Source: Anaeromusa acidaminophila DSM 3853 (lineage in GTDB: Bacteria > Bacillota > Negativicutes > Anaeromusales > Anaeromusaceae). Taken from it: a stretch of 64,000 bases of DNA. The notes under the pieces are model-generated. The model worked only from the letters and a program-made list of their open reading frames with translations, had not been told where the DNA came from and searched no databases. The stretch is from the NCBI RefSeq assembly GCF_000374545.1, contig NZ_KB894599.1, forward strand, positions 1 through 64,000. Direction: 5' to 3'. This document shows positions 1 to 64,000 of the stretch, one piece after another (position 1 is the stretch's first letter; every line of letters starts with the position of its first letter). The position numbers and the translations under genes are program-made.

Positions 1-1
1 A

Positions 2-205
2 GCCCACTGCATTGATAACGGCCCCATGGAGGGCTTCTGGGGAATACTGAAGCGCGAGATGTACTATGGCCGGAAATTCACCAGTAGAATGGAATTTATA
101 CATGCAATCCGCAGCTATATCCACTACTACAACTTTGACCGATTACAACGAAAGCTGGGCGTTATGACACCTTATGAATACCACGAACACTACAGCGCTG
201 CATAA
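2..205 (+). CDS. IS3-family transposase (OrfB integrase), C-terminal fragment cut by window edge
   Basis: The first 67 codons read as the end of an IS3/IS150-type DDE transposase. The last catalytic Glu sits in the stretch DNGPMEGFWGILKRE, followed by the family tail with YIHYYNFDRLQ and the MTPYEYH motif, which resembles the usual closing MTPxEYR. The N-terminal part, including the first two catalytic Asp residues, lies outside the window, so intactness cannot be judged. Stop is TAA. A hairpin follows directly. The IS right end is probably within about 80 bases after the stop, but no terminal repeat can be confirmed from one end. Confidence 0.85.
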   Translation, partial: AHCIDNGPMEGFWGILKREMYYGRKFTSRMEFIHAIRSYIHYYNFDRLQRKLGVMTPYEYHEHYSAA

Positions 206-210
206 GAAAA

Positions 211-236
211 ACAGCTCATCCAAACGGATGAGCTGT
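211..236 (+). terminator. Hairpin just after transposase stop
   Basis: Perfect 11-bp stem (ACAGCTCATCC / GGATGAGCTGT) with an AAAC loop, 5 bases after the transposase stop. It is followed by AAAGGAACTCTTTAT rather than a clean T-run, so terminator function is only likely. Confidence 0.5.
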
Positions 237-343
237 AAAGGAACTCTTTATATTGTTTGATTGTCCTATTGACGGGGAGCACACCAAAGTGCGGTCCTTT
301 ATTGATTAGCTCTTTTAATACATCGGTTATTTAACTTTTTGCT

Positions 344-391
344 TCGTATTCCTCCGGTGCGCCCTCAGGGCACTCCGGTTCTCTTGTTCAT
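344..391 (-). repeat. 3'-flank repeat, GAACAAGAG family, copy 1
   Basis: On the minus strand this reads GAACAAGAGAACCGGAG, then GAGGGCGCACCGGAGG and TACG. The first 16 bases from AACAAGAG match the copy at 29502-29553 exactly. It starts about 15 bases after the stop of the DUF2000 gene, the same placement as the other copies (15322, 18606, 29502, 29644, 31668, 31800, 39089). Confidence 0.6.
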
Positions 392-405
392 TCCTTCTTT
401 TCGGT

Positions 406-816
406 TCACCTTAACAAGGGCAGGCTGCCGGTCAGTTTGTTCACCTTTTTCTTGGGGCCATACATGCAGACGCCCAAGTAAAACAGCTCTTCCGCCGATA
501 ACTGGGACAAACTCCGCATATATTGGTCATAATTGAGACAGCGTTGCGCCGCTTCGCTAAAATCAATTGCCGCTACTTCTGCAAAAGCCGGTTCAAACAT
601 AGTTTCGCGAATTTCTTTTACCTGCTCCCGGCTTGCACTCAGGATGGGAATGGTTTGCGCCGTAATGCCCAAATGCAAGTTTCCATCAGCATCGACAATG
701 TCGCCGCCGACAATATCCTCCTGGTAGATTTTGCTGAGGCTGATACCCAGCACCGCCGCTGTATTGGCCACTAGGCCCAGGGGCAAATCTCGATTGATTA
801 CCATGACAAGTTTCAC
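406..816 (-). CDS. DUF2000 family protein
   Basis: A 136-residue protein matching the DUF2000 family (peptidyl-tRNA-hydrolase-like fold, biochemical role unknown). The family hallmark is the N-terminal KLVMVINRDLPLGLVANTAAVLG segment, followed by GGDIVDADGN and the Gln-Thr-Ile-Pro-Ile-Leu strand. The length is typical. It lies 67 bases downstream of an AraC-type regulator on the same strand, so it may be that regulator's target or co-transcribed with it. The C-terminal 30 residues look less conserved and end close to a dispersed repeat. The family call is firm; no enzymatic function should be assigned. Confidence 0.8.
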   Translation of the reverse strand: MKLVMVINRDLPLGLVANTAAVLGISLSKIYQEDIVGGDIVDADGNLHLGITAQTIPILSASREQVKEIRETMFEPAFAEVAAIDFSEAAQRCLNYDQYMRSLSQLSAEELFYLGVCMYGPKKKVNKLTGSLPLLR

Positions 817-883
817 GTTATCGCTCCTCTTTTTTCTTTTATCCTAACGTGAAATCACCGCCTTGTATTGTAAAATATTGAGA

Positions 884-1681
884 TCAAATGCCTTTTTGGT
901 ATTTTTCCGGCGTAATACCGGTATAGCTTTTAAAGGCTTTACTGAAATGACTCTGATCGTAAAATCCCGCCTCCTGAGCCACCTCCGCCGGTTCTTTGCG
1001 GTTACCCAATTCTCGTTTGGCAAAATTAATGCGCAGCACCATCTGATACATGTGCGGCGGGATCTTGAAAGCTTCTTTAAATAGCCGCAGCAAGTGAAAC
1101 TTATTCAAGCCTGAAACCGCCCCCAGCTCTTCCAAGGTAACCTTTGCCGCAAAATGGCTTTGTAAATACTCTTTGGCTTGCTTCAAGCGCGGCCGTTCCT
1201 CGCCAGACCGTTCCAGCCAGATTTTTTTATCGCCTTGCTGGAATTCGTCAAATAAATCGATCAGCACTGCTTCTTTGGCCAGCGGCGTCTCCGTCCCCTG
1301 CAATCGCTGCAGCCGCCGTTCCAAACGTTGCACCGCTCTAGACGAAACCGGCTTCAATAGCGGCTGCGTCCATATAGTTCCTGGCCGTTCCGCCGCCAGC
1401 GCTTGTACCCAAGCTGCCGCTACAAACAACATGCGATAATTCCATGTTCCCGACTCCACAGGCTTACAAGCGTGCATGCACCCCGTAGGCAATAACAGCA
1501 TCGTCTGCGGCGCAATAGTCTCATGACCGCCTTCACACCAAAAAGAACTTCCCCCGGCAACGACAAGGCCTAGCGAATATTCCTCATGGGCGTGCTTTTT
1601 GTAAGCAATACCGTATTCCTGGCACAACTTCAGCTCAAAAAAAGGCAGCGCCTCATCCCGATAGAATCCAATACCTGTCAT
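884..1681 (-). CDS. AraC family transcriptional regulator with N-terminal cupin
   Basis: 265 residues. Residues ~1-150 look like an AraC-type cupin ligand pocket (KKHAHEEYSLGLVVAGG, then LLLPTGCMHACKP). Residues ~165-265 carry the double helix-turn-helix: LEELGAVSGLNKFHLLRLFKE for the first helix pair, and AQEAGFYDQSHFSKAFK with GITPEKYQ for the second, the classical AraC signature. It should be a cytoplasmic DNA-binding activator responding to a small ligand. The ligand is not predictable. The DUF2000 gene lies immediately downstream on the same strand; the amidohydrolase gene lies 44 bases upstream and also points the same way, so the whole 2904-to-406 block may be one transcript. Confidence 0.88.
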   Translation of the reverse strand: MTGIGFYRDEALPFFELKLCQEYGIAYKKHAHEEYSLGLVVAGGSSFWCEGGHETIAPQTMLLLPTGCMHACKPVESGTWNYRMLFVAAAWVQALAAERPGTIWTQPLLKPVSSRAVQRLERRLQRLQGTETPLAKEAVLIDLFDEFQQGDKKIWLERSGEERPRLKQAKEYLQSHFAAKVTLEELGAVSGLNKFHLLRLFKEAFKIPPHMYQMVLRINFAKRELGNRKEPAEVAQEAGFYDQSHFSKAFKSYTGITPEKYQKGI

Positions 1682-1725
1682 GCTTTACGCCTCTTTCCGC
1701 AGCCTGCTCTTCCTTACACTAAGTC

Positions 1726-2520
1726 TTATTTACGTAAAATTCGGCAAATGTTGTCTCCCAACGCCAAATTCAGTACTTCCCGGCTAGGCGCTACCTGTTC
1801 TAGGATATGCCGTGCCACGGCCGGCGTAGAATAAGGGGCATCCGAAGCAAACAGCACGCGTTCTGGCAGTTCCCTCATAGCATACATCGGCGCCATTGTA
1901 GTGTATGATGCCGATAAATCCAGATATACCTGCGGCATATTCTTGACCGCTTGCAGTATTTCCAGCCAATTCAGCCCGCCTAAATGCCCCACAATCAAGG
2001 GAACTTCCGGAAATCCCGTCGCCATTGTCAGCAGCGTTTTGATGTCCTGGGCCTGCAAAGGAAAAAAAGCATGCACCCATAACGGCAAGCCGCCCGCTTC
2101 GCGGGAAGCTTGAAAAACCGGCTCCAACAACGCAACTTGCCCAGTTCCAGGCGTCAATTCCCCAATCCCGCAAAAACCGCGCCTGACAATCTGCGACTCC
2201 ACCCACTCAAAACTCTCTCGCGCCCCCAGCCCCAAAGGCATGGAACCGAAGCCCCAATACCGATTGGGGTGGATCTTTACCACTTCTTCCAAGGCAAGCA
2301 ACGATTGCTTCCTAGCTTCTTGTGAATCGCCTTGCCCCTCCAGCATCTGATAAAGAGTCTTTAGTTCCGCCTCCAGTTCTCTCAACGTCTCCGCCTTCTC
2401 CGGGTGCACCCGCGAAGTAAATAATACGGTCCGGTCTACGCCGGCCTCAAGCATCAGTTCATGCTGCCGCTCTTGGGGAAGCATGAGATGTGCGTGACTG
2501 TCAACAACCACTGCTACCAC
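1726..2520 (-). CDS. Amidohydrolase family protein (TIM-barrel metal-dependent hydrolase)
   Basis: 264 residues with the amidohydrolase-2 pattern: metal ligands His9 and His11 in DSHAHL at the N-terminus, a GIGELTPG strand, a WVHAFFP strand, IVGHLGG, and the late catalytic/metal Asp in FASDAPY near residue 225. The family covers hydrolases and decarboxylases of small carboxylated compounds; the substrate cannot be read from sequence. Its start lies 9 bases from the end of the upstream merR gene on the same strand, so the two are almost certainly one transcript and the enzyme is probably under that MerR's control. Confidence 0.8.
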   Translation of the reverse strand: MVAVVVDSHAHLMLPQERQHELMLEAGVDRTVLFTSRVHPEKAETLRELEAELKTLYQMLEGQGDSQEARKQSLLALEEVVKIHPNRYWGFGSMPLGLGARESFEWVESQIVRRGFCGIGELTPGTGQVALLEPVFQASREAGGLPLWVHAFFPLQAQDIKTLLTMATGFPEVPLIVGHLGGLNWLEILQAVKNMPQVYLDLSASYTTMAPMYAMRELPERVLFASDAPYSTPAVARHILEQVAPSREVLNLALGDNICRILRK

Positions 2521-2529
2521 TCCTTATGC

Positions 2530-2904
2530 TTACCGAGCGCCAGCGAAGTTTTCGAACTGGCTGAGCCGCTCCTGCAAGCGAGAGCGCAGAGTTTGCAAGG
2601 TCTGTATCTGCCGCTCAATTTCAACCAATTTTCCCTGATACAGCTGGTAAGCTTCTTTACATAGAGGGCGGTTCGTTGCGGCTTCTTGGGGACATTCCAG
2701 CACCATCGCAATTTCTTCCGTAGAAAGTCCTAATCCCAGATACAGCTGAATCGTCTTCACTTTGCCGACATCTAACTCCGTATAATCTCGATAGCCATTT
2801 TCTAAGCGTTGCGGCGCCAGCAATCTCTTGCCCTCGTAATGACGCAAAGAGCGTATGCTTGCGCCAGTTCTGCGCGACAGTTCTCGAATTAACACAGAAG
2901 TCAC
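2530..2904 (-). CDS. MerR family transcriptional regulator
   Basis: 124 residues. The N-terminal winged HTH is clear (IRELSRRTGASIRSLRHYE, then GYRDYTELDV), followed by a second helix pair (LGLSTEEIAMVLECP) and a coiled-coil dimerisation helix from ~residue 80 to 118 (YQGKLVEIERQIQTLQTLRSRL). The two Cys near residues 70-81 (LECP...PLCKEA) recur in many MerR members but do not prove metal sensing. A promoter with an over-long 20-bp spacer and an internal dyad, typical of MerR autoregulation, lies directly upstream. It likely regulates itself and the amidohydrolase downstream. Confidence 0.88.
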   Translation of the reverse strand: MTSVLIRELSRRTGASIRSLRHYEGKRLLAPQRLENGYRDYTELDVGKVKTIQLYLGLGLSTEEIAMVLECPQEAATNRPLCKEAYQLYQGKLVEIERQIQTLQTLRSRLQERLSQFENFAGAR

Positions 2905-2922
2905 GTCCCTTCCCTCAATAAA

Positions 2923-2954
2923 AGCTTACACCCTGACACTAGCGTGATAGTCAA
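2923..2954 (-). promoter_or_regulatory. MerR-type promoter with long spacer
   Basis: On the minus strand, TTGACT (2949-2954) and TAAGCT (2923-2928) are separated by 20 bases. The spacer holds a partial dyad, TGACTATCAC / GTGTCAGG, centred between the boxes. A 19-20 bp spacer with a central dyad is the known architecture for MerR-family activated promoters. It drives the adjacent merR gene. Confidence 0.6.
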
Positions 2955-2980
2955 GAAGGATTTTTCAGCACATGCAAAAG

Positions 2981-3015
2981 AGCTGCGGAAAACTTTTTAT
3001 AAGTTTTCCGCAGCT
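2981..3015 (-). terminator. Terminator hairpin after hutP
   Basis: Perfect 15-bp stem AGCTGCGGAAAACTT with a 5-base loop, 9 bases past the hutP stop. The minus-strand tail is CTTTTGC, a modest T-tract. Confidence 0.75.
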
Positions 3016-3023
3016 TTTATCGT

Positions 3024-3449
3024 TTAATCTTGCGACATAGGAAGGGAACGATGGGCCAGCCCCACCGCAACCTCATTAAGATGCAGCACCCCGACGCCCA
3101 AATAGACAGCCACGCACACATGCTCCCCATAGCGGGCTACGCCGATTTTGCCGCCTACATTGAGTCCTACGGCCTTAGGCGTAATCTGCTCCAGCGCCGC
3201 ATGCGTCGCCCCAGCTACCGCGCCTTCCCCCACATGACTGGCTTCAATCAAGCCCTGTCGCTGCGCCGCCACTACGGCGCGTTCGATCATCTTTTTTACG
3301 GAACTCAAGTACTCGCCGCCAAAATCGACGGCTACAGCCAGAATACCACGGTTTTGCAGCCGCTGCCGCATAGCCTGCTCTTCCTGCCGATCCGTACTAA
3401 TAGCCATAGCTAAAGCAGCTCGGCCAACATCAAGACTGGTAAGTTCCAT
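3024..3449 (-). CDS. hutP: HutP family protein (RNA-binding antiterminator homologue)
   Basis: 141 residues matching the HutP family over the full length: the N-terminal RAALAMAIS helix, the ALEQITPKAVGLNVGGKIGVAR block and the C-terminal GVGVLHLNEVAVGLAHR segment, where the family's metal/histidine-binding His lies. Bacillus HutP binds Mg2+ and L-histidine, then UAG triplets in the hut leader, to prevent termination. Here the gene is not next to hut genes: it overlaps the end of a sodium:solute symporter gene by 20 bases and has its own RBS (GGAGGAAGAATCGA before ATG), so it is translationally coupled. The leader of this two-gene unit is unusually rich in UAG. Family membership is solid; ligand and target are inferred. 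Confidence 0.82.
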   Translation of the reverse strand: MELTSLDVGRAALAMAISTDRQEEQAMRQRLQNRGILAVAVDFGGEYLSSVKKMIERAVVAAQRQGLIEASHVGEGAVAGATHAALEQITPKAVGLNVGGKIGVARYGEHVCVAVYLGVGVLHLNEVAVGLAHRSLPMSQD

Positions 3450-4866
3450 TCGATTCTTCCTCCTGCAGGACCACCGTCCGAATCGGCTGCTTGTCCACTA
3501 TAGCCACAATAAAGAAGGTTACGAGGCAAACCAGCCACTCCATGTATATGGGATGCGCAAAAATCTGTACGGCAGGAAAGGCCTGCCAGACAAACAACGT
3601 CACAATGCCTGCCAAGGTCGTATAAAACGCCGAATTTTTCCGGCATAAGCCGGGAGCGAACATGGTGAAGAGAAAGATCAGCGTAAACGCCGTGGTCAGA
3701 CTGAGGCCAATCAGCATCGTTTTAACGATGCCCACGGCATTAAAAGCAAACCAGAGGGTAACCGCCCCCAAGCCCAAAATAGCATAGCGATTTAAAAGGG
3801 TATATTTCTTATCGCTTACATTCGGATTGATAAAGCGTTTATAGATATCCTGAGAGAACAGCGTTCCCGCCGCCAGCAGAATATGACAAGCTGTTGCTAC
3901 ATCCGCAGCCCAAAGGGCCGCCAAAGTCAAGCCGGAAACCACTGGATCCAAGCTCATAATCATATAAGGCAGAGCCAAGGTCGCCTTCATTTCCGGATGC
4001 GCCGCCCGGGCGGCCACGCCCATGATCGCACAGGCAAAACCTATGGGGAACATTAGCAAAGCGCCCCAAAGAAAGCCCTTTTTCGCCGCTGCGCCGTCTT
4101 TGGCCGCACAGGCCACCTGCACCGGTCCTTGAGCGGTAATGGCCTGCGTCATCATCACCACGAACCAGCCAATCACCGTAGCCAAACCCAAACCGCCTAC
4201 AGGACCGAACCAATCAACTCCCGGCGGCAGCGAAGCCGCAATAGCGCCAATGCCACCTTGATTATTAACAATGGTAATCGTACTGATTAAGACGCCGATA
4301 TAAATCAGAGAAACACTGAGAATGTTGGACAAACCAGACGACCACAGCCCGCCCAGAATGGTCGTCCCGATAAAGACCGCCGCACTGGTAACCATGCCGC
4401 CTTGAAAGGAAAAAATATCCGGCAGCAGCGAAGACAAAATCGCGCCGCCCGCCAAATACTGCAGCGAAGTAATTACCAATTGAATGGTCAACATGCCCAA
4501 CACCGCGATAACCCGGCCTTTTTTATCGTAATACCGCTCAAACAGTTCGGGAACCGTAGTGCAGTGAAGTTCCCGATATTTTTTAGCCGCTACAAACGCC
4601 ATCATCACAGCGCCGGCCGCCCAGGCGCCATTGTACCAGCCAGCGGCAATGCCCGATTGGAACGCATTCTCCGCCACGCCGATGGTCGCCGCCGCGCCAA
4701 TGGCCGTACCTGCAATATTCGCCGCCACCAAAGGCGTCGTCAGCTTGCGTCCGGCAAACAAAAAGCCGCTGCTGTTGCCAGCCCGCCGCTTTACGTAAAT
4801 ACTAATAGCAAATAAAACACAAATATACAGTACTATGATCCAAAATTGAATTGTCATCCTACCCAT
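3430..4866 (-). CDS. Sodium:solute symporter (SSS family)
   Basis: 478 residues, about 13 hydrophobic segments, with the SSS pattern: TM1 LYICVLFAISIYVKRR, the unwound region GRKLTTPLVAANIAGTAIGAAATIG, and TM5-TM8 with Asn/Ser/Thr-rich half helices. It imports a solute with Na+ in the inner membrane; the closest subfamilies move carboxylates, proline or pantothenate, and the substrate is open. ATG at 4866 has AAAGG four bases away; an in-frame ATG at 4857 is an alternative. Downstream and overlapping is hutP; a tartrate/malate-type dehydrogenase lies upstream. The unit has its own strong promoter, with UAG triplets crowding the RBS. Confidence 0.85.
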   Translation of the reverse strand: MGRMTIQFWIIVLYICVLFAISIYVKRRAGNSSGFLFAGRKLTTPLVAANIAGTAIGAAATIGVAENAFQSGIAAGWYNGAWAAGAVMMAFVAAKKYRELHCTTVPELFERYYDKKGRVIAVLGMLTIQLVITSLQYLAGGAILSSLLPDIFSFQGGMVTSAAVFIGTTILGGLWSSGLSNILSVSLIYIGVLISTITIVNNQGGIGAIAASLPPGVDWFGPVGGLGLATVIGWFVVMMTQAITAQGPVQVACAAKDGAAAKKGFLWGALLMFPIGFACAIMGVAARAAHPEMKATLALPYMIMSLDPVVSGLTLAALWAADVATACHILLAAGTLFSQDIYKRFINPNVSDKKYTLLNRYAILGLGAVTLWFAFNAVGIVKTMLIGLSLTTAFTLIFLFTMFAPGLCRKNSAFYTTLAGIVTLFVWQAFPAVQIFAHPIYMEWLVCLVTFFIVAIVDKQPIRTVVLQEEESNGTYQS

Positions 4867-4990
4867 CCTACCTTTCTACACGTTCAACTACTTACTATTC
4901 TTGCTGAAGTTTCTCCGCAAGTTCCCTTAGTGAACTTGCCAGAACCTTCCCTACCGACGCTGCCGCACAGCGTCACTACACTACTCAATT
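4859..4990 (-). promoter_or_regulatory. UAG-rich leader of the symporter-hutP operon
   Basis: Between the promoter and the symporter start the minus-strand transcript contains eight UAG triplets (complements at 4981-83, 4976-78, 4951-53, 4895-97, 4888-90, 4876-78, 4868-70, 4859-61). The pair at 4895 and 4888 is separated by exactly four bases, the spacing reported for Bacillus HutP sites; the last ones surround the SD and start codon. Two perfect hairpins also occur (8-bp stem 4917-4924/4932-4939; 7-bp stem 4956-4962/4968-4974). Candidate RNA target for the HutP homologue encoded downstream; unproven. Confidence 0.45.
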
Positions 4991-5036
4991 ATGATAGCAG
5001 TGCCGGGTTTGCTCTGTCAACCGCCAAACCCGGCAC
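4991..5036 (-). promoter_or_regulatory. Promoter with flanking 11-bp palindrome, symporter-hutP operon
   Basis: Minus-strand TTGACA (5015-5020) and TATCAT (4991-4996), spacer 18. A perfect inverted repeat GTGCCGGGTTT / AAACCCGGCAC (5000-5010 and 5026-5036) brackets the -35 box. It could be an operator or, as RNA from upstream, a weak terminator for the dehydrogenase gene; no T-run follows, which favours an operator. Confidence 0.65.
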
Positions 5037-5054
5037 GAACACGACTTTACCTAG

Positions 5055-6128
5055 CTACTCCTGCTGTCCGGACAGCTTAGCGACTACGGCATCGCCCACT
5101 TCCTGGGTTTTGCCGCTGCCGCCCAAGTCCGGCGTTAAGCAAGCCTTCTCCTGGAGCACATTCTCAATCGCCTGCAGCACGCGCCGCCCCCACTTTTCAT
5201 GACCAAAAAAGTCCAGCATCTGGCTGACAGACCAAATGGACGCCAGAGGATTGGCAATGCTGCGGCCGGCAATATCCGGCGCAGAGCCGTGAATAGGCTC
5301 GAACATAGACGGATAAGTCCGCTCCGGATTTAGATTGGCTCCTGCCGCCAGGCCCATGCCGCCGGTAATGGCAGCGCCCAGATCGGTCAAAATATCGCCG
5401 AACAAATTGGACGTCACAACGATCTGAAAACGGCCCGGGTCTTTGACAAAAAACATGCTGGCCGCATCAACCAAGTACGAATAGGTTTTTACCTCCGGAT
5501 ACTCTTTGCCCACTTCCGCGAAAACCTGATCCCAAAAAACCATGGAATAATTCAAGGCGTTGCCCTTACTGATACTGGTAAGGGTCTTGCCGGTCTTGCG
5601 AGCCAATTCATAAGCATAGCGAATCACGCGTTCCGTTCCTTTGCGTGAGAACACGCCGGTCTGCAGCACCACTTCCTCTGGTTTGCCCTTGAACAACCAG
5701 TCGCCAGCGCCAGCGTATTCGCCCTCGCTGTTTTCACGCACCACCAGCATATCGATTTCGCCAGCCTTGACCCCGGCCAGCGGACACGGCGCTCCTTGCA
5801 AAAGCTGTATGGGGCGCAAATTAATATACTGGTCAAAGCCCTTGCGAATTTTGAGCAGCAGATCCCAAAGCGAAATATGATCAGGAACGCCAGGAAAGCC
5901 CACAGCGCCAAGATAAATAGCGTCAAAACTTTTTAAGCGTTCCATCCCGTCTTCATCCATCATTTTTCCGTGCTTCAAGTAATATTCACAGCCCCAGGGG
6001 AAGGTTTCAAATTCAAAAGAAAAGGTCCCGTCCATCGCCGCCACGGCTTGGAGCACCTTAATTCCTTCCGCCAAAACCTCCGGTCCGACGCCATCTCCGG
6101 GAATCACCGCAATCTTATAAGTTGTCAT
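5055..6128 (-). CDS. Tartrate / D-malate dehydrogenase (isopropylmalate dehydrogenase-like)
   Basis: A 357-residue beta-decarboxylating dehydrogenase. Visible motifs are IPGDGVGPEV at the N-terminus, RENSEGEYAG (substrate carboxylate binding), SKGNALNYSM with the catalytic Lys region, the metal Asp in NLFGDILTDLGAA, and EPIHGSAPDIAG. The NEG-type context and WDLLLKIRKGFDQYINLRP fit the tartrate dehydrogenase/decarboxylase - D-malate dehydrogenase branch (TtuC/DmlA) better than LeuB, and no leu genes are present. Converts D-malate or tartrate with NAD+ and Mn2+/Mg2+ in the cytoplasm. ATG at 6128 has AAGGAG eight bases upstream, so it is preferred over a GTG at 6137. The HAD gene is 49 bases upstream on the same strand. 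Confidence 0.82.
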   Translation of the reverse strand: MTTYKIAVIPGDGVGPEVLAEGIKVLQAVAAMDGTFSFEFETFPWGCEYYLKHGKMMDEDGMERLKSFDAIYLGAVGFPGVPDHISLWDLLLKIRKGFDQYINLRPIQLLQGAPCPLAGVKAGEIDMLVVRENSEGEYAGAGDWLFKGKPEEVVLQTGVFSRKGTERVIRYAYELARKTGKTLTSISKGNALNYSMVFWDQVFAEVGKEYPEVKTYSYLVDAASMFFVKDPGRFQIVVTSNLFGDILTDLGAAITGGMGLAAGANLNPERTYPSMFEPIHGSAPDIAGRSIANPLASIWSVSQMLDFFGHEKWGRRVLQAIENVLQEKACLTPDLGGSGKTQEVGDAVVAKLSGQQE

Positions 6129-6177
6129 ACTGCTCACTCCTTCTTTACTTCCGGCGCAACTGTTATCTTAAACCGTG

Positions 6178-6807
6178 TTACAAGCCAAATAAATGTGCAA
6201 CAAGTCCGGGCAGTTGCTTAAACGACTGCACCTCAAAACTACCGCACATTTCACTGCCATCACAGCCCCGTTTGAACTGTATCGTCTTCATACCCGCCCG
6301 CATAGCCGGAATAAGATTTTTCTGGCGGTCATCAATAAAAATGCTGTTTTCCGGTCGGCACTGCAGACGCCGCAATAGTAAATCATAAATAGCCTGATCC
6401 GGCTTACGCAGACCTACGTCTCCGCTGATGACGATTTCCTCAAAATATGGGTCTAAATCAAATTTTCTGCGTAAATAAGCCGACCATTCGCTGACATCGT
6501 TGGATAACAACGCCAAATGGTATTGCTGCTGCAGTTTCTGCGCCACCATCAAAAAATCCTCATCCAACGTCAACTGTTTTTCCAAATAGTCTTGCTCAAT
6601 CTGCGGATAGTAATTTCCCAAACCTAATGTTTTCCAAAAATCACAAGAAGATATTTTCCCCAAGCTGGCTTCCAAATAGACCTGGTTAATTTCATTGCTA
6701 CTAAGTGACGGGGCAAATTTCTGGATATATGGAACCAGCAACTCATTGGTATCGTCTCCAACAGTAAAGATGACTCCCATGACGTCAAAAACAAGCCATT
6801 CTCTCAT
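6178..6807 (-). CDS. HAD superfamily hydrolase (subfamily IA)
   Basis: 209 residues with HAD motifs: motif I FDVMGVIF at residues ~7-14, motif II ALLSNDVSEW, motif III Lys in GDVGLRKPDQAIY, and motif IV FIDDRQKN. A helical cap (residues ~20-80) indicates type IA. The second Asp of the usual DxD motif is Met here (D-V-M-G), as in YihX-type members where Gly occupies that place, so the phosphatase chemistry may be altered. It sits just upstream of the dehydrogenase, probably co-transcribed. The family is clear; the substrate is unknown. Confidence 0.82.
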   Translation of the reverse strand: MREWLVFDVMGVIFTVGDDTNELLVPYIQKFAPSLSSNEINQVYLEASLGKISSCDFWKTLGLGNYYPQIEQDYLEKQLTLDEDFLMVAQKLQQQYHLALLSNDVSEWSAYLRRKFDLDPYFEEIVISGDVGLRKPDQAIYDLLLRRLQCRPENSIFIDDRQKNLIPAMRAGMKTIQFKRGCDGSEMCGSFEVQSFKQLPGLVAHLFGL

Positions 6808-6978
6808 TGCTTCCGCCTCCTTAGCTTATTCTATTACTCTTGCAGATGGAAAATTCCTTCCTATGCCGCCGAGAAAACTCTGCGAAAGTCAGAGAACGAA
6901 GATCGAATAAACGTCGCGCGGAAATCTTATCTCAAATATAGTTATGCCACCGTTTATACCATATAGTCTCTTCAAAAC

Positions 6979-7011
6979 CCCTTTCGCGACTTTCGTGTGT
7001 TTCGCGGTTCG
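6979..7011 (-). repeat. Short CGCGAAA-rich direct-repeat tract after RND operon
   Basis: Minus strand reads CGAACCGCGAAACACACG, then AAAGTCGCGAAAGG, a run of imperfect copies of a CGCGAAA unit just past the RND-operon terminator. A related tract, CTCTGCGAAAGTC plus AGAGAACGAAG, occurs at about 6870-6902 on the plus strand. It resembles the GAACAAGAG family in placement, not in sequence. Confidence 0.4.
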
Positions 7012-7040
7012 TTTTACAAATCCTAGTATATAAAAAAAGA

Positions 7041-7072
7041 AAACTGCCTCCCGAATTTTCGGGAGGCAGTTT
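7041..7072 (-). terminator. Rho-independent terminator of the RND efflux operon
   Basis: Perfect 15-bp stem AAACTGCCTCCCGAA with a 2-base centre, followed on the minus strand by TCTTTTTTTATA. It lies 10 bases past the acrB-like stop. Confidence 0.92.
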
Positions 7073-7082
7073 GAACCCTACT

Positions 7083-10000
7083 CTATTTGCGCCAAGTAAG
7101 CTTGCGCGTCAATTTTACAACGACTACATAAAGCACGGGGATCAAGAATACCCCTAGCATGGTCGCCGCCAGCATGCCGCCGACAACGGCCGTACCCATG
7201 GCGTTTCTGGCGCCAGCGCCAGCTCCGGTTGCAATCATCAACGGTACGCAACCCAAGATGAACGCCAGCGACGTCATCAAGATTGGCCGCAAGCGCAGTT
7301 TCGCCGCTTCAATCGCCGCTTCTACCGGATCAACGCCCTTATCCACGCGCACCTTAGCAAATTCGACAATCAAAATCGCATTCTTAGCCGCCAAGCCAAT
7401 CAGCATGACTAAACCGATCTGCATATAGATACTATTTTCCAGGCTGCGCGCCCACTGGAACAAGCCCGATCCAAAAATCGCCGTAGGCACCGAAAGCAGT
7501 ACCGCAAAAGGAACGCTCCAGCTTTCGTACAACGCCGCCAAACACAGGAAGGCAAACAGGATGGCCGCTCCAAAGACATAGACAGCGCGTCCGCCGGACA
7601 GTTTTTCGTCGCGGCTTTGGTCCGCCCATTCATAACTGTACGTATTGGGCAAGGTCGCCGTAGCCACTTCCTCCAGCGCTGTCATTGCTTGACCGCTGCT
7701 GTAACCCGGCGCAGGACTAGCGCCAATTTGAATGGCCCGGTTGCCATTAAAACGCTTAATCGCCGTGGGACCGCTGATAGGCACCGGTTTGACCAAGGTA
7801 GCCAACGGCACCATAGCGTTCGTATTGCTACGCACAAAGAAATATCGAATATCATTGGCATCAGAACGATACTGCGGTTCCGCCTGCATAACTACTTTCC
7901 AAGTACGACCAAAACGAGTAAAGTCATTAACCTGCAAGCCGCCTAAGAAAGCTTGCAGCGTATTGAATACATCGTCTACCTTGACGCCCAGTTTCTCCGC
8001 TTTTTCCCGGTCGACTTCATAACGGAATGCCGGCGTATCGCTACGGAATGTAGAATATACGCCCGTCAATTCTGGACGTTTACGCGCCTCGCCAAGGAAC
8101 TTTTTCGAAACATCCGCCATTTCCTCTACATTGCCGCCGCCACGATCCTGCAGCATAAAGGTCATGGCGCCAGTAGAACCGCCGCCCGGCAATGCCGGTG
8201 CATTGAACGCCATAACCGTCGCCTCTGGAATACGTGCGGTTTTCATGTACACCTGTCGAATGATGTTATCTACATATAATTCTTTACCAGGACGATCACC
8301 CCAGGTATCCAACGCTACAACCAACAAGCCAGCGTTCGGTTTCAAGGCTCCCGCCAAGATATCGTAACCGGTAATCACCAAAGTATCTCTTACGCCGGGG
8401 ATTCCTTTTACAACATCCGCCACTTGGTTACCAACCTGCCGGGTTCGATTCATTGAAGCCGCTTCCGGCAAGCTTATAGTTGCTAGGAAATATCCCTGAT
8501 CTTCATTCGGCACAAAAGTCGTCGGCAACATTTTAAAGAAAGTTACCGCCAAAACGACGATGACTAACAACCCTGCCAGACAAAGCTTGCTGCCTCGAAT
8601 AAATTTACGTACCGTTTTCCCATAACGCCCAGTCATAGCGTCAAACTTTTCGTTGAACGCCTCAAAAAACCGCCCTAAACGCCCTTCGTGAGCATTGGGA
8701 TCATGTGGCTTAAGGAGAAGCGAACACAAGGCTGGCGTCAACGTCAAAGCCACTAACGCCGAAAGCCCCATAGAAACCGCAATGGTCAAAGCAAACTGCT
8801 TATACAGTACGCCCGCCGTTCCTCCAAAGAAAGCAACCGGTATAAATACCGAAGCCAGCACAAAAGCAATAGCCACAACCGGACCTGATACCTCTTCCAT
8901 CGCTCGATAGGCTGCGTCTTTCGGCGTCATACCGTTATAGCGCATATGATGCTCTACTGATTCCACCACAACGATGGCATCGTCAACAACCAGGCCAATC
9001 GCCAGTACCATAGCAAACATCGTTAGCGTATTAATATTAAAGCCAAGAAGAATAAACGCACCGAAGGTACCAATCAAGGATACCGGCACTGCCAACATCG
9101 GAATGAGAGTAGCTCGCCAGCTTTGCAAAAAGATAAACACGATCAGCAAAACAAGCAGCAATGCTTCTACAAAGGTCTTAACTACTTCGATCATTGATTC
9201 ATCGATAAAACGAGTATTATCCGAAACGATATGATATTCCAAATCGGTCGGGAAGCGTTTGGAGTTGGTCTCCAAAACTTTCTTAACTTCAGTAACTGTA
9301 TCCAGCGCATTCGCATCCGGAGTTAATTGAATCGCCAAGGTCACTGAATCCCGCTGATTCAAATCACTAGTAAAGTGATAATCTTTCGCCGCCAGCTCCA
9401 CGCGAGCCACATCACTGACTCGCACAAAGGAGCCGTCTGGCTTAGCTCGGACAATAATATTAGAGAACTGGCTTTCTTCTTGTAATTGTCCCTGTACTCT
9501 TGCTGAATACTGGAATTCCTGCCCTTTCGGCGAAGGAAGCTGGCCAATCGTACCGGCTGGCGCCTGCACGTTTTGCTCCTTAATAGCATCGCCCACATCG
9601 TCAGCGGTAATGCCAAGGCGGGCCATCTTATCCGGCTGCAGCCAAACGCGCATGCCAAATTCAGGACCGTATTCATTAACATTGCCCACGCCTTTGACGC
9701 GTTTCAGGTCATCCACCAAGTAAATATTCGCGTAGTTTTTCAAAAACAAGGAATCATAAGTATTTTTGGGCGACCATAAGGACAGCCACATAACGGTGTC
9801 CGGCGATTGCTTTTGCACCGTAATACCAGAACTCTGCACCGCCGCAGGAATCTTGGCGTTTGCCTGAGATACCCTGTTTTGCACCTGAACTGTAGCCATG
9901 TCGGGGTTAACACCCAACTCAAATTTTACATTTAAAGAATATTGGCCGTTATCATCGCTGGTCGACCGCATGTCAACCATGTTTTCTACGCCATTGACCT

Positions 10001-10202
10001 GCTGCTCAATGGCTTGACCCACAGCCTGTTCCACTACTTCCGCATTCGCGCCGACATAACTGGCGCTAACATTAACGACTGGCGCCGTGATCTGCGGATA
10101 CTGCGCGATCGGCAGCTGTGTAATGGAAACAAGTCCGGCAATCGTAATGAAAATCGATAGAACGATAGCAAATACCGGCCTATCAATAAAGAACTTGGCC
10201 AT
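7083..10202 (-). CDS. RND multidrug efflux transporter, AcrB/HAE1 type
   Basis: 1039 residues, full family length. The protein starts MAKFFIDRPVFAIVLSIFI (TM1) and has two large periplasmic loops and two six-helix bundles. Proton-relay residues are visible: the Asp-Asp pair in GLVVDDAIVVVE (TM4) and the Lys in AAKNAILIVEFA (TM10). It is the inner-membrane pump of a tripartite system exporting drugs or lipids across both membranes. ATG at 10202 follows AGGAGGTGGCTTG, preferred to a TTG one codon earlier. The adaptor gene is 12 bases upstream in the same operon; no TolC-type outer-membrane gene is in the window, so the exit duct must come from elsewhere. Its presence implies a cell with an outer membrane. 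Confidence 0.95.
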   Translation of the reverse strand: MAKFFIDRPVFAIVLSIFITIAGLVSITQLPIAQYPQITAPVVNVSASYVGANAEVVEQAVGQAIEQQVNGVENMVDMRSTSDDNGQYSLNVKFELGVNPDMATVQVQNRVSQANAKIPAAVQSSGITVQKQSPDTVMWLSLWSPKNTYDSLFLKNYANIYLVDDLKRVKGVGNVNEYGPEFGMRVWLQPDKMARLGITADDVGDAIKEQNVQAPAGTIGQLPSPKGQEFQYSARVQGQLQEESQFSNIIVRAKPDGSFVRVSDVARVELAAKDYHFTSDLNQRDSVTLAIQLTPDANALDTVTEVKKVLETNSKRFPTDLEYHIVSDNTRFIDESMIEVVKTFVEALLLVLLIVFIFLQSWRATLIPMLAVPVSLIGTFGAFILLGFNINTLTMFAMVLAIGLVVDDAIVVVESVEHHMRYNGMTPKDAAYRAMEEVSGPVVAIAFVLASVFIPVAFFGGTAGVLYKQFALTIAVSMGLSALVALTLTPALCSLLLKPHDPNAHEGRLGRFFEAFNEKFDAMTGRYGKTVRKFIRGSKLCLAGLLVIVVLAVTFFKMLPTTFVPNEDQGYFLATISLPEAASMNRTRQVGNQVADVVKGIPGVRDTLVITGYDILAGALKPNAGLLVVALDTWGDRPGKELYVDNIIRQVYMKTARIPEATVMAFNAPALPGGGSTGAMTFMLQDRGGGNVEEMADVSKKFLGEARKRPELTGVYSTFRSDTPAFRYEVDREKAEKLGVKVDDVFNTLQAFLGGLQVNDFTRFGRTWKVVMQAEPQYRSDANDIRYFFVRSNTNAMVPLATLVKPVPISGPTAIKRFNGNRAIQIGASPAPGYSSGQAMTALEEVATATLPNTYSYEWADQSRDEKLSGGRAVYVFGAAILFAFLCLAALYESWSVPFAVLLSVPTAIFGSGLFQWARSLENSIYMQIGLVMLIGLAAKNAILIVEFAKVRVDKGVDPVEAAIEAAKLRLRPILMTSLAFILGCVPLMIATGAGAGARNAMGTAVVGGMLAATMLGVFLIPVLYVVVVKLTRKLTWRK

Positions 10203-10214
10203 CAAGCCACCTCC

Positions 10215-11384
10215 TTATTTCTGATTCGCGTCAGCCAAGTCCGCTAGAGTAATGGTTTGCACGTCCACCGGCGTACCTGGTTGTGCTTTTTGGAATCCTT
10301 CAACAACCACGATGTCCTGCTCGGTCAAGCCTTCATCTACCATCCAAAGTTTCTGTCCGATACGCGCCCCCATCTTCACAGGGCGCATTTCTGCTTTACC
10401 CTCTGCGTTTACAACAGTCAAGAAGGTTTTCCCTAATATTTCCTGCACAGCCCGTTGCGGCACAAGTAAGGCTCCTGGACGTGTTTCCGCAACCGCAACT
10501 ACCCGCGCAAACATACCAGGCACCAACATACGATCAGGGTTAGCGAACAAGGCTTTAATGGTTAGCGCTCCGGTATCCGAGCCCAAGGCGCGGTCAATTT
10601 GATCCACAGTTCCTTCCAGCGGATACTCGCCTCCATCGCTTAGGATCAGGCGCAGCTTGCGTTCCGTTGTTGCAGCGCCTCCGCCCATGCGGATAAATTT
10701 CAAGTAATCGTTTTCACTAACACTAAAGCGAACCCGCACCGGATCGGTAGAGGAAATCGTAGCCAGCACCGTTGAGCCAGCCGTAGCATAGTTGCCGATA
10801 CTTAAATCCTTCGTATCAATACGTCCGTCGAAAGGGGCCACAATCGTTGTATCGTTCACATCGTTATTGGCTTTTTGCAAAAGAGCCCGCTGCGCATCCA
10901 CTTGAGCCGCCGCTTGACGTTCTTCCGCTACTGCATTATCCAATACCTGCTGAGCAATCGCCTGTTGTTCAGCCAGTTGCTCGTACCGGGCAACATCACG
11001 CCGCGTCCGGCTCAAAGCAGCTTGCGCCTGAGCCAACTGCGCCTGTACATTCAGGGAGTTCGCCTCATACTGTCGCCGATCAATGACAAACAAGGGCTGG
11101 CCGCGATATACAGTGGTGCCGCCATCCACTAACTTCTCAATAATATTGCCGCTTACCTGCGCCTTAATCTGTACCTCTTGCTTGGCTTCCACTTCCCCTA
11201 CGAACTCATAGGAAACCGGCGTATCTTGCTTAATAACCTTCATGGCCTTCACAGCCACAGCCTGCCCTGCTGGCGCCTGCTGCTTGCCGTTGCACCCTGC
11301 CAACAGCAAGCCGCTCAATAAAAGAGCCATAGCGCAAGCCAATCTTTTCTTTCCAGTGGAATTACCCCATGGTTTAAATAGCAT
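10215..11384 (-). CDS. RND efflux periplasmic adaptor lipoprotein (AcrA/MexA type)
   Basis: 389 residues. A lipoprotein signal is present: Lys/Arg start, hydrophobic core ALLLSGLLL, lipobox LLAGC near residue 31. Then come the barrel-sandwich half (VEAKQEVQIKAQVSGNI), a coiled-coil hairpin rich in Ala/Gln (residues ~95-165), the lipoyl return strand (VAPFDGRID) and beta-barrel domains. It links the RND pump to an outer-membrane channel. The ATG at 11384 has CGGAGG nine bases upstream; a TTG at 11414 would place that SD inside the gene, so the shorter form is chosen. First gene of the pump operon. Confidence 0.93.
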   Translation of the reverse strand: MLFKPWGNSTGKKRLACAMALLLSGLLLAGCNGKQQAPAGQAVAVKAMKVIKQDTPVSYEFVGEVEAKQEVQIKAQVSGNIIEKLVDGGTTVYRGQPLFVIDRRQYEANSLNVQAQLAQAQAALSRTRRDVARYEQLAEQQAIAQQVLDNAVAEERQAAAQVDAQRALLQKANNDVNDTTIVAPFDGRIDTKDLSIGNYATAGSTVLATISSTDPVRVRFSVSENDYLKFIRMGGGAATTERKLRLILSDGGEYPLEGTVDQIDRALGSDTGALTIKALFANPDRMLVPGMFARVVAVAETRPGALLVPQRAVQEILGKTFLTVVNAEGKAEMRPVKMGARIGQKLWMVDEGLTEQDIVVVEGFQKAQPGTPVDVQTITLADLADANQK

Positions 11385-11851
11385 AGATAAATGCCTCCGT
11401 TTCTTTACACTCAATATAGTTATGTAAACACAATATACTATTACTTTTCAGGGATTACATATTAATAAACTACTTATTCTTTACTTGCTAAAAAATACCT
11501 TTAAGAAAGCATTGTTTTTTTTGGACCAATTAGTCAGTTTAAGCATTATACAGTATATCTTCTTTTTAGCAAACAAACAATCTATTTTTTATAGAGAATA
11601 AAACTTTCATCATTCCCCTTATCCTAGCTTCCAGTTCTTATAATCAGCCAGATTATCGCCAATATTATTTTTTTGAAAATTCAACATTTTTTCGCTATCG
11701 CTGTGTTTTTCTGCAGGAAATATTCTCCAAGCAAGGAACTATTTAAATAATCTAGTCATTCCTACTATGCTTATTCGTCGCCTTATGTCCTATACTTACA
11801 GCAAACCCATCACAGACAGTTATGATAAATAAAAGCGAGGAGGTAATGAGC
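11385..11851. other. Divergent intergenic region, AT-rich, no gene
   Basis: Some 470 bases between the efflux adaptor (minus) and the GrlR-like gene (plus). No open frame with an RBS is seen. The most notable structure is an imperfect inverted repeat at 11416-11441, ATAGTTATGT - AAAC - ACAATATACTAT, 30 bases before the adaptor start. It has the look of a TetR-type operator, but no regulator gene is adjacent and no clean -35/-10 pair could be assigned. Confidence 0.4.
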
Positions 11852-12187
11852 ATGCTTGAAGGCTTATGGTCAGTTGAATTCGAAGCAGCTACAGGCTATG
11901 TCGGAGCAGGAGTCGTGGTCTTTGAAACAAGAAAGGTTTTCGGCGGCAGCGATAATTATTACTATCTCGGTAACTATAACGCTGCGAGAGACGGAAAAAT
12001 AACAATTGAAACGGAAATCATCCATTACTCTGGAGACAAAACATCCCTCTTCGGAAATCTTGATCGCTATCATGCAATTTGGGAAGGTTATTTATCCGGA
12101 GAAACTTCCATTTTCAAAGGACACTTACAGAATGATCCTCTTGTTCAAGTTAATATTAGACTCATCAAACGAGCCGAACTTCCTTAA
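11852..12187 (+). CDS. GrlR-like small protein
   Basis: 111 residues. The opening MLEGLWSVEFEAATGYVGAG, then VVVFETRKVFGGSDNYYYLGNY, closely follows the fold pattern of GrlR, the lipocalin-like negative regulator of type III secretion in enteropathogens, and of the small uncharacterised GrlR-like proteins found outside them. No secretion genes are nearby, so the role here is unknown. The ATG at 11852 has GAGGAGG eight bases upstream; earlier ATGs at 11822 and 11846 are too close to, or before, that SD. It is followed 41 bases later by an SMR exporter gene on the same strand. Confidence 0.65.
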   Translation: MLEGLWSVEFEAATGYVGAGVVVFETRKVFGGSDNYYYLGNYNAARDGKITIETEIIHYSGDKTSLFGNLDRYHAIWEGYLSGETSIFKGHLQNDPLVQVNIRLIKRAELP

Positions 12188-12228
12188 TATGCCTGCTACC
12201 CTACTATGTTTTAAAGGAGGAATCGTTG

Positions 12229-12549
12229 ATGGCATGGATTTATTTGGTTATTGCTGGATTGTTCGAGATCGGCTGGCCTCTCGGTTTAAAAATGGCGCAA
12301 ACCATGGAAGGAAAACAATTTACAGGCATTGCCATCGCAGTAATCGCAATGGGCCTTAGCGGTTTTTTCCTATTTTCGGCGCAAAAGGACATTCCCATGG
12401 GCACAGCTTATGCCGTCTGGACCGGCATAGGGGCTGCAGGTACATTTATATTGGGGATTATATTATATAATGATCCCATCGGAATTTTACGGATCGCATC
12501 CGTACTTCTAATCATCGCCGGCGTCATCGGTTTGAAATTAGCACATTAA
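12229..12549 (+). CDS. SMR family transporter, Gdx/SugE type (guanidinium exporter)
   Basis: 106 residues, four TM helices. Glu13 in TM1, within AGLFEIGWPLGLK, is the universal SMR proton/substrate residue, and the Trp three residues on plus the later GTAYAVWTGIGAAG block are diagnostic of the Gdx (SugE) branch rather than EmrE. Gdx proteins export guanidinium in exchange for protons as dual-topology dimers in the inner membrane. ATG at 12229 has AAAGGAGG eight bases before it. No guanidine riboswitch was recognised upstream, in contrast with many gdx genes. Ends 60 bases before a terminator. Confidence 0.88.
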   Translation: MAWIYLVIAGLFEIGWPLGLKMAQTMEGKQFTGIAIAVIAMGLSGFFLFSAQKDIPMGTAYAVWTGIGAAGTFILGIILYNDPIGILRIASVLLIIAGVIGLKLAH

Positions 12550-12610
12550 ACCTTCGTTTCTTTATGACCGATACTGACACTCTCAAACTAGCGTACACTC
12601 GCCAATAATA

Positions 12611-12645
12611 AACAGGCTTGCAGCCTATTCGACTGCAAGCCTGTT
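12611..12645. terminator. Bidirectional terminator between gdx and pfp
   Basis: Perfect 13-bp stem AACAGGCTTGCAG with a 9-base loop, sited between two convergent genes. Serves the plus-strand SMR gene and the minus-strand phosphofructokinase; T-runs on either side are short. Confidence 0.8.
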
Positions 12646-12662
12646 CGATTTCCATTTTCCTA

Positions 12663-13877
12663 TTAGCAGCGTCCGGCTATGCGAGGCGCTTCCAGTCTCG
12701 CTGCCACAGGGCAGTCTTTCCCCAAAAGCGGCCGTACATATTCCAGAAACGCGGGAGTAATGTCATTGCCGGCTTCATTAATAAAGGGATCCGGCATATA
12801 ACGAGTCTTACCTGCCAACTCAACTAATGGAGTCAAGCGATACGCCGTTGCATAATCACCCACCCGGTGAATAGTCACGGAGCCATTCATTTCCTGCCCA
12901 AATGCAGCAAACTGAACCGCTTTCTCCCCGGCTTCCCGCGCTTCCGCTGCATCTACCGGCGAAACACACCCCAAGAAGGAGCGTTGCAAGTAACCGAAGG
13001 TGTCACAACGCACGCGCGAAATACCCAGTCCTTCTTTAAGCTTTTTCGACAAGCAGTCCCCTAGCGCACCAGTTCCGGACAGCGTAGCATTACCGTGAGC
13101 GTCACGTTCCACCTCGTCAACCAAGCTTAACAGCAGCGGTTGCCCGGATGCGTCACAAATCCCCTCCGATACAGCCACTACGCAAAACCCGTATTGCTCA
13201 TGTACGCGCCGTACATCCGCTAAGAAAGACTCTAATGAAAACGAGCGTTCCGGCAGATATACCAAATGCGGACCATCACCTTCATAGCGCCGAGCCGCAG
13301 CCGCAGCCGCTGTCAAAAATCCAGCATGCCGCCCCATGACAATACCGACATATACGCCGCCCAATGCTCTCATGTCCAGCGTCAAGCCCGCGAAGGCCTG
13401 TGCTACAAAGCGAGCTGCCGAGGCATAACCAGGAGTATGATCGGTAACAAGCAAATCGTTGTCAATCGTCTTGGGCACGTGAATGGCTTTGAGCGGATAC
13501 TTTTCTCGCGCCGCCTCTTCACTAATAATTAACAGCGCGTCCGAAGAATCATTGCCCCCTATATAGAAGAAATAACGAATGTCATGGGCTTTCATAACAG
13601 CAAACATCTTCTTGCAAAAATCAGCTTTGGGCTTTACCCGAGTAGAACCCAATGCAGCAGAAGGAGTTGCCGCCACCGCTTCCAAATTGGCCTCCGTTAC
13701 CTGTGTCAGATCGACAAATTCTTCTTTTGCCACACCTTCCACTCCATGGAGCGCTCCATAAATCCGGCTTCCCGGACTTAAGCGCCGCACTTCCCGAACA
13801 ATACCGGCCAAACTTTGGTTGATTACCGCCGTCGGTCCGCCCCCCTGCGCAATCAACACATTGCCCTTCATCGTCAT
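12663..13877 (-). CDS. pfp: 6-phosphofructokinase, PPi-dependent type
   Basis: 404 residues. N-terminal loop IAQGGGPTAVINQSLAG; phosphoryl-donor motif FYIGGNDSSDA; catalytic HVPKTIDNDL; a GIVMGRHAGFLT motif; substrate-binding SVTIH and RLTP regions. ATP-type enzymes have GGDGS at the donor site; Asp in the position after GGN here fits the PPi-using class (GGxDS). It interconverts fructose-6-phosphate and fructose-1,6-bisphosphate with pyrophosphate, reversibly, in the cytoplasm. Together with the PPDK encoded at 60.4 kb this suggests PPi-linked glycolysis. Single gene with its own promoter, with an inverted repeat across the -35 box. Confidence 0.88.
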   Translation of the reverse strand: MTMKGNVLIAQGGGPTAVINQSLAGIVREVRRLSPGSRIYGALHGVEGVAKEEFVDLTQVTEANLEAVAATPSAALGSTRVKPKADFCKKMFAVMKAHDIRYFFYIGGNDSSDALLIISEEAAREKYPLKAIHVPKTIDNDLLVTDHTPGYASAARFVAQAFAGLTLDMRALGGVYVGIVMGRHAGFLTAAAAAARRYEGDGPHLVYLPERSFSLESFLADVRRVHEQYGFCVVAVSEGICDASGQPLLLSLVDEVERDAHGNATLSGTGALGDCLSKKLKEGLGISRVRCDTFGYLQRSFLGCVSPVDAAEAREAGEKAVQFAAFGQEMNGSVTIHRVGDYATAYRLTPLVELAGKTRYMPDPFINEAGNDITPAFLEYVRPLLGKDCPVAARLEAPRIAGRC

Positions 13878-13908
13878 AACCTCACTCCTTTTACTCTATA
13901 CTCTGAAG

Positions 13909-13944
13909 ACTATACCAGCCTAGCCGCCGCAAGACAAGCGGCGG
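13909..13944 (-). promoter_or_regulatory. pfp promoter with palindrome over -35
   Basis: Minus-strand TTGTCT (13932-13937) and TATAGT (13909-13914), spacer 17. A perfect 7-bp inverted repeat CCGCCGC / GCGGCGG (13924-13930, 13938-13944) exactly brackets the -35 box, suggesting an operator. Confidence 0.6.
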
Positions 13945-14040
13945 TTTCTCTCTTCTATCTTTCCAGACCATTTCAACAGTTTATTTGTCTCTCCTCAAAA
14001 ACTCCCCTACGACGCAAGTAACATTTTTCACGGTCAACTC

Positions 14041-14069
14041 TTGCTAAAACATCATTTTTGTACTACATT
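14041..14069 (+). promoter_or_regulatory. trpB promoter
   Basis: TTGCTA (14041-14046) and TACATT (14064-14069) with a 17-base spacer, 64 bases before the trpB ATG. No T-box, trp leader peptide or attenuator was recognised in the short leader. Confidence 0.5.
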
Positions 14070-14132
14070 GATGAAGTCAGGTTTTCACTTGTTCTTTTTG
14101 TTCAAAATTTAAAATAAAAGGAGAGAAACAAT

Positions 14133-15311
<1,179 letters not shown>

Positions 15312-15321
15312 GATATAAAAG

Positions 15322-15373
15322 CCAACAGGAGTAAAGGGAGTAGAGTGAGGGTGCAACTGAGGATTACGAGTTT
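15322..15373 (+). repeat. 3'-flank repeat, GAACAAGAG family, copy 2
   Basis: Begins 11 bases after the trpB stop: AACAGGAGTAAAGGGAG, then GAGGGTGCAACTGAGG and ATTACGAG. The most diverged copy, recognised by the order of units and by placement. It is followed directly by hairpin element A. Confidence 0.45.
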
Positions 15374-15408
15374 TGAAAAGAAAATATAATTTAAACCAAT
15401 AGGAGGAG

Positions 15409-15558
15409 CTGCTGATTTACTGAGCACTCTGCCACACTGAGCAATTTTTTTGTTTGGCCAGAAAAGGGGACCGAGGGAATAGCGGCGCTATTTCGAGGTT
15501 TCCTTTTCACAGTCAGGCGGAAAAAGAGCCAGCGTGGCATGGGCTCATAAGTCAGCAG
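15409..15558. repeat. Long structured hairpin element, copy A
   Basis: About 150 nt folding into one nested hairpin: CTGCTGA / TCAGCAG (15409-15415, 15552-15558), TGAGC / GCTCA (15421-25, 15543-47), GCCACACTG / CAGCGTGGC (15431-39, 15530-38, one mismatch), GAAAAGG / CCTTTTC (15461-67, 15502-08), and an apical ATAGC GGC GCTAT. Copy B (18672-18828) has different stem bases that still pair, with the apex TAGCGGCGCTA, CGAGG and GGCGGAAAAAGA conserved. It lies in the convergent spacer between trpB and gluQ. Function unknown. Confidence 0.65.
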
Positions 15559-15562
15559 TTCC

Positions 15563-16510
15563 TTAGCGAAGGAAGCGCCAGGCCGTCTCGGAAACGATGA
15601 TGTCCTGGCGCGATATTTTTTTCAGGTCAAAAAGGTTAACAAGCTCCTGCGGCTGCGCTTCTTCCAACGTAGGCAACAAACCGGCCAGCCACGCCAATAG
15701 TCCAATAATCTTCTCCGCTCTTACGCCGCGTTCTCGCAAGACGGCCACAGCCAAAGCGCCATGTCGTTTAGACAGCCGCACTCCCTTTTCATCCACTAAA
15801 AGAGGCACATGCGAGAACAAGGGCGCAGCATAGCCCAACAGGCGATATAAATACAGCTGTCTCGGCGTAGAAGCCAGCAAATCCGCGCCGCGCAGTACAT
15901 GGGTAATACCCATTAGCGCATCATCTACCACGACTGCTAACTGATAAGCATGAACGCCATCAGAACGGCGAACGACAAAGTCGCCGCACTCTTGTCGTAA
16001 ATTTTGCCGCACTAAGCCATATACGCCATCTTCAAAAACAATCTCTTCTTCTGGTACTTTCAGCCGTAATGAAGGCTTCCTGGTAAGCTTGCTTCCCGCA
16101 ACACCACCCGCACAAGTTCCTTGATAAATTCGCTCGCCGTCTTCGCCGTGCGGGGCGGACGCCGCCAGCTCCGCTCGGGTACAATAACAAGGATAAATCA
16201 ATTCCTGCCGCCGCAGCCTCTGCAGCGCTTCCTCGTACAAACCACGCCGTTTATCCTGCTCATAAGGTCCATAGGCGCCGCCCAAATCGCCGCCTTCCTC
16301 CCAATCAAGTCCCAGCCAACGCAAATCCTTCTCTAAGCCCTCCACATACTCTGCTCTGGAACGATCAGGGTCCAAATCTTCCATACGCAGCACCAATTGG
16401 CCTTTTCCGGCTCGCACTTGCAGCCAAGCCAGCAGCGCCGTCCAGGCATTGCCCAAATGCATCTGACCTGTAGGACTTGGGGCAAAACGCCCTCTCATTG
16501 TTTTTGACAA
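15563..16510 (-). CDS. gluQ: Glutamyl-Q tRNA(Asp) synthetase
   Basis: 315 residues, a truncated GluRS-like catalytic core without an anticodon-binding domain, which defines GluQ-RS (YadB). HIGH-type motif in APSPTGQMHLGNAW; zinc-site Cys in YPCYCTRAE and a later Cys; KMSKS-type motif GVRLSKRHGALA. It attaches glutamate to queuosine-34 of tRNA-Asp in the cytoplasm. TTG at 16510 has GGAG ten bases upstream; an in-frame ATG at 16498 is possible but lies far from the SD. Single gene, convergent with trpB; the 245 bases upstream hold no other recognisable gene. Confidence 0.9.
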   Translation of the reverse strand: MSKTMRGRFAPSPTGQMHLGNAWTALLAWLQVRAGKGQLVLRMEDLDPDRSRAEYVEGLEKDLRWLGLDWEEGGDLGGAYGPYEQDKRRGLYEEALQRLRRQELIYPCYCTRAELAASAPHGEDGERIYQGTCAGGVAGSKLTRKPSLRLKVPEEEIVFEDGVYGLVRQNLRQECGDFVVRRSDGVHAYQLAVVVDDALMGITHVLRGADLLASTPRQLYLYRLLGYAAPLFSHVPLLVDEKGVRLSKRHGALAVAVLRERGVRAEKIIGLLAWLAGLLPTLEEAQPQELVNLFDLKKISRQDIIVSETAWRFLR

Positions 16511-16755
16511 AACTACTTCTCTCCATCCCCTATCATTTATTGAAGAAAAAGATTCGCGCCAGCCTCATTGCAATCCTGCCGCTTGGCAAGAAAAACCGCT
16601 GCGCAAGCTTTGGACGCAGAAACCAAAGCAGCCTCAAGAAGTACATATTTCTTTTCGCAAGGAACAACAACGCGATTTAGCATCGACCACCGGACACTTT
16701 GTTGCGTTTTACCGCTTATTTTATGCATTTTTGTTTCAAAGCAGCCATTTTACTC

Positions 16756-16784
16756 TTGACGCGCAAATAAACCCATGGTATTCT
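16756..16784 (+). promoter_or_regulatory. Promoter of the methionine island
   Basis: TTGACG (16756-16761) and TATTCT (16779-16784) with a 17-base spacer, placed 29 bases before the first SAM riboswitch. No second promoter of similar quality is visible before the second riboswitch, so both are probably on one transcript. The stretch 16511-16755 before it shows nothing convincing. Confidence 0.65.
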
Positions 16785-16812
16785 CTTTATAAATTAAATA
16801 GTTGTTTTACCG

Positions 16813-16912
16813 CTTATCAAGAGAGGCTGAGGGACTGGCCCGATGACGCCCGGCAACCGGCAGAATTATGCAGTGGTGCCAATTCCAGCAGGCTAGCCGC
16901 CTGGGAGATAAG
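16813..16912 (+). ncRNA. SAM-I (S-box) riboswitch, copy 1
   Basis: Canonical S-box core: AAGAGAGGCTGAGGGACTGG, then CCCGATGACGCCCGGCAACC and GGTGCCAATTCCAGCAGG. P1 is CTTATC (16813-16818) with GATAAG (16907-16912). Binds S-adenosylmethionine and, when occupied, lets the downstream terminator form. 51 bases (16813-16863) are identical to copy 2 exactly 360 bases later. Confidence 0.96.
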
Positions 16913-16933
16913 AGGAGGGCATTTGTTTGCACC

Positions 16934-16967
16934 CCTTTTCTCTCCAGAGAAGAGGATTTTTTATTTT
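16934..16967 (+). terminator. Expression-platform terminator of SAM riboswitch 1
   Basis: Stem CCTTTTCTCT / AGAGAAGAGG with one G-U pair, then ATTTTTTATTTT. Its 5' arm can alternatively pair with the purine-rich 3' side of P1 (AGAGGAGGG), the expected antiterminator. Confidence 0.85.
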
Positions 16968-16992
16968 GCGGAAGTTGACAGGAGGTGCCGTC

Positions 16993-17136
16993 ATGGAACA
17001 AAAGGAATTTATTTTTTCACCCGAACAAGCCCATGGTCAGGAAGAGCAGGTGTTGGTGTTTTTAAGTGACGGCTCGGTTGTTACCTGCACTAGCCGCAGC
17101 GGCGACAGCTCGTTTCTTCCAACAAGCCGAACCTAA
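16993..17136 (+). CDS. Small ORF 1 controlled by SAM riboswitch (47 aa)
   Basis: A 47-codon frame with ATG at 16993 and a good SD (AGGAGGTG, seven bases away), starting 25 bases after the riboswitch terminator. The central part QEEQVLVFLSDGSVVTCTSR aligns with QEEEIVIVIRGGSIVSFTKR of the second small ORF (17335), sharing about half the residues with conservative changes elsewhere. The pattern of beta-strand, Gly turn, beta-strand recalls the C-terminal half of YezD/DUF2292 small proteins, which are often linked to sulfur metabolism; that link is tentative. No signal peptide or TM segment. It could act as a small protein or as a leader peptide whose translation matters. Confidence 0.65.
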   Translation: MEQKEFIFSPEQAHGQEEQVLVFLSDGSVVTCTSRSGDSSFLPTSRT

Positions 17137-17170
17137 TAGAAACCATACTTTTTAACTTCATATGTAAGTT

Positions 17171-17274
17171 CTCTTATCAAGAGAGGCTGAGGGACTGGCC
17201 CGATGACGCCCGGCAACCGGCAGGAAACTGCATTGGTGCCAATTCCAGCAGGCAGCTTGCCTGAAAGATGAGAG
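17171..17274 (+). ncRNA. SAM-I (S-box) riboswitch, copy 2
   Basis: Same S-box core as copy 1; P1 is CTCTTATC (17171-17178) with GATGAGAG (17267-17274), including a T-G pair. Differences from copy 1 are confined to the P3-P4 tips and P1 closing strand. It lies in tandem on the same strand. Confidence 0.96.
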
Positions 17275-17282
17275 ACGCACGG

Positions 17283-17319
17283 CAGGCCCGTTCGTCTCGG
17301 GGCCTGTTTTTTTTATTTT
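17283..17319 (+). terminator. Expression-platform terminator of SAM riboswitch 2
   Basis: CAGGCCC / GGGCCTG stem with a 10-base loop, followed by TTTTTTTTATTTT. Eight bases after P1 of the riboswitch. Confidence 0.92.
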
Positions 17320-17334
17320 CCGGAGGTGACCTTC

Positions 17335-17454
17335 ATGAATCCAAGTACGCCAAAGCCTCCTTGTGAGCCGACCTCGCAGGAAGAAGAAATTGTTATCGTC
17401 ATCCGCGGCGGCAGTATTGTTAGTTTTACAAAGCGCTTAATCGAAAAAAAATAG
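17335..17454 (+). CDS. Small ORF 2 controlled by SAM riboswitch (39 aa)
   Basis: A 39-codon frame, ATG at 17335, SD CGGAGGTG seven bases upstream, directly after the second riboswitch terminator. The N-terminus is Pro-rich (MNPSTPKPPCEPTS) and diverged, while EEEIVIVIRGGSIVSFTKR matches the core of small ORF 1. It ends 20 bases before the transsulfuration gene, so the two are almost surely co-translated. Conservation of frame, SD and core motif between the two copies argues that the peptide itself is selected. Function not known; possibly a YezD/DUF2292-like small protein. Confidence 0.65.
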   Translation: MNPSTPKPPCEPTSQEEEIVIVIRGGSIVSFTKRLIEKK

Positions 17455-17474
17455 TATAACAAGGAGTGACTACC

Positions 17475-18629
17475 ATGCATATTTCTTCACAGCTTGTTCA
17501 AATCGGCTGCAAAGCCGATCCCCGTACCGGTGCGTTGAGCACCCCAATTTATCAAACCGCGTCTTTTCGCCACCCTGCTTTGGGAGAAAGCACTGGCTAT
17601 GATTACACTCGCAGCGGCAACCCGACAAGGCAAGCTCTCGAAGAAGGACTAGCTCGCCTTGAAGGAGGCGCTGGCGCCTGTGCTTTCTCTTCCGGTTTGG
17701 CAGCAATTACCACGCTTTTAATGCTCTACAAAAATGGGGACCATTTGATTGTCGTCGAGGACTGTTACGGCGGCACTTACCGCCTTTTCGAGCAAGTACT
17801 GTCCCGCTTTGGCTTGACTGCCTCCTATGTTGACGCTACCACCCTAGACGCCATCAGGCAAGCCCTTCGCCCTGAAACCAAAGCCGTCTTCATTGAAACT
17901 CCTACCAACCCCCTCTTGCGCATTGTTGATTTGCGGGCCTTGGCTTCGTTTTGCCAAAATAACAGCCTTCAGCTTATTGTGGATAATACTTTTTTGACAC
18001 CCTACTTCCAGCGTCCCTTGGAACTTGGCGCCGACCTTGTCGTACATAGCGGTACCAAATACCTTGCAGGACACAACGACTTACTGTGCGGCGTTATCGT
18101 CGCCAAAGAACCAGAGCTCGCCGAAAAAGTAAGATTTCTGCAAAATGCTACTGGCGCCATTCTCAGCCCCAGCGACAGCTGGCTCCTCATACGCAGTTTA
18201 AAAACGTTAGCGCTGCGCATGGAAAAACACAACGCCAACGCCCTTGCCATTTCCCGCTGGCTGCTGGAACACCCCAAAGTCAGCCGCGTGTTCTACCCCG
18301 GCCTGCCGCTGCACAACGGCCATACCATCCATGAAAGCCAGGCCAGCGGCTACGGCGGCATGGTGTCCTTTGAAGTAACTGACCCGACACTGGTACCCCA
18401 AATATTAGCCAATGTCCAGCTCATCCAATTTGCCGAAAGCCTGGGAGGCGTTGAAACGCTGATTACCTTCCCTGCCGTACAAACCCATGCAGACATTCCC
18501 GCCGCCGACCGCGAACGCTTAGGCATCTCTGACCGCCTGCTTCGCCTGTCCGTCGGCATCGAAGACGCTAACGATCTCATCGCCGACTTAGGTCATGCCT
18601 TAGGGGAGCGAACAAGAGAATCGGAGTAA
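17475..18629 (+). CDS. metI: Transsulfuration PLP enzyme (cystathionine gamma-synthase / O-acetylhomoserine type)
   Basis: 384 residues of the Cys/Met-metabolism PLP family. YDYTRSGNPTRQALE near residue 43-57, ETPTNPLLRI at 141, the aldimine Lys195 in HSGTKYLAGH, and SLGGVETLITFPA near the C-terminus. Position first in a SAM-controlled unit, followed by a cystathionine beta-lyase paralogue, mirrors Bacillus metI-metC, so gamma-synthase activity on acylated homoserine is the best guess; gamma-lyase or sulfhydrylase is possible. ATG 17475 has AAGGAG eight bases upstream; a GTG at 17466 overlaps that SD. The last codons (GERTRESE) are encoded by a dispersed 3' repeat, so the tail is probably not functional. 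Confidence 0.85.
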   Translation: MHISSQLVQIGCKADPRTGALSTPIYQTASFRHPALGESTGYDYTRSGNPTRQALEEGLARLEGGAGACAFSSGLAAITTLLMLYKNGDHLIVVEDCYGGTYRLFEQVLSRFGLTASYVDATTLDAIRQALRPETKAVFIETPTNPLLRIVDLRALASFCQNNSLQLIVDNTFLTPYFQRPLELGADLVVHSGTKYLAGHNDLLCGVIVAKEPELAEKVRFLQNATGAILSPSDSWLLIRSLKTLALRMEKHNANALAISRWLLEHPKVSRVFYPGLPLHNGHTIHESQASGYGGMVSFEVTDPTLVPQILANVQLIQFAESLGGVETLITFPAVQTHADIPAADRERLGISDRLLRLSVGIEDANDLIADLGHALGERTRESE

Positions 18630-18652
18630 CTTGAGGGTACGATAGAGGACTA
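18606..18652 (+). repeat. 3'-flank repeat, GAACAAGAG family, copy 3
   Basis: GAGCGAACAAGAGAATCGGAG, then TAACTTGAGGGTACGATAG and AGGACTAC. Unlike other copies it overlaps the coding end of the upstream gene: the last eight residues and stop codon of the PLP enzyme lie within it. It is followed by hairpin element B, the same order as copies 2 and A after trpB. Confidence 0.6.
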
Positions 18653-18671
18653 CAAAGAACTATAAAACAAA

Positions 18672-18828
18672 GGCGCCGCTGCTTTCATGAGCACGCCGCT
18701 AAACCAAGGAGTTTTTTCGCCAGACGAGAAAGAAAACGCAGGCATAGCGGCGCTATACCGAGGCTTTCTGACAATGTCCGGCGGAAAAAGAACCGGTTTA
18801 GCGTGAGATGCGAGTAAAGCAACGTCGC
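18672..18828. repeat. Long structured hairpin element, copy B
   Basis: Same architecture as copy A with different stem sequences: GCTTT / AAAGC (18681-85, 18816-20), CAT / ATG, CACGC / GCGTG, CGCTAAACC / GGTTTAGCG (18697-18705, 18795-18803, perfect), AGAAAG / CTTTCT (18727-32, 18764-69) and apical ATAGC GGC GCTAT (18744-18756). It sits between two co-oriented met genes and ends just before the metC SD, so it would be in the operon mRNA. Confidence 0.65.
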
Positions 18829-18845
18829 TATAAGGAGGACTTCTT

Positions 18846-19985
18846 ATGCATGATTTTTCCACCCGCTTGCTGGCCCCAGGTCTGCCAGCTAACGAACGTT
18901 TAGGGGCCAGCAGCGTCCCTGTATTTCAAACTTCCACCTTCGACCAGCGTTATGAAGAAAACGCCCCTTTTGAATACTCCCGCAGCGGCAATCCCACACG
19001 ACAAGCGCTGGAAACCGTAGCCGCCGACCTAGAAGGAGGCAGCCGAGCTTTTGCTTTCGCTTCCGGCATCGCCGCCGTCAGCGCCTCGCTGCTACTCTTT
19101 TCTCAAGGCGACCACATCTTAGCAGCCAGAGATATCTACGGCGGCACGCACCGCGTGTTGACCCGTCTCTGCCCGCGTTGGGGTATTGAGCACTCCTTCA
19201 TCGACCCTAATGACCATGCACAGTTGGAAGCGTCTTTGCGCCCCACTACCAAAGCTCTTTATTTAGAAACCCCTTCCAATCCGCTGCTGGCGATCACCGA
19301 CCTGAAGGCCGCCTGCGCCTGGGCTAAAAAGCACGAGCTGCTGGTTATCGTCGACAACACCTTTATGACCCCATTCCTGCAGCGACCGTTAGAGCTGGGC
19401 GCCGATATTGTCGTCCACTCGGCTACTAAATTCATCGCCGGTCACAGCGATGTTATCGCAGGCCTGGTTATTGTCAAAGACAAGGCGCTGGCCAAAGACA
19501 TCTACCTCTTACAAAATGGTCTCGGCGCCGTACTGGGACCGCAGGACAGTTGGCTGACTTTGCGCGGCCTGCGCACGCTGCAAGTTCGCCTGGAAGCCGC
19601 GCAAAAATCAGCCGCCTATATCGCTGCTGAGCTGCAGCAATGGTCGGAAGTAAAAGCCGTCTATTATCCCGGCTTACTCAATCATCCCGGCCGCAGCATT
19701 CACGAAGGACAATCCGCTGGCCCTGGCGCTGTGCTTTCTTTTGATTTAGTGAACTTCAAATTGACTCAGCGCCTCTTAGGGCAAGTAACGCTCCCCGCCG
19801 TTGCCGTCAGTCTTGGCGGCGTAGAGAGCATCCTCTCCCATCCGGCTACCATGTCCCACGCTGCCATTCCCGCAGCAGAACGGCAAAAGTTGGGCATTGC
19901 TGATTCTCTTGTACGCCTGTCCGTAGGCTTGGAAAACCCGGATGATCTACTGCAAGATTTACGCCAGGCCCTCCAAGCACGCTAG
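18846..19985 (+). CDS. metC: Transsulfuration PLP enzyme (cystathionine beta-lyase type)
   Basis: 379 residues, a paralogue of the preceding enzyme: FEYSRSGNPTRQALE at 43-57, ETPSNPLLAI at 141 and the PLP Lys195 in HSATKFIAGHSDV sit at identical positions. The assignment to cystathionine beta-lyase (cystathionine to homocysteine, pyruvate and ammonia) rests mainly on gene order, metI then metC under SAM control. Cytoplasmic tetramer expected. SD TAAGGAGG is well placed. Hairpin element B occupies the 216-base gap between the two genes; a strong terminator follows 100 bases on. Confidence 0.83.
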   Translation: MHDFSTRLLAPGLPANERLGASSVPVFQTSTFDQRYEENAPFEYSRSGNPTRQALETVAADLEGGSRAFAFASGIAAVSASLLLFSQGDHILAARDIYGGTHRVLTRLCPRWGIEHSFIDPNDHAQLEASLRPTTKALYLETPSNPLLAITDLKAACAWAKKHELLVIVDNTFMTPFLQRPLELGADIVVHSATKFIAGHSDVIAGLVIVKDKALAKDIYLLQNGLGAVLGPQDSWLTLRGLRTLQVRLEAAQKSAAYIAAELQQWSEVKAVYYPGLLNHPGRSIHEGQSAGPGAVLSFDLVNFKLTQRLLGQVTLPAVAVSLGGVESILSHPATMSHAAIPAAERQKLGIADSLVRLSVGLENPDDLLQDLRQALQAR

Positions 19986-20082
19986 CCAAACCATTATACA
20001 TTCAGTTCAACACGCTGCAGCAGTTGCTGCAAAAATAGATTTACATGTCAATTCTCCCTTTTCCACTAGAGAAACAAATAAA

Positions 20083-20124
20083 AAGGCCGGCAACCAGGCG
20101 TCTTACGCTCTGATTGCCGGCCTT
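20083..20124. terminator. Bidirectional terminator after metC
   Basis: GGCCGGCAA / TTGCCGGCC stem (20085-20093, 20114-20122) with an inner CGT/ACG pairing. On the minus strand it ends in TTTTTATTTG, on the plus strand in TTCCTCTTTC. Separates convergent metC and the HD-GYP gene. Confidence 0.85.
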
Positions 20125-20194
20125 CCTCTTTCGGATCCGCTTTTTAGCATCTCACCATACTATCTAGTTTAACACTAACATCATTCTAAGGGTT

Positions 20195-21283
20195 TCAGGC
20201 TTCCACTCCGCCCCGGCTCCCCCAAGTTCCTTGCAAGCCATGAATAGCAACCAATCCTAACTCCGGTTCCCGATCCAAATCCAGATAAACGCCCGCCGGT
20301 AGTTCAATCAACGGGCGCGGGCTCAAGGAATGGGGGAATTGACGAATCACGCCTTCCCTTCCATCATTCAACACGACCGTTGCTCCTAAAAGCAAATCTT
20401 TAAGACGATCTGCCATTTTCATGCAAACAGCCGGATTAAAACGTTCAAACATGCCTTGCAGCAATTCTTCCAACGCCTCCAGCGGTGAATGGGCTTCACG
20501 GTAAGGTCGAGGCGAAACCATAGCGTCATATACATCCGCCACCGCAACCAACTGAGCCAAAGGCGAAATTTCATCGCCCTTCAGCCCTTCCGGATAACCA
20601 GTGCCGTCAAGACGTTCATGATGATGCAACGCCGCCCGACAAACCCGATCCGGCACGCTAATTCCTAATAATAATTGGTAGCTGTGAAACGGATGGCAAT
20701 GCATGACATGCTTTTCATGCGCCAAAAGCACATCATGCTTCTCTAAAATGTGCTCCGGCACTCGGCTTTTCCCCATATCGTGAAGCAATCCAGCCATTAC
20801 GGCGTCACGCACCATCGTTTCGTCCAAGTTTTGCCACAACGCCAATAAACCGCATAAGAGTCCTACATTTAAACTATGATGCAAAAAAGACTCCCGCCCC
20901 TGTCCAGACATACTTAAAAGTGAAAAAATGTCGGGTTGGTGCAAAACCACCATCGTCTCTTCCGCCAACACGTTCAACTGCTCTTTTTCCACCAACCCGC
21001 CATAGCGCAACTGCTGAAATACGCCTTCCATCCTCCCCAGCAAGCTTTGGTAGGTTTCACGGAACAACGTTTGCATGGCGAAATTCGGGTCATTTGCAGC
21101 TGGAACATAAACCACCAGCGCCACTTCTCCTCGCAAGCGCAATAGTTCTAAAATCCGCTCCGTTACGATCGCCCCTTCGGCCAAAAAAGCGGTTTTCTCA
21201 CCTTCTAGGCAGATTGGCTCCGCCACAGCCATTCCCGGCTGCACTTCTTGCAAAGAAAGTCGGATTTTTTTCCTTTCCGCCAT
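20195..21283 (-). CDS. HD-GYP domain protein (putative c-di-GMP phosphodiesterase)
   Basis: 362 residues. Residues ~1-120 form an N-terminal region beginning RLSLQEVQPGMAVAEPI, like the segments that precede many HD-GYP domains. The catalytic domain follows: HHSLNVGLLCGLLA, the HD pair in LLHDMGKSRVPEHIL, and the signature HHERLDGTGYPEGLKGDEI, then AQLVAVADVYDAM and RPYREAHSP. HD-GYP enzymes hydrolyse cyclic di-GMP with a di- or tri-metal centre. No receiver or TM domain is present, so it is soluble. Monocistronic on the minus strand with SD GGAGGG. Confidence 0.9.
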   Translation of the reverse strand: MAERKKIRLSLQEVQPGMAVAEPICLEGEKTAFLAEGAIVTERILELLRLRGEVALVVYVPAANDPNFAMQTLFRETYQSLLGRMEGVFQQLRYGGLVEKEQLNVLAEETMVVLHQPDIFSLLSMSGQGRESFLHHSLNVGLLCGLLALWQNLDETMVRDAVMAGLLHDMGKSRVPEHILEKHDVLLAHEKHVMHCHPFHSYQLLLGISVPDRVCRAALHHHERLDGTGYPEGLKGDEISPLAQLVAVADVYDAMVSPRPYREAHSPLEALEELLQGMFERFNPAVCMKMADRLKDLLLGATVVLNDGREGVIRQFPHSLSPRPLIELPAGVYLDLDREPELGLVAIHGLQGTWGSRGGVEA

Positions 21284-21399
21284 ACTATTCCCTCCAAATT
21301 ATGGTTTCTTTCAAAGATAATTCCAAGCTATCATAGCCACACAAAGGCGTCAATACGGATTTTAGCCTCAATTTTGAACCATTTCCTCACCATGTTCAC

Positions 21400-21464
21400 T
21401 TTATCAAAAAAAGTGTCTTTTTATCAAAATTCGACATTGCAATTTTAAGGTTAACTGCTAAAAT
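21400..21464 (+). promoter_or_regulatory. Promoter and putative direct-repeat operator, XRE-cupin gene
   Basis: TTTATCAAAA occurs at 21400-21409 and again at 21420-21429, exactly 20 bases apart (two helical turns). Directly after lies TTGCAA (21437-21442) and TAAAAT (21459-21464), spacer 16. The repeats may be the autoregulatory site of the XRE regulator. Confidence 0.45.
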
Positions 21465-21496
21465 GAAATTAAAAGAAACAAAACCAGGAGGGTTCT

Positions 21497-22051
21497 ATGA
21501 CTACTTCCATCGGTTCTCAAATTAAAGAACTTCGCCGCCGCCGCGGCCTCACCCTGCGAGAGGTAGCCCAAAAAACAGGCCTGTCTACAGGTTTCCTCTC
21601 CCAACTAGAGCGAGATCTCACCGACATCGCCGTAGACTCTCTGCGCAAAATCGCTATAGCTCTCGATGTAGAACCCAGCCTTTTTTTCAGCAGCCCCCCT
21701 CTTGGAAAAAAACGCTTGTTGCGCAGCTACGAGCGACAAACTGCACAAATCGAACCAGGCCGCTTCATCCATTACCATCTCACAAATCAAGCCGAGCCAA
21801 AATCCATGCTGCCTCGCCTTGTAGAACTTCTTCCATTGAACAAGGAAGAAAGTCTTCTTCCCTACAGCCACGACGGAGAAGAGTTCATTTATGTCTTAGA
21901 AGGCGTGCTGACTCTTATTCTTGACGGTGAACGCCAAGAGCTTTGCCCCGGCGATTCCGCCCACTACCCTTCCTCCTTGTCCCACAACTGGGGCAACCTC
22001 ACCAACAAATGCGTCCGCTTCCTCGTTGTCAGCCACCCGAATCCACATTAG
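21497..22051 (+). CDS. XRE family regulator with C-terminal cupin
   Basis: 184 residues. The N-terminal lambda-repressor HTH (GSQIKELRRRRGLTLREVAQ, then KTGLSTGFLSQLERDLTDIAVDSLRKIA, residues ~5-60) is followed by a small cupin (HDGEEFIYVLEGVLTLILDGE, residues ~120-180). This PuuR/SutR-like layout senses a small molecule in the cupin. It precedes the glycyl-radical activase by 127 bases on the same strand and is the obvious candidate regulator of the hydroxyproline dehydratase operon; whether it is co-transcribed is uncertain. SD CAGGAGGG. Confidence 0.88.
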   Translation: MTTSIGSQIKELRRRRGLTLREVAQKTGLSTGFLSQLERDLTDIAVDSLRKIAIALDVEPSLFFSSPPLGKKRLLRSYERQTAQIEPGRFIHYHLTNQAEPKSMLPRLVELLPLNKEESLLPYSHDGEEFIYVLEGVLTLILDGERQELCPGDSAHYPSSLSHNWGNLTNKCVRFLVVSHPNPH

Positions 22052-22178
22052 GATCCTCGGCAGAACCCTGCTATTCCTGCATTTTCTTCCGCGTCTGATA
22101 AAAAAACCCTCGCTTTGTCGGAGCGTTCATTAAATCGGTATCTCCTTAATTAAAAGCGACCAACAACCGGAGGTTTCT

Positions 22179-23054
22179 ATGCTGCTATTTCAAATTCAAC
22201 GCTTCTGCATCCACGACGGTCCGGGTATTCGGACAACCTTCTTTTTCAAAGGCTGTCCGTTACGCTGTCTGTGGTGCCACAATCCTGAAAGCCAAGCATT
22301 TCAGCCGCAGCTGCTGCATGATGCGGAAAAATGCATCTCCTGCGGTTATTGCGAAAGCGTTTGTCCCAACCACGCGACACCGCGCGGGCAACTGCTGCGA
22401 GACAATTGCCAAGCCTGCGCTCTTTGCTGCGAAGAATGTTTGGGAGACGCCCGCCACTTGGCAGGCCGCCAGTATACTTTAGAAGAAGCATTGCAGCTAG
22501 CACTGCGTGACGAAGCATTTTACAACTCCTCCGGCGGCGGCATCACCTTATCCGGCGGCGAACCACTGGCGCAGCCGGAAGCCGCTCTCTCCTTGGCGAA
22601 AGCCGCCAACGCACGCGGCCTTTCCGTCGCCGTCGACACTTGCGGCCATGTGCCCTTTGAACATCTTGCAGCCATTCTCCCCTATACGCAACTCTTTCTT
22701 TACGATTTGAAACATCCAGACGATGCCGAACACCAACGTCTTACAGGCGTCGGCAACAAACTCATCTTGGAAAATCTGCACAAACTGTCAAAAGCAGGCG
22801 CCTCCCTTGCGCTGCGTCTGCCTCTTGTAGCCGGCCTCAACGATCGTCCCCAAGAACTTGCTGCATGGCTGCCGCTGTTTAAAGCGATTAAGCCGCAGCG
22901 CATTCATCTGCTTCCTTATCACAGCATCGGCGGCTCCAAAGCCGCCCGCCTGGACTATCCCGTTTTTCAGGGGCAGCCGCCCACAGCTTCTACCTTAGAG
23001 CATTGGTTTACTACCATTCAAAACGCCGGTCACCCGGTGCAACAAGGAGGATAA
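22179..23054 (+). CDS. hypE: Glycyl-radical enzyme activating protein (radical SAM), hydroxyproline dehydratase activase
   Basis: 291 residues. The radical-SAM cluster Cys are Cys26, Cys30 and Cys33 in KGCPLRCLWCHNPES. Two ferredoxin-like sets follow (Cys52/55/58/62 and Cys77/80/83/87), as in the longer glycyl-radical activases. STLSGGEPLAQPE-type SAM-binding Gly motif (GGITLSGGEPL) is present. It uses SAM and reduced [4Fe-4S] to install the glycyl radical on its partner. The gene ends four bases before the partner gene, so pairing is secure, and the HypE label follows from the identity of the partner. Confidence 0.9.
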   Translation: MLLFQIQRFCIHDGPGIRTTFFFKGCPLRCLWCHNPESQAFQPQLLHDAEKCISCGYCESVCPNHATPRGQLLRDNCQACALCCEECLGDARHLAGRQYTLEEALQLALRDEAFYNSSGGGITLSGGEPLAQPEAALSLAKAANARGLSVAVDTCGHVPFEHLAAILPYTQLFLYDLKHPDDAEHQRLTGVGNKLILENLHKLSKAGASLALRLPLVAGLNDRPQELAAWLPLFKAIKPQRIHLLPYHSIGGSKAARLDYPVFQGQPPTASTLEHWFTTIQNAGHPVQQGG

Positions 23055-23058
23055 GATT

Positions 23059-25437
23059 ATGAAACAAGAACGAGGCATGAATGAACGCATCCGCTTCTTG
23101 CGGAAAGAAAGCACCACCGCCGAACCTCGCCTATCCCTGGAACGCAGCCGTTTGGTCACCGAAGCTTATGAAAAATACGAAGGACGTGTTCCAGTCCCCA
23201 TGCTGCGCGCACTGACGCTGCAACACATTATGCTGCATAAAGCTCTCTACCTAGGCCCCGGCGAACTGTTAGTCGGCGAGAAAGCCGAAGCCCCGCAGCA
23301 ATCCCCTTCTTTTCCCGAGCTTTGCTGCCACACGGAAGAAGATCTCACCGTCATGGATCAACGAGAAATTGTGTATTTCCGCGTCGGCGAGGACGAAAAA
23401 AAGCTGCAAAAAGAACGAATCATTCCATTTTGGGAAAATCGCGCTCTCCGCGGCAAGCTCTTGAGTTCTCTGCCCCAGGAATGGCATGATTGCTACGAAG
23501 CCGGCCTCTTTACAGAGTTCATGGAGCAGCGCGGTCCCGGGCACACGGTTGCCGACGGCAAAATGTACCAAAGCGGCCTCTTGGATGTTCAAAAGCGAAT
23601 TGACGACTCTTTAGCGGCACTAGACCCGCTGACCGATTCTTCCTACCTAGATAAAAAAGCGCAGCTCACAGGCATGCGTATCGCTTGCGACGCTATGATG
23701 CTCTATGCCTCCCGCTACGCCGCCTTGGCGCAAGACATGGCGGAAAAAGAAACCAATCCGCAGCGAAAGAGCGAACTGCAAACGATTGCCGCAAATTGCC
23801 TCACCGTCCCGGCGCATGCGCCGCAAACATTCCATCAGGCGCTGCAGATGTATTGGTTTATGCATATCGGCGTCACAACGGAAATCAATCCTTGGGACGC
23901 CTACAGCCCCGGCCGCTTGGATCAACACCTAATCCCTTTCTACCGCAAAGACCTGGCCGAAGGGCGTCTGACGCGCGAGCAAGCCAAGGAGCTGCTACAA
24001 TGCTTCTGGGTTAAGTTCAACAACCAACCAGCCCCTCCCAAAGTAGGCATTACTCTCAAAGAAAGCGGCACCTACACGGATTTCGCCAACCTCAATACCG
24101 GCGGCATCACGCCCGACGGCAACGACGGCGTTAACGAAGTATCCTATCTGATTTTGGAAACCATGGACGAAATGCGCCTGCTGCAGCCCAGCTCCAACGT
24201 GCAGATCAGCCGCCGCACTCCACAGGATTTTCTCAAAAAAGCCTGCGCTATTTCTCGCCAGGGTTGGGGGCAGCCTGCTTTTTACAATACCGAAAGCATC
24301 GTGCAAGAACTGCTTAATGCCGGCAAGTCCCTGGAGGATGCGCGCCAAGGCGGCGCCAGCGGTTGTGTAGAGACAGGCGCTTTCGGCAAGGAAGCCTATA
24401 TTCTGACAGGATACCTCAACCTCCCAAAAATTTTGGAACTCACGCTCTTCAACGGCATAGATCCCATGACCGGCAAGCGCCTGGGACCGGCAACCGGGGA
24501 AGCGGCTTCCTTCAACGACTTTGACTCGTTCTATCGGGCCTATGAAAAACAGCTGCACTACATGACAGATATCAAAGTAAAAGGCAATCAAATTATCGAA
24601 GGTCTATACGCCCGTTATATGCCCGTTCCTCTTCTGTCTTGCCTTGTAGACGACTGCATCACAAACGGCCAAGACTACAATGCAGGCGGCGCCCGCTATA
24701 ATACCAGCTATATCCAAGGCGTCGGCATCGGCACACTTACCGACAGTCTTGCCGCCATCGAAACTCTGGTCTACAAAGAAAACAAATTCACCCTCCCCGA
24801 ACTAGTTACAGCCCTCAGAGATAATTTTGAAGGCCACATGCGCCTACACCACTTAGTACGAGAAAAAGCGCCCCGCTACGGCAACGACGATGATGCCGCC
24901 GACGAATTGATGCAGCGAGCTTTTCGTTCGTTCCACGATGAAGTTACCGGCCGTCCCAATGGCCGCGGCGGCAGCTACCGCGTCAATATGCTTCCCACCA
25001 CTTGCCATGTGTACTTCGGCTCCGTCCTCGGCGCCAGCCCTAACGGCCGCTTAGCTCACAAGCCGGTATCCGAAGGCATCTCTCCCGAAAAAAGCGCTGA
25101 CCGCCTGGGCCCCACCGCCGTCATCCGTTCTGCGGCCAAAATGGATCAGCTTCTTACCGGCGGTACACTGCTTAATCAAAAATTCAATCCCGCCGCTGTT
25201 GCAGGCGAAGCAGGCCTTGAGCACATGGCCGCTCTTGTACGAGCCTACTTCTCCTTGGACGGCCATCACATTCAATTCAACGTCATTGACCGTTCAACGC
25301 TCTTAGCCGCCCAAGAACACCCCGAAGATTACAAGGATCTTATCGTCCGCGTCGCCGGCTATAGCGACCACTTCCACAATCTCAGCCGAGAGCTACAGGA
25401 TGAAATCATCGAACGCACAGAACAAACGATTGGTTAA
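23059..25437 (+). CDS. hypD: trans-4-hydroxy-L-proline dehydratase (glycyl-radical enzyme)
   Basis: 792 residues. It matches the HypD clade along its length, e.g. VKFNNQPAPPKVGITLKES, NVQISRRTPQDFLK and GWGQPAFYNTESIVQELL. The thiyl-radical Cys is Cys436 in SGCVETGAFGKEAY with Glu438 two residues on; the glycyl radical is Gly767 in RVAGYSDHF, 25 residues from the end. Both correspond to the catalytic pair known for the Clostridioides difficile enzyme. The enzyme dehydrates trans-4-hydroxyproline to pyrroline-5-carboxylate, which ProC reduces to proline. No proC lies in the window. Expected to be strictly anaerobic. SD AAGGAGG eight bases before ATG. Confidence 0.9.
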   Translation: MKQERGMNERIRFLRKESTTAEPRLSLERSRLVTEAYEKYEGRVPVPMLRALTLQHIMLHKALYLGPGELLVGEKAEAPQQSPSFPELCCHTEEDLTVMDQREIVYFRVGEDEKKLQKERIIPFWENRALRGKLLSSLPQEWHDCYEAGLFTEFMEQRGPGHTVADGKMYQSGLLDVQKRIDDSLAALDPLTDSSYLDKKAQLTGMRIACDAMMLYASRYAALAQDMAEKETNPQRKSELQTIAANCLTVPAHAPQTFHQALQMYWFMHIGVTTEINPWDAYSPGRLDQHLIPFYRKDLAEGRLTREQAKELLQCFWVKFNNQPAPPKVGITLKESGTYTDFANLNTGGITPDGNDGVNEVSYLILETMDEMRLLQPSSNVQISRRTPQDFLKKACAISRQGWGQPAFYNTESIVQELLNAGKSLEDARQGGASGCVETGAFGKEAYILTGYLNLPKILELTLFNGIDPMTGKRLGPATGEAASFNDFDSFYRAYEKQLHYMTDIKVKGNQIIEGLYARYMPVPLLSCLVDDCITNGQDYNAGGARYNTSYIQGVGIGTLTDSLAAIETLVYKENKFTLPELVTALRDNFEGHMRLHHLVREKAPRYGNDDDAADELMQRAFRSFHDEVTGRPNGRGGSYRVNMLPTTCHVYFGSVLGASPNGRLAHKPVSEGISPEKSADRLGPTAVIRSAAKMDQLLTGGTLLNQKFNPAAVAGEAGLEHMAALVRAYFSLDGHHIQFNVIDRSTLLAAQEHPEDYKDLIVRVAGYSDHFHNLSRELQDEIIERTEQTIG

Positions 25438-25442
25438 AAATA

Positions 25443-25479
25443 AATCAGACCGCCAAATCCGTAGATTAGCGGTCTGATT
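25443..25479. terminator. Bidirectional terminator after hypD
   Basis: AATCAGACCGC / GCGGTCTGATT, 11-bp perfect stem, 15-base loop, followed by TTATTTTGTTTT on the plus strand. Lies five bases after the hypD stop. Confidence 0.9.
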
Positions 25480-25490
25480 TTATTTTGTTT

Positions 25491-26270
25491 TCATTTATTC
25501 TTCTGTTTATCCAGCCAGTCTCCAAAGAGCGCTTGCAATTGTTCCTGATGTCCTTGAGCGCCATGAGCAAAGCGAGTCACAGCCAATTCTTTGGGGCCGT
25601 TATAAGCCTCGTACAATTCCTGTGAGCCCGCAAGCGGCACAACCACGTCTTCTGTGCCATGCACAATCAGAAGCGGCGTATCCAATGCGGCTGTTGTTTG
25701 AATGGGTTGATACTGGTTTTTCACTAAATCCTGCACAAATTGCGGCCCTAACGAAAAGGCTTTTTCAAAAAAATTAGCTATTATTTCGCCTTGCAGCGCT
25801 TTGCTCCACAATTCCGGTCCTAAAATCACATCTCGGAAATTTTCGACCGCCTTGGTCACCGGCGCAAAGAGCATGCGTCCGGCAATTCGCGCGTCTGCGG
25901 GATGCAAGAGAGTCACCAATCCCCCAAGACTGTGCCCGTAAAGAATTATCGGCGAATCTTTCCATTGTGTCTGCTCTTTGGCCCAGGCTACTACATTGGC
26001 TAAGTCCTCCCGCCAACCGCTGACAAAGGTGTCGGCCGCAAAAGTGCCGTCGCTGTCTCCGGATCCCAGAAAATCAAAGCGCACTACGGCATAGCCCTGT
26101 TTTTCAAAATACGAAGCCAAATGGACCGTCAGATGATTATAACCTACTTTATTGCCTGTAAAACCGTGGCTGCACACAACCACAGGCGTCCCGATCCGAA
26201 ACAAGTCCGGCTGATGCACCATAGTTGAAAGGCGTCCGCCGCGACTAGTAATCCACACATGATCCTTCAT
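25491..26270 (-). CDS. Alpha/beta hydrolase (serine esterase/peptidase-like)
   Basis: 259 residues. Oxyanion region VVVCSHGFTGNKVGYNHL, nucleophile Ser in YGHSLGGLVTLLH (GxSxG), acid Asp in LLIVHGTEDVVVPL and catalytic His in the closing FAHGAQGHQEQ segment. The layout resembles cinnamoyl-ester hydrolases and other S9-like acyl hydrolases. Soluble, no signal peptide. Substrate unknown. Upstream on the same strand is a C_GCAxxG gene, but a terminator-like hairpin separates them. Confidence 0.85.
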   Translation of the reverse strand: MKDHVWITSRGGRLSTMVHQPDLFRIGTPVVVCSHGFTGNKVGYNHLTVHLASYFEKQGYAVVRFDFLGSGDSDGTFAADTFVSGWREDLANVVAWAKEQTQWKDSPIILYGHSLGGLVTLLHPADARIAGRMLFAPVTKAVENFRDVILGPELWSKALQGEIIANFFEKAFSLGPQFVQDLVKNQYQPIQTTAALDTPLLIVHGTEDVVVPLAGSQELYEAYNGPKELAVTRFAHGAQGHQEQLQALFGDWLDKQKNK

Positions 26271-26308
26271 TGCAATTCCCCCTTAGGAACTTTTTCTGCA
26301 AATAAAGA

Positions 26309-26332
26309 AAAGACTAAGAAACCTTAGCCTTT
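26309..26332 (-). terminator. Terminator after azlCD / C_GCAxxG unit
   Basis: On the minus strand AAGGCTAAGGTTTCTTAGTC pairs as a 7-8 bp stem with one mismatch, followed by TTTTCTTTATTT. It closes the minus-strand azlC-azlD-C_GCAxxG unit. Confidence 0.6.
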
Positions 26333-26399
26333 CGTTTTCGAATCAACTAATACGTCTTCGCTTTATTTTTTACTATGGTATCACGATGCAAAGATTGCG

Positions 26400-26843
26400 T
26401 CAATCGATTTTCCCTTGAAGATTCTCTGCCAACAGCCACTGTCTGGCAAAGGCGATCGCCTGGGTCGTCAACGCTTCGCAAGCATGCGCTGGTCCGTCTT
26501 GAGGAAAACCCTGCGGCCGCAGTTCCCTACACAGCAAACTGCCAAAACGAGCTTCAAAGGCAGCCGCAAACTTCCGGCAGCGTGCCGATATTTCTTCTGC
26601 CGACTCCTTCGACAAAGCGCCTTGCAAACCAAGAAATAATAACATGCCTTCCACCAAGCCGCACTGCGCCCCATAGCCGCCTGCCCCATGAAGTCCCGCC
26701 ATCGCTTCCGCCCATAGAGGCGGCAATGGCATTTGCGCCGCTTCACATTGCAGAACCAATTGTGTCCGAGCACAATTCCAGTCGTCCTGCCAATAGCACT
26801 GGTGTACGCGTTCACTAGCCCATTGTTGCACCGCATCCGCCAT
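26400..26843 (-). CDS. C_GCAxxG_C_C family putative redox protein
   Basis: 147 residues with the ordered Cys pattern of this family: WNCARTQLVLQC near residue 22, GGYGAQCGLVEG (the GCAxxG element in a variant form) near 55-66, FGSLLCREL near 102 and HACEALTTQA near 120. The family is predicted to bind metal or act in redox and often accompanies transporters or selenium/sulfur genes; no reaction is proven. It starts one base after the azlD stop, so it is the last gene of an azlC-azlD operon, an unusual partner for a branched-chain amino acid exporter. Confidence 0.75.
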   Translation of the reverse strand: MADAVQQWASERVHQCYWQDDWNCARTQLVLQCEAAQMPLPPLWAEAMAGLHGAGGYGAQCGLVEGMLLFLGLQGALSKESAEEISARCRKFAAAFEARFGSLLCRELRPQGFPQDGPAHACEALTTQAIAFARQWLLAENLQGKID

Positions 26844-26844
26844 T

Positions 26845-27168
26845 TTAAATCCCTCCCAGTCGCAACAGGCCCATGACTCCCAGTCCTGCGGCCATCGTCC
26901 ATACGGCTTGACTGGTACGCCAAGCTACCCAAGCGGCGGCTGCGCCCGCGACTAAATAGCTGTTATGCCAGGAAACATCGAGCTGCCCTTGGGGCAAAAG
27001 CAGCGCCGGCACTACAAGCGCCGCCAAAATACCTGTAGGCACCTGCGCCGTCCAACGCTCCAAGCCTTTGGGCAAACCAGTCAAACGCAGCAACAGAAAG
27101 CTGCCCACTCGCGTAGCATACGTAGCGCCAGCCATCACCAAAATGATCAGCCAATATTCTTCACGCAT
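26845..27168 (-). CDS. azlD: AzlD family branched-chain amino acid export subunit
   Basis: 107 residues with four hydrophobic helices. The ATRVGSFLLLRL motif and QVPTGILAALVVPALL fit AzlD. Small partner of AzlC; the pair exports branched-chain amino acids (and the analogue 4-azaleucine in Bacillus) through the inner membrane. ATG at 27168 has AAGGAGAG seven bases away and overlaps the azlC end by eight bases; longer frames upstream lie inside azlC and are not supported. Confidence 0.85.
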   Translation of the reverse strand: MREEYWLIILVMAGATYATRVGSFLLLRLTGLPKGLERWTAQVPTGILAALVVPALLLPQGQLDVSWHNSYLVAGAAAAWVAWRTSQAVWTMAAGLGVMGLLRLGGI

Positions 27169-27871
27169 TTTGCTTCTCTCCTTCCAGACAGCCGCCCACA
27201 AAAGCGGCGGCAACCGTCGCCAGCAGCAAATACCATTTCCCCGGCAGATATAACGAGCCAATCACAGAAATCACCGCTCCCGTCAGTGCTGCCGCCAACC
27301 CCGACTTATGACGCAAACGCGGCATCAGCATAGCTAAAAATGTAGCCGGCATAACAATATCCAGCCCCCACGCCAGCGGATCTCCTAATTGGCTGCCTAC
27401 CGCTACGCCCAAAGCGGTAGAGACAGCCCAAGTACAGTAACCGGCGGTATTGCTGCCCCATTGATACGCCGCATTATAGCCATGCGCGGCAATACGGCTT
27501 ACAGTCACTGCATAGGTTTCATCCGCCATGCCGAATGCCAGCAGCGCCTGCTGCCAAAAAGGAAGCTTCAGCACGTGAGGCGCAAGCGACGCTCCCATTA
27601 ACAAATGACGCAAGTTAACCAAAAGCGTCGTTAAGCCTAAGACGCTCCAAGATACCACACCCTGGCCCAGCAGCAAAATAGCAAAAAACTGCGCTGCTCC
27701 GGCAAAGACCAGCAGCGACATACCCATAGTTTCTGTCGGAGTTAAACCCGCCCCCAACGCCAGCATGCCAAAAGTAAGGCCAAACGGAAATACACCCAGC
27801 ATCAAGGGCGCTGTATCTTTCATACCCAGACAAAATTCTTTTCGCCAGGCACCATCAACACATTCCAACAT
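27161..27871 (-). CDS. azlC: AzlC family branched-chain amino acid export permease
   Basis: 236 residues, six or seven TM helices. The family signature is visible in APLMLGVFPFGLTFGMLA, then AGLTPTETMGMSLLVFAGAAQF, NLRHLLMGASLAP and DETYAVT. Large subunit of the branched-chain amino acid exporter; similar to YgaZ. ATG at 27871 is preceded by AGGAGGA with good spacing; an upstream ATG at 27910 lacks an SD. The divergent MocR-type regulator gene 121 bases away is the likely controller. Confidence 0.9.
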   Translation of the reverse strand: MLECVDGAWRKEFCLGMKDTAPLMLGVFPFGLTFGMLALGAGLTPTETMGMSLLVFAGAAQFFAILLLGQGVVSWSVLGLTTLLVNLRHLLMGASLAPHVLKLPFWQQALLAFGMADETYAVTVSRIAAHGYNAAYQWGSNTAGYCTWAVSTALGVAVGSQLGDPLAWGLDIVMPATFLAMLMPRLRHKSGLAAALTGAVISVIGSLYLPGKWYLLLATVAAAFVGGCLEGEKQNA

Positions 27872-27992
27872 TGTTCTTCCTCCTGATTTTATATTTTCTT
27901 GTATTTGCATCTTACCAAGGAGGATTTAAATTGGAAATAGCCAATTTAAGATATTTAAAGAAACCCATGGCTTTTTTCGGGAGGAACAGAAA

Positions 27993-29498
27993 ATGGACTT
28001 AACCAATTTTTTGCAAACTCAATTACAATCCCCTTCTTCACTGCCACTTTATAAACAGTTGTCCCTGGCGCTGACAAAAGCCATTGAGACCGGCCAGCTT
28101 CGCAACGGCCAGCGCCTGCCGCCGGAACGGCGTCTAGCGGAAGACCTCCGTCTCAGCCGAACTACCATCGTTAACGCGTACCGGCTTCTGGAGCAAAACG
28201 GCAGCGTATCCTCGCGCATCGGCAGCGGCACCTATATTGGCGAAGACGCCGTTGCCGCACCATTGCCGCCGATGCCCTGGAACCAGCTCTTGCTACCGCA
28301 TTTGAGCAGTCCGCTTTCCTCAATTTTGCGCAGTCTTTTGGCCATTCCCGCTGCTGCTGACAGTATTTCCTTAGCCGCCGGCATGCCGGATCCTGCGCTA
28401 TATCCCTTAGACATGCTGCAGCAATTGCAGCAACCGATCCCCTCCTCCGATCTTGGTTATCTGCCGATTGAAGGCTATGCGCCTTTACGCAGAGAATTAG
28501 CGTCTTGGCTGAAAAACCGCCAGCTACATTTAGACGCGGAAGACATTATGATTCTCAGCGGCTCTCAGCAAGGTCTTTATCTGTTGTGCAAATGTTTTAT
28601 CTCCCCCGGCGACAGCATTGTCGTCGAATCACCCACGTACTTAGGGGCCATCCAGGTCTTCCAGGCGGCTGGCGCACGCCTGCTCACCCTTCCCGGCCCT
28701 TTGAACAGCCAGTCGCTGCCTTTCCTAGAAGACTACCTTGTCCGCTATCGTCCCAAGCTATTTTATCTGGGTTCATCCTTCCAAAACCCCTCAGGTCGCA
28801 GCCCCGACGCCTCAATGTGTCAAAAATTCCTCGATCTGGCCGCTAAGTATCACCTGGTCATTGTAGAAGACGACGCTTATGGACATCTACACTATGAAAC
28901 CCCCGCCCCGCAGCCCTTAAAAAGCCGCGACCACTACGGCGGCGTTCTGTACCTTGGCTCAGCTTCTAAAATATTTTTCCCCGGTTTACGTACTGGCTGG
29001 CTGGCAGCGCCTCGAGAAGTACTAAATCGCTTAGCCGAAGAAAAACAATACGCTGATCTGCACAGCAATAATTTGGCGCAGTTGTGTCTGGCGGAATATA
29101 TGCGTTCCGGTCAGGCAGACGCTCATTTACGCCACATCCGCGTCCACTACCAGCGCCGCCGCGATGCGTTAGAGCAAGCCCTGAAGCGCCATTGCAGCGC
29201 AGACCTTGCTTTTGAATTACCCCTCGGCGGCTTCTACCTTTGGTGCCGTCTCAAAGGCGAAGGTTCCGCCCAGGCTCTTTTATACGAAGCCGCCCGCCAA
29301 GGGGTATCCTTTGTTCCTGGCGAAGCCTTCTACGCCGACCGCGCCGGTTCGGATTATTTCCGGCTATGCTTTGCTACCCATGACGAAGCTGCCATGGAAA
29401 TTGCCGCCCAACGTCTGGGCCAAGCCTTGCGCAATCTGCGCAAGCACCCGCGCCGACACACCATCCCTGCCTTCCGCTCCGGCCAGCCAATCCTCTAA
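27993..29498 (+). CDS. MocR family regulator (GntR HTH fused to aminotransferase-like domain)
   Basis: 501 residues. Residues ~15-85 are a GntR winged HTH (LYKQLSLALTKAIETGQLRNGQRLPPER, with RTTIVNAYRLLEQNG); residues ~120-480 are a fold-type I PLP domain with VESPTYLGAIQ, SSFQNPSGRSP, the DDAYG acid and the PLP Lys in LGSASKIFFPGLRTGW. MocR proteins bind PLP and an amino-compound to control nearby genes. Divergent orientation to azlCD suggests it regulates the exporter. The C-terminal 20 residues are Arg/Pro-rich and probably disordered. SD GGGAGGA seven bases before ATG. Confidence 0.9.
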   Translation: MDLTNFLQTQLQSPSSLPLYKQLSLALTKAIETGQLRNGQRLPPERRLAEDLRLSRTTIVNAYRLLEQNGSVSSRIGSGTYIGEDAVAAPLPPMPWNQLLLPHLSSPLSSILRSLLAIPAAADSISLAAGMPDPALYPLDMLQQLQQPIPSSDLGYLPIEGYAPLRRELASWLKNRQLHLDAEDIMILSGSQQGLYLLCKCFISPGDSIVVESPTYLGAIQVFQAAGARLLTLPGPLNSQSLPFLEDYLVRYRPKLFYLGSSFQNPSGRSPDASMCQKFLDLAAKYHLVIVEDDAYGHLHYETPAPQPLKSRDHYGGVLYLGSASKIFFPGLRTGWLAAPREVLNRLAEEKQYADLHSNNLAQLCLAEYMRSGQADAHLRHIRVHYQRRRDALEQALKRHCSADLAFELPLGGFYLWCRLKGEGSAQALLYEAARQGVSFVPGEAFYADRAGSDYFRLCFATHDEAAMEIAAQRLGQALRNLRKHPRRHTIPAFRSGQPIL

Positions 29499-29501
29499 CT
29501 A

Positions 29502-29553
29502 GGGAGCGAACTAACAAGAGAACCGGAGAATCGGAGGGTGCGACAGAGGGTTC
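29502..29553 (+). repeat. 3'-flank repeat, GAACAAGAG family, copy 4
   Basis: GCGAACTAACAAGAGAACC, GGAGAATCGGAGGGTGCGAC, AGAGGGTTCG, starting four bases after the mocR stop. With the inverted copy at 29644-29695 it brackets the terminator 29571-29617. Confidence 0.65.
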
Positions 29554-29570
29554 GTAATTTGAAATTAAAA

Positions 29571-29617
29571 GAAAGAGCTGTGGCTAGACTTGCAATCAAG
29601 TCAGCCACAGCTCTTTC
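29571..29617. terminator. Bidirectional terminator between mocR and secreted-protein gene
   Basis: AAAGAGCTGTGGCT / AGCCACAGCTCTTT, 14-bp perfect stem, with an inner GACTTG / CAAGTC stem, followed by CTTTTTC. Confidence 0.9.
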
Positions 29618-29643
29618 TTTTTCGTTTATACAGCAGAACCGCT

Positions 29644-29695
29644 TCTCGCAGCCCTCCTGCACACCCTCCGGTCACTCCCGCGACTCTTGTTCAAA
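29644..29695 (-). repeat. 3'-flank repeat, GAACAAGAG family, copy 5
   Basis: Minus strand: TTGAACAAGAGTCGCGGGAG, TGACCGGAGGGTGTGC, AGGAGGGCTGCGAG. Begins about 20 bases after the stop of the secreted-protein gene and forms an inverted pair with copy 4. Confidence 0.6.
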
Positions 29696-29715
29696 TCCCC
29701 TGACCACGTATCTTT

Positions 29716-30237
29716 TCACGCCAAAAGAAGCCGTTTCTTGCCCGACTCCTGCCAGCTATAGACCTTCATCCGTCCCGATACGCCCTGCGTCGTAAATACG
29801 CCTTGAAAGGCCTTAATATCATCCACAGATGCGCTGACAGATCCCACTGCCACTACCAATTGGCCGTCCTGCAGCGTAGCCGTCAAGGGACTTTTGCGGG
29901 AAACCGCCGACACAGGCACTCGCCACAGCGTCTGCTGACGATGGGGAAGCCAAGCCTCTACATAACCGCTGTCAAAACGAAGCTGCAGCCAAACCGGCCC
30001 CCGCTCCGTATCCAGATACATCGTCAAAACCGAGCCGCTTTCCACACTACGCAAATCATACAATTCCAATTTTCCAGAAGCAGGCGCTTCCAAAAAAGAA
30101 TAATCCAATGGCTCCATGGTAGTAGCAGCAGCCACACTCATCTCCTGCTCCTCCTGGAGCACCGCTTGCGCAGAAGCTGCCGGCAAAAACAATAAGCTCG
30201 CCGCCAACGCCACACAAAGCCCTAACGTCTTTCTCAT
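29716..30237 (-). CDS. Secreted protein of unknown function
   Basis: 173 residues. A clear Sec signal peptide (MRKTLGLCVALAASLLFLPA, cleavage likely after ASA near residue 23) precedes a soluble domain of mostly beta-type strands: ELYDLRSVESGSVLTMYLDT, GPVWLQLRFDSGYVEAW, then DGQLVVAVGSVSASV. No family was recognised. No Cys in the mature part, no TM segment, no cell-wall anchor. It would be periplasmic or released. The neighbouring YbaK gene lies 128 bases upstream on the same strand; no functional link is evident. Confidence 0.7.
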   Translation of the reverse strand: MRKTLGLCVALAASLLFLPAASAQAVLQEEQEMSVAAATTMEPLDYSFLEAPASGKLELYDLRSVESGSVLTMYLDTERGPVWLQLRFDSGYVEAWLPHRQQTLWRVPVSAVSRKSPLTATLQDGQLVVAVGSVSASVDDIKAFQGVFTTQGVSGRMKVYSWQESGKKRLLLA

Positions 30238-30365
30238 GTATACTTCCTTCCTTATTAACCAACCAATTCCTACGCGCTAAAACCCAGTTCACGCCTTGCC
30301 ATCTTTACCATTTTATGCGTCAGGATTGGTCGGCGTCAAGGAAAATACGCTGCTCGATCTCTACG

Positions 30366-30842
30366 TTATTTTACTTCAACCACTTGACCGCCGGTAAGTT
30401 CTTGCAACTGCTGGCTTGTTACGCGAAATACCGCAAAAGGCGAGCCTGCCGCCGCCCACAGTTCGGCATATTGAAATAAATCTTCATCCAACAAGCACGG
30501 AATATCTTCCAAATGCCCTACCGGCGGAATACCTCCAATGGCAAAGCCCGTATGCTCCAATACATAGTCTGCATCCGGTTTGCGCACGGCTTCGCCAAAA
30601 TACTTGGCTACTTTGCGTTCATTAATGCGATTGGCGCCGCTGGCTACTACCAAAAATGGCGTCCCGCTCTTCTTGCCTTGAAAAACAATGGATTTGGCAA
30701 TCTGTCCTACCTCGCAGCCAATCGCTGCAGCGGCCTCTGCCGCGGTCCGCGTCGTCTCTTCCATATTTCGCACTTGCAGTGGCAGCCCGGATGCTTCCAA
30801 TACTTGCCGTACTCTGCCCACGCTTGTCGTCTTCTCTTCCAA
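30366..30842 (-). CDS. YbaK/EbsC-type aminoacyl-tRNA deacylase
   Basis: 158 residues with the YbaK fold pattern: TAAEAAAAIGCEVGQIAKSIVF, then FLVVASGANRINERKVAKYFGE and the GFAIGGIPPVGH loop that lines the active site, including the conserved Gly-Ile-Pro-Pro. These free-standing editing proteins hydrolyse mischarged tRNAs such as Cys- or Ala-tRNA(Pro). The start is TTG at 30842, with GGGAGGG seven bases upstream. It is divergent from xpt across a 225-base gap. Confidence 0.86.
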   Translation of the reverse strand: MEEKTTSVGRVRQVLEASGLPLQVRNMEETTRTAAEAAAAIGCEVGQIAKSIVFQGKKSGTPFLVVASGANRINERKVAKYFGEAVRKPDADYVLEHTGFAIGGIPPVGHLEDIPCLLDEDLFQYAELWAAAGSPFAVFRVTSQQLQELTGGQVVEVK

Positions 30843-30972
30843 AAGTCAACCCTCCCCATCTCTTTTTGCACACAAAAAGTTACAATGTAAATATTATATC
30901 ACAAATTAAACTTCTTTTTTGTCATTTAATTTGTGTTCATTGCGTATCCTTCCTTGTTTCTTTCAAAAATTA

Positions 30973-31001
30973 TTCACTTCCCAAAGGTGATATGTTACAA
31001 T
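30973..31001 (+). promoter_or_regulatory. xpt promoter
   Basis: TTCACT (30973-30978) and TACAAT (30996-31001), spacer 17, 67 bases before xpt. The leader has a small hairpin, CCGC TGTTTT GCGG, but the conserved loops of a purine riboswitch are absent. Confidence 0.6.
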
Positions 31002-31067
31002 GACCAAATAAACTTATTGTAGATGGGAATCCGCTGTTTTGCGGTTTCTTAAAAAAGGAGCTTTAGT

Positions 31068-31667
31068 ATGGAACTGCTAAAAGAACGCATCCGCCGCGAA
31101 GGCCTGGTTCTGGAAAATCGCATCTTAAAAGTTGATTCGTTTCTCAATCAACAAATTGATCCTGTTTTAATGATGGCGCTGGGCGAAGAATTCGCCAGCC
31201 GTTTTGCCGCCGAAGGCGTGCAACGCATCTTTACCATAGAGGCCTCCGGCATTGCCATTGCTCTGCCCACAGCGTTGCGCATGGGCGTACCGCTGGTATT
31301 CGCCCGCAAAATACGCTCTACTACCATGAACGATCAAGTATACGCTACCCAAGTACATTCTTACACTAGAAATCTCACCAGCGACGTCATTGTATCCAAG
31401 CGCTTCCTGCCACCTGGTGAAAAGGTATTGATTATCGACGATTTTCTGGCGAACGGCGAAGCCGCTTTAGGATTGGCCGAGCTGGTCCGCCAATCAGGCA
31501 GCAAAGTAGTCGGCATTGGCATTGCCATTGAAAAATCCTTCCAACCCGGCGCCGCTAAAATCAAAAATGCAGGCTACCGTTTAGAATCACTGGCTCGTAT
31601 TGCCGACTTCAAATCCGGCCAGGTTCGCTTTGTAGGCGAAGAGCCGTCGCCGGATGTCTCAATTTAA
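31068..31667 (+). CDS. xpt: Xanthine phosphoribosyltransferase
   Basis: 199 residues, full Xpt length. Family start MELLKERIRREGLVLENRILKV-like, IFTIEASGIAIALPTA, and the PRPP-binding motif VLIIDDFLANGEA around residue 122-134. It converts xanthine and PRPP to XMP in the cytoplasm. In Bacillus the gene is followed by the xanthine permease pbuX under a purine riboswitch; here a nucleobase permease lies just downstream but on the opposite strand, attached to xanthine dehydrogenase genes. So salvage and catabolism of xanthine face each other across one terminator. Confidence 0.93.
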   Translation: MELLKERIRREGLVLENRILKVDSFLNQQIDPVLMMALGEEFASRFAAEGVQRIFTIEASGIAIALPTALRMGVPLVFARKIRSTTMNDQVYATQVHSYTRNLTSDVIVSKRFLPPGEKVLIIDDFLANGEAALGLAELVRQSGSKVVGIGIAIEKSFQPGAAKIKNAGYRLESLARIADFKSGQVRFVGEEPSPDVSI

Positions 31668-31735
31668 ACAAGAGAAACAGACAAGGAACGAACACAGAGT
31701 AACTGAGTAACAGAGGGTACGCAGAGGGATACGAT
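31668..31735 (+). repeat. 3'-flank repeat, GAACAAGAG family, copy 6 (extended)
   Basis: Starts at the xpt stop: ACAAGAGAAACAGAC, GAACGAACACAGAGTAACTG, AGTAACAGAGGGTACGCAG, AGGGATACGA. Longer than the others because the AAC-GAG unit is repeated. Brackets terminator 31747-31788 with copy 7. Confidence 0.65.
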
Positions 31736-31746
31736 ATCATCAGTCA

Positions 31747-31788
31747 AAAACGAGGAGTTTTGCTGCAAACAGCAAAACTCCTCGTTTT
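31747..31788. terminator. Bidirectional terminator between xpt and permease
   Basis: Perfect 19-bp stem (AAAACGAGGAGTTTTGCTG and its complement) with a CAAA loop; the ends supply T-runs on both strands. Confidence 0.93.
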
Positions 31789-31799
31789 ATGTCTGTATC

Positions 31800-31838
31800 A
31801 CTTTTCTCTGCTTCCTCTGTGTACCATGCCTCGTTGCT
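31800..31838 (-). repeat. 3'-flank repeat, GAACAAGAG family, copy 7
   Basis: Minus strand: CGAGGCATGGTACACAGAGG, AAGCAGAGAAAAGTG. The GGTACACAGAGGAA segment mirrors GGTACGCAGAGGGA of copy 6. It starts 12 bases after the permease stop. Confidence 0.5.
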
Positions 31839-31849
31839 AAGCAATTATT

Positions 31850-33181
31850 TTATAAATACTTGTTTTTACCGGCTTCCATATCTTTTTCTTCTGCCGAAAC
31901 GCCGTTGAGAAGCAAGTTGAGCAGAATAGCGGCGATGCTGCCGGCAGTAATGCCACTGTGCAAAATAACTTGAGCCCAAGCTGGAAAGTTATGATAGAAA
32001 TTAGGCACTGCCAACGTAATCATACCCACGCCCAGACTAACCGCAACAACCATGATGTTCTGCGTCCCGTCAAAATCAACGCGCGACAAGGTTTTCAAGC
32101 CGCTGGCCGCAACCATACCGAACATAGCAATGCCCGCCCCGCCCAAAACCGGTAAAGGAATGGCGGCAATCACCGCAGCCAGTTTGGGCAAAAGCCCCAA
32201 CAGAATCAGAATGACGCCGGCCGCAGTAACCACAAAGCGACTTTTAACCCTCGTCAACGCTACTAAGCCTACATTCTGCGCGAAAGCCGTATAGGGAAAC
32301 GAGTTGAAAATGCCGCCCAGAATCGTAGAGAAACCATCCGCCCGCAAACAGCGGCTTAAATCGTCTTTCGTAATCTTCTTATCAACAATTTCGCCTACGG
32401 CAATACAGTCGCCAGTGGTCTCCGTCATCACTACCAGCATAACCAAGACCATCGCGGCAATGGACGCCGCATCAAACGTAGGATAGCCAAAGGCAAAGGG
32501 CGTAGTAACTCCCAGCCAGGCCGCACCGCCCACCTTGGAAAAATTGACCATATCAAAAAAACTAGCCAAGACCGTACCGCACAACAAGCCTAAGAGCACT
32601 GCAATGTTGCTGATAAAGCCTTTGAAAAAACGGTAAAAGAAAAGAACCAAGGCTAAGGTCACCAGCGCCAGCAAGATATAAGCCGCGCTGGCAAAGTCCT
32701 TGGCCGCCGGATTGCCGCCGCCAGCCCAGCGCACAGCCACCGGCATCAAGGTCACGCCGATGATGGTAATAATCGTCCCTGTCACTACCGGAGGGAAAAA
32801 GCGCAAAAGCGAGCTAAAATAAGGACTGACCAAGTATGTTATAATCCCGGCCACAATAATTGAACCGTAAATACCAGTCAGTCCGTGCGCTTGGCCGATT
32901 AAAATCATGGGAGTTACGGCGGCAAAAGTCACCCCTTGGATCATGGGAATTTTTACGCCCATATTGCCAAAACCGACAGTCTGGATAATCGTAGCAATGC
33001 CGCAAGTAAACAGATCGGCGTTAATCAGATAAATTAATTGCTCGCTGCTCAATCCCAAAGCATTTGCCACAATAAGGGGAACCGCCACCGCCCCGGCGTA
33101 CATAGCCAGTACATGCTGCAAACCGTACACAAACAGTTTGCTCAACGGCAGCATCTCGTTAACAGGATGATTTTTTTCCAT
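31850..33181 (-). CDS. Xanthine/urate-type nucleobase permease (NCS2 family)
   Basis: 443 residues, about 14 TM segments. NCS2 hallmarks: YGLQHVLAMYAGAVAVPLIV in TM1, the signature GLLPKLAAVIAAIP and the substrate-site region MTETTGDCIAVGEIV. The spacing matches the xanthine/urate branch (PbuX, PucJ/K, UacT) more than UraA. It is a proton-coupled importer in the inner membrane. It starts 3 bases after the xanthine dehydrogenase molybdenum subunit gene, so it supplies that enzyme with substrate. Last gene of the operon. Confidence 0.88.
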   Translation of the reverse strand: MEKNHPVNEMLPLSKLFVYGLQHVLAMYAGAVAVPLIVANALGLSSEQLIYLINADLFTCGIATIIQTVGFGNMGVKIPMIQGVTFAAVTPMILIGQAHGLTGIYGSIIVAGIITYLVSPYFSSLLRFFPPVVTGTIITIIGVTLMPVAVRWAGGGNPAAKDFASAAYILLALVTLALVLFFYRFFKGFISNIAVLLGLLCGTVLASFFDMVNFSKVGGAAWLGVTTPFAFGYPTFDAASIAAMVLVMLVVMTETTGDCIAVGEIVDKKITKDDLSRCLRADGFSTILGGIFNSFPYTAFAQNVGLVALTRVKSRFVVTAAGVILILLGLLPKLAAVIAAIPLPVLGGAGIAMFGMVAASGLKTLSRVDFDGTQNIMVVAVSLGVGMITLAVPNFYHNFPAWAQVILHSGITAGSIAAILLNLLLNGVSAEEKDMEAGKNKYL

Positions 33182-33184
33182 GGG

Positions 33185-35470
33185 TCAACCTCGTTTCTTG
33201 GTTAGTAACGCGTTCAATACTTTTTCCGGCGTCAACGGCAGCTGCGCTAGCTGCACGCCAGTAGCATTGAAGACAGCATGGGCAATCGCCGGCGCTGGCG
33301 TGTTAATGACCGCCTCGCCGATGGACTTGGCGCCGAAAGGACCGGTCGGTTCGTAGCTGGGCTCAAAAGCCACTCGCACCTGGCCCACATCCTTGCGGCA
33401 AGGAATCTTATATTGCATAAAATTGCAAGTTTCTAAACGCCCTTGCCCAGTATAACGCACTTCTTCATAGAGCGCCATGCCAATCCCCTGAACAATGCCG
33501 CCTTCGGTCTGCACCCGGGCCAATGCCGGGTTGATCACCGTACCGCAGTCCACAACAGCCACAAAATCGATGGGGGTCACCTTGCCGGTAGCCTTGTCAA
33601 TTTCCACTTCTGCAAAGCCCGCTACAAAAGGCGGCGGCGAGGTGGGACTGCCATACGTCCCCTGCCCGATAAGCTGCTGTTTGCCAATTCCCAAAGCCAG
33701 TCGTTCCGCTAGTTTCACTCTGGATAAAGAGGCTTGGTTTTTCTCAACGTAAAAACTATCACCGTCGAACGACACTTCGTTCGATGACACTTCCAGCGCC
33801 TTAGCCGCCTGTTCCAACATCTTGCCGCGCAATTCCTCCGCCGCCAGCTTAACCGCCATGCCGGTCACATAGGTAGTACTGGAGGCGTAAGAACCGGGAT
33901 CAAAAGGAGATACATCCGTATCGGCGGCATGAACGATAAAATGCTCCAGATCGGTTTCCAGCACCTCCGCCGCCATTTGCGCCAAAATAGTATCGCTTCC
34001 CGTTCCCATATCGGTAGAGCCAATAAGCAGCGTGTAATTTCCGTCGTCATTAAGCCGTACTTCCGCAGACGCCGTATCAATACCGGCAATCCCGGAGCCT
34101 TGCATGGTTACCGCCATCCCTACAGCTCGCAAAGAGTCCCCTAAGTCGCGCACAGGATATTTTTCTTCCCATCCAATCAGCTTCTTACCGGTAGCAATAC
34201 ATTGATCCAATGTCGAACTAGCCAGCACTTTCCCCTTATAGACAGGCGAGTAATCTCCTTGGCGAATCAGATTTTTTTGCCGCAGCTCCACCGGGTCCAT
34301 CTTGAGTCTGGCAGCCAGCAAATTGACCGCCGACTCTTGAGCGAAGGTTCCCTGCGTCGCCCCATAGCCGCGCAAAGCGCCTCCCGGCAGTTTGTTGGTA
34401 TACACAACCTGTCCCATAAACCGAACCGCCTTGGCTTTGTGGTACAGCGGCAGCGTTTTCTCGCCTACCACGGAAAACGTGGTAGGCGCATGCTCGCCAT
34501 AAGCACCGCCGTCGGAAAGCCCTTGAATATCTACCGCCCGAATGGTACCATCCTCATCAGCCCCCATACGCACCCTTAGACGCATAGCATGACGGCTGTT
34601 GGTGCAGCTGAAGGTTTCCGTACGACTGTAAACAATCAGCGCCGCTTTACCGGTGCGCTTGGTCACCGCCGCTACGAACATCTCCACGGCTCCGGTCTGT
34701 TTGCCGCCAAAGCCGCCTCCTATACGGGGCTTGATAACGCGAATGCGGCTAGCCGGCATTTCCAGCGCTCTCGCCATTTGCCGCCGTACGTGAAAAGGAA
34801 TCTGCGTCGAACTGACAATCGTCAGCCTACCAGTATGGTCCAGATAGCTATAGGCGCGATACGTCTCCATCATGCCATGCGCCTGCGCCTGGGTATAATA
34901 GGTTCCCTCCACCACTACCGGGCATTGGGCTAATTCGGCTTCGACATCGCCATACTCGTTCTTATGCGCACAAATAATATTTTTCTCTTTTTCCATCCCG
35001 ATGGGGAAGTTACAATGCACGTTGCCTTCCGGATGCACTACGCTGGCATGCCCGGCTGCAGCCTCAAAGTCCAGCACCGGATCCAGCACTTCATAGTCCA
35101 CGCGGATAAGCTGCAGCGCCTTTTCTGCTGTTTTTTCGTCCGCCGCCGCCACAATGGCTACGGCATCTCCCACATAACGCACATACTCATCCAAAATGCG
35201 CCGATCATAGGGAGATGGCTCCGGATAGGACTGGCCAGCCAGAGTAAACCGTTCCTGCGATACGTCCTGGTGCGTCAAAATACAAGCTACGCCCGGAACC
35301 TTCAGGGCCAGGGAGACATCTACCTGACGCAAACGCGCAAAAGCATGCGGGCTGTGCAACACCTTGACTATCAGCGCCTGAGACGGCGCCAGATCTTCCG
35401 TATATACCGGCTGCCCTGTCGCAATAGGCAGCGCATCGATCTTAGGCAGGCTTTGTCCGACTACTTTCAT
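33185..35470 (-). CDS. Xanthine dehydrogenase, molybdenum-binding subunit
   Basis: 761 residues. Two-part Mo domain: N-terminal YTEDLAPSQALIVKVLHSPHA, the cofactor loop PRIGGGFGGKQTGAVEM, GALRGYGATQGTFAQES, and the catalytic Glu in GAKSIGEAVINTPAPAIAHA near residue 720. It hydroxylates purines at a Mo-pyranopterin centre. The subunit split (Mo, 2Fe-2S, FAD as three genes) matches bacterial XdhABC/PucCDE arrangements. Four-base overlap with the iron-sulfur gene. Could accept hypoxanthine, nicotinate or other N-heterocycles; the adjoining nucleobase permease and Xpt favour xanthine. Confidence 0.9.
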   Translation of the reverse strand: MKVVGQSLPKIDALPIATGQPVYTEDLAPSQALIVKVLHSPHAFARLRQVDVSLALKVPGVACILTHQDVSQERFTLAGQSYPEPSPYDRRILDEYVRYVGDAVAIVAAADEKTAEKALQLIRVDYEVLDPVLDFEAAAGHASVVHPEGNVHCNFPIGMEKEKNIICAHKNEYGDVEAELAQCPVVVEGTYYTQAQAHGMMETYRAYSYLDHTGRLTIVSSTQIPFHVRRQMARALEMPASRIRVIKPRIGGGFGGKQTGAVEMFVAAVTKRTGKAALIVYSRTETFSCTNSRHAMRLRVRMGADEDGTIRAVDIQGLSDGGAYGEHAPTTFSVVGEKTLPLYHKAKAVRFMGQVVYTNKLPGGALRGYGATQGTFAQESAVNLLAARLKMDPVELRQKNLIRQGDYSPVYKGKVLASSTLDQCIATGKKLIGWEEKYPVRDLGDSLRAVGMAVTMQGSGIAGIDTASAEVRLNDDGNYTLLIGSTDMGTGSDTILAQMAAEVLETDLEHFIVHAADTDVSPFDPGSYASSTTYVTGMAVKLAAEELRGKMLEQAAKALEVSSNEVSFDGDSFYVEKNQASLSRVKLAERLALGIGKQQLIGQGTYGSPTSPPPFVAGFAEVEIDKATGKVTPIDFVAVVDCGTVINPALARVQTEGGIVQGIGMALYEEVRYTGQGRLETCNFMQYKIPCRKDVGQVRVAFEPSYEPTGPFGAKSIGEAVINTPAPAIAHAVFNATGVQLAQLPLTPEKVLNALLTKKRG

Positions 35471-35922
35471 CGCGTTTCACCTCCCAGATACGTTTTAATC
35501 GCTCGCAACTGCCCCATATAACCGGTGCATCGACACAAATTCCCTGTCAAATAATGAAGGATTTCTTCTTCTGACGGCTGCGAAAGCTCTCTCTTCATAG
35601 CCAAAACGGTCATAATAAAGCCGGGACTGCAAAAACCGCATTGTTCAGCGCCCTCTGCCGCTAATACTTTCGCAAAAGCCTCCGCTTCTTCTTGCACGCC
35701 TTCTAAGGTAGTAATGTCCTTCCCCGCCGCTCGAAAAGCAGGCACAGTGCAAGAAAGAACCGGCTTGCCATCAAGCCAAACCGTACAAAGACCGCAGCAG
35801 GACGTATCACAGCCCTTGCGCACGCTCAAATAGCCTTCATGACGCAGCACGTCCGCCAACGACACATCCGCCTCAATCTGCCAAATGGTTTTAATTCCAT
35901 TAAGGCTCGTCTCTAGTTGCAT
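35467..35922 (-). CDS. Xanthine dehydrogenase, [2Fe-2S] subunit
   Basis: 151 residues. The plant-type ferredoxin cluster uses the four Cys in GCDTSCCGLCTVWLDGKPVLSC-like order (C-x4-C-x2-C-x11-C, about residues 38-59; an extra Cys adjoins the second ligand). The second cluster ligands are QCGFCSPG and NLCRCTGY in the C-terminal helical domain. It carries electrons from the Mo centre to FAD. SD AAGGAGG lies eight bases before ATG, and both ends overlap the neighbouring subunit genes. Confidence 0.93.
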   Translation of the reverse strand: MQLETSLNGIKTIWQIEADVSLADVLRHEGYLSVRKGCDTSCCGLCTVWLDGKPVLSCTVPAFRAAGKDITTLEGVQEEAEAFAKVLAAEGAEQCGFCSPGFIMTVLAMKRELSQPSEEEILHYLTGNLCRCTGYMGQLRAIKTYLGGETR

Positions 35923-36698
35923 GCCAGCACCTCCTTGACCGCCCGCGCCGTTAATGCTTCACAAAGCTGACGCCGATATTCTTCGCTGGCACGATTGTTG
36001 CCGGAAAAAGATAATTCCGCCGCCGCTAAACGCGCCGACTCTTCCGGCGCTGAACCAGCCTCCAAGCAGGCTGCCGCCTGCATCGCCAGCGCCGCACGTC
36101 CCGGTCGGGCGCCAACGGCAATTTTCCAGACGCCGTCCGTTTCGGATGCCGCCACATTGAGCAGAGGAAAATCACTGCACGAAGTACGCATCTGCTGGTA
36201 AGAAGCGCGACAGCTTGCTTTGGGAATCACCACTTGGATAAGAATATCCTTTTGCGGCGGCTGTTCCATAAACTGCGCCAGCGGCATACTACCGCCTTTG
36301 TACAAATGAACTGACGCCCCCAACACCAAAAGCGCCGGCAGCAAATCAGAAAAGCCAAACCGCCCAAATACCGAACCGCCTACCGTAACGCTTTGTCGAA
36401 ACTGCACGCCAATAATATGGCTCACTGCCTGCGGCGCCACGCCGCAGCCTAGACGCCGCAAAACCGGACTAACCTCCAAGTCGCGCAAGGTAGCCATAGC
36501 CCCCAAGCGCACCTCCGACTCTGTTTCTTCTATATACGATAAATTGCACGCAGACAAGTCCACCGCCGTGCTTCTCCGCGCCGAACCAAGACGCAAAAAA
36601 GCTCCGCCGCCCAGAAGGAAATTGTTTTTCTGCGCCGTCAGTATTTCGTAAGCTTCCGCCAACGACTGCGGCTGCGCTAACTTTTGGAACGTAAGCAT
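35913..36698 (-). CDS. Xanthine dehydrogenase, FAD-binding subunit
   Basis: 261 residues of the CoxM/XdhB type: LAQPQSLAEAYEIL, FAD-pyrophosphate loop FLLGGGAFLRLG, VDLSACNLSYIEE, and VTVGGSVFGRFGFSDLLPALL, followed by a CO-dehydrogenase-flavoprotein C-terminal domain. It passes electrons to NAD+ or another acceptor. ATG at 36698 follows AGGAGGG; an ATG at 36716 precedes that SD and is rejected. First gene of the xdh-permease operon. Confidence 0.9.
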   Translation of the reverse strand: MLTFQKLAQPQSLAEAYEILTAQKNNFLLGGGAFLRLGSARRSTAVDLSACNLSYIEETESEVRLGAMATLRDLEVSPVLRRLGCGVAPQAVSHIIGVQFRQSVTVGGSVFGRFGFSDLLPALLVLGASVHLYKGGSMPLAQFMEQPPQKDILIQVVIPKASCRASYQQMRTSCSDFPLLNVAASETDGVWKIAVGARPGRAALAMQAAACLEAGSAPEESARLAAAELSFSGNNRASEEYRRQLCEALTARAVKEVLACN

Positions 36699-36800
36699 CC
36701 TATCCCTCCTGTTCATTACTCTAACAAATCAGTTCTTTTCTAGGAAAATTGTACCACAAGGCCGCCCCTGAGAAAACAGACAGCAGCCCTACAATTCTTC

Positions 36801-36855
36801 TTTGCAACAAATAACTACTGTTTATTTTGCAACAAGGTATTTCTCCTGCTATACT
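36801..36855 (+). promoter_or_regulatory. Promoter of EAL-HDOD gene with direct repeat
   Basis: TTTGCAACAA occurs at 36801-36810 and 36826-36835. The second copy provides the -35 TTGCAA (36827-36832), with TATACT at 36850-36855 and a 17-base spacer. The repeats could be a binding site shared by this promoter and the divergent xdh operon. Confidence 0.5.
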
Positions 36856-36890
36856 TTAAGAATAAGAATTACAGAAACGAGCGTGTCCAA

Positions 36891-38114
36891 ATGGAGCTTT
36901 TCATTGCTAGACAGCCTATTTTTGACACTCACAAAAATGTTGTCGCTTACGAACTGCTTTTTCGCAGTCCCGGAGCCGTAACGGCCACCCACACGGATGA
37001 TACTGCGGCAACACGCGCCGTCCTCTCGAATGCCTTTTTAATGATGGGCATTGATTCCCTCACCGACGGCAAGAAAGCCTTTGTCAACTTTGACGCCGCA
37101 ACCATCCTTGATCAAGTCCCTAAACTTCTTCCTGCGGCAATTCTCATCGTGGAAATTTTGGAAACAGTCGAACCAACGCAAGAAGTACTCAATGCCTGTG
37201 CATTATTAAAAAAAGCCGGCTATACCTTAGCCTTAGATGATTTTGAACCCGCCGACGCACAGGTTCCCCTCATTCTCATGGCGGACATTATCAAAGTCGA
37301 CTTTCGCAACCCCAAAAGCCTGCAAGGCCGACGCTTCGCTGAACGTATCGCTCCCGGGCGCATTCGCTATTTAGCGGAAAAGGTTGAAACCGAAGCTGAA
37401 TTCCGCCAAGCCTTAGAGGCCGGATACACTTTGTTTCAAGGCTACTTTTTCAGTCGCCCCGCCATTCTCTCGCAAAAAAACATTCCTGTCAATCATATGC
37501 ATTATTTGCAGCTTTTAAATCATCTCTATACCGCTGATTTTGATGTAGAACGTTTTGAGCAGCTTATTAAGCGAGATGTATCCCTCTCGTTGCAGTTTCT
37601 TAAGTATATCAATTCGGCCTTCTTCGGGTTTCGCGTACCGGTCCATTCCATACGCCATGCCGCCGCCCTTTTGGGACAACAAGGTTTGGCCAAATGGATT
37701 TCCCTTGTGGCTTTGCGCAATTTAGCGCAAGAGCAGCCTCCCGAACTACTTCGCACAGCGGTAGTTCGTGCTCGTTTCAGTGAGCTTTTGATTCAGCGCC
37801 GCCCTCATCCGGGCATCCCTCAGGATCATTTTTTTCTAGTGGGTCTGTTTTCTCTGCTGGAAGCGTTTTTACAAAAGCCTTTAGCCGATGTCCTAGAGCA
37901 ATTGCCGTTGGCTCGTTCTGTTAAAGACGCCTTGGCCGGCCGCCCCAACCCGCTGCGCCAAGTTCTCGACTTAGTTATTGCCTATGAGCAAGGTGATTGG
38001 GATCAAGTTCTCTCCGTAAGCGAAGCGTTGCAATTTCCTCATGAGGCTATTGTTAATGCTTACTTTGACGCCTTGCTTTGGGAAAAAGAATTTATTTCCA
38101 TGTCGAATGTGTGA
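36891..38114 (+). CDS. EAL-HDOD signalling protein (YuxH-like)
   Basis: 407 residues. The N-terminal EAL-type domain is degenerate (ELLFRS in place of EAL, EILETV, LALDDF), so phosphodiesterase activity is doubtful and c-di-GMP binding open. The C-terminal HDOD domain (residues ~200-400) has YINSAFFGFRVPVHSIRHAA and LGQQGLAKWISLVAL. The layout matches YuxH/CdgJ proteins, which influence motility and surface behaviour as signal-output scaffolds. ATG at 36891 has only a poor SD. A LysR gene follows nine bases after the stop. Confidence 0.88.
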   Translation: MELFIARQPIFDTHKNVVAYELLFRSPGAVTATHTDDTAATRAVLSNAFLMMGIDSLTDGKKAFVNFDAATILDQVPKLLPAAILIVEILETVEPTQEVLNACALLKKAGYTLALDDFEPADAQVPLILMADIIKVDFRNPKSLQGRRFAERIAPGRIRYLAEKVETEAEFRQALEAGYTLFQGYFFSRPAILSQKNIPVNHMHYLQLLNHLYTADFDVERFEQLIKRDVSLSLQFLKYINSAFFGFRVPVHSIRHAAALLGQQGLAKWISLVALRNLAQEQPPELLRTAVVRARFSELLIQRRPHPGIPQDHFFLVGLFSLLEAFLQKPLADVLEQLPLARSVKDALAGRPNPLRQVLDLVIAYEQGDWDQVLSVSEALQFPHEAIVNAYFDALLWEKEFISMSNV

Positions 38115-38123
38115 GGATAGTAT

Positions 38124-39017
38124 ATGGAGATTCGCCATTTAGAATGTTTCCTGGAAATTGTTCGCCTTGGCAGCTTCAGCAAAGCCGCCAAGGCGCTGCA
38201 TATCAGCCAGCCTGCGGCTAGCAAAATGATTCACTCTATGGAGCAGGAACTAGGCCTACCTGTTCTCTACCGCCAGAACCGCAACCTAACGCTCACCGAT
38301 ATCGGCCAAGCTGTTTTTGAACGCGCTCAGCCGATTGTCGCCTTGTTTCACGGGTTGCATGCCGAACTGGAGGATGTGGCGCAAGCCCGCAAAGGCCGCT
38401 TGCGCATCGGCCTGCCGCCGATTGCCAGCTCCAGCGTCTTTCCCCAAGTACTAGGCGCGTTCAGCCGCCTTTATCCGGACATTTCCGTCAATCTTTACGA
38501 GTTCGGTTCTAAAACCATCGAAAAAGAAGTCTATGACGGTATGCTTGATCTCGGAGTTATCTGCTCTCCCTCCGATAACTCGGAGTTTTCTACGTTATCC
38601 TTCATTAAAGACCCCTTGCAGGTCATCGTAGCTCCCGGCCATCCCTTGAGCGAACGCAGCTTGCTTTCTTTCGCCGATCTGGCGCAAGAGCAGTTCATCA
38701 TGTATCGTGAGGATTTCAGTCTCCACGACGCCATTGCCAATCGTTGCCTCCAAGCTGGCTTCGAGGTTCGCTGCGCCTATGAAACCTCGCAGAGAGAATT
38801 TATGACCCAACTGGTCGCTTCCGGTCTGGGCATTGCCCTGCTGCCTCAAGCCATTTGCGCCACGTTGCCTCCTCAACAGTTACGAGCCATCCCCATGACC
38901 GACCCAGTGTATCTGGAATTAGGCGCCATCTGGCGACGCAACCGCTATTTGTCTTTCGCCGCCCGCTCTTGGCTAGACTTCGCCAAAGAAAAACTCACTC
39001 CGAACAAACCCGCCTAA
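38124..39017 (+). CDS. LysR family transcriptional regulator
   Basis: 297 residues, standard length. N-terminal winged HTH MEIRHLECFLEIVRLGSFSK, AAKALHISQPAASKMIHSME (residues 1-60), then the type-2 periplasmic-binding-like co-inducer domain starting RLRIGLPPIASSSVFP. The pattern is near the CynR/CidR branch. No divergent target gene; it directly follows the EAL-HDOD gene and is probably co-transcribed with it. Effector unknown. Confidence 0.92.
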   Translation: MEIRHLECFLEIVRLGSFSKAAKALHISQPAASKMIHSMEQELGLPVLYRQNRNLTLTDIGQAVFERAQPIVALFHGLHAELEDVAQARKGRLRIGLPPIASSSVFPQVLGAFSRLYPDISVNLYEFGSKTIEKEVYDGMLDLGVICSPSDNSEFSTLSFIKDPLQVIVAPGHPLSERSLLSFADLAQEQFIMYREDFSLHDAIANRCLQAGFEVRCAYETSQREFMTQLVASGLGIALLPQAICATLPPQQLRAIPMTDPVYLELGAIWRRNRYLSFAARSWLDFAKEKLTPNKPA

Positions 39018-39040
39018 CAAAAGCTTCAATTTTTCAGCAA

Positions 39041-39076
39041 AAAAACGAGCTCGCCTCAAAGCAAGCTCGTTTTTTT
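39041..39076. terminator. Bidirectional terminator between lysR and hrpB
   Basis: AAAAACGAGCT / AGCTCGTTTTT with an inner GC pair across one mismatch; T-run TTTTTTT on the plus strand, and the complementary A-run gives T on the minus. Confidence 0.85.
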
Positions 39077-39088
39077 ATTACTATATTT

Positions 39089-39133
39089 TCGTAACCCTCT
39101 GTGTTGCCCTCTGTTACTCTTGTTCGTCTCTTA
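39089..39133 (-). repeat. 3'-flank repeat, GAACAAGAG family, copy 8
   Basis: Minus strand: GACGAACAAGAGTAACAGAG, GGCAACACAGAGGGTTACG. It begins at the hrpB stop codon and is the cleanest copy of the family. Confidence 0.65.
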
Positions 39134-41599
39134 TCGTTTCTCTGTCGGACGCACCCGGCTGGTAGGAGTAGCTGTCAACGGATCTTCCGGCCAGTAATGC
39201 TTCGGATACCGCCCAGCCAATTCCTTACGCACCGCAAAATAGCCATCCCGCCAAAAGCTGGTTAAATCGCGCGTCACCTGCACTGGCCGCTGCGCCGGGG
39301 ATAAAAGCTGCAGAGTCAATGGCACTCTCCCTTCTGCCAAACGCGGTGTTTCCTGCCAACCGAAGACTTCCTGGAGCTTAACGGCGACAAAAGGAGCCGC
39401 CGCATCTTGATAATTAATCATCACACTTCGCCCCGACGGCATTTTTACCGTCGCCGGCGCCCATTCGTCTAAAGAACGTTGCAACTCCCAAGGAACTAGC
39501 GCCATTAACGCCTGACACACGTCCAGACGCCGCAGAGCGCTGCCATCCGGTTCCAGTCCCCAAAAAGGCTCCAGCCACTCTTCAGTCCGCGCCAAAAGAG
39601 CTTCTTCACTTACATCCGGCCATTTTTGCGCATCCCAGTGGTGAACAAACGCGAGACGCTGCCGCAATTGCTGCGTCCCTGGCGTCCAATTCAGGAGCTT
39701 CGTCAGGCCTTCGCTTTGCAACGCCTCTTTTAAAACTTGACGCACCTGCATCGGCGTCGGCTTCACAGGCGTTTCTTTTAGCACTAACGCCCCTAGGCAT
39801 TCTTTTTCCCTAGCGCTAATTTTCCGCGTTGCCCCTTCCCAAAAAGCCTGCGATTCATTGCGTATTTGTCCGGCCATTACGCGCCTCACATCGTTGATCT
39901 CCACCGCCACAGACTGCAAAACACGCCCCTCGCCGCCGGCGTCATCCACTTCTACCGCCACTATGTAGGCCTCCTGCGTCAAAGGATGCCCTTTTGATAG
40001 ATAAGCGCCCCGGCCATTTCCTAACAGAAACTTGCCGCCGCCTCGATTTTGCCCGATACGCTCCGGAAAAGCCAGGGCTAAGAGCAGGCCGCATTGCTCT
40101 GGTTTTACACTTTCACCGTGAGGTACGCCAGCAACTCTTGCATACCGAGCCGCCGCCCGCCAGACAAGACGCAGCCCCGCCGGAGGCTGCCCCCCTTGCT
40201 TGGCTGCTTCCGCCACCAGCGCCGCAACATCCGCTTGCCCGGTTTCTCCTTCCGTCAAAAGAGCCGCCAGAAGACTTGCGGTTGCGCCTAACGCCAGCTC
40301 TGTTCCCTGGAACACCATGTGCGCAAGACGCGGCGGCAGACCTAACAGATTCAACTTCCAGCCATACGCGGTCACTACGCCAGCGGCATCGATCGCCCCC
40401 AGTCCTTCCAGCACTTGCCGCCCCTGCAAAAAGGCTTCCCTCGGCGGCTCGTCAAGCCAAGCTAATTCCTGCGGCTCCTTTACGCCCCAAACAGCCAGTT
40501 CCAGAGCCAGCGCCGCCAAATCGCTTTCCAAAATTTCCGGCGTCCGCTCGGCTATAAACAAGGCTTCTTCGCGCTCACTCCACAGACAATAACAACTTCC
40601 CGGAGCCAACCGCCCCGCTCGGCCCCGGCGCTGCAACGCCGCATCAGCCGTTACCTGCACTGTCTCCAAACGCGACAAGCCGCTGCGCAGCGAAAACCGC
40701 GGCACCCGCATCCGACCGCTGTCAATAACTACCCGGACGCCTTCCACAGTCAAGCTGGTTTCAGCCAAAGACGTAGCCAGTACGACTTTACGAATCCCCT
40801 GGGGGGCCGGCAGCAAGGCTTCATCCTGCGCCGCCCCGGACAGGCGGCCGTATAATGGCAGCACCTTAACCTCTTCCGCCAGCCCCGCAAGCAGCGAGGC
40901 CGTCCGCCGGATCTCAGGAGCTCCCGGTAAAAACACCAGCACATCCCCCGCTTCTTCAACCAGCGCCTTGCGGACAGCTGCAGCCACATTTTCTTCTAAG
41001 GACAGGTTATCCCGGCGTCCTAAACGATGCACAGCAACAGGAAACAGTTGTCCCTCGCTGACAATAACCGGCGCCTGCCCCAAAAGGGACGCTACCTTTT
41101 GCGCCGCCAGGGTCGCCGACATCACCACCAAGCGCATGTCTTCCCTTAAAATCGCTTGACTTTGCAAACAAAAAGCCAAACCTACATCTGCCTGCAAGCT
41201 TCGTTCATGAAATTCATCAAATAAAACAGCGCCAACTCCTGGAAGGGAAGCATCCTCCTGAAGCATCCGTGTCAAGACGCCTTCGGTAATCACCTCCAGC
41301 CTGGTTTTAGCGCTAATCCGGCTGTCATGGCGCATGCGCCAGCCCACCGTTTCCCCAGGCTCCTCCCCCAAAAGCCGCGCCATCTGCCTGGCTGCCGCCC
41401 TCGCAGCTAAACGCCGCGGCTCCAGCAGCAGCACGCGTTGCCCTTGCAGCCAAGGTTCTTCAATCAAGGCCAAGGGCACTCGGGTTGTCTTACCAGCGCC
41501 AGGCGGCGCTACCAACACAACCCGAGTCTGTCGCCGCAGCACTTCCTGCAGTTGCGGCAGCACTTTGTCAATTGGCAAGGTGTCCCTCTTCCCCTTCAT
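39131..41599 (-). CDS. hrpB: ATP-dependent helicase HrpB
   Basis: 822 residues, normal HrpB size. DExH-box core: motif I VLVAPPGAGKTTRVPLALIE, motif Ia LLEPRRLAARAAARQMA, motif II as DEFHE in LFDEFHERSLQADVGLA, motif III VMSATL, motif VI QRRGRAGRLAPG. The C-terminal HrpB-specific domain includes GYFAVRKELAGRYPKHYWPEDP close to the end, a strong family marker. Putative RNA helicase of unclear role. Monocistronic or leading into no further gene; SD AGGAGAGG lies rather far (about 11 bases) from ATG. Confidence 0.95.
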   Translation of the reverse strand: MKGKRDTLPIDKVLPQLQEVLRRQTRVVLVAPPGAGKTTRVPLALIEEPWLQGQRVLLLEPRRLAARAAARQMARLLGEEPGETVGWRMRHDSRISAKTRLEVITEGVLTRMLQEDASLPGVGAVLFDEFHERSLQADVGLAFCLQSQAILREDMRLVVMSATLAAQKVASLLGQAPVIVSEGQLFPVAVHRLGRRDNLSLEENVAAAVRKALVEEAGDVLVFLPGAPEIRRTASLLAGLAEEVKVLPLYGRLSGAAQDEALLPAPQGIRKVVLATSLAETSLTVEGVRVVIDSGRMRVPRFSLRSGLSRLETVQVTADAALQRRGRAGRLAPGSCYCLWSEREEALFIAERTPEILESDLAALALELAVWGVKEPQELAWLDEPPREAFLQGRQVLEGLGAIDAAGVVTAYGWKLNLLGLPPRLAHMVFQGTELALGATASLLAALLTEGETGQADVAALVAEAAKQGGQPPAGLRLVWRAAARYARVAGVPHGESVKPEQCGLLLALAFPERIGQNRGGGKFLLGNGRGAYLSKGHPLTQEAYIVAVEVDDAGGEGRVLQSVAVEINDVRRVMAGQIRNESQAFWEGATRKISAREKECLGALVLKETPVKPTPMQVRQVLKEALQSEGLTKLLNWTPGTQQLRQRLAFVHHWDAQKWPDVSEEALLARTEEWLEPFWGLEPDGSALRRLDVCQALMALVPWELQRSLDEWAPATVKMPSGRSVMINYQDAAAPFVAVKLQEVFGWQETPRLAEGRVPLTLQLLSPAQRPVQVTRDLTSFWRDGYFAVRKELAGRYPKHYWPEDPLTATPTSRVRPTEKR

Positions 41600-41619
41600 T
41601 GGCCAGTTATCCTCTCCTC

Positions 41620-42810
41620 TTACGTTCTTTCCCGCAACGCTTTAACGCGCATCCAGGTTTCTCTATTGCTTATCTCAGGCGGCTTACGTTCCAGTTCAGC
41701 CAGCACATCCGCCACATAGGCTGTCCGGCGCATGCCCACCAAAATGACGGTCACTCCTTGCGCCGACCGCAAGGCGCGCAGCGCCAAATGTCGCAAATGG
41801 GGCGCCTCTCCCCAGGACGAATTAAGTTTCGCCGCGTCTTCGTAAAAACGCCGCGCCGCCGATCGCCCTTCTGCGTCGTATACCTCTTCATCCAAGCGGA
41901 TCAAATCGCCTTCTTGGATCGCGTTTAAGGGCCGATTGATCAACACACCCAAATCCAAGGCGGCTGCATACTCCAGCAGAGTCTGCTCCTGAGGCCACGC
42001 TGGCAGCATCGCCGCGGCCGGTTCCAAAAGATTGCACGGAAATTGAACAAACGCAAAATGATGCTCTGCACCGCCGACCAAACAAGCCGCTTGCCATACT
42101 TTGTCCAACGGCGTCCGCTGCGGGTCGCCTGCAGGCCGCGGGAAGGTGTTGGAGCTGATTCCATACCAAGCAATACGCCCTTGCTGCACCGCCTTTTCCA
42201 GCCAGGAAAAAGCTTGCTTGAGGCGGCGCACATACTCCGCCCGCGCCGCTGCAACATCACCGCCTTGCTGCAAAGCCCACAAAAGATAATATTCCGGATT
42301 GTGCAGCAAAAATCCATCCAAACAGGTTAGCTGCAACCGCCGCAAACTGCGTTCCAGCTGCTCTTCCAGAAAGTCGGGGTGAATACAATGCTCCAACGTC
42401 GGCGCATAGGAAACCACCTCTGGAAAATCCTTACCTGCCTGCAGCCGTTCTTGGCGCAGCCGCAGATTGCTGTTTTGCAAATAACCGGCTTTAGAAACAA
42501 GTACTACTTCGTCTCGGCGCACATCGCCAGCCTGAACTAACTCTGTCAGCACTTCGCCAATGAGCCGTTCCGAGCCGCCATCCGCATAGTTAGAGCTGGT
42601 ATCAATGAGATTAATACCGCGTTGCAAAGCCGCACGCAAGGCATCTTTATGGGCGGCTATCGCCGCATCTACCCGATAGCTGCCAAAGCCGGCCTGGCTA
42701 ACCAGCAAGCCGCTGCGTCCCAAGCGGCGATACCGCTCGACCCCGTATCGCTCAGCCAAGGCACGAGTTCCTTCCTCAGTCGCTTTACCACTCAAACAGC
42801 TTTTTTTCAT
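41620..42810 (-). CDS. Aldo/keto reductase family oxidoreductase
   Basis: 396 residues, longer than the usual ~300. The AKR barrel is recognisable by the catalytic Asp and Tyr in NLIDTSSNYADGGSERLIGE, Lys in VLVSKAGYLQ, and His in GFLLHNPEYYLL; NADPH binding near VGMRRTAYVADVL. It reduces aldehydes or ketones, or oxidises sugars; substrate unknown. A loop of ~40 extra residues after LLHNPEYY explains part of the length. Overlaps the preceding DJ-1/PfpI gene by four bases (ATGA), so the two are coupled, possibly for carbonyl stress. Confidence 0.85.
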   Translation of the reverse strand: MKKSCLSGKATEEGTRALAERYGVERYRRLGRSGLLVSQAGFGSYRVDAAIAAHKDALRAALQRGINLIDTSSNYADGGSERLIGEVLTELVQAGDVRRDEVVLVSKAGYLQNSNLRLRQERLQAGKDFPEVVSYAPTLEHCIHPDFLEEQLERSLRRLQLTCLDGFLLHNPEYYLLWALQQGGDVAAARAEYVRRLKQAFSWLEKAVQQGRIAWYGISSNTFPRPAGDPQRTPLDKVWQAACLVGGAEHHFAFVQFPCNLLEPAAAMLPAWPQEQTLLEYAAALDLGVLINRPLNAIQEGDLIRLDEEVYDAEGRSAARRFYEDAAKLNSSWGEAPHLRHLALRALRSAQGVTVILVGMRRTAYVADVLAELERKPPEISNRETWMRVKALRERT

Positions 42811-43325
42811 ACTAAGCCGCGCTCCTGCAATAACTGCACCAACGCCGCTAAATACGCCGGCAAATCCGGAGGCCGACGACTGGACACCAAGTTTTGATCT
42901 ACCACTACCGCCTCATCCAACCAAAGAGCGCCAGCGTTCTCCATATCGTCTCGAATCCCCGGCGTACTAGTCACCTTGCGTCCTTGCAGAATTTTAGCAG
43001 AGATCAATACCCACCCGGCATGACAAATTTGGCCGATGGGTTTTTGCGCCGCATCAAAATCCCGCACCAACTGCAATACTTCCGGATAACGGCGCAGCTT
43101 GTCCGGCGCCCAACCTCCAGGAACCAGCAATACGTCATACTCCTCAGCAGTCAGTTCTTTAAAGGATACATCCGCCACCGCCGGCACGCCGTATTTCCCA
43201 TGATACGTTTTCCCAGCCGTTTCGCCTGCTAAATCCACTTTCAGCCCCGCTTCTCGCAGACGCAATACCGGATACCAAAGTTCCAGATCCTCAAAGTCTT
43301 CCGATAAAAGTTGCAACGCCTTCAT
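42807..43325 (-). CDS. DJ-1/PfpI family protein
   Basis: 172 residues. The nucleophile Cys is in PIGQICHAGWVLIS (nucleophile elbow), with LVPGGWAPDKLRRYPEV before it and TSTPGIRDDMENAG after it, all standard for PfpI/YraA-type members. These act as glyoxalase-III-like or deglycase-like enzymes, or as peptidases in archaea; exact activity is debated. First gene of a two-gene unit with an aldo/keto reductase, which supports a role in reactive carbonyl handling. Confidence 0.9.
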   Translation of the reverse strand: MKALQLLSEDFEDLELWYPVLRLREAGLKVDLAGETAGKTYHGKYGVPAVADVSFKELTAEEYDVLLVPGGWAPDKLRRYPEVLQLVRDFDAAQKPIGQICHAGWVLISAKILQGRKVTSTPGIRDDMENAGALWLDEAVVVDQNLVSSRRPPDLPAYLAALVQLLQERGLV

Positions 43326-43423
43326 CCTATTTCCCCCTCATTTTGAATTACCTAAAAAACCGGCGAAAAATACAAAAGCCAAGAAAATACAACCAGGCTA
43401 TACACCAGATGCAAATAGGCGAA

Positions 43424-43461
43424 AAAGGAAAGCCTTCGTTACCATGCAAAGGCTTTCCTTT
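43424..43461. terminator. Terminator after CNNM transporter gene
   Basis: AAAGGAAAGCCTT / AAGGCTTTCCTTT, 13-bp perfect stem with a 12-base loop; the minus strand continues TTTCGCC, the plus strand TTCAAAATTT. Confidence 0.8.
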
Positions 43462-43473
43462 TCAAAATTTCGG

Positions 43474-44811
43474 CTACGCGTTTTTAGAAACGCCCTCTTC
43501 TTCCTCCGAAATTGGCGGCAAGCAGCGCACCAACACCCTGGTAATCCGAGAGCCATCGCATTCTTCCACTTTAAAGATATATCCGTCTTCCTGTACCGTC
43601 TGCCCTACCCGCGGCGGAATTTCCACGCGCGAGTACAGCCAGCCGCCCAAGGTATCAACGTCTTCTGATTCCAGATGCGCCCCCAGGGCATCGTTAACTT
43701 CATCCAAAATCAACCGCCCATCGACAGAAAATAAGTCTTCGCCGCGCATTTCAATAGCTGGGCGTTCCTCATCAAACTCGTCTTGAATTTCACCCACGAT
43801 TTCTTCCAAAATGTCTTCAACCGTCACAAGACCGGCAGTACCGCCGTATTCGTCCACTACAATCGCCAACTGCAATTTCTTCCGCTGCAGCAACCGCAAC
43901 AAGTCGCTTAACGGCATGGACTCCGGCACTGACAAGACCTGCCGCATCATATCTCGCAGCGCAGGCTGTTCTTGCCGCGCCACCGCCTGGAGCATATCCT
44001 TGATGTGTACAAACCCCACGATATGATCCTTGTCCGGATCGCATACCGGATACCTTGTCAGCTTTTCTTCCACCGCCGTATCCAAACTGACCGCGAAATC
44101 ATCCTGCAAATACAAGCACACCATATCTGTACGAGGTACCATGACATCGCGTACATTGCGTTCGGCAAAATCAAAAATATTGTCAACAAAGGTTAGCTCG
44201 GTACGATCGATATACCCCTGACGATGGCTTTCTTCCATCAAAATACGAATTTCTTCTTCCGTATGAGCTGCATCCTGCTCGTTCGCCAGAGAAATGCCGC
44301 CCAGGCGCAAGAGAGAATTAGCCATAGAATTCAAAGCCCAAATAAACGGATACATTAAGCGATAAAACGCGCGCAAAGGCCAAGCCACCAGCAAGGTTAC
44401 GCTTTCCGCCTTTTGGATGGCCAGCGATTTAGGCGCCAGCTCGCCAATAATAATGTGGAGCGCCGTAATAAAAGAAAAAGCTAAACCAAAAGAGATAGTA
44501 TGAATGGCGGCTGTCGGCAAACCGAACTCCGTCAACACCGGCGAGATCATCGAAGCCACCGCCGGTTCCCCTACCCAGCCAAGTCCCAGCGAAGCCAAGG
44601 TAATTCCTAACTGACACGCCGACAAATAGGCATCCAAATGATCCACCAGTTGCCTGGCCATCTTCGCCTGCCCATTGCCCTCCTGCAGCAGCGTGTCAAG
44701 ACGCGTACTGCGCACCTTGACCATAGCAAATTCCGCGGCCACAAAAAAACCATTCAAAAACACCAAAAACAAGACTAACAGCAAATTCCCGATAAACGAC
44801 GCAGGGTCCAA
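43474..44811 (-). CDS. CNNM/CorC-type membrane transporter (hemolysin family protein)
   Basis: About 445 residues. Domains in order: DUF21/CNNM membrane domain with LFLVFLNGFFVAAEFAMVKVR and SLGLGWVGEPAVA (residues ~1-190), two CBS domains (DVMVPRTDMVCL, then LAIVVDEYGGTAGLVTVEDILEEIVGEI), and a CorC/HlyC C-terminal domain (LGGWLYSRVEIPPRVG). These proteins transport or sense Mg2+/Co2+. The start is uncertain: TTG at 44811 gives the family-like start; a GTG at 44859 sits on top of the SD. A five-codon frame uses that SD instead. Confidence 0.85.
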   Translation of the reverse strand: MDPASFIGNLLLVLFLVFLNGFFVAAEFAMVKVRSTRLDTLLQEGNGQAKMARQLVDHLDAYLSACQLGITLASLGLGWVGEPAVASMISPVLTEFGLPTAAIHTISFGLAFSFITALHIIIGELAPKSLAIQKAESVTLLVAWPLRAFYRLMYPFIWALNSMANSLLRLGGISLANEQDAAHTEEEIRILMEESHRQGYIDRTELTFVDNIFDFAERNVRDVMVPRTDMVCLYLQDDFAVSLDTAVEEKLTRYPVCDPDKDHIVGFVHIKDMLQAVARQEQPALRDMMRQVLSVPESMPLSDLLRLLQRKKLQLAIVVDEYGGTAGLVTVEDILEEIVGEIQDEFDEERPAIEMRGEDLFSVDGRLILDEVNDALGAHLESEDVDTLGGWLYSRVEIPPRVGQTVQEDGYIFKVEECDGSRITRVLVRCLPPISEEEEGVSKNA

Positions 44812-44833
44812 CCCTTCCCCAGCCCTCGCCGGT

Positions 44834-44865
44834 TTACACCAGCGACGGCATAGGTTCACCTCCTT
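44834..44865 (-). promoter_or_regulatory. Strong SD with five-codon leader frame before CNNM gene
   Basis: AAGGAGGTGAACCT precedes ATG-CCG-TCG-CTG-GTG-TAA (44851 to 44834), encoding MPSLV. The frame differs from that of the transporter, whose likely TTG start is 23 bases further on. This may be a reinitiation leader, or mark a frameshift at the gene start. Confidence 0.35.
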
Positions 44866-44941
44866 GATATTCCATATTTTTTATTACCAAATATTATACC
44901 ATGCCTAACAGAAATAAGAAATAGACATAACAGCTGCAAAG

Positions 44942-44978
44942 AAGCCAGCTTGCAGCGTCTTACGCTACAAGCCGGCTT
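44942..44978 (-). terminator. Hairpin after bioY
   Basis: AAGCCAGCTTG / CAAGCCGGCTT (one mismatch) with an inner AGCGT / ACGCT stem; minus strand continues CTTCTTTGC. Lies 53 bases after the bioY stop. Confidence 0.6.
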
Positions 44979-45030
44979 GCACTCTTCCTATCATGCTGTT
45001 AACAAAGGAGACTCACGCTGAATTCCATTT

Positions 45031-45609
45031 TCAGGCTGACTTGCTAAACGCTGCCGGCACAAGACCACTGCGCCGCAACACAGGCATTACTTTGATGGAA
45101 GTCACCGCGATCAGAACGCTTAAAATCAAATCGGCTGTGATGTACGGCAGAAAACCGGCCGCCAAAGCGCCCTGCATAGACATGGATTTGCCCAGATAAA
45201 AATTGACAATCCCGTACAAATACAATACTCCTGCTGCATACAAGACCGTCAAACCAGCCAAAAGCGCCAGCATCGTAGGAAGTAAGCGCAGCTTTTCCTG
45301 ACGCTCCGTCAGCAAGCCTACCACATACGCGCAAGCAATAAAGCCAAGCAGATATCCAAAGGTCGGCTGCAGCATATACGAAGGCCCGCCGCCTTTCGTG
45401 AAAATAGGAATACCAATCAAGCCGATCCCTACATATAGAAGCTGTGCATACAAACCTTTTTTCGCACCTAGCATCACGCCGGAATACGCGCAAAACAGAT
45501 ATTGCAGCGTAAAAGGAACCAAGGGCGTAGGAATTTGGATAAAAGCGCCAATGGCCGTCAATGCCGCAAACAAGGCAATCAAGATTTGTTCCCGCAAAGC
45601 TAATTTCAT
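45031..45609 (-). CDS. bioY: Biotin transporter BioY (ECF substrate-binding subunit)
   Basis: 192 residues, six hydrophobic helices. Family motifs are IPTPLVPFTLQYLFCAYSGV, then GAKKGLYAQLLYVGIGLIGIPIF and GGPSYMLQPTFGYLLGF. BioY binds biotin and works with shared EcfAA'T energising units or alone. ATG at 45609 is preceded by GGGGGGATTAGT; longer frames lack an SD. It has its own promoter overlapped by a BirA-like operator, so it should be repressed when biotin is ample, despite directly following the glycogen operon. Confidence 0.93.
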   Translation of the reverse strand: MKLALREQILIALFAALTAIGAFIQIPTPLVPFTLQYLFCAYSGVMLGAKKGLYAQLLYVGIGLIGIPIFTKGGGPSYMLQPTFGYLLGFIACAYVVGLLTERQEKLRLLPTMLALLAGLTVLYAAGVLYLYGIVNFYLGKSMSMQGALAAGFLPYITADLILSVLIAVTSIKVMPVLRRSGLVPAAFSKSA

Positions 45610-45643
45610 ACTAATCCCCCCGGATATGCATACTTTTTCTTGT

Positions 45644-45696
45644 ATCATAGCACACCCGGAAAGTTTCGTAAACACCGACTCTATAATTGGTTAACG
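45644..45696 (-). promoter_or_regulatory. bioY promoter with BirA-type operator
   Basis: Minus strand: GTTAACC (45689-45695), 14 bases, then TGTTTACGA (45666-45674), close to the Firmicute BirA site TTGTTAACC - N14-16 - GGTTTACAA. The right half-site contains the -35 TTTACG (45667-45672); TATGAT (45644-45649) follows after 17 bases. The left half overlaps the stop codon of the upstream glucanotransferase gene. Confidence 0.65.
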
Positions 45697-48600
45697 TTGT
45701 TTCCGTCCATATTGCTCGCATAATTCCGCCAACCAGACCGCCTGACGTTCGCCAAGCGCTCCCGGAGACAATCGCCAGCGCCAATTTTCCTTCGCCACGC
45801 CAGGCACATTCATGCGTCCTTCACGACCCAAGCCTAATACATCTTGCACAGGCAAAATGGCTACATCTCCGTCGCAAGCATACGCGTAGCGAATAAGAGC
45901 CCTCACAACCGCTTCTACGCCTCCGCCCCGCACCTGCAGTAAGCGAGCAATGTCCGAAGCCAGTCCCGGATCTTGGCGGGCCAGCGTTTCAAACCAGGAA
46001 CGACTTGTATCATTATCATGAGTCCCTGTATAGACAATCGTATTGCGCGACACCAACGGATATTTTACTCCATCTTCCGTCTGGCGAAAAGCAAACTGCA
46101 ACACGGCCATGCCTGGCAGGGAAAACGCCTCTTTTAAAGCATCCACTTCGGGCGTAATAATCCCTAAATCTTCCGCAACAAGAGGAAGCACGCCTTCTTC
46201 TTGACGCAATGCCGCTAGTAAAGCAGCGCCCGGTCCCGGCTGCCAACATCCTTCCACCGCCGTTTCAGCTGCTGCAGGCACTTCCCAGTAGGCTTCAATG
46301 CCCCTAAAATGATCCAGTCGCACCCAGTCTGTCACTTCCAGCACCACTTCCAAGCGCCGACGCCACCAACGGTAGTTTTGCTGCCCCATGGCTTTCCAGT
46401 CATACAGGGGGTTCCCCCACAACTGTCCGTCTTTGCTGAAATAATCCGGCGGCACACCAGCTACGCCGCTAGGCTCTCCCTCGCTATCCAACAAAAAATA
46501 CTGCTGCCGGCTCCACACATCACTGCTGTCGTGAGCGACATACAACGGCAAATCGCCCAAAAGCTTTACGCCTTGTTGGTTAGCATAATCCCTCAAACGT
46601 CGAGCCTGTTTGAAAAAAAGAAACTGCTCAAATTGGTACAGTTCAACGGCCGCCCCTTCCTGCCGTCGCAATTCATCCAACGCCACCGGACGTCTCTCGC
46701 GCAAGCCCTGCGGCCATTGCGTCCATGGCAGCCCCTTGTAGCGGTTTTTAGCGGCTCGAAACAACGCGTAATCTTTCAGCCAATCTCCATGACACTGGCA
46801 AAACAGCGTATAGTCCGGCGCAGCCGCCCATTCCGGCTGCAACCGCTCAAAAGCCCGCCGCACCAATTGTTCCTTATATGCGGTAACACTCTCCCAATCA
46901 TAAACGCCATTAATTCCTTTAGAAAGAGGCTCCAAGTCCGCCACGCTCAGCCAACCGTCCGTCACCAAATCATCCGGCGACAACAATGCGACGTTGCCTG
47001 CAAAAGCGGACAACGCTTGATACGGCGAACCACAGCTAGCCGGCCCAGGCTGATTGAGCGGCAGCATCTGCCACCAAGATTGTCCAGCGCGCGCCAAAAA
47101 ATCAACAAACTTTCTCGCTTCCGGTCCCAAATCACCGCCGCCGTAAGGCCCCGGCAAAGAAGTGGGGTGCAGAAGCAGGCCAGCGCTGCGTGGCAGCACT
47201 GAAGCCTCTTCACGTTTCAGCACCACGCCGGACAAGGGCGGCAGGCGCAAAGTCACCACGCCGTCTCGCGCAGCTACCGGCTGCTGCGTTTCATCCACTA
47301 AAGAGACAAAGCGCCCCTTGAAGCGAACTTCATCGGTCACCGTCAGCCAGCGTTCCTCCGTCTCATGTCGGTTGACGGCTATTAACAGCACTTCCTCTTC
47401 CCCTTGACCGTCCAAGGCATCCTGGCCGTTCTCAATCGTGCGCAAAAACGCTAACACATCTTCCTGGCCGCTTTCCAAGGGCAGCCAAAAGCCACGCCGC
47501 AGCGCAGTCTGGTTCCGTCGCAGATGAATCAATGCGCGATGCCAAGCCAGTAATTCCTCATCCTCACGGCCCCAGGGAAAAGTCCCTCGGTTGAAAGGGT
47601 CTCGATACCCTTCCACGCCCGCCTCATCGCCATAATACACGCTAGGCACGCCCGGGAAGGTCATTTGCCACAAGACTAAAAGGCGATAGCGCTGCAACGC
47701 CAAAAGGCGCTGTTCTTCAGGCAAGCGATAAAAAGCTCGCTCTTTTTCGCTCAGTGTTTCCCCTGGCGGCGCTTCACCCAATTCCGTCAAAATACGCGGC
47801 ACATCATGGCTACCGACTAAATTCATGGCACCATAAAAATGGGGCGCCGGATAGTTTTCCTGCAAAGATCGCAGCACCCGCAAGGTGCGCTGGGCTGTCA
47901 TCCGCCCTAAGAAAAATTCCAGCAACGCTTTGCGAAAGGGGTAATTCATCGTAGAGTCCAGTTCGTCTCCCAGCAAATACCGGCGCATCTGCCCGTAGCT
48001 TTCCTTGCGCGAGGCGTCTTCCCACACTTCGCCGATCAGCACCGCTTCCGGGTCTTCTTCCTTTAGTACCCGATAAAACTCTTCCAAAAAAGCATCCGGC
48101 AATTCATCCACTACATCCAGCCGCCAGCCTTTGACACCACAACGAAGCCAATGCCGCAACACGCTGTTTGGGCCTCGGATAATAAAATCCAGATAGCTTT
48201 CGTTCACCTCGTCCACATTGGGCATGGTACCAATGCCCCACCAAGCTTCATAGTCTTCCGGATACTCCTTAAAGCGATACCAGGAATAATAGGGAGACTC
48301 TTTGGACTGATACGCTCCGACGCCGGGAAAACGTCCTTCTTTATTGAAATAGATGCTGTCGCTGCCGGTGTGACTGAATACACCGTCTAAAATCACGTGC
48401 ATGCCCAATTCTTTCGCTTTCTTGCAAAGCCGCACCAAATCCTTGGTTTCCCCCAGCATTGGATCAATTTGATGATAGTCCGCTACGTCATAACGATGAT
48501 TGCTCACCGATAAAAAAATTGGGTTTAGATATAGAATGGTTACGCCTAAGTCCGCCAGATAGGATAATTTACTGCAAATACCTTCCAAATTGCCCCCGAA

Positions 48601-49182
48601 GAAATCATACGCCACCATATGGCCGGTATCTACATCCCGCACATAAAAAGGAACATCCTCCCAATGGGCGTGCAAAAGACTTCCCGGCTGCGCGCCGCGA
48701 ATCTCTCCTTTTTCTTGTCCATTGCAAAAACGATCCGGGAAAATTTGATAGATGACGCCATCGGTCAGCCACTTAGGCGCAGCTTGCTGTTGATGCACGG
48801 TAATCTGCCAGGAACGCGGCCCTGGCTGTGAGCGGCGATAACCAAGCCCGCCCAGGCCGTCTTCACTAGCGCCATAATACCAAACCGTTCCATTCATTTC
48901 TTCGGCAATAAAATGATACCAAAGCCAGCCAGGCTCCTCCGGCGCTTCGTAGTCCACCTGCCAACAGCCCTCGCCTGCATCCTCCAACAGCACCAGCCGT
49001 TCTCCCTGTCCTTGCAGCCACAACCGCAGAGTGACTTTGCGCAGCGTCTCCGCCGGCGGCGTCCGAAAAGCCAGACGCACGTTAGCGCCGCAGCAAACCG
49101 CTCCAAAAGGCTGACGAAATTCACTTCGCCAGCTATGATGATACACCCAGGCGGTCGTCGTTTGTTCATGACCAGCCATCAT
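45691..49182 (-). CDS. Fused GH13 alpha-glucan hydrolase - GH77 4-alpha-glucanotransferase
   Basis: 1163 residues. Residues ~1-130 form a beta-sandwich like CBM34; ~140-650 a GH13 barrel of neopullulanase/cyclomaltodextrinase type with nucleophile Asp356 (GWRLDVVDE), acid Glu385 (LIGEVWED) and Asp460 (LVGSHDVPR). From ~662 a complete MalQ: RSAGLLLHPTSLPGPYGGGDLG, catalytic Asp in RLDHFRGIEAYWEVPA, Glu in VAEDLGIITPEVDALK and YTGTHDNDT. The pair would trim limit dextrins and disproportionate malto-oligosaccharides during glycogen turnover. Last gene of the glg operon. The domain seam near 650-665 shows no stop or frameshift. No signal peptide. Confidence 0.92.
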   Translation of the reverse strand: MMAGHEQTTTAWVYHHSWRSEFRQPFGAVCCGANVRLAFRTPPAETLRKVTLRLWLQGQGERLVLLEDAGEGCWQVDYEAPEEPGWLWYHFIAEEMNGTVWYYGASEDGLGGLGYRRSQPGPRSWQITVHQQQAAPKWLTDGVIYQIFPDRFCNGQEKGEIRGAQPGSLLHAHWEDVPFYVRDVDTGHMVAYDFFGGNLEGICSKLSYLADLGVTILYLNPIFLSVSNHRYDVADYHQIDPMLGETKDLVRLCKKAKELGMHVILDGVFSHTGSDSIYFNKEGRFPGVGAYQSKESPYYSWYRFKEYPEDYEAWWGIGTMPNVDEVNESYLDFIIRGPNSVLRHWLRCGVKGWRLDVVDELPDAFLEEFYRVLKEEDPEAVLIGEVWEDASRKESYGQMRRYLLGDELDSTMNYPFRKALLEFFLGRMTAQRTLRVLRSLQENYPAPHFYGAMNLVGSHDVPRILTELGEAPPGETLSEKERAFYRLPEEQRLLALQRYRLLVLWQMTFPGVPSVYYGDEAGVEGYRDPFNRGTFPWGREDEELLAWHRALIHLRRNQTALRRGFWLPLESGQEDVLAFLRTIENGQDALDGQGEEEVLLIAVNRHETEERWLTVTDEVRFKGRFVSLVDETQQPVAARDGVVTLRLPPLSGVVLKREEASVLPRSAGLLLHPTSLPGPYGGGDLGPEARKFVDFLARAGQSWWQMLPLNQPGPASCGSPYQALSAFAGNVALLSPDDLVTDGWLSVADLEPLSKGINGVYDWESVTAYKEQLVRRAFERLQPEWAAAPDYTLFCQCHGDWLKDYALFRAAKNRYKGLPWTQWPQGLRERRPVALDELRRQEGAAVELYQFEQFLFFKQARRLRDYANQQGVKLLGDLPLYVAHDSSDVWSRQQYFLLDSEGEPSGVAGVPPDYFSKDGQLWGNPLYDWKAMGQQNYRWWRRRLEVVLEVTDWVRLDHFRGIEAYWEVPAAAETAVEGCWQPGPGAALLAALRQEEGVLPLVAEDLGIITPEVDALKEAFSLPGMAVLQFAFRQTEDGVKYPLVSRNTIVYTGTHDNDTSRSWFETLARQDPGLASDIARLLQVRGGGVEAVVRALIRYAYACDGDVAILPVQDVLGLGREGRMNVPGVAKENWRWRLSPGALGERQAVWLAELCEQYGRKQR

Positions 49183-49213
49183 CTCAGCCTCGTTTCTCCT
49201 GCTTATTTTTAAG

Positions 49214-49286
49214 AAACCACTGATTTAGGCAATACTCGCGCTAAAGCCAAAGCAGCCAGCGGAGCATTTTCAAAATCAGTGGTTCC
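49214..49286 (-). other. Inverted repeat between glgA and glucanotransferase gene
   Basis: AACCACTGATTT (49214-49225) and AAATCAGTGGTT (49275-49286) are perfect complements enclosing a GC-rich 49-base loop. Either a large operon-internal RNA hairpin or the scar of a small mobile element. No T-run of note follows. Confidence 0.5.
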
Positions 49287-49316
49287 CTATACATAATTTG
49301 TATGTTTTTAGCAGCC

Positions 49317-50750
49317 CTAGCGCAGCAAACCGCGATACACTTCAACATATTTTTTAGCCGATGCACCCCAGCTATAATCGCAATTCATCGCATTACGCAC
49401 AATCTTTTCCCAAACAGGCTTATCGTAAAAATAATTCAAAGCCCGCTTAATTGTATACAACATGTCATGGGCGTTGTAATTGGCAAAGGTAAAGCCATTA
49501 CCCCGTCCGGTGTATTTATTAAAGGAAAAAACGGTATCCTTCAGGCCGCCCGTTTCGCGCGCAATCGGGATAGCGCCATAACGCAAGGCGATCATCTGCC
49601 CAATGCCGCAAGGCTCAAACTGAGACGGCATCAAAAACAGATCCGCCGCCGCATAGATCTGTCTGGCCAAGGTTTCGTCAAAGAAGATATTCACAGACAC
49701 TTTATTCGGGTGATCCCAGGCCATTTGCTGGAACATCTTTTCATATTGCGCATCGCCGGTTCCCAATACCACCACCTGCAAGTCTTCGCCAGCAACCAGC
49801 TCTCCGAGAATATGTCCAATCAAATCCAAGCCTTTAGGCGCTACCAGTCTGGAGACAATCGCGACAATCGGCACATCCCGCCGCACAGGCAACCCCAGCC
49901 GATCCTGCAATCGCGCCTTGTTCTCACGTCTTGCCAACAAATGGTCCGCATCGTAATTCACAAATATATGAGCGTCTTTTTTCGGATCATAACTGGCATA
50001 ATCAATGCCGTTCACTATCCCTTCCAATTGCCCATGACGCTGCCTCAGCAATCCATCCAGCCCTTCGCCGTAATACGCCTGCTGAATTTCCTCGGCGTAG
50101 CTGCAGCTGACCGTAGAGATACGATCCGCATAAACGATGGCGCCTTTCATCAAATTGACAGTCTGATTAAATTCCAAGGCTTCATCATACACATCTTCTC
50201 CCAAGCCCAAGACATCGCCCAGAATTTCACGACCAAATACGCCTTGGTAGCGCAGGTTATGAATCGTAAAGAGCGTCTTAATCCCTTGGTAAAAAGCCTC
50301 ATTCCGATAGAGACTGCGCAAATAGACCACCGCTAACGAAGCATGCCAGTCATGGCAATGCAACACGTCCGGCTGGAAATCTAAAACCGGCAGCATTTCC
50401 AGCACCGCCCGTGAAAACCAGGCAAAGCGCTCTGCATCATCAAAATAGCCATACAGCCCTGGCCGCTTGAAATAGTATTCATTATCTAAAAAATAGAAGG
50501 TAACGCCTTGATATACTAGCTTCTTTACGCCGCAATACTGCTGCCTCCAGGACACCGGCACGCTCAACTCCGCTACCGATTCCATTTGCGAAGTAAATTC
50601 TTTAGGAATATCCTCATACAACGGCAGTACCACCCGCACATCCACCTTATGTTTGTGCAGTTCCTGGGGCAATGAACCAATGACATCGGCCAGTCCCCCT
50701 GTTTTGATAAACGGAACCGCCTCAGAAGCAACGCAAAGCACTTTCATCAT
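49317..50750 (-). CDS. glgA: Glycogen synthase (ADP-glucose type)
   Basis: 477 residues, GT5 family. The ADP-glucose motif KTGGLADVIGSLP starts at Lys16; HCHDWHASLAVVYLR, TIHNLRYQGVFG, SRLVAPKGLDLI and the C-terminal PSQFEPCGIGQMIALRYG with TGGLKDTV are all in place. It adds glucose from ADP-glucose to glycogen ends in the cytoplasm. Preceded three bases away by glgD in the same operon. ATG at 50750 has AAGGTG six bases upstream; the next codon is also ATG. Confidence 0.96.
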   Translation of the reverse strand: MMKVLCVASEAVPFIKTGGLADVIGSLPQELHKHKVDVRVVLPLYEDIPKEFTSQMESVAELSVPVSWRQQYCGVKKLVYQGVTFYFLDNEYYFKRPGLYGYFDDAERFAWFSRAVLEMLPVLDFQPDVLHCHDWHASLAVVYLRSLYRNEAFYQGIKTLFTIHNLRYQGVFGREILGDVLGLGEDVYDEALEFNQTVNLMKGAIVYADRISTVSCSYAEEIQQAYYGEGLDGLLRQRHGQLEGIVNGIDYASYDPKKDAHIFVNYDADHLLARRENKARLQDRLGLPVRRDVPIVAIVSRLVAPKGLDLIGHILGELVAGEDLQVVVLGTGDAQYEKMFQQMAWDHPNKVSVNIFFDETLARQIYAAADLFLMPSQFEPCGIGQMIALRYGAIPIARETGGLKDTVFSFNKYTGRGNGFTFANYNAHDMLYTIKRALNYFYDKPVWEKIVRNAMNCDYSWGASAKKYVEVYRGLLR

Positions 50751-50753
50751 CGT

Positions 50754-51875
50754 TTACACCTTCCTTCCCTTGCGAATGACAACGGGATGATTTTCCTCTC
50801 CCTTGAGCCTTTTCCCTGCAGAAACATTTACATTTTTATCACACACGACATAATCCAAGCAAGAATTCTCGCCAACCACGCCTTTTTGCATAATGATGCT
50901 ATTGCGCACAACCGCGCCTTTGGCTACGGAAACGCCGCGAAAAAGAATCGAGTTTTCTACAACGCCGTCAATATAGCAGCCATTAGCCACCATGGAATTG
51001 GTAACCTGAGCGGCCTCTGTATACTGGGCTGGCGGCTCATCTTTAACCTTAGTATAAATATTTCCGCAACGCCCGAATAAATCCTGCCAAATAGGCGGCT
51101 TCAACAGCTCCATAGAATGTTGAAAATAAGTGGCCACCGAATTAACCCGAGCCACATATCCATCATACATCCACCCGAACATATCCAGCTCGTTGAGATT
51201 ACTAATCAAACAATGCTTGATAAAATCGTAGCCCCCACGAGCCGAAGTCGCTTCAATCAATTCGATCAAAAGCTCCCGCTCCAACAAAAACATACCCAAC
51301 GCCATGCGTTCTTCCGAAGCCGCACCGCCGGATACATGCATATCCCAAATACGCCCGCAATGATCCATTTCCAGCATCAGCGCCCCGTTGCAGTCATTCT
51401 CCTTGCAGTTGCGTTTGCTGTATACCACGGTGACATCCGCATGGCAGCTTTGATGATATTCCAAGACGGGCCGGAAATCAATATTGCAAACCGCCTCCGA
51501 CCCGGCGATAACCACGTATTTTTGCCGACTGAAACGCAAATATTCCAGATTAGCGTGGAAATTTTCCACATCCCCCCGATACGCCATATAGCGCGGGTAG
51601 GTGGCATAGGCTGGCGGCAAAAGCGCCAATCCTTCTCGCTTACGAGCTAAATCCCACTCCTTGCCGGAGCGAAGATGATCCACTACGGAACGGTATTTAT
51701 GCCCCAGCAAGACTCCGACGTTGCCGACGCCGGAATTTACTACATTGGAAAGGACAAAGTCAATCAAACGATACCGTCCGGCAAAGGGAATGGCCCCTAA
51801 CGGCCGGTTGTGAGTCAGCTCGCTGACCAAGTCGTCCAGCTCATTCAGGTTGATGATTGCCATTAAGTCCATCAT
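50754..51875 (-). CDS. glgD: Glucose-1-phosphate adenylyltransferase, GlgD subunit
   Basis: 373 residues, nucleotidyltransferase-like domain plus left-handed beta-helix. It starts [20 protein letters not shown], typical GlgD, and lacks the GGQGTRL catalytic loop found in GlgC, having [17 protein letters not shown] instead. It modulates GlgC in a heteromeric ADP-glucose pyrophosphorylase, as known for Bacillus/Geobacillus. ATG at 51875 overlaps the glgC stop in an ATGA arrangement, with GGGAGG four bases upstream (the ATG next to it at 51872 is equally possible). Confidence 0.93.
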
Positions 51876-53098
51876 TTCCCCTCCCTTCCGGCCAGCGCGC
51901 AAGCCAACTCCGTATAGCAAGAAAGCGTCTTATCTACTACGGTTTCCGCCGGCAGTTTGAGCTTCTCCGCAATGACGACGATCTCTCGCCGCCCTTGCGC
52001 ATTTACAGGGGTGCCAATACGGCAGTTTTCTCCCAGGCGAACCTGACGACCGACTACCGCTTTCTCCACGCGGCAGCCAGCGCCAATATACACGCCAGGC
52101 ATGAGGATGGAGTCTCGTACTATAGCGCCTTTTTCGACTACTACATTGGGGAAAACTACCGAGTGTTCCACTTCGCCGAAAATTTGGCAGCCTTCATTAA
52201 TGCAAGAACGCTTCACCTTTGCTTTCGGGCCGAGATAGTGCGGCGGGCGCGCCGGATTGACCGAGTAAATACGCCAAGACGCGTCAAACAAATCCAGAGA
52301 CGGCTTCTCCTCCAGCAAATCCATATTCGCCTGCCAGTAACTCTCTACTGTACCGACGTCTTTCCAGTATCCTTCAAAAGCATACGCCATGAGCCGCTTG
52401 CGTTCTTTGAGCATAGCCGGAATAACATTTTTACCAAAATCATGGCACGAGTCGGCCAGTTCCGCATCTTCTTGCAGATAACGTCGCAAAACCGCCCAAG
52501 AGAAAATATAGATACCCATGGAAGCCAAATTACTTTTTGGCTCTTTAGGCTTTTCTGCAAATTCAACAATGCGTGCATTTTCATCGGTCGACATAATGCC
52601 AAAACGACTGGCATCTTCCCAAGGAACGGGAATTACCGCAATGGTCACATCTGCCTGCTCCTCTTTATGAAAAGCCAGCATTTTTGCGTAATTCATCTTA
52701 TAAATATGGTCGCCCGATAAAATCAGTACATACTCTGGATTCATCTGCTCCAGAAAATTCAAGTTCTGATAAATGGCGTCTGCGGTTCCCTTGTACCACT
52801 GACCGCCTTCTTCACTCATATACGGAGGCAAAACGAAAACGCCTCCATCGCGTCGGTCCAAGTCCCAGTCGCTGCCTATGCCGATATAGGCATTTAGCGC
52901 TAACGGCTTGTATTGGGTCAATACGCCCACCGTATCAATGCCGGAATTATGGCAGTTGCTGAGAGTAAAATCGATGATCCGATATTTCCCTCCAAAGGGT
53001 ACTGCTGGTTTGGCAATCTGCTTCGTCAAATTCCCCAGACGCGTGCCCTGGCCCCCTGCCAGGAGCATGGCGACACACTCTCTTCTAGACATAGCCAT
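51872..53098 (-). CDS. glgC: Glucose-1-phosphate adenylyltransferase, catalytic subunit
   Basis: 408 residues. Catalytic loop [58 protein letters not shown] and the substrate loop [13 protein letters not shown]. Makes ADP-glucose and PPi from glucose-1-phosphate and ATP, the committed step of glycogen synthesis. C-terminal beta-helix with hexapeptide repeats. It overlaps glgB by 14 bases at its start and glgD at its end, so the operon is tightly coupled. The PPi it makes could feed the PPi-dependent phosphofructokinase. Confidence 0.96.
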
Positions 53099-55022
53099 TC
53101 CCCCTCGTATCCTTGGTCATTTCTTGCTCTTCTTTAACTGCATGAAGCCGTAAATACACCGTCGCCAACGGCGGTAATCGCAATACAACAGAACATTCCT
53201 GACTATGCCAGGGTATCGGCTCCGATTGCACTACGCCATTGCCTTGACCGGAGCCTCCGAAACATCCGGCATCGGTATTGAATACTTCCTGATATTCACC
53301 CGGCGCGGGAACGCCGATGCGATAGCCATCGCGCACCACCGGGGTAAAATTGCAAACCACCAGAACCGCCTCTCCTTGACGGTCACGCCTCAAAAAGGAA
53401 ATTACGCTGTGTTCGTAATCCTGGCAATCCAGCCAAGAAAATCCGTCCCAATCATCATCGTTTTCCCAAAAAGCAGCATGCTGGCGATAAAAGCGGTTCA
53501 ATTCCCGTACGCAATGATGCATTGCCTGGTGCTGAGGGTAATCAAGTAAATGCCAGTCTAAGCTGTCGTCATGCTTCCACTCGATAAACTGGCCAAATTC
53601 TCCGCCCATGAAAAGCAGCTTTTTCCCAGGATGCGCCAGCCAATAGGCATAGAAGGCGCGAAGATTAGCGAATTTTTGCCAATAATCTCCAGGCATTTTG
53701 TTCAGGAGCGATTTTTTCCCATGCACTACTTCGTCATGAGACAAGGGTAGCACAAAATTCTCCGTAAAAGCGTACATCAAGGAAAAGGTCAATAAATTAT
53801 GGTACCACTTGCGGTGAATCGGATCGATCTCCATATAGCGGAGCATGTCGTTCATCCAGCCCATGTTCCATTTGAAGTTGAACCCCAAACCGCCGCAATC
53901 CGTAGGCCAGGAAACCATAGGCCAAGACGTTGATTCCTCGGCCATCATCATCGCTTGAGGATATTCCCGAAACACCGTCTCATTGATCTGCCGCAAAAGC
54001 GCCATGCCCTCCAGATTGCCGTTGCCGCCATAGCGATTCGGACGCCATTGCCCTTTTTTCCGCCCGTAATCCAGATACAAAATATTGGCTACCGCATCCG
54101 CCCGCAGGCCGTCGATATGATAGATATCCAGCCAAAAAAGAGCGTTGGAGATTAAAAAGCTTTTGACCTCCGGCCGTCCATAATCAAAATTGCAGGTACC
54201 CCAGCCTTCATTTTCTCCCTGCAACGGATCAGGATGCTCATAAAGAGGCGTGCCGTCAAAACGACGCAAGCCATGACCGTCACGGCAAAAATGCCCCGGT
54301 ACCCAATCCATGATGACCCCAAGACCTTGCTGATGGCAGCAGTCTACAAAATACATGAAATCTTGCGGCGTCCCATAGCGGCTGGTCACTGCAAAAAAGC
54401 CGGTAATCTGATAGCCCCAAGAGCCGTCAAAGGGATGCTCCGCCAATGGCAGCAGCTCAATATGGGTATAGCCCATTTCCGCTGCATACGGCACAAGCTG
54501 CTCCGCCAGTTCTCGGTATGTCAATGATCGCCCGCCAGGCGCGCGTCGCCAAGATCCCATATGGACTTCATAAATGAGCACAGGCGATTCATAAATACTT
54601 TGCTGCTTTTTCCGTTCCTGCCACAAGGCATCCTGCCACTCATAGCCGCCAAGCTCCCATACTACTGAGGCCGATTTGGGAGGCGTCTCCGCATGCACGG
54701 CATATGGATCGCTCTTTTCCAACACTTCGCCGTTAGCAGTATGGATAACATACTTATAAGCCATGCCCGCACTAGCTTGCGGTACAAAGAGCTGCCATAT
54801 TCCAGAGCGGGAATGGAGCTTCATTGCATGATGCTGTCCTTCCCAAGCGTTAAAATCCCCCACAAGCTGGACCAGTTTGGCATGCGGCGCCCATAAAGCA
54901 AAGCGCACTCCATCCACGCCGTCCTGTTTCATGCAATGCGCCCCCAATATTTGATAGGCGCGATACTGCGTTCCTTCATTAAATAGATAGAGATTATCTT
55001 TGGATAAAGGCGAAGGTGTCAT
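53085..55022 (-). CDS. glgB: 1,4-alpha-glucan branching enzyme
   Basis: 645 residues, GH13 with an N-terminal CBM48 ([21 protein letters not shown]). Catalytic residues lie in [19 protein letters not shown] (nucleophile Asp), [13 protein letters not shown] (Glu) and [12 protein letters not shown] (Asp). It creates alpha-1,6 branches in glycogen. Length and order match bacterial GlgB. It sits 29 bases after glgP. SD GGAGGGTGTGA before ATG. Confidence 0.96.
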
Positions 55023-55051
55023 TCACACCCTCCTTTCCCATTCTTCTCTTG

Positions 55052-57511
55052 CTACGATTCTTGCAGTATTTCCACAGGGCGAATTTTCCAAATCGCTTTA
55101 GCATATTCATCAATGGTGCGATCGCTGGAAAACACGCCAGACATGGCAATGTTCACCAAGCTGCGCCGCAGCCATCCCTCGCGATCACGATAAGCAGCGT
55201 CCAGACGCTGCTGCGCTGTCGCATAAGCGTCGAAGTCGCGCAATACAAAGAACTGGTCATTATGCCCCAAAAGCAAATCCATCAACAGCTTGTACGAATC
55301 CCCGCCGTCATAAACGCCTCTCATAATCTGATCAATAACTTGTCGAACCCGAGTATCGCTGTTGTAAATATCCCAGGCGTTATAGCCTCCTTGCGCGTAG
55401 TATTGGAAGACCTCTTCCGCTTTCAGGCCAAAAATAAATATATTTTCGTCGCCTACTTCCTCGGCGATTTCTACGTTAGCTCCGTCCAGCGTACCGATGG
55501 TGACCGCTCCGTTCATCATAAACTTCATATTTCCGGTACCGGACGCTTCCTTACTGGCGGTGGAAATTTGCTCGCTCACGTCGGCAGCCGGAAATACCTT
55601 CTCACCCAAGGAAACGGAATAGTTTTCTAAGAAAACAATCTTCAACTTTCCATCAATTCGCTGATCACTGTTGACTTTGTCCGCCACTTCGTTAATCAGC
55701 TTAATTACCTGTTTTGCCGTATTATAGCTCGGCGCCGCCTTGCCGCCAAAGAAAAAGGTCCGCGGAACCATGTCCAAATCCGGATTTTCTTGCAGTTGGT
55801 TATAAAGATGGATTACGTGAAGAATATTCAGAGTCTGCCGTTTATACGCGTGAATCCGTTTAATATGCACATCGTAAATAGATTCCGGATCGATGGATAC
55901 GCCGTACTGACGCTTCACAAAATCAGCCAGATCCAGCTTATTGGCCTTTTTCACCCGGTCCAATTCCGCCAACAGCCCTGCGTCATGCCGCTTATGCGCC
56001 AGCCTCCCCAAATCCGTAGGATGATAGATCCAGGAGTCGCCAATGGTTTCCGTAAGCAAGTTAGAAAGACGCGGATTGGCTTTGAGCAGCCAGCGGCGAT
56101 GCGTGATCCCGTTAGTTTTATTGTTGAATTTGTGCGGTGTTTCCTTCCAGAAGTCATGAAAAAGATGCTGCTTTAAAATATCCGTATGAATGGCCGCCAC
56201 GCCGTTAACGCTATAGCTTCCTAACACCGCAAGCCGCGCCATATGGACCATGCCGTCGGCAATAATGGCCATACGCCTAATTTTTTCATCATCATTCGGA
56301 AAGCGGTCTAACAGCCGCGCACAGTAGCGACGGTTGATTTCCTCCACAATCTGATACACCCGAGGCAGCAACGTAGCAAACATATCTACCGGCCAGCTTT
56401 CCAAAGCTTCCGGTAAAATCGTATGGTTGGTATAGGACACCGTACGGATCGTCATATCCCAAGCCTCATTCCATCCCAAACCTTCTTCATCCATCAAAAG
56501 ACGCATCAGCTCGGGGATGGCTACGGCAGGATGAGTATCATTGATATGCACCGCTACTTTGTCGGGCAACAGATGCATATCCGAGTATTTGCGCTTAAAT
56601 CGCCGCAAAATGCTCTGCAGTCCCGCGCAAACAAAAAAGTACTGCTGTTTTAAGCGTAAAAGACGCCCCTCGTAAAAGGTATCTTCCGGATACAAAATCT
56701 TGGAGATCGCCTCTACCTGCTGCTGATATTGTACTGCTTGCAGATAGTCGCCGCGGTTAAAGCTAGTCAAATCAAACTCGCTTTGCAACGGCTCCGCGTT
56801 CCACAAGCGCAGGGTATTAACCGTATTATTGTCATAACCGATAACAGGCACGTCATAAGGAACCGCCAAGACAGCCTGAGCATCCTGGTGTACCACCCGC
56901 ATATGCCCGTCTTGCTCGATCATTTCAATGTGACCGCCAAAACGCACCGTCACCGCTTTGTCCGCCTTGCGGTACTCCCATACATAGCGGTCCTTAAGCC
57001 AATGATCCGGCAGTTCTACCTGATAATTATCGACAATTTTTTGTTCAAACAAGCCATAGCGGTAGCGAATGCCATTGCCATGCCCCGGCAGCCCCATGGC
57101 CGCCAGAGAATCCAAAAAGCACGCTGCTAAGCGACCCAGACCGCCGTTGCCCAAACCAGCGTCCCGTTCCACTTCCAATAATTCTTGAAGATCGGTTCCT
57201 ACTTCCTTCAAGGCCGCTTCACACACATCACGAATGCCCAAATTAATAAGGTTGAGCTCCATAAGGCGTCCCAGCAGGAATTCAATAGAAAAATAGTAAA
57301 CCTGTTTTTCGCCGCGATCCGAATATTGCTGATTTGTCTGGATCCAGTTCGAGCTAATGTAATCCCGGACCACCATGCCTAAAGCCATATATTTTTCGCT
57401 TGGCAAGGCCTCGTCAATACTTTTCCCGTACAAAGACTGTACACGGGTTACAAAATTCTTGCGGAATATTTCTTTGGAGCTTTGTTGTTCAAGATCAGAT
57501 TTCATATTCAC
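55052..57511 (-). CDS. glgP: Glycogen phosphorylase
   Basis: 819 residues, GT35. ERDAGLGNGGLGRLAACFLDSLA, GNGIRYRYGLFEQKI, HINDTHPAVAIPELMRLL, VHIKRIHAYKRQTLNILHVI and the PLP-binding block EASGTGNMKFMMNGAVTIGT. Releases glucose-1-phosphate from glycogen with phosphate. First glg gene of the operon on the minus strand. The start is taken as GTG at 57511 (GGGAGAG close upstream); an ATG two codons later is far from the SD. The gap to the M48 protease gene upstream is 64 bases. Confidence 0.96.
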   Translation of the reverse strand: MNMKSDLEQQSSKEIFRKNFVTRVQSLYGKSIDEALPSEKYMALGMVVRDYISSNWIQTNQQYSDRGEKQVYYFSIEFLLGRLMELNLINLGIRDVCEAALKEVGTDLQELLEVERDAGLGNGGLGRLAACFLDSLAAMGLPGHGNGIRYRYGLFEQKIVDNYQVELPDHWLKDRYVWEYRKADKAVTVRFGGHIEMIEQDGHMRVVHQDAQAVLAVPYDVPVIGYDNNTVNTLRLWNAEPLQSEFDLTSFNRGDYLQAVQYQQQVEAISKILYPEDTFYEGRLLRLKQQYFFVCAGLQSILRRFKRKYSDMHLLPDKVAVHINDTHPAVAIPELMRLLMDEEGLGWNEAWDMTIRTVSYTNHTILPEALESWPVDMFATLLPRVYQIVEEINRRYCARLLDRFPNDDEKIRRMAIIADGMVHMARLAVLGSYSVNGVAAIHTDILKQHLFHDFWKETPHKFNNKTNGITHRRWLLKANPRLSNLLTETIGDSWIYHPTDLGRLAHKRHDAGLLAELDRVKKANKLDLADFVKRQYGVSIDPESIYDVHIKRIHAYKRQTLNILHVIHLYNQLQENPDLDMVPRTFFFGGKAAPSYNTAKQVIKLINEVADKVNSDQRIDGKLKIVFLENYSVSLGEKVFPAADVSEQISTASKEASGTGNMKFMMNGAVTIGTLDGANVEIAEEVGDENIFIFGLKAEEVFQYYAQGGYNAWDIYNSDTRVRQVIDQIMRGVYDGGDSYKLLMDLLLGHNDQFFVLRDFDAYATAQQRLDAAYRDREGWLRRSLVNIAMSGVFSSDRTIDEYAKAIWKIRPVEILQES

Positions 57512-57575
57512 GCTTCTCTCCCTTCCTGACTGTCAGTCCTATCGTCTCACTACCACCTGCTGCTTTCTTATTGTT

Positions 57576-58595
57576 TCAGTACCGCCGCAACGCCTCTAAG
57601 TATCGTTCCATCAGTTCTTCCTGAGAAACCCCGTAGGCGGCGGCATCACTTTCTGCGATTGTCATAATGCGTCGGTCATCATAATAGATATAAAACTGGG
57701 TTCCGTCACTGTCCGGCACATAACGCTCCGGTGAAAATCCCGCGCTGCTCCGGGCCCGATAAATAGCTCCTGCTGCAGAGAAAGCCCGAAATACAGGTTC
57801 CTGCCCGGCAACAGTCGATTTAAAGGGAGGCAGATTCCATGCTCCATCCTTCACCTGCTTAGCGCCTTCATCTACAAAAGGACGCACACCGGCATCCCGC
57901 GCATAGCCCAGTACTTTTTCCACCCGTGAATTCGCCTCGGGATGACTGGAAAATAAGTCCGGGTGATAATTTTGATTTATTGTGGCTAGTTTGCGTAAAC
58001 CCATAGCCATGCCATAGGGGTTGTAGCCCGCCTTAAAAGAATGTACAAAGCCCAGTTGGTCCGCTTCTCTCTCATCGTCTCGGCTGTAACCGGCCATTAG
58101 CACTTGATACGCCAAACTCTGCAAGGCCACCCCTCTGTCGCCGAAGAGCACACTGAAAAGCAAGCCCATTCCCAAACTTTTTTCCATCTGCCTCACGCTG
58201 TGCCGTTTAACCACATGCCCGACTTCATGGCCGATAACGCCAGCCAGTTCATCGTCATCCGGCATCAAATCCACTAACCCCTTAAAAACATAGATAAAAC
58301 CGCCCGGCACAGCCAACGCATTCACTTCTTTAGAATTTAAAACCTTAAACGTATAAGGAAGGTCTTGCCGATCCGATACCTTCACTAGGCTCATACCTAT
58401 TTTTTGTATGCGTTCTTGCAACTGCGCGTCATCTACCAGACCGTATTTTTTCTCTAATTCTTTCGCCACATCGCGGCCCATCGATATTTCCTGGTCTTTA
58501 CTAATCAGCCCTGCTTCCGCCGTCGGCTGCCAGAATCCAGCCGCAAACAGCAACGCCATGCATACAAAAACAATCCGTTTTAAAAGCTCACGCAC
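57576..58595 (-). CDS. M48 family metalloprotease, exported
   Basis: 339 residues. The N-terminal signal peptide KRIVFVCMALLFAAGFW ends at AEA near residue 28. The zinc site is HEVGHVVKRH in ELAGVIGHEVGHVVKRHS, and the third ligand lies in DEREADQLGFVHSF. The C-terminal ~90 residues are outside the peptidase domain and unassigned. It resembles BepA/YfgC- and Loi-type periplasmic M48 proteases that act in envelope quality control, which fits a diderm cell. GTG start with GGGGGA nine bases before. Upstream of, and on the same strand as, glgP; no functional link is evident. Confidence 0.88.
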   Translation of the reverse strand: MRELLKRIVFVCMALLFAAGFWQPTAEAGLISKDQEISMGRDVAKELEKKYGLVDDAQLQERIQKIGMSLVKVSDRQDLPYTFKVLNSKEVNALAVPGGFIYVFKGLVDLMPDDDELAGVIGHEVGHVVKRHSVRQMEKSLGMGLLFSVLFGDRGVALQSLAYQVLMAGYSRDDEREADQLGFVHSFKAGYNPYGMAMGLRKLATINQNYHPDLFSSHPEANSRVEKVLGYARDAGVRPFVDEGAKQVKDGAWNLPPFKSTVAGQEPVFRAFSAAGAIYRARSSAGFSPERYVPDSDGTQFYIYYDDRRIMTIAESDAAAYGVSQEELMERYLEALRRY

Positions 58596-58904
58596 GCAAA
58601 ATCGTCCCCCTTGTTCACTTCAAACCAGCACATTATTTTACCCGTCTTACTTTTTTCCAAAAATTACAAAACCGTTTTTCAATTCATAAAACAATAATTC
58701 CGTTTTCTTTTGCGTAAATCCTTCTTGTGGCCTCTGTTTCATTATAATTTTATCCTGTAGCGATTTTCCCTTGCCAACAACAGGTACTTATATGTTATAA
58801 TTAGCGTATGCTATTTGTGCTATTAAACATCTTTTTCTGTTTATCGGCTATGCCATTTCCTCGTACAAATGGCAATAAACACATTAACTAGACTTATAAG
58901 GCAG
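58596..58904. other. Divergent intergenic region with ccpN promoter
   Basis: AT-rich gap of ~310 bases between the M48 protease (minus) and ccpN (plus). An extended -10 element TGTTATAAT (58793-58801) lies 104 bases before ccpN; the nearest -35, TTGCCA, is 19 bases away, so it is suboptimal. A second TATAAT is at about 58743. No coding frame is supported. Confidence 0.45.
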
Positions 58905-59549
58905 GTGAGTACCATCGAATTATCGGCACGTCAACGCACTATCCTTGAGTGGGTCAAGGAAAACGGCCCTTTGAGCAGCAAAGAGCTGGCGGATCGCCTG
59001 CAAGTCAGCCGCGCTGCTTTGCGTGCGGATCTGGCAGTTCTGACCATGTCCGGCCTGCTGGAAGCTCGCCCTCGGGTAGGCTACTACTATAGCGGCAAAG
59101 ACGAAAAGGACATTATCGCAGGCATGCTCAGCCCCTTGCGAGTCAAGGAGGCGCATTCCATCTCCGTAGCAGTCCGCGAAAAAACGTCAGTCTATGATGT
59201 CATTGTCAAAATGTTCATCGAAGACGTGGGTACCATGTTTATCGTCTCCCAAGAAGGCTTTCTGGAAGGCGTAGTTTCGCGCAAAGACCTTTTAAAAACT
59301 GCGTTAGGACAGCGCAAGCTGGAAGACTTGCCCATCAGTGTAATCATGACTCGCATGCCCAACATTATTGTGACCACGCCGGAAGAGTCCGTGCTCCGGG
59401 CTGCGCAGAAGCTGCTGACACATCAAGTCGACTCCCTGCCGGTAGTCACTATAGAAAACACGCCGGACGGAGAACGTTACCGCCTGCTTGGCCGCTTCAC
59501 CAAGTCCAACATCACAAGGCTGTTTGTACAAATGGGCAGCCGCTCATAA
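58905..59549 (+). CDS. ccpN: CcpN-type repressor (HTH plus CBS pair)
   Basis: 214 residues, aligned in start and length with Bacillus CcpN: STIELSARQRTILEWVKENG, then SSKELADRLQVSRAALRADLAVLTMSG and EARPRVGYYYSGK. Residues ~85-210 are two CBS domains that bind adenine nucleotides. CcpN represses gluconeogenic genes such as pckA and gapB in Bacillus. The start is GTG at 58905, placing the conserved STIEL at the N-terminus; an ATG at 58869 lacks an SD. It heads a three-gene unit with the PPDK regulator and PPDK, a layout conserved in Firmicutes. Confidence 0.9.
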   Translation: MSTIELSARQRTILEWVKENGPLSSKELADRLQVSRAALRADLAVLTMSGLLEARPRVGYYYSGKDEKDIIAGMLSPLRVKEAHSISVAVREKTSVYDVIVKMFIEDVGTMFIVSQEGFLEGVVSRKDLLKTALGQRKLEDLPISVIMTRMPNIIVTTPEESVLRAAQKLLTHQVDSLPVVTIENTPDGERYRLLGRFTKSNITRLFVQMGSRS

Positions 59550-59562
59550 AGGAGGTTTCTTC

Positions 59563-60402
59563 ATGACTCATTCCGGTACGTCCGCGCATCCCGCTGTTCT
59601 CTTCTTGCTTTCCGACTCAGTCGGGGAAACGGCGGAAGTCGTCACCAAAGCCGCCTGCAGCCAATTTGACGCCGGTCATGTCGAATTGCGCCGCATGCCC
59701 TACCTGGCTTCCGTTTACCAAGTAGAGGAAGCTTTGCAGGAAGCTGCCGCCACTGCCAACGCCGCTGTGATTTACACTTTAGTTAGCCCCAATTTACGTA
59801 AAGCCCTGAAAGCCAAGGCTGCAAAGTTGAATTTAACCTGTGTGGATGTAATGGGCCCTGTTGTTGACGCCCTCACACAGATCAGCGGTTTAGACCCGCG
59901 CAACGAGCCTGGCATCCTGCGCAAAATCGACGAAGCGTACTTCAATCGCATTGAGGCCATTGAATTCGCCGTCAAATTCGACGACGGCAAAGAGCCGCGC
60001 GGTTTACTGCGAGCGGATATCGTCGTCACAGGCGTATCGCGCACCTCCAAAACGCCTTTGTGCATGTATCTGGCGCACAAAGGACTTAAAGCCGCCAATC
60101 TGCCGCTGGTTCCGGAAGTGACCGTACCGCAGGAACTCTTTCAAGTACCGGCCAGTAAAGCGGTAGGTCTTACCATCAAACCGGACCATCTTTATGAAAT
60201 ACGCCGCGAACGTCTACGCACCATGGGGCTAGCGCAAACAGCGGAATACGCCAACTTTGACCGTATCCTCGAAGAAATCGAGTATGCCATGCGCATTATG
60301 CGAAAAATCGGCTGCCCGATTATCGACGTTACGAATAAAGCCACCGAAGAAACCGCCGCTAAAGTATTAGAATATTACCGGAAGGGAGCCGAATTACGAT
60401 GA
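59563..60402 (+). CDS. Pyruvate,phosphate dikinase regulatory protein
   Basis: 279 residues of the DUF299/YqfL family. [23 protein letters not shown] at the start, [29 protein letters not shown]-like middle, and the P-loop-like [18 protein letters not shown] around residue 155. It is a bifunctional Ser/Thr kinase (ADP-dependent) and Pi-dependent phosphorylase that switches PPDK off and on via a Thr next to its catalytic His. ATG at 59563 has AAAGGAGG seven bases upstream. It overlaps ppdK by four bases, so regulator and target are translationally coupled. Confidence 0.93.
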   Translation: [279 protein letters not shown]

Positions 60403-63056
60403 AAAAATATGTATATCTTTTCGCGGAAGGAAGCGCCGAAATGCGCTCACTATTAGGAGGTAAAGGCGCCAATCTAGCTGAAATGACCAATTTAGGTCTG
60501 CCCGTGCCTCCCGGCTTCACCATCAGCACCGAAGGCTGCCGCGAATACTATGCCCAAGGCGCCAAACTACCTGCAGGTATGGAAGAAGAAGTATCCCGTC
60601 AACTAGCCGTCTTGGAAGAACAAACCGGCAAGCGTTTCGGGGACGCCTCCAACCCGTTGTTGGTATCGGTTCGTTCCGGCGCCGTTTTCTCCATGCCCGG
60701 CATGATGGATACTATTTTAAACCTCGGCCTGAACAGCAACACCGTCGCAGGCTTAGCCGCAGCTACCGGCAACGAGCGTTTTGCGTACGACTCCTATCGT
60801 CGGTTTATCCAAATGTTCTCCGACGTCGTTTTGGACATCCATAAATACGAATTCGAGCAGCGTCTTGATGACGTCAAGGAAGCGGAAGGCGTTCGCTTCG
60901 ACCAAGATCTCAGCGCCGACGCTCTCAAGGAAGTCATTCGCCAGTATAAAAAACTGGTTCACGAACACAGCGGTCGTTACTTCCCGGAAGAACCTAAAGA
61001 ACAGCTATTCATGGCTATTACCGCCGTTTTCCGCTCCTGGAATAACGACCGGGCCATTGTCTATCGCAACCTAAATAAGATCGACCACGACCTGGGTACC
61101 GCCGTCAATGTCCAGTCCATGGTTTTCGGCAACATGGGCAATGACTCCGGCACCGGCGTCGCCTTCAGCCGTAATCCTTCCACCGGTGAAAACAAACTCT
61201 ACGGCGAGTACTTAATGAATGCCCAAGGCGAAGACGTTGTCGCCGGCATTCGCACGCCCCAAAGCATTGAAAAGTTGGCGGACGATATGCCGCACGTCTA
61301 TGAACAATTCCGTAAAATCGTAAAAACCTTAGAAACACACTATAAGAACATGCAAGATATCGAGTTCACCATCGAAAAAGGCAAGCTCTATATGCTGCAG
61401 ACTCGCAACGGCAAACGCACTGCCGCCGCGGCCGTCAAAGTAGCTCATGATTTAGTACAAGAAGGCCTGGTAAGCAGCGCTGACGCACTGCTTATGGTAG
61501 AACCGGCGCAAATTGGCCAATTGTTGCACCGCCAGATCGACAGCTCCGCTAAGCTCGACGTTCTGACCCAAGGCCTGCCCGCTTCGCCTGGCGCCGCTTC
61601 CGGAATGATTGTCTTTGACGCAGACGAAGCCGAATTATTAGGACGCCAAGGCAAAAAAGTCCTCTTAGTTCGCACTGAAACGACTCCCGACGACATTCAT
61701 GGCATTGTCATGGCCCAAGGTATTCTCACCAGCCGCGGCGGCATGACCAGCCACGCCGCTGTGGTAGCCCGCGGTATGGGCAAACCCTGCGTTTGCGGCT
61801 GCGAAGCCGCTCGCATCGATTATCATGCCAGAACCTTGAGCATCGGCGATTTAACCTTGAAGGAAGGCGATCTCCTCTCCATTGACGGCGCCACCGGCCG
61901 GGTCATCAGCGGTTCCATCCCCTTAAAAGAGCCGGAACTCTCACCGGAATACCTGACTCTTTTAGCTTGGGCCGACGAATATCGCCGCCTGGATGTCCGC
62001 GCTAACGCCGATACCCCGGAAGACGCCGCCAAAGCGCGTTCCTTCGGAGCCACCGGCATCGGGCTGGTCCGCACGGAGCATATGTTTATGGCCCAAGATC
62101 GTCTTCCTTATGTGCAGCAGATGATTCTCTCCGAAACCCTAGAAGCGCGTCAAGATGCATTAACACATTTACTGCCTATGCAAGAAAACGACTTCTACGG
62201 CATCTTAAAAGCTATGGAAAGCTATCCGGTCTGCATCCGTCTGCTGGACCCGCCGCTCCATGAGTTCTTGCCCAGTCTGGAAGAGCTGCTCGTAGAAACC
62301 ACTCGTCTTCGAACCTTGGGCAACGCTCCTCAGGAACTGGCGCAAAAAGAACTCCTCCTCAAAAAAGTCCGTCACCTTCACGAATTCAACCCCATGCTGG
62401 GACACCGCGGCTGCCGCTTAGGCATTACGTATCCCGAAGTATACGATATGCAAATCCAAGCCATTATGAATGCCGCCGCTAGACTGACTAAAGAAGGCCT
62501 CACAGTACTTCCTGAAGTAGAAATTCCCCTCACCCTCAGCCGGGAGGAAATGGATTTTTTCAAAGAACGCATTGACCGCATTGCGCAGGAAGTCATGGCA
62601 GAACGCCAGGTACAGTTCCACTATACCGCCGGCACCATGATCGAGCTGCCCCGGGCCGCCCTACTGGCGGACGAGTTGGCCGCCAGCGCGCAGTTCTTTA
62701 GCTTCGGCACCAACGACCTAACTCAGACTTGCCTCGGCTTCAGCCGCGACGATGCGGAAGGAAAATTCCTGCCGTATTATTTGGAGCAGAAGATTCTTAA
62801 AACCAATCCCTTTGTCGAGTTGGACCGCCAAGGCGTCGGCAAGCTGATGCGCCTGGCTGTCGCTGGCGGCCGCGCCACCCGCCCGGAGCTTCTGATTGGC
62901 ATCTGCGGCGAACATGGCGGCGACCCAAGCTCCATCCAATTCTGTCATGAAATCGGCTTAGACTTTGTCAGCTGCTCTCCCTACCGCGTGCCCGTAGCTC
63001 GTTTGGCCGCAGCGCAGGCGGCGCTGTCTGATGGCGAAGTATTGGGAACCCGCTAA
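60399..63056 (+). CDS. ppdK: Pyruvate, phosphate dikinase
   Basis: 885 residues. N-terminal ATP-grasp domain (GGKGANLAEMTNLGLPVPPGF), the swivelling His domain with catalytic His452 in GGMTSHAAVVARG and the regulatory target Thr450 two residues earlier, and the C-terminal PEP/pyruvate barrel (GIGLVRTEHMF, LPEVEIPL, FSFGTNDLTQ). It interconverts pyruvate, ATP and Pi with PEP, AMP and PPi. With a PPi-using phosphofructokinase in the same genome region, the enzyme may run in the glycolytic direction, making ATP from PPi and PEP; CcpN and the regulatory protein control it. Confidence 0.97.
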   Translation: MKKYVYLFAEGSAEMRSLLGGKGANLAEMTNLGLPVPPGFTISTEGCREYYAQGAKLPAGMEEEVSRQLAVLEEQTGKRFGDASNPLLVSVRSGAVFSMPGMMDTILNLGLNSNTVAGLAAATGNERFAYDSYRRFIQMFSDVVLDIHKYEFEQRLDDVKEAEGVRFDQDLSADALKEVIRQYKKLVHEHSGRYFPEEPKEQLFMAITAVFRSWNNDRAIVYRNLNKIDHDLGTAVNVQSMVFGNMGNDSGTGVAFSRNPSTGENKLYGEYLMNAQGEDVVAGIRTPQSIEKLADDMPHVYEQFRKIVKTLETHYKNMQDIEFTIEKGKLYMLQTRNGKRTAAAAVKVAHDLVQEGLVSSADALLMVEPAQIGQLLHRQIDSSAKLDVLTQGLPASPGAASGMIVFDADEAELLGRQGKKVLLVRTETTPDDIHGIVMAQGILTSRGGMTSHAAVVARGMGKPCVCGCEAARIDYHARTLSIGDLTLKEGDLLSIDGATGRVISGSIPLKEPELSPEYLTLLAWADEYRRLDVRANADTPEDAAKARSFGATGIGLVRTEHMFMAQDRLPYVQQMILSETLEARQDALTHLLPMQENDFYGILKAMESYPVCIRLLDPPLHEFLPSLEELLVETTRLRTLGNAPQELAQKELLLKKVRHLHEFNPMLGHRGCRLGITYPEVYDMQIQAIMNAAARLTKEGLTVLPEVEIPLTLSREEMDFFKERIDRIAQEVMAERQVQFHYTAGTMIELPRAALLADELAASAQFFSFGTNDLTQTCLGFSRDDAEGKFLPYYLEQKILKTNPFVELDRQGVGKLMRLAVAGGRATRPELLIGICGEHGGDPSSIQFCHEIGLDFVSCSPYRVPVARLAAAQAALSDGEVLGTR

Positions 63057-63433
63057 AAGCGAACGAACGCAAGAGTATTGTATTTAAGGTTTTCAATGAA
63101 AATCTTGCCGATGAATACAATATAAATTCCCTTCCACGTTGACATTAATCTCTTGGTGATGTACTATAAAAGTAAGAAGAGGGCCGTTTGGTCAAAGGGT
63201 CATAAAGGGATCAAAGAGTCATAAGTGGGGCAAAGCAAGATCAGATAGCCCACTTCAACATCTCATCCGACGAGTTCTGTATCCTGAGCGACTGAGTTAG
63301 TCGTCATGCCAACAGAAGGGATGAGATCACAGAGTGGCATGAGTTGGGAGCAAGAACGAGCGTTGTTCTTGGAAGAAAAGTTATCAGCATGCGGCTGATA
63401 GCAATTCTGAAACCAGCTGGAATCAGGATGATA
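63057..63433. other. Hairpin-dense non-coding stretch after ppdK
   Basis: About 380 bases with no supported gene. At 63181-63236 are imperfect direct repeats (GGTCAAAGGGTCATAAA, GGATCAAAGAGTCATAAG, GGGGCAAAG). Then perfect stems: ATCTCATCC / GGATGAGAT (63260-68, 63319-27), CATGCCA / TGGCATG (63305-11, 63335-41, competing with the former), CAAGAAC / GTTCTTG (63351-57, 63365-71), TATCAGC / GCTGATA (63382-88, 63394-400), and the palindrome at 63404-63429. May be a structured RNA or mobile-element remnant. Confidence 0.5.
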
Positions 63434-63436
63434 AAA

Positions 63437-63474
63437 GGAGAATCGCAACACATGGTTGCGATTCTCCTTTTTTT
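63437..63474 (+). terminator. Rho-independent terminator downstream of ppdK
   Basis: GGAGAATCGCAAC / GTTGCGATTCTCC, perfect 13-bp stem with a 5-base loop, followed by TTTTTTT. It closes whatever is transcribed through the hairpin-rich stretch and may also serve the minus-strand ankyrin gene. Confidence 0.9.
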
Positions 63475-63566
63475 ACTTAGCTCCCGCATTCGTCAAAATC
63501 GTAATCATTTCCTTATTTTTTTCTTGTTTAGCCAACGCAAGCGCCGTAACATTGTTTTTTGCCTTC

Positions 63567-64000
63567 TTACTTCACGTCAGCGCCTTGCGCCAAAAGCTCC
63601 TTGGTATTTTCAATATTATTGTTAAGCACAGCCATCATCAACGCATTCAGACCCGTACCAGCATCTATCGCTTGAACATCCGGCTTCTTAGCCAGCAATA
63701 ACCGAACGATCTCTGTATCCTTTTCCGCCGCTGCCATCATCAACGGCGTTGCCTCAAACCCTTTAGAAGTAAAGCGCGCATTCACATCCGCCCCTTTATC
63801 TAGCAAAAACTTAACCGTCTCCTGCTTGTCTTTGTCTTTCCCGCCCCCCAGAATAGCAGCAAACAGCGACGTTAACTCCCCTTTATCTTTACTTTTACTA
63901 TTTACGTCCGCCCCTTTTTCAACCAAAAATTTAACCATCTCTACATTGCCAGTTGCCGCTGCGGTTACCAACGGAGTACCATTAGCGGTTGTAACATTCG
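63567..64000 (-). CDS. Ankyrin-repeat protein, N-terminal part beyond window
   Basis: At least 144 residues, open to the window edge. Consecutive ankyrin units are visible: NGTPLVTAAATGNVEMVKFL with VEKGADVNSK, ETVKFLLDKGADVNA, ATPLMMAAAEKDTEIVRLLL, and LNALMMAVLNNNIENTKELL ending AQGADVK. One repeat carries a ~15-residue Lys/Asp-rich insert (KSKDKGELTSLFAAILGGGKDKDK). A protein-binding solenoid; cellular location unknown as the N-terminus (possible signal peptide) is missing. Confidence 0.88.
   Translation of the reverse strand, partial: NVTTANGTPLVTAAATGNVEMVKFLVEKGADVNSKSKDKGELTSLFAAILGGGKDKDKQETVKFLLDKGADVNARFTSKGFEATPLMMAAAEKDTEIVRLLLAKKPDVQAIDAGTGLNALMMAVLNNNIENTKELLAQGADVK

Follow-up and report, generated by a model that had tools for sequence, protein, structure and literature searches.

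The two long hairpins found in the window, a stretch of 64,000 nucleotides from Anaeromusa acidaminophila DSM 3853 (contig NZ_KB894599.1, positions 1 to 64,000), are copies of a palindromic, probably mobile DNA element of about 160 bases. With a probability of roughly 0.6, we consider them copies of a MITE/ERIC-like, putatively non-coding, palindromic mobile element that forms one branch of a multi-phylum family. The family, its structure, its strand bias, the presence or absence of copies at given sites, their abutment on stop codons and their conservation in place were observed directly. We infer that movement is promoted by a trans-acting enzyme, the hairpin being its substrate and/or an RNA processing signal. 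In character it is a repeat resembling mobile elements, whose structured core is conserved.

The features of the two loci are the following.

15323..15371, + strand: short directional repeat CAACAGGAGTAAAGGGAGTAGAGTGAGGGTGCAACTGAGGATTACGAGT (the 'GAACAAGAG family'), 5' of element 1, about 30 copies in the genome
15372..15401, + strand: spacer before element 1, with an apparent remnant of an older, different element GAAAAGAAAATATAATTTAAACCAATA (comparison with G001, G002 and G003)
15403..15564, + strand: element 1, complete long hairpin (fold z -11.9; R1 match 15401-15567; R2 match 15422-15549, E=4.6e-12)
15476..15497, + strand: apical core of element 1, GGAATAGCGGCGCTATTTCGAG, which fits the GCAGGAATAG-N5-CTATTTCAA of other bacteria
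18610..18655, + strand: short directional repeat GAACAAGAGAATCGGAGTAACTTGAGGGTACGATAGAGGACTACAA, 5' of element 2
18672..18829, + strand: element 2, complete long hairpin (fold z -3.3; R1 match 18668-18834; R2 match 18689-18813, E=7.1e-12)
18740..18763, + strand: apical core of element 2 (CAGGCATAGCGGCGCTATACCGAGG region), a sub-family with a changed apical stem

Folded as RNA, element 1 reached -96.7 kcal/mol and element 2 -63.3 kcal/mol, and no shuffled sequence was as stable in either case, which agrees with the hairpins that the sequence-only reading had described at these places. Their positions had been read correctly, except that both elements extend slightly further, element 1 as far as a stop codon at 15563-15565. 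Both are paired to their ends, so that terminal inverted repeats are present. The tracts TAGCGGCGCTANNNCGAGG and GGCGGAAAAAGA, at the apex and in the tail, are exactly shared by the two elements, and the stem differences quoted as compensatory are indeed so. From the reading of translated frames, element 1 lies between trpB and a convergent glutamyl-tRNA-synthetase-like gene, to which the stop codon overlapped by its 3' arm belongs. Element 2 separates two trans-sulfuration (met) genes, with two SAM riboswitches upstream of it, and its 3' end stops just short of the second met gene's Shine-Dalgarno sequence and of its start codon at 18846. A terminator reading of the hairpins was rejected, as the + strand of both regions lacks a terminator-like site and no U-tract follows the hairpin.

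A BLAST search with element 1 matched 44 places in the genome, some of them hairpin copies and the rest copies of the upstream repeat, which is a separate sequence. Alignment of 14 hairpin copies gave a consensus of 57 pairs, 35 of which had changes on both sides. Model R1 detected about 43 copies in this genome on the favoured strand, and scores fell to about one third when the opposite strand was read. When the covariance-model search was extended to related genomes, as had been proposed with the initial description, three congeners proved to carry dozens of copies each (at least 59-66 R1 matches, some weak reverse-strand ones included). Two genomes from another family of the class had at least 66 matches each, again with some weak reverse-strand ones, and several other genomes of the scan at least 1-10 each. 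The element is short, putatively non-coding and dispersed in many copies, as is a MITE. The covariation seen between the two window elements was found again in further copies: for a genus set of 104, standard pairs occupied 92.4% of cells and 46 of the 57 pairs showed double changes. Double-changed cells numbered 735, against 217 +/- 22 in shuffles, a kind of count that is optimistic, here and below, owing to the relatedness of the sequences. The covariation score was 0.417, against 0.207 after shuffling and no more than 0.105 once partners were shifted. The upstream repeat that had been noted beside both hairpins is real and generalises, since 42 of the 104 copies have this short purine-rich repeat on their 5' side and on their own strand, the other three arrangements being represented 3, 3 and 1 times.

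A pattern scan of bacterial genomes revealed a shared core, [P1]CAAGG[P2]GCAGGAATAG..CTATTTCAA[P2']AACGCAG[P1'], in Alpha- and Gammaproteobacteria, Clostridia, Negativicutes, Verrucomicrobia and Gemmatimonadota. Scanning one genome per species with GCAGGAATAGYRRNNCTNTTTCAA matched at least 119 stretches, some of them in metagenome-assembled records; the matches listed come from Rhodobacteraceae, Sphingomonadales, Hyphomicrobiales, Microbulbifer, Paraglaciecola, Thioalkalivibrio, Clostridia, Negativicutes, Verrucomicrobia and Gemmatimonadota. Two of them, L170 and L192, resemble coincidences within coding sequences. The distribution is patchy: of 399 genomes sampled from the phylum, one has the exact core. 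A chance origin of the matches was rejected, as the 18-base core, reversed as a control, gave 0 matches in the 399 genomes. The wide set was gathered by a fixed core pattern, so that the queried letters are invariant by construction; beyond them, the copies have in common a CAAGG ahead of the inner stem and an ACGCAG behind it. Positions 1-7 of the inner stem were paired in 457 of 567 cells, against 221 +/- 11 with shuffled partners. The cross-phylum alignment of 41 copies showed double changes in 23 of 29 pairs and 323 double-changed cells (113 +/- 8 shuffled), with a covariation score of 0.656, compared to 0.183 shuffled and 0.10-0.20 with shifted partners. Its internal loops are conserved across phyla. 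Model R2, built on these 41 copies, none of which is from the window, recovered exactly the two window elements from the 64 kb. This recovery and the orthologue analysis given below are safer supports than the shuffle counts. Other families of the class have the same core with different ends, TAGGGAACCRCTGATTTA or TAGGGCGTGTCTTCAAA; more generally, the core is better conserved than the ends, and the terminal arms vary by host group.

The pairing is asymmetric between strands. G-U pairs outnumbered A-C mismatches by 77 to 26 in the wide set and by 339 to 132 in the genus set, which shows that the fold of one strand is favoured; the + strand was the more stable in 38 of 41 and 88 of 104 copies, respectively. 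The excess is present within C/T as well as A/G changes, and it persisted among 18 independent orthologous loci (53 G-U versus 30 A-C, p=0.015). As far as sequences can tell, it favours a structure that one specified strand forms while single-stranded, whether as RNA or as ssDNA. Orthologous elements were compared in 39 pairs, of which 32 were clearly the same element. Changes on both sides of paired sites amounted to 31, versus 12.8 expected, and 21 preserved the pair. Substitutions within the orthologous element reached 7.8% and gaps 0.4%; the corresponding values were 17.8% and 14% for the 5' flank, and more distant, mostly coding flanks had 10-12% substitutions. At seven orthologous sites a different sub-family was found in the same orientation, for which random insertion gives no simple account. 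The strong covariation, together with the strand-asymmetric pairing, upholds the selection on structure that was first proposed from two copies.

Element length is fixed within each host group: 162 nt in Gammaproteobacteria, 266-268 or 311-313 nt in Rhodobacteraceae, and mostly 166-168 nt in one group of Negativicutes. Ends-only derivatives of 46-79 nt also exist. Outside the genus the ends are TA followed by G, with TA at both ends in many copies, and the inverted ends are exact in copies of other hosts; in the genus, TA is often missing from one end of a copy or from both. Signs of mobility were found at orthologous sites. One copy (L036) is absent from G001, G002 and G003, where a gene's own stop codon stands at the site, the comparison of filled and empty sites being clear on the gene side and differing on the 5' side. 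The copy of the met operon is reversed in G002, and in sister genomes the site following trpB is taken up by different, nested or partial copies, one of them filling the place of the element 1 spacer. The absence or reversal of copies in sister genomes, together with their TA ends and host-specific arms outside the genus and their frequent abutment on stop codons, therefore points to a MITE/ERIC-like element rather than to a site-specific riboregulator. The sequence-only reading had set a structured core and a MITE as alternatives. Traits of a MITE are largely present (dispersed copies, palindromic to their ends, TA-flanked outside the genus, present, absent or reversed at orthologous sites and found in distant phyla), yet the covariation holds: both possibilities are true. 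Its implied new RNA class acting at two loci was right in that the structure is selected and lies outside known classes, and incomplete in that the element is also a dispersed, mobile-element-like repeat.

Copies are placed closely against genes, here taken from simple open-frame predictions. Among the wide-scan matches listed, a long upstream open frame stops exactly at the first TAG of the element in about 20 of 86 copies. For genus copies, the median distance to a coding sequence was 1 nt at the 3' end and 129 nt at the 5' end; the 3' end lies either on a convergent gene's stop codon or directly before a ribosome-binding site. No gene class common to the neighbours of the copies was seen.

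Each copy is one long imperfect hairpin with arms specific to the host group, usually bounded by TA. In the shared inner core, a covarying stem is flanked by a pair of mirrored internal loops, the first with CAAG facing CGCAG and the second with CGCAG facing CAAG, and AATAG/CTATT forms the apex. We propose that insertion would occur at TA sites, often stop codons, where the first base of the element, G or A, would restore TAG or TAA, so that insertion would be harmless. The core would be kept in structure, not in sequence, because the single-stranded hairpin of one strand (RNA or ssDNA) would be recognised. A bolder version, which we hold only tentatively, is that of a multi-phylum mobile class in which a candidate trans-acting enzyme recognises the strand-specific folded core as RNA or ssDNA and moves the element to TA sites at gene ends, the arms drifting freely by lineage and ERIC being a distant relative.

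Both the low level of substitution in place and the one-sided position at gene ends are more in keeping with a host function than with neutral insertion. It is conceivable, though rather unlikely, that the element is a structured RNA serving the host from its + transcript, either in cis (mRNA leader, or intercistronic processing or stability hairpin) or as a small-RNA family, its copy number resulting from recruitment and mobility. The G-U bias of the + strand, the excess of double changes at paired sites of orthologues and the better conservation of the element relative to its 5' flank would all suit such an RNA, as would the position of the 3' end in this genome, right before a Shine-Dalgarno sequence or start codon in about 10 of 39 copies and at a convergent stop codon in about 20. 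However, only 19 of 104 copies are co-directional with both neighbours and 50 are antisense to both, so that the favoured strand is often outside the host mRNA, and the neighbours share no evident gene class. TATAAT-like sites were not enriched upstream of copies (46, versus 45 in shuffles), for which reason a promoter of its own ahead of the element was rejected, and no + strand promoter-like site precedes either window element.

Template switching makes matched changes in inverted repeats. An ordinary neutral MITE, in which switching from arm to arm mimics compensation and the structure is unselected, could thus account for the paired changes, and TA ends, palindromic arms and ends-only derivatives are what it would be expected to have. 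We nevertheless regard it as improbable: template switching gives Watson-Crick pairs and would erase the loops, which are conserved across phyla; it leaves the excess of G-U over A-C, about 3:1, unexplained; and for a MITE recognised by its ends one would expect the opposite of a conserved core with host-specific arms. That excess also has no reason in a double-stranded site, which makes it very improbable that the copies are protein-binding DNA sites, selected as cruciforms and dispersed for chromosome organisation mainly over the origin-proximal half. Many large contigs of this genome do lack any copy in the R1 search, and in G002 23 of 26 copies are no further from dnaA than a quarter of the genome length, a count that rests on the best-scoring copies listed, among which the orientation bias relative to replication is weak (7 of 26 co-oriented).

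Comparison with known systems supported the initial statement that the hairpins belong to no known RNA class. With gathering as well as relaxed thresholds, Rfam 15 had no family matching the window or 16 loci of other bacteria. The sole match of low E-value, to a plant miRNA model, was discarded as a generic long-hairpin match (23.8 bits, for a cut-off of 80). The sRNA-Xcc1 was considered as well, and no Rfam family was matched. No description of the core and terminal sequences was found in the running text of the open-access papers searched, and neither this literature nor Rfam 15 gave a sign that the element is catalogued as one family.

ERIC-like palindromic repeats were recognised around 1990; to our knowledge, there is agreement neither on how they move nor on what they do, and we know of no transposase for ERIC. 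The ERIC (IRU, RU-1) of Enterobacteria is an imperfect palindrome of about 127 bp, intergenic and with TA ends, for which an orientation-dependent effect at the RNA level is reported in Yersinia (PMC2229807, PMC2759123). The present element resembles it in being an imperfect, intergenic palindrome with TA ends. One strand of the published E. coli ERIC sequence folds better than the other (-61.8 versus -45.2), and inside it CAAG is opposite ACGCAG, in the same strand sense (sequence of PMC2759123), a resemblance that we take as a lead. In contrast, apex, arms and length are all unlike. R2 gave no match at E<10 in a 67-kb search of the E. coli ERIC locus (3.3 bits, E=0.34 unfiltered), and filing the element as ERIC/IRU was rejected, as R2 does not recover ERIC.

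Correia/NEMIS, RUP, RPE, YPAL/RU-2 and the Coxiella QMITEs are short and non-coding, with inverted ends, mostly a TA target and stable hairpin transcripts; each is described from one or few genera, and some, such as RUP, share terminal repeats with a known IS (PMC2229807, PMC10969869, PMC5896051). The present element is like them in its shortness, putative non-coding nature, inverted ends and TA; it differs in sharing an internal covarying core across phyla while its arms differ, and no parent IS was found in the searched loci. The CIR repeats of Caulobacter, in alphaproteobacteria, are likewise multi-copy, structured and intergenic, but, judged by a review description, consist of two arms around GANTC sites (PMC2229807), whereas the present core is a single hairpin. 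REP/BIME are also intergenic, palindromic and multi-copy, but measure 20-40 nt with a tagged end and are linked to RAYT transposases (PMC3733652). The present element spans 160-310 nt, and assignment to REP/BIME was rejected because full-length units of 162-313 nt exceed a 20-40-nt palindromic unit.

The element works like a palindromic mobile repeat of the MITE or ERIC type, one whose insertion at gene ends is tolerated. It is unusual for a MITE in that conservation is stronger in its core than at its ends and the fold of one strand is favoured. Its novel features are a covarying core conserved from phylum to phylum, a preference for one strand and lineage-specific arms. One core common to Proteobacteria and Firmicutes, with covariation and strand bias, offers a common object to test, and many scattered intergenic repeats could be brought together under a single covariance model. 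Mutation or deletion of the core is feasible, and it can serve as bait for a recognising enzyme or an RNA-binding protein. The exact placement at stop codons is a practical point for annotation, and suggests how the elements stay harmless.

No autonomous element sharing these ends turned up in the complete lists of three genomes, G041-G043, or in about 40 sampled loci, and those lists contained no inverted pair of the ends 0.6-3 kb apart. The sampled loci included one inverted pair of 740 bp, one end of which has four mismatches. A phage origin was rejected, as the core had no match in 2.9 million viral contigs and a Rhodobacteraceae copy none in phage genomes. The Rhodobacteraceae copy had matches on 11 plasmids.

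At five pairs of orthologous sites in sister genomes (L031/L254, L256/L297, L059/L261, L236/L254 and L279/L289, each number a single element locus), the site and orientation of the hairpin element were kept, whereas the sub-family differed, with 59–66% identity between the two copies. The difference suggests replacement via recombination, or repeated insertion.

The purine-rich directional repeat, approximately AACAGGAGTAAAGGGAGTAGAGGGAGGGTACGA, is present in about 30 copies in the genome and is frequently solitary. Relative to the hairpin element its position is strict, 5′ and on the same strand (42 of 104 hairpin copies, versus 3, 3 and 1 in the other three arrangements). Repeats and leader features in the window are as follows.

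15323–15371, purine-rich directional repeat
16811–16914, SAM riboswitch, first of a tandem pair
16993–17136, small ORF after the first riboswitch, 47 aa
17171–17274, SAM riboswitch, second of the pair
17335–17454, small ORF after the second riboswitch, 39 aa
18610–18655, purine-rich directional repeat

Both pairs of riboswitch and small frame lie ahead of the met genes. Their peptides are alike (9 of 26 residues identical, E = 5e-06 for the pair), and the tandem arrangement is perhaps a duplicated riboswitch-small protein unit.

Hairpin copies cluster in the chromosome half nearer the origin (G002:C1 and the contigs of A. acidaminophila). In the related genome G002, 23 of the 26 listed copies lie at most a quarter of the genome length from dnaA, and many large A. 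acidaminophila contigs carry no copy. A separate short repeat family, around CGGACCGGCTTGCTCCAATAAAAGTCTCAAATACAAGCA, was seen in the flank of locus L050 (query 1542–1595); it has dozens of copies in congeners, the origin-distal half included.

The Rhodobacteraceae elements L306, L313 and L322 (266–268 bp) contain a second apical core, inverted, degenerate and ATAGAGCCACTAT-like. It is mostly complementary to the first, so that the two apices could pair with one another.
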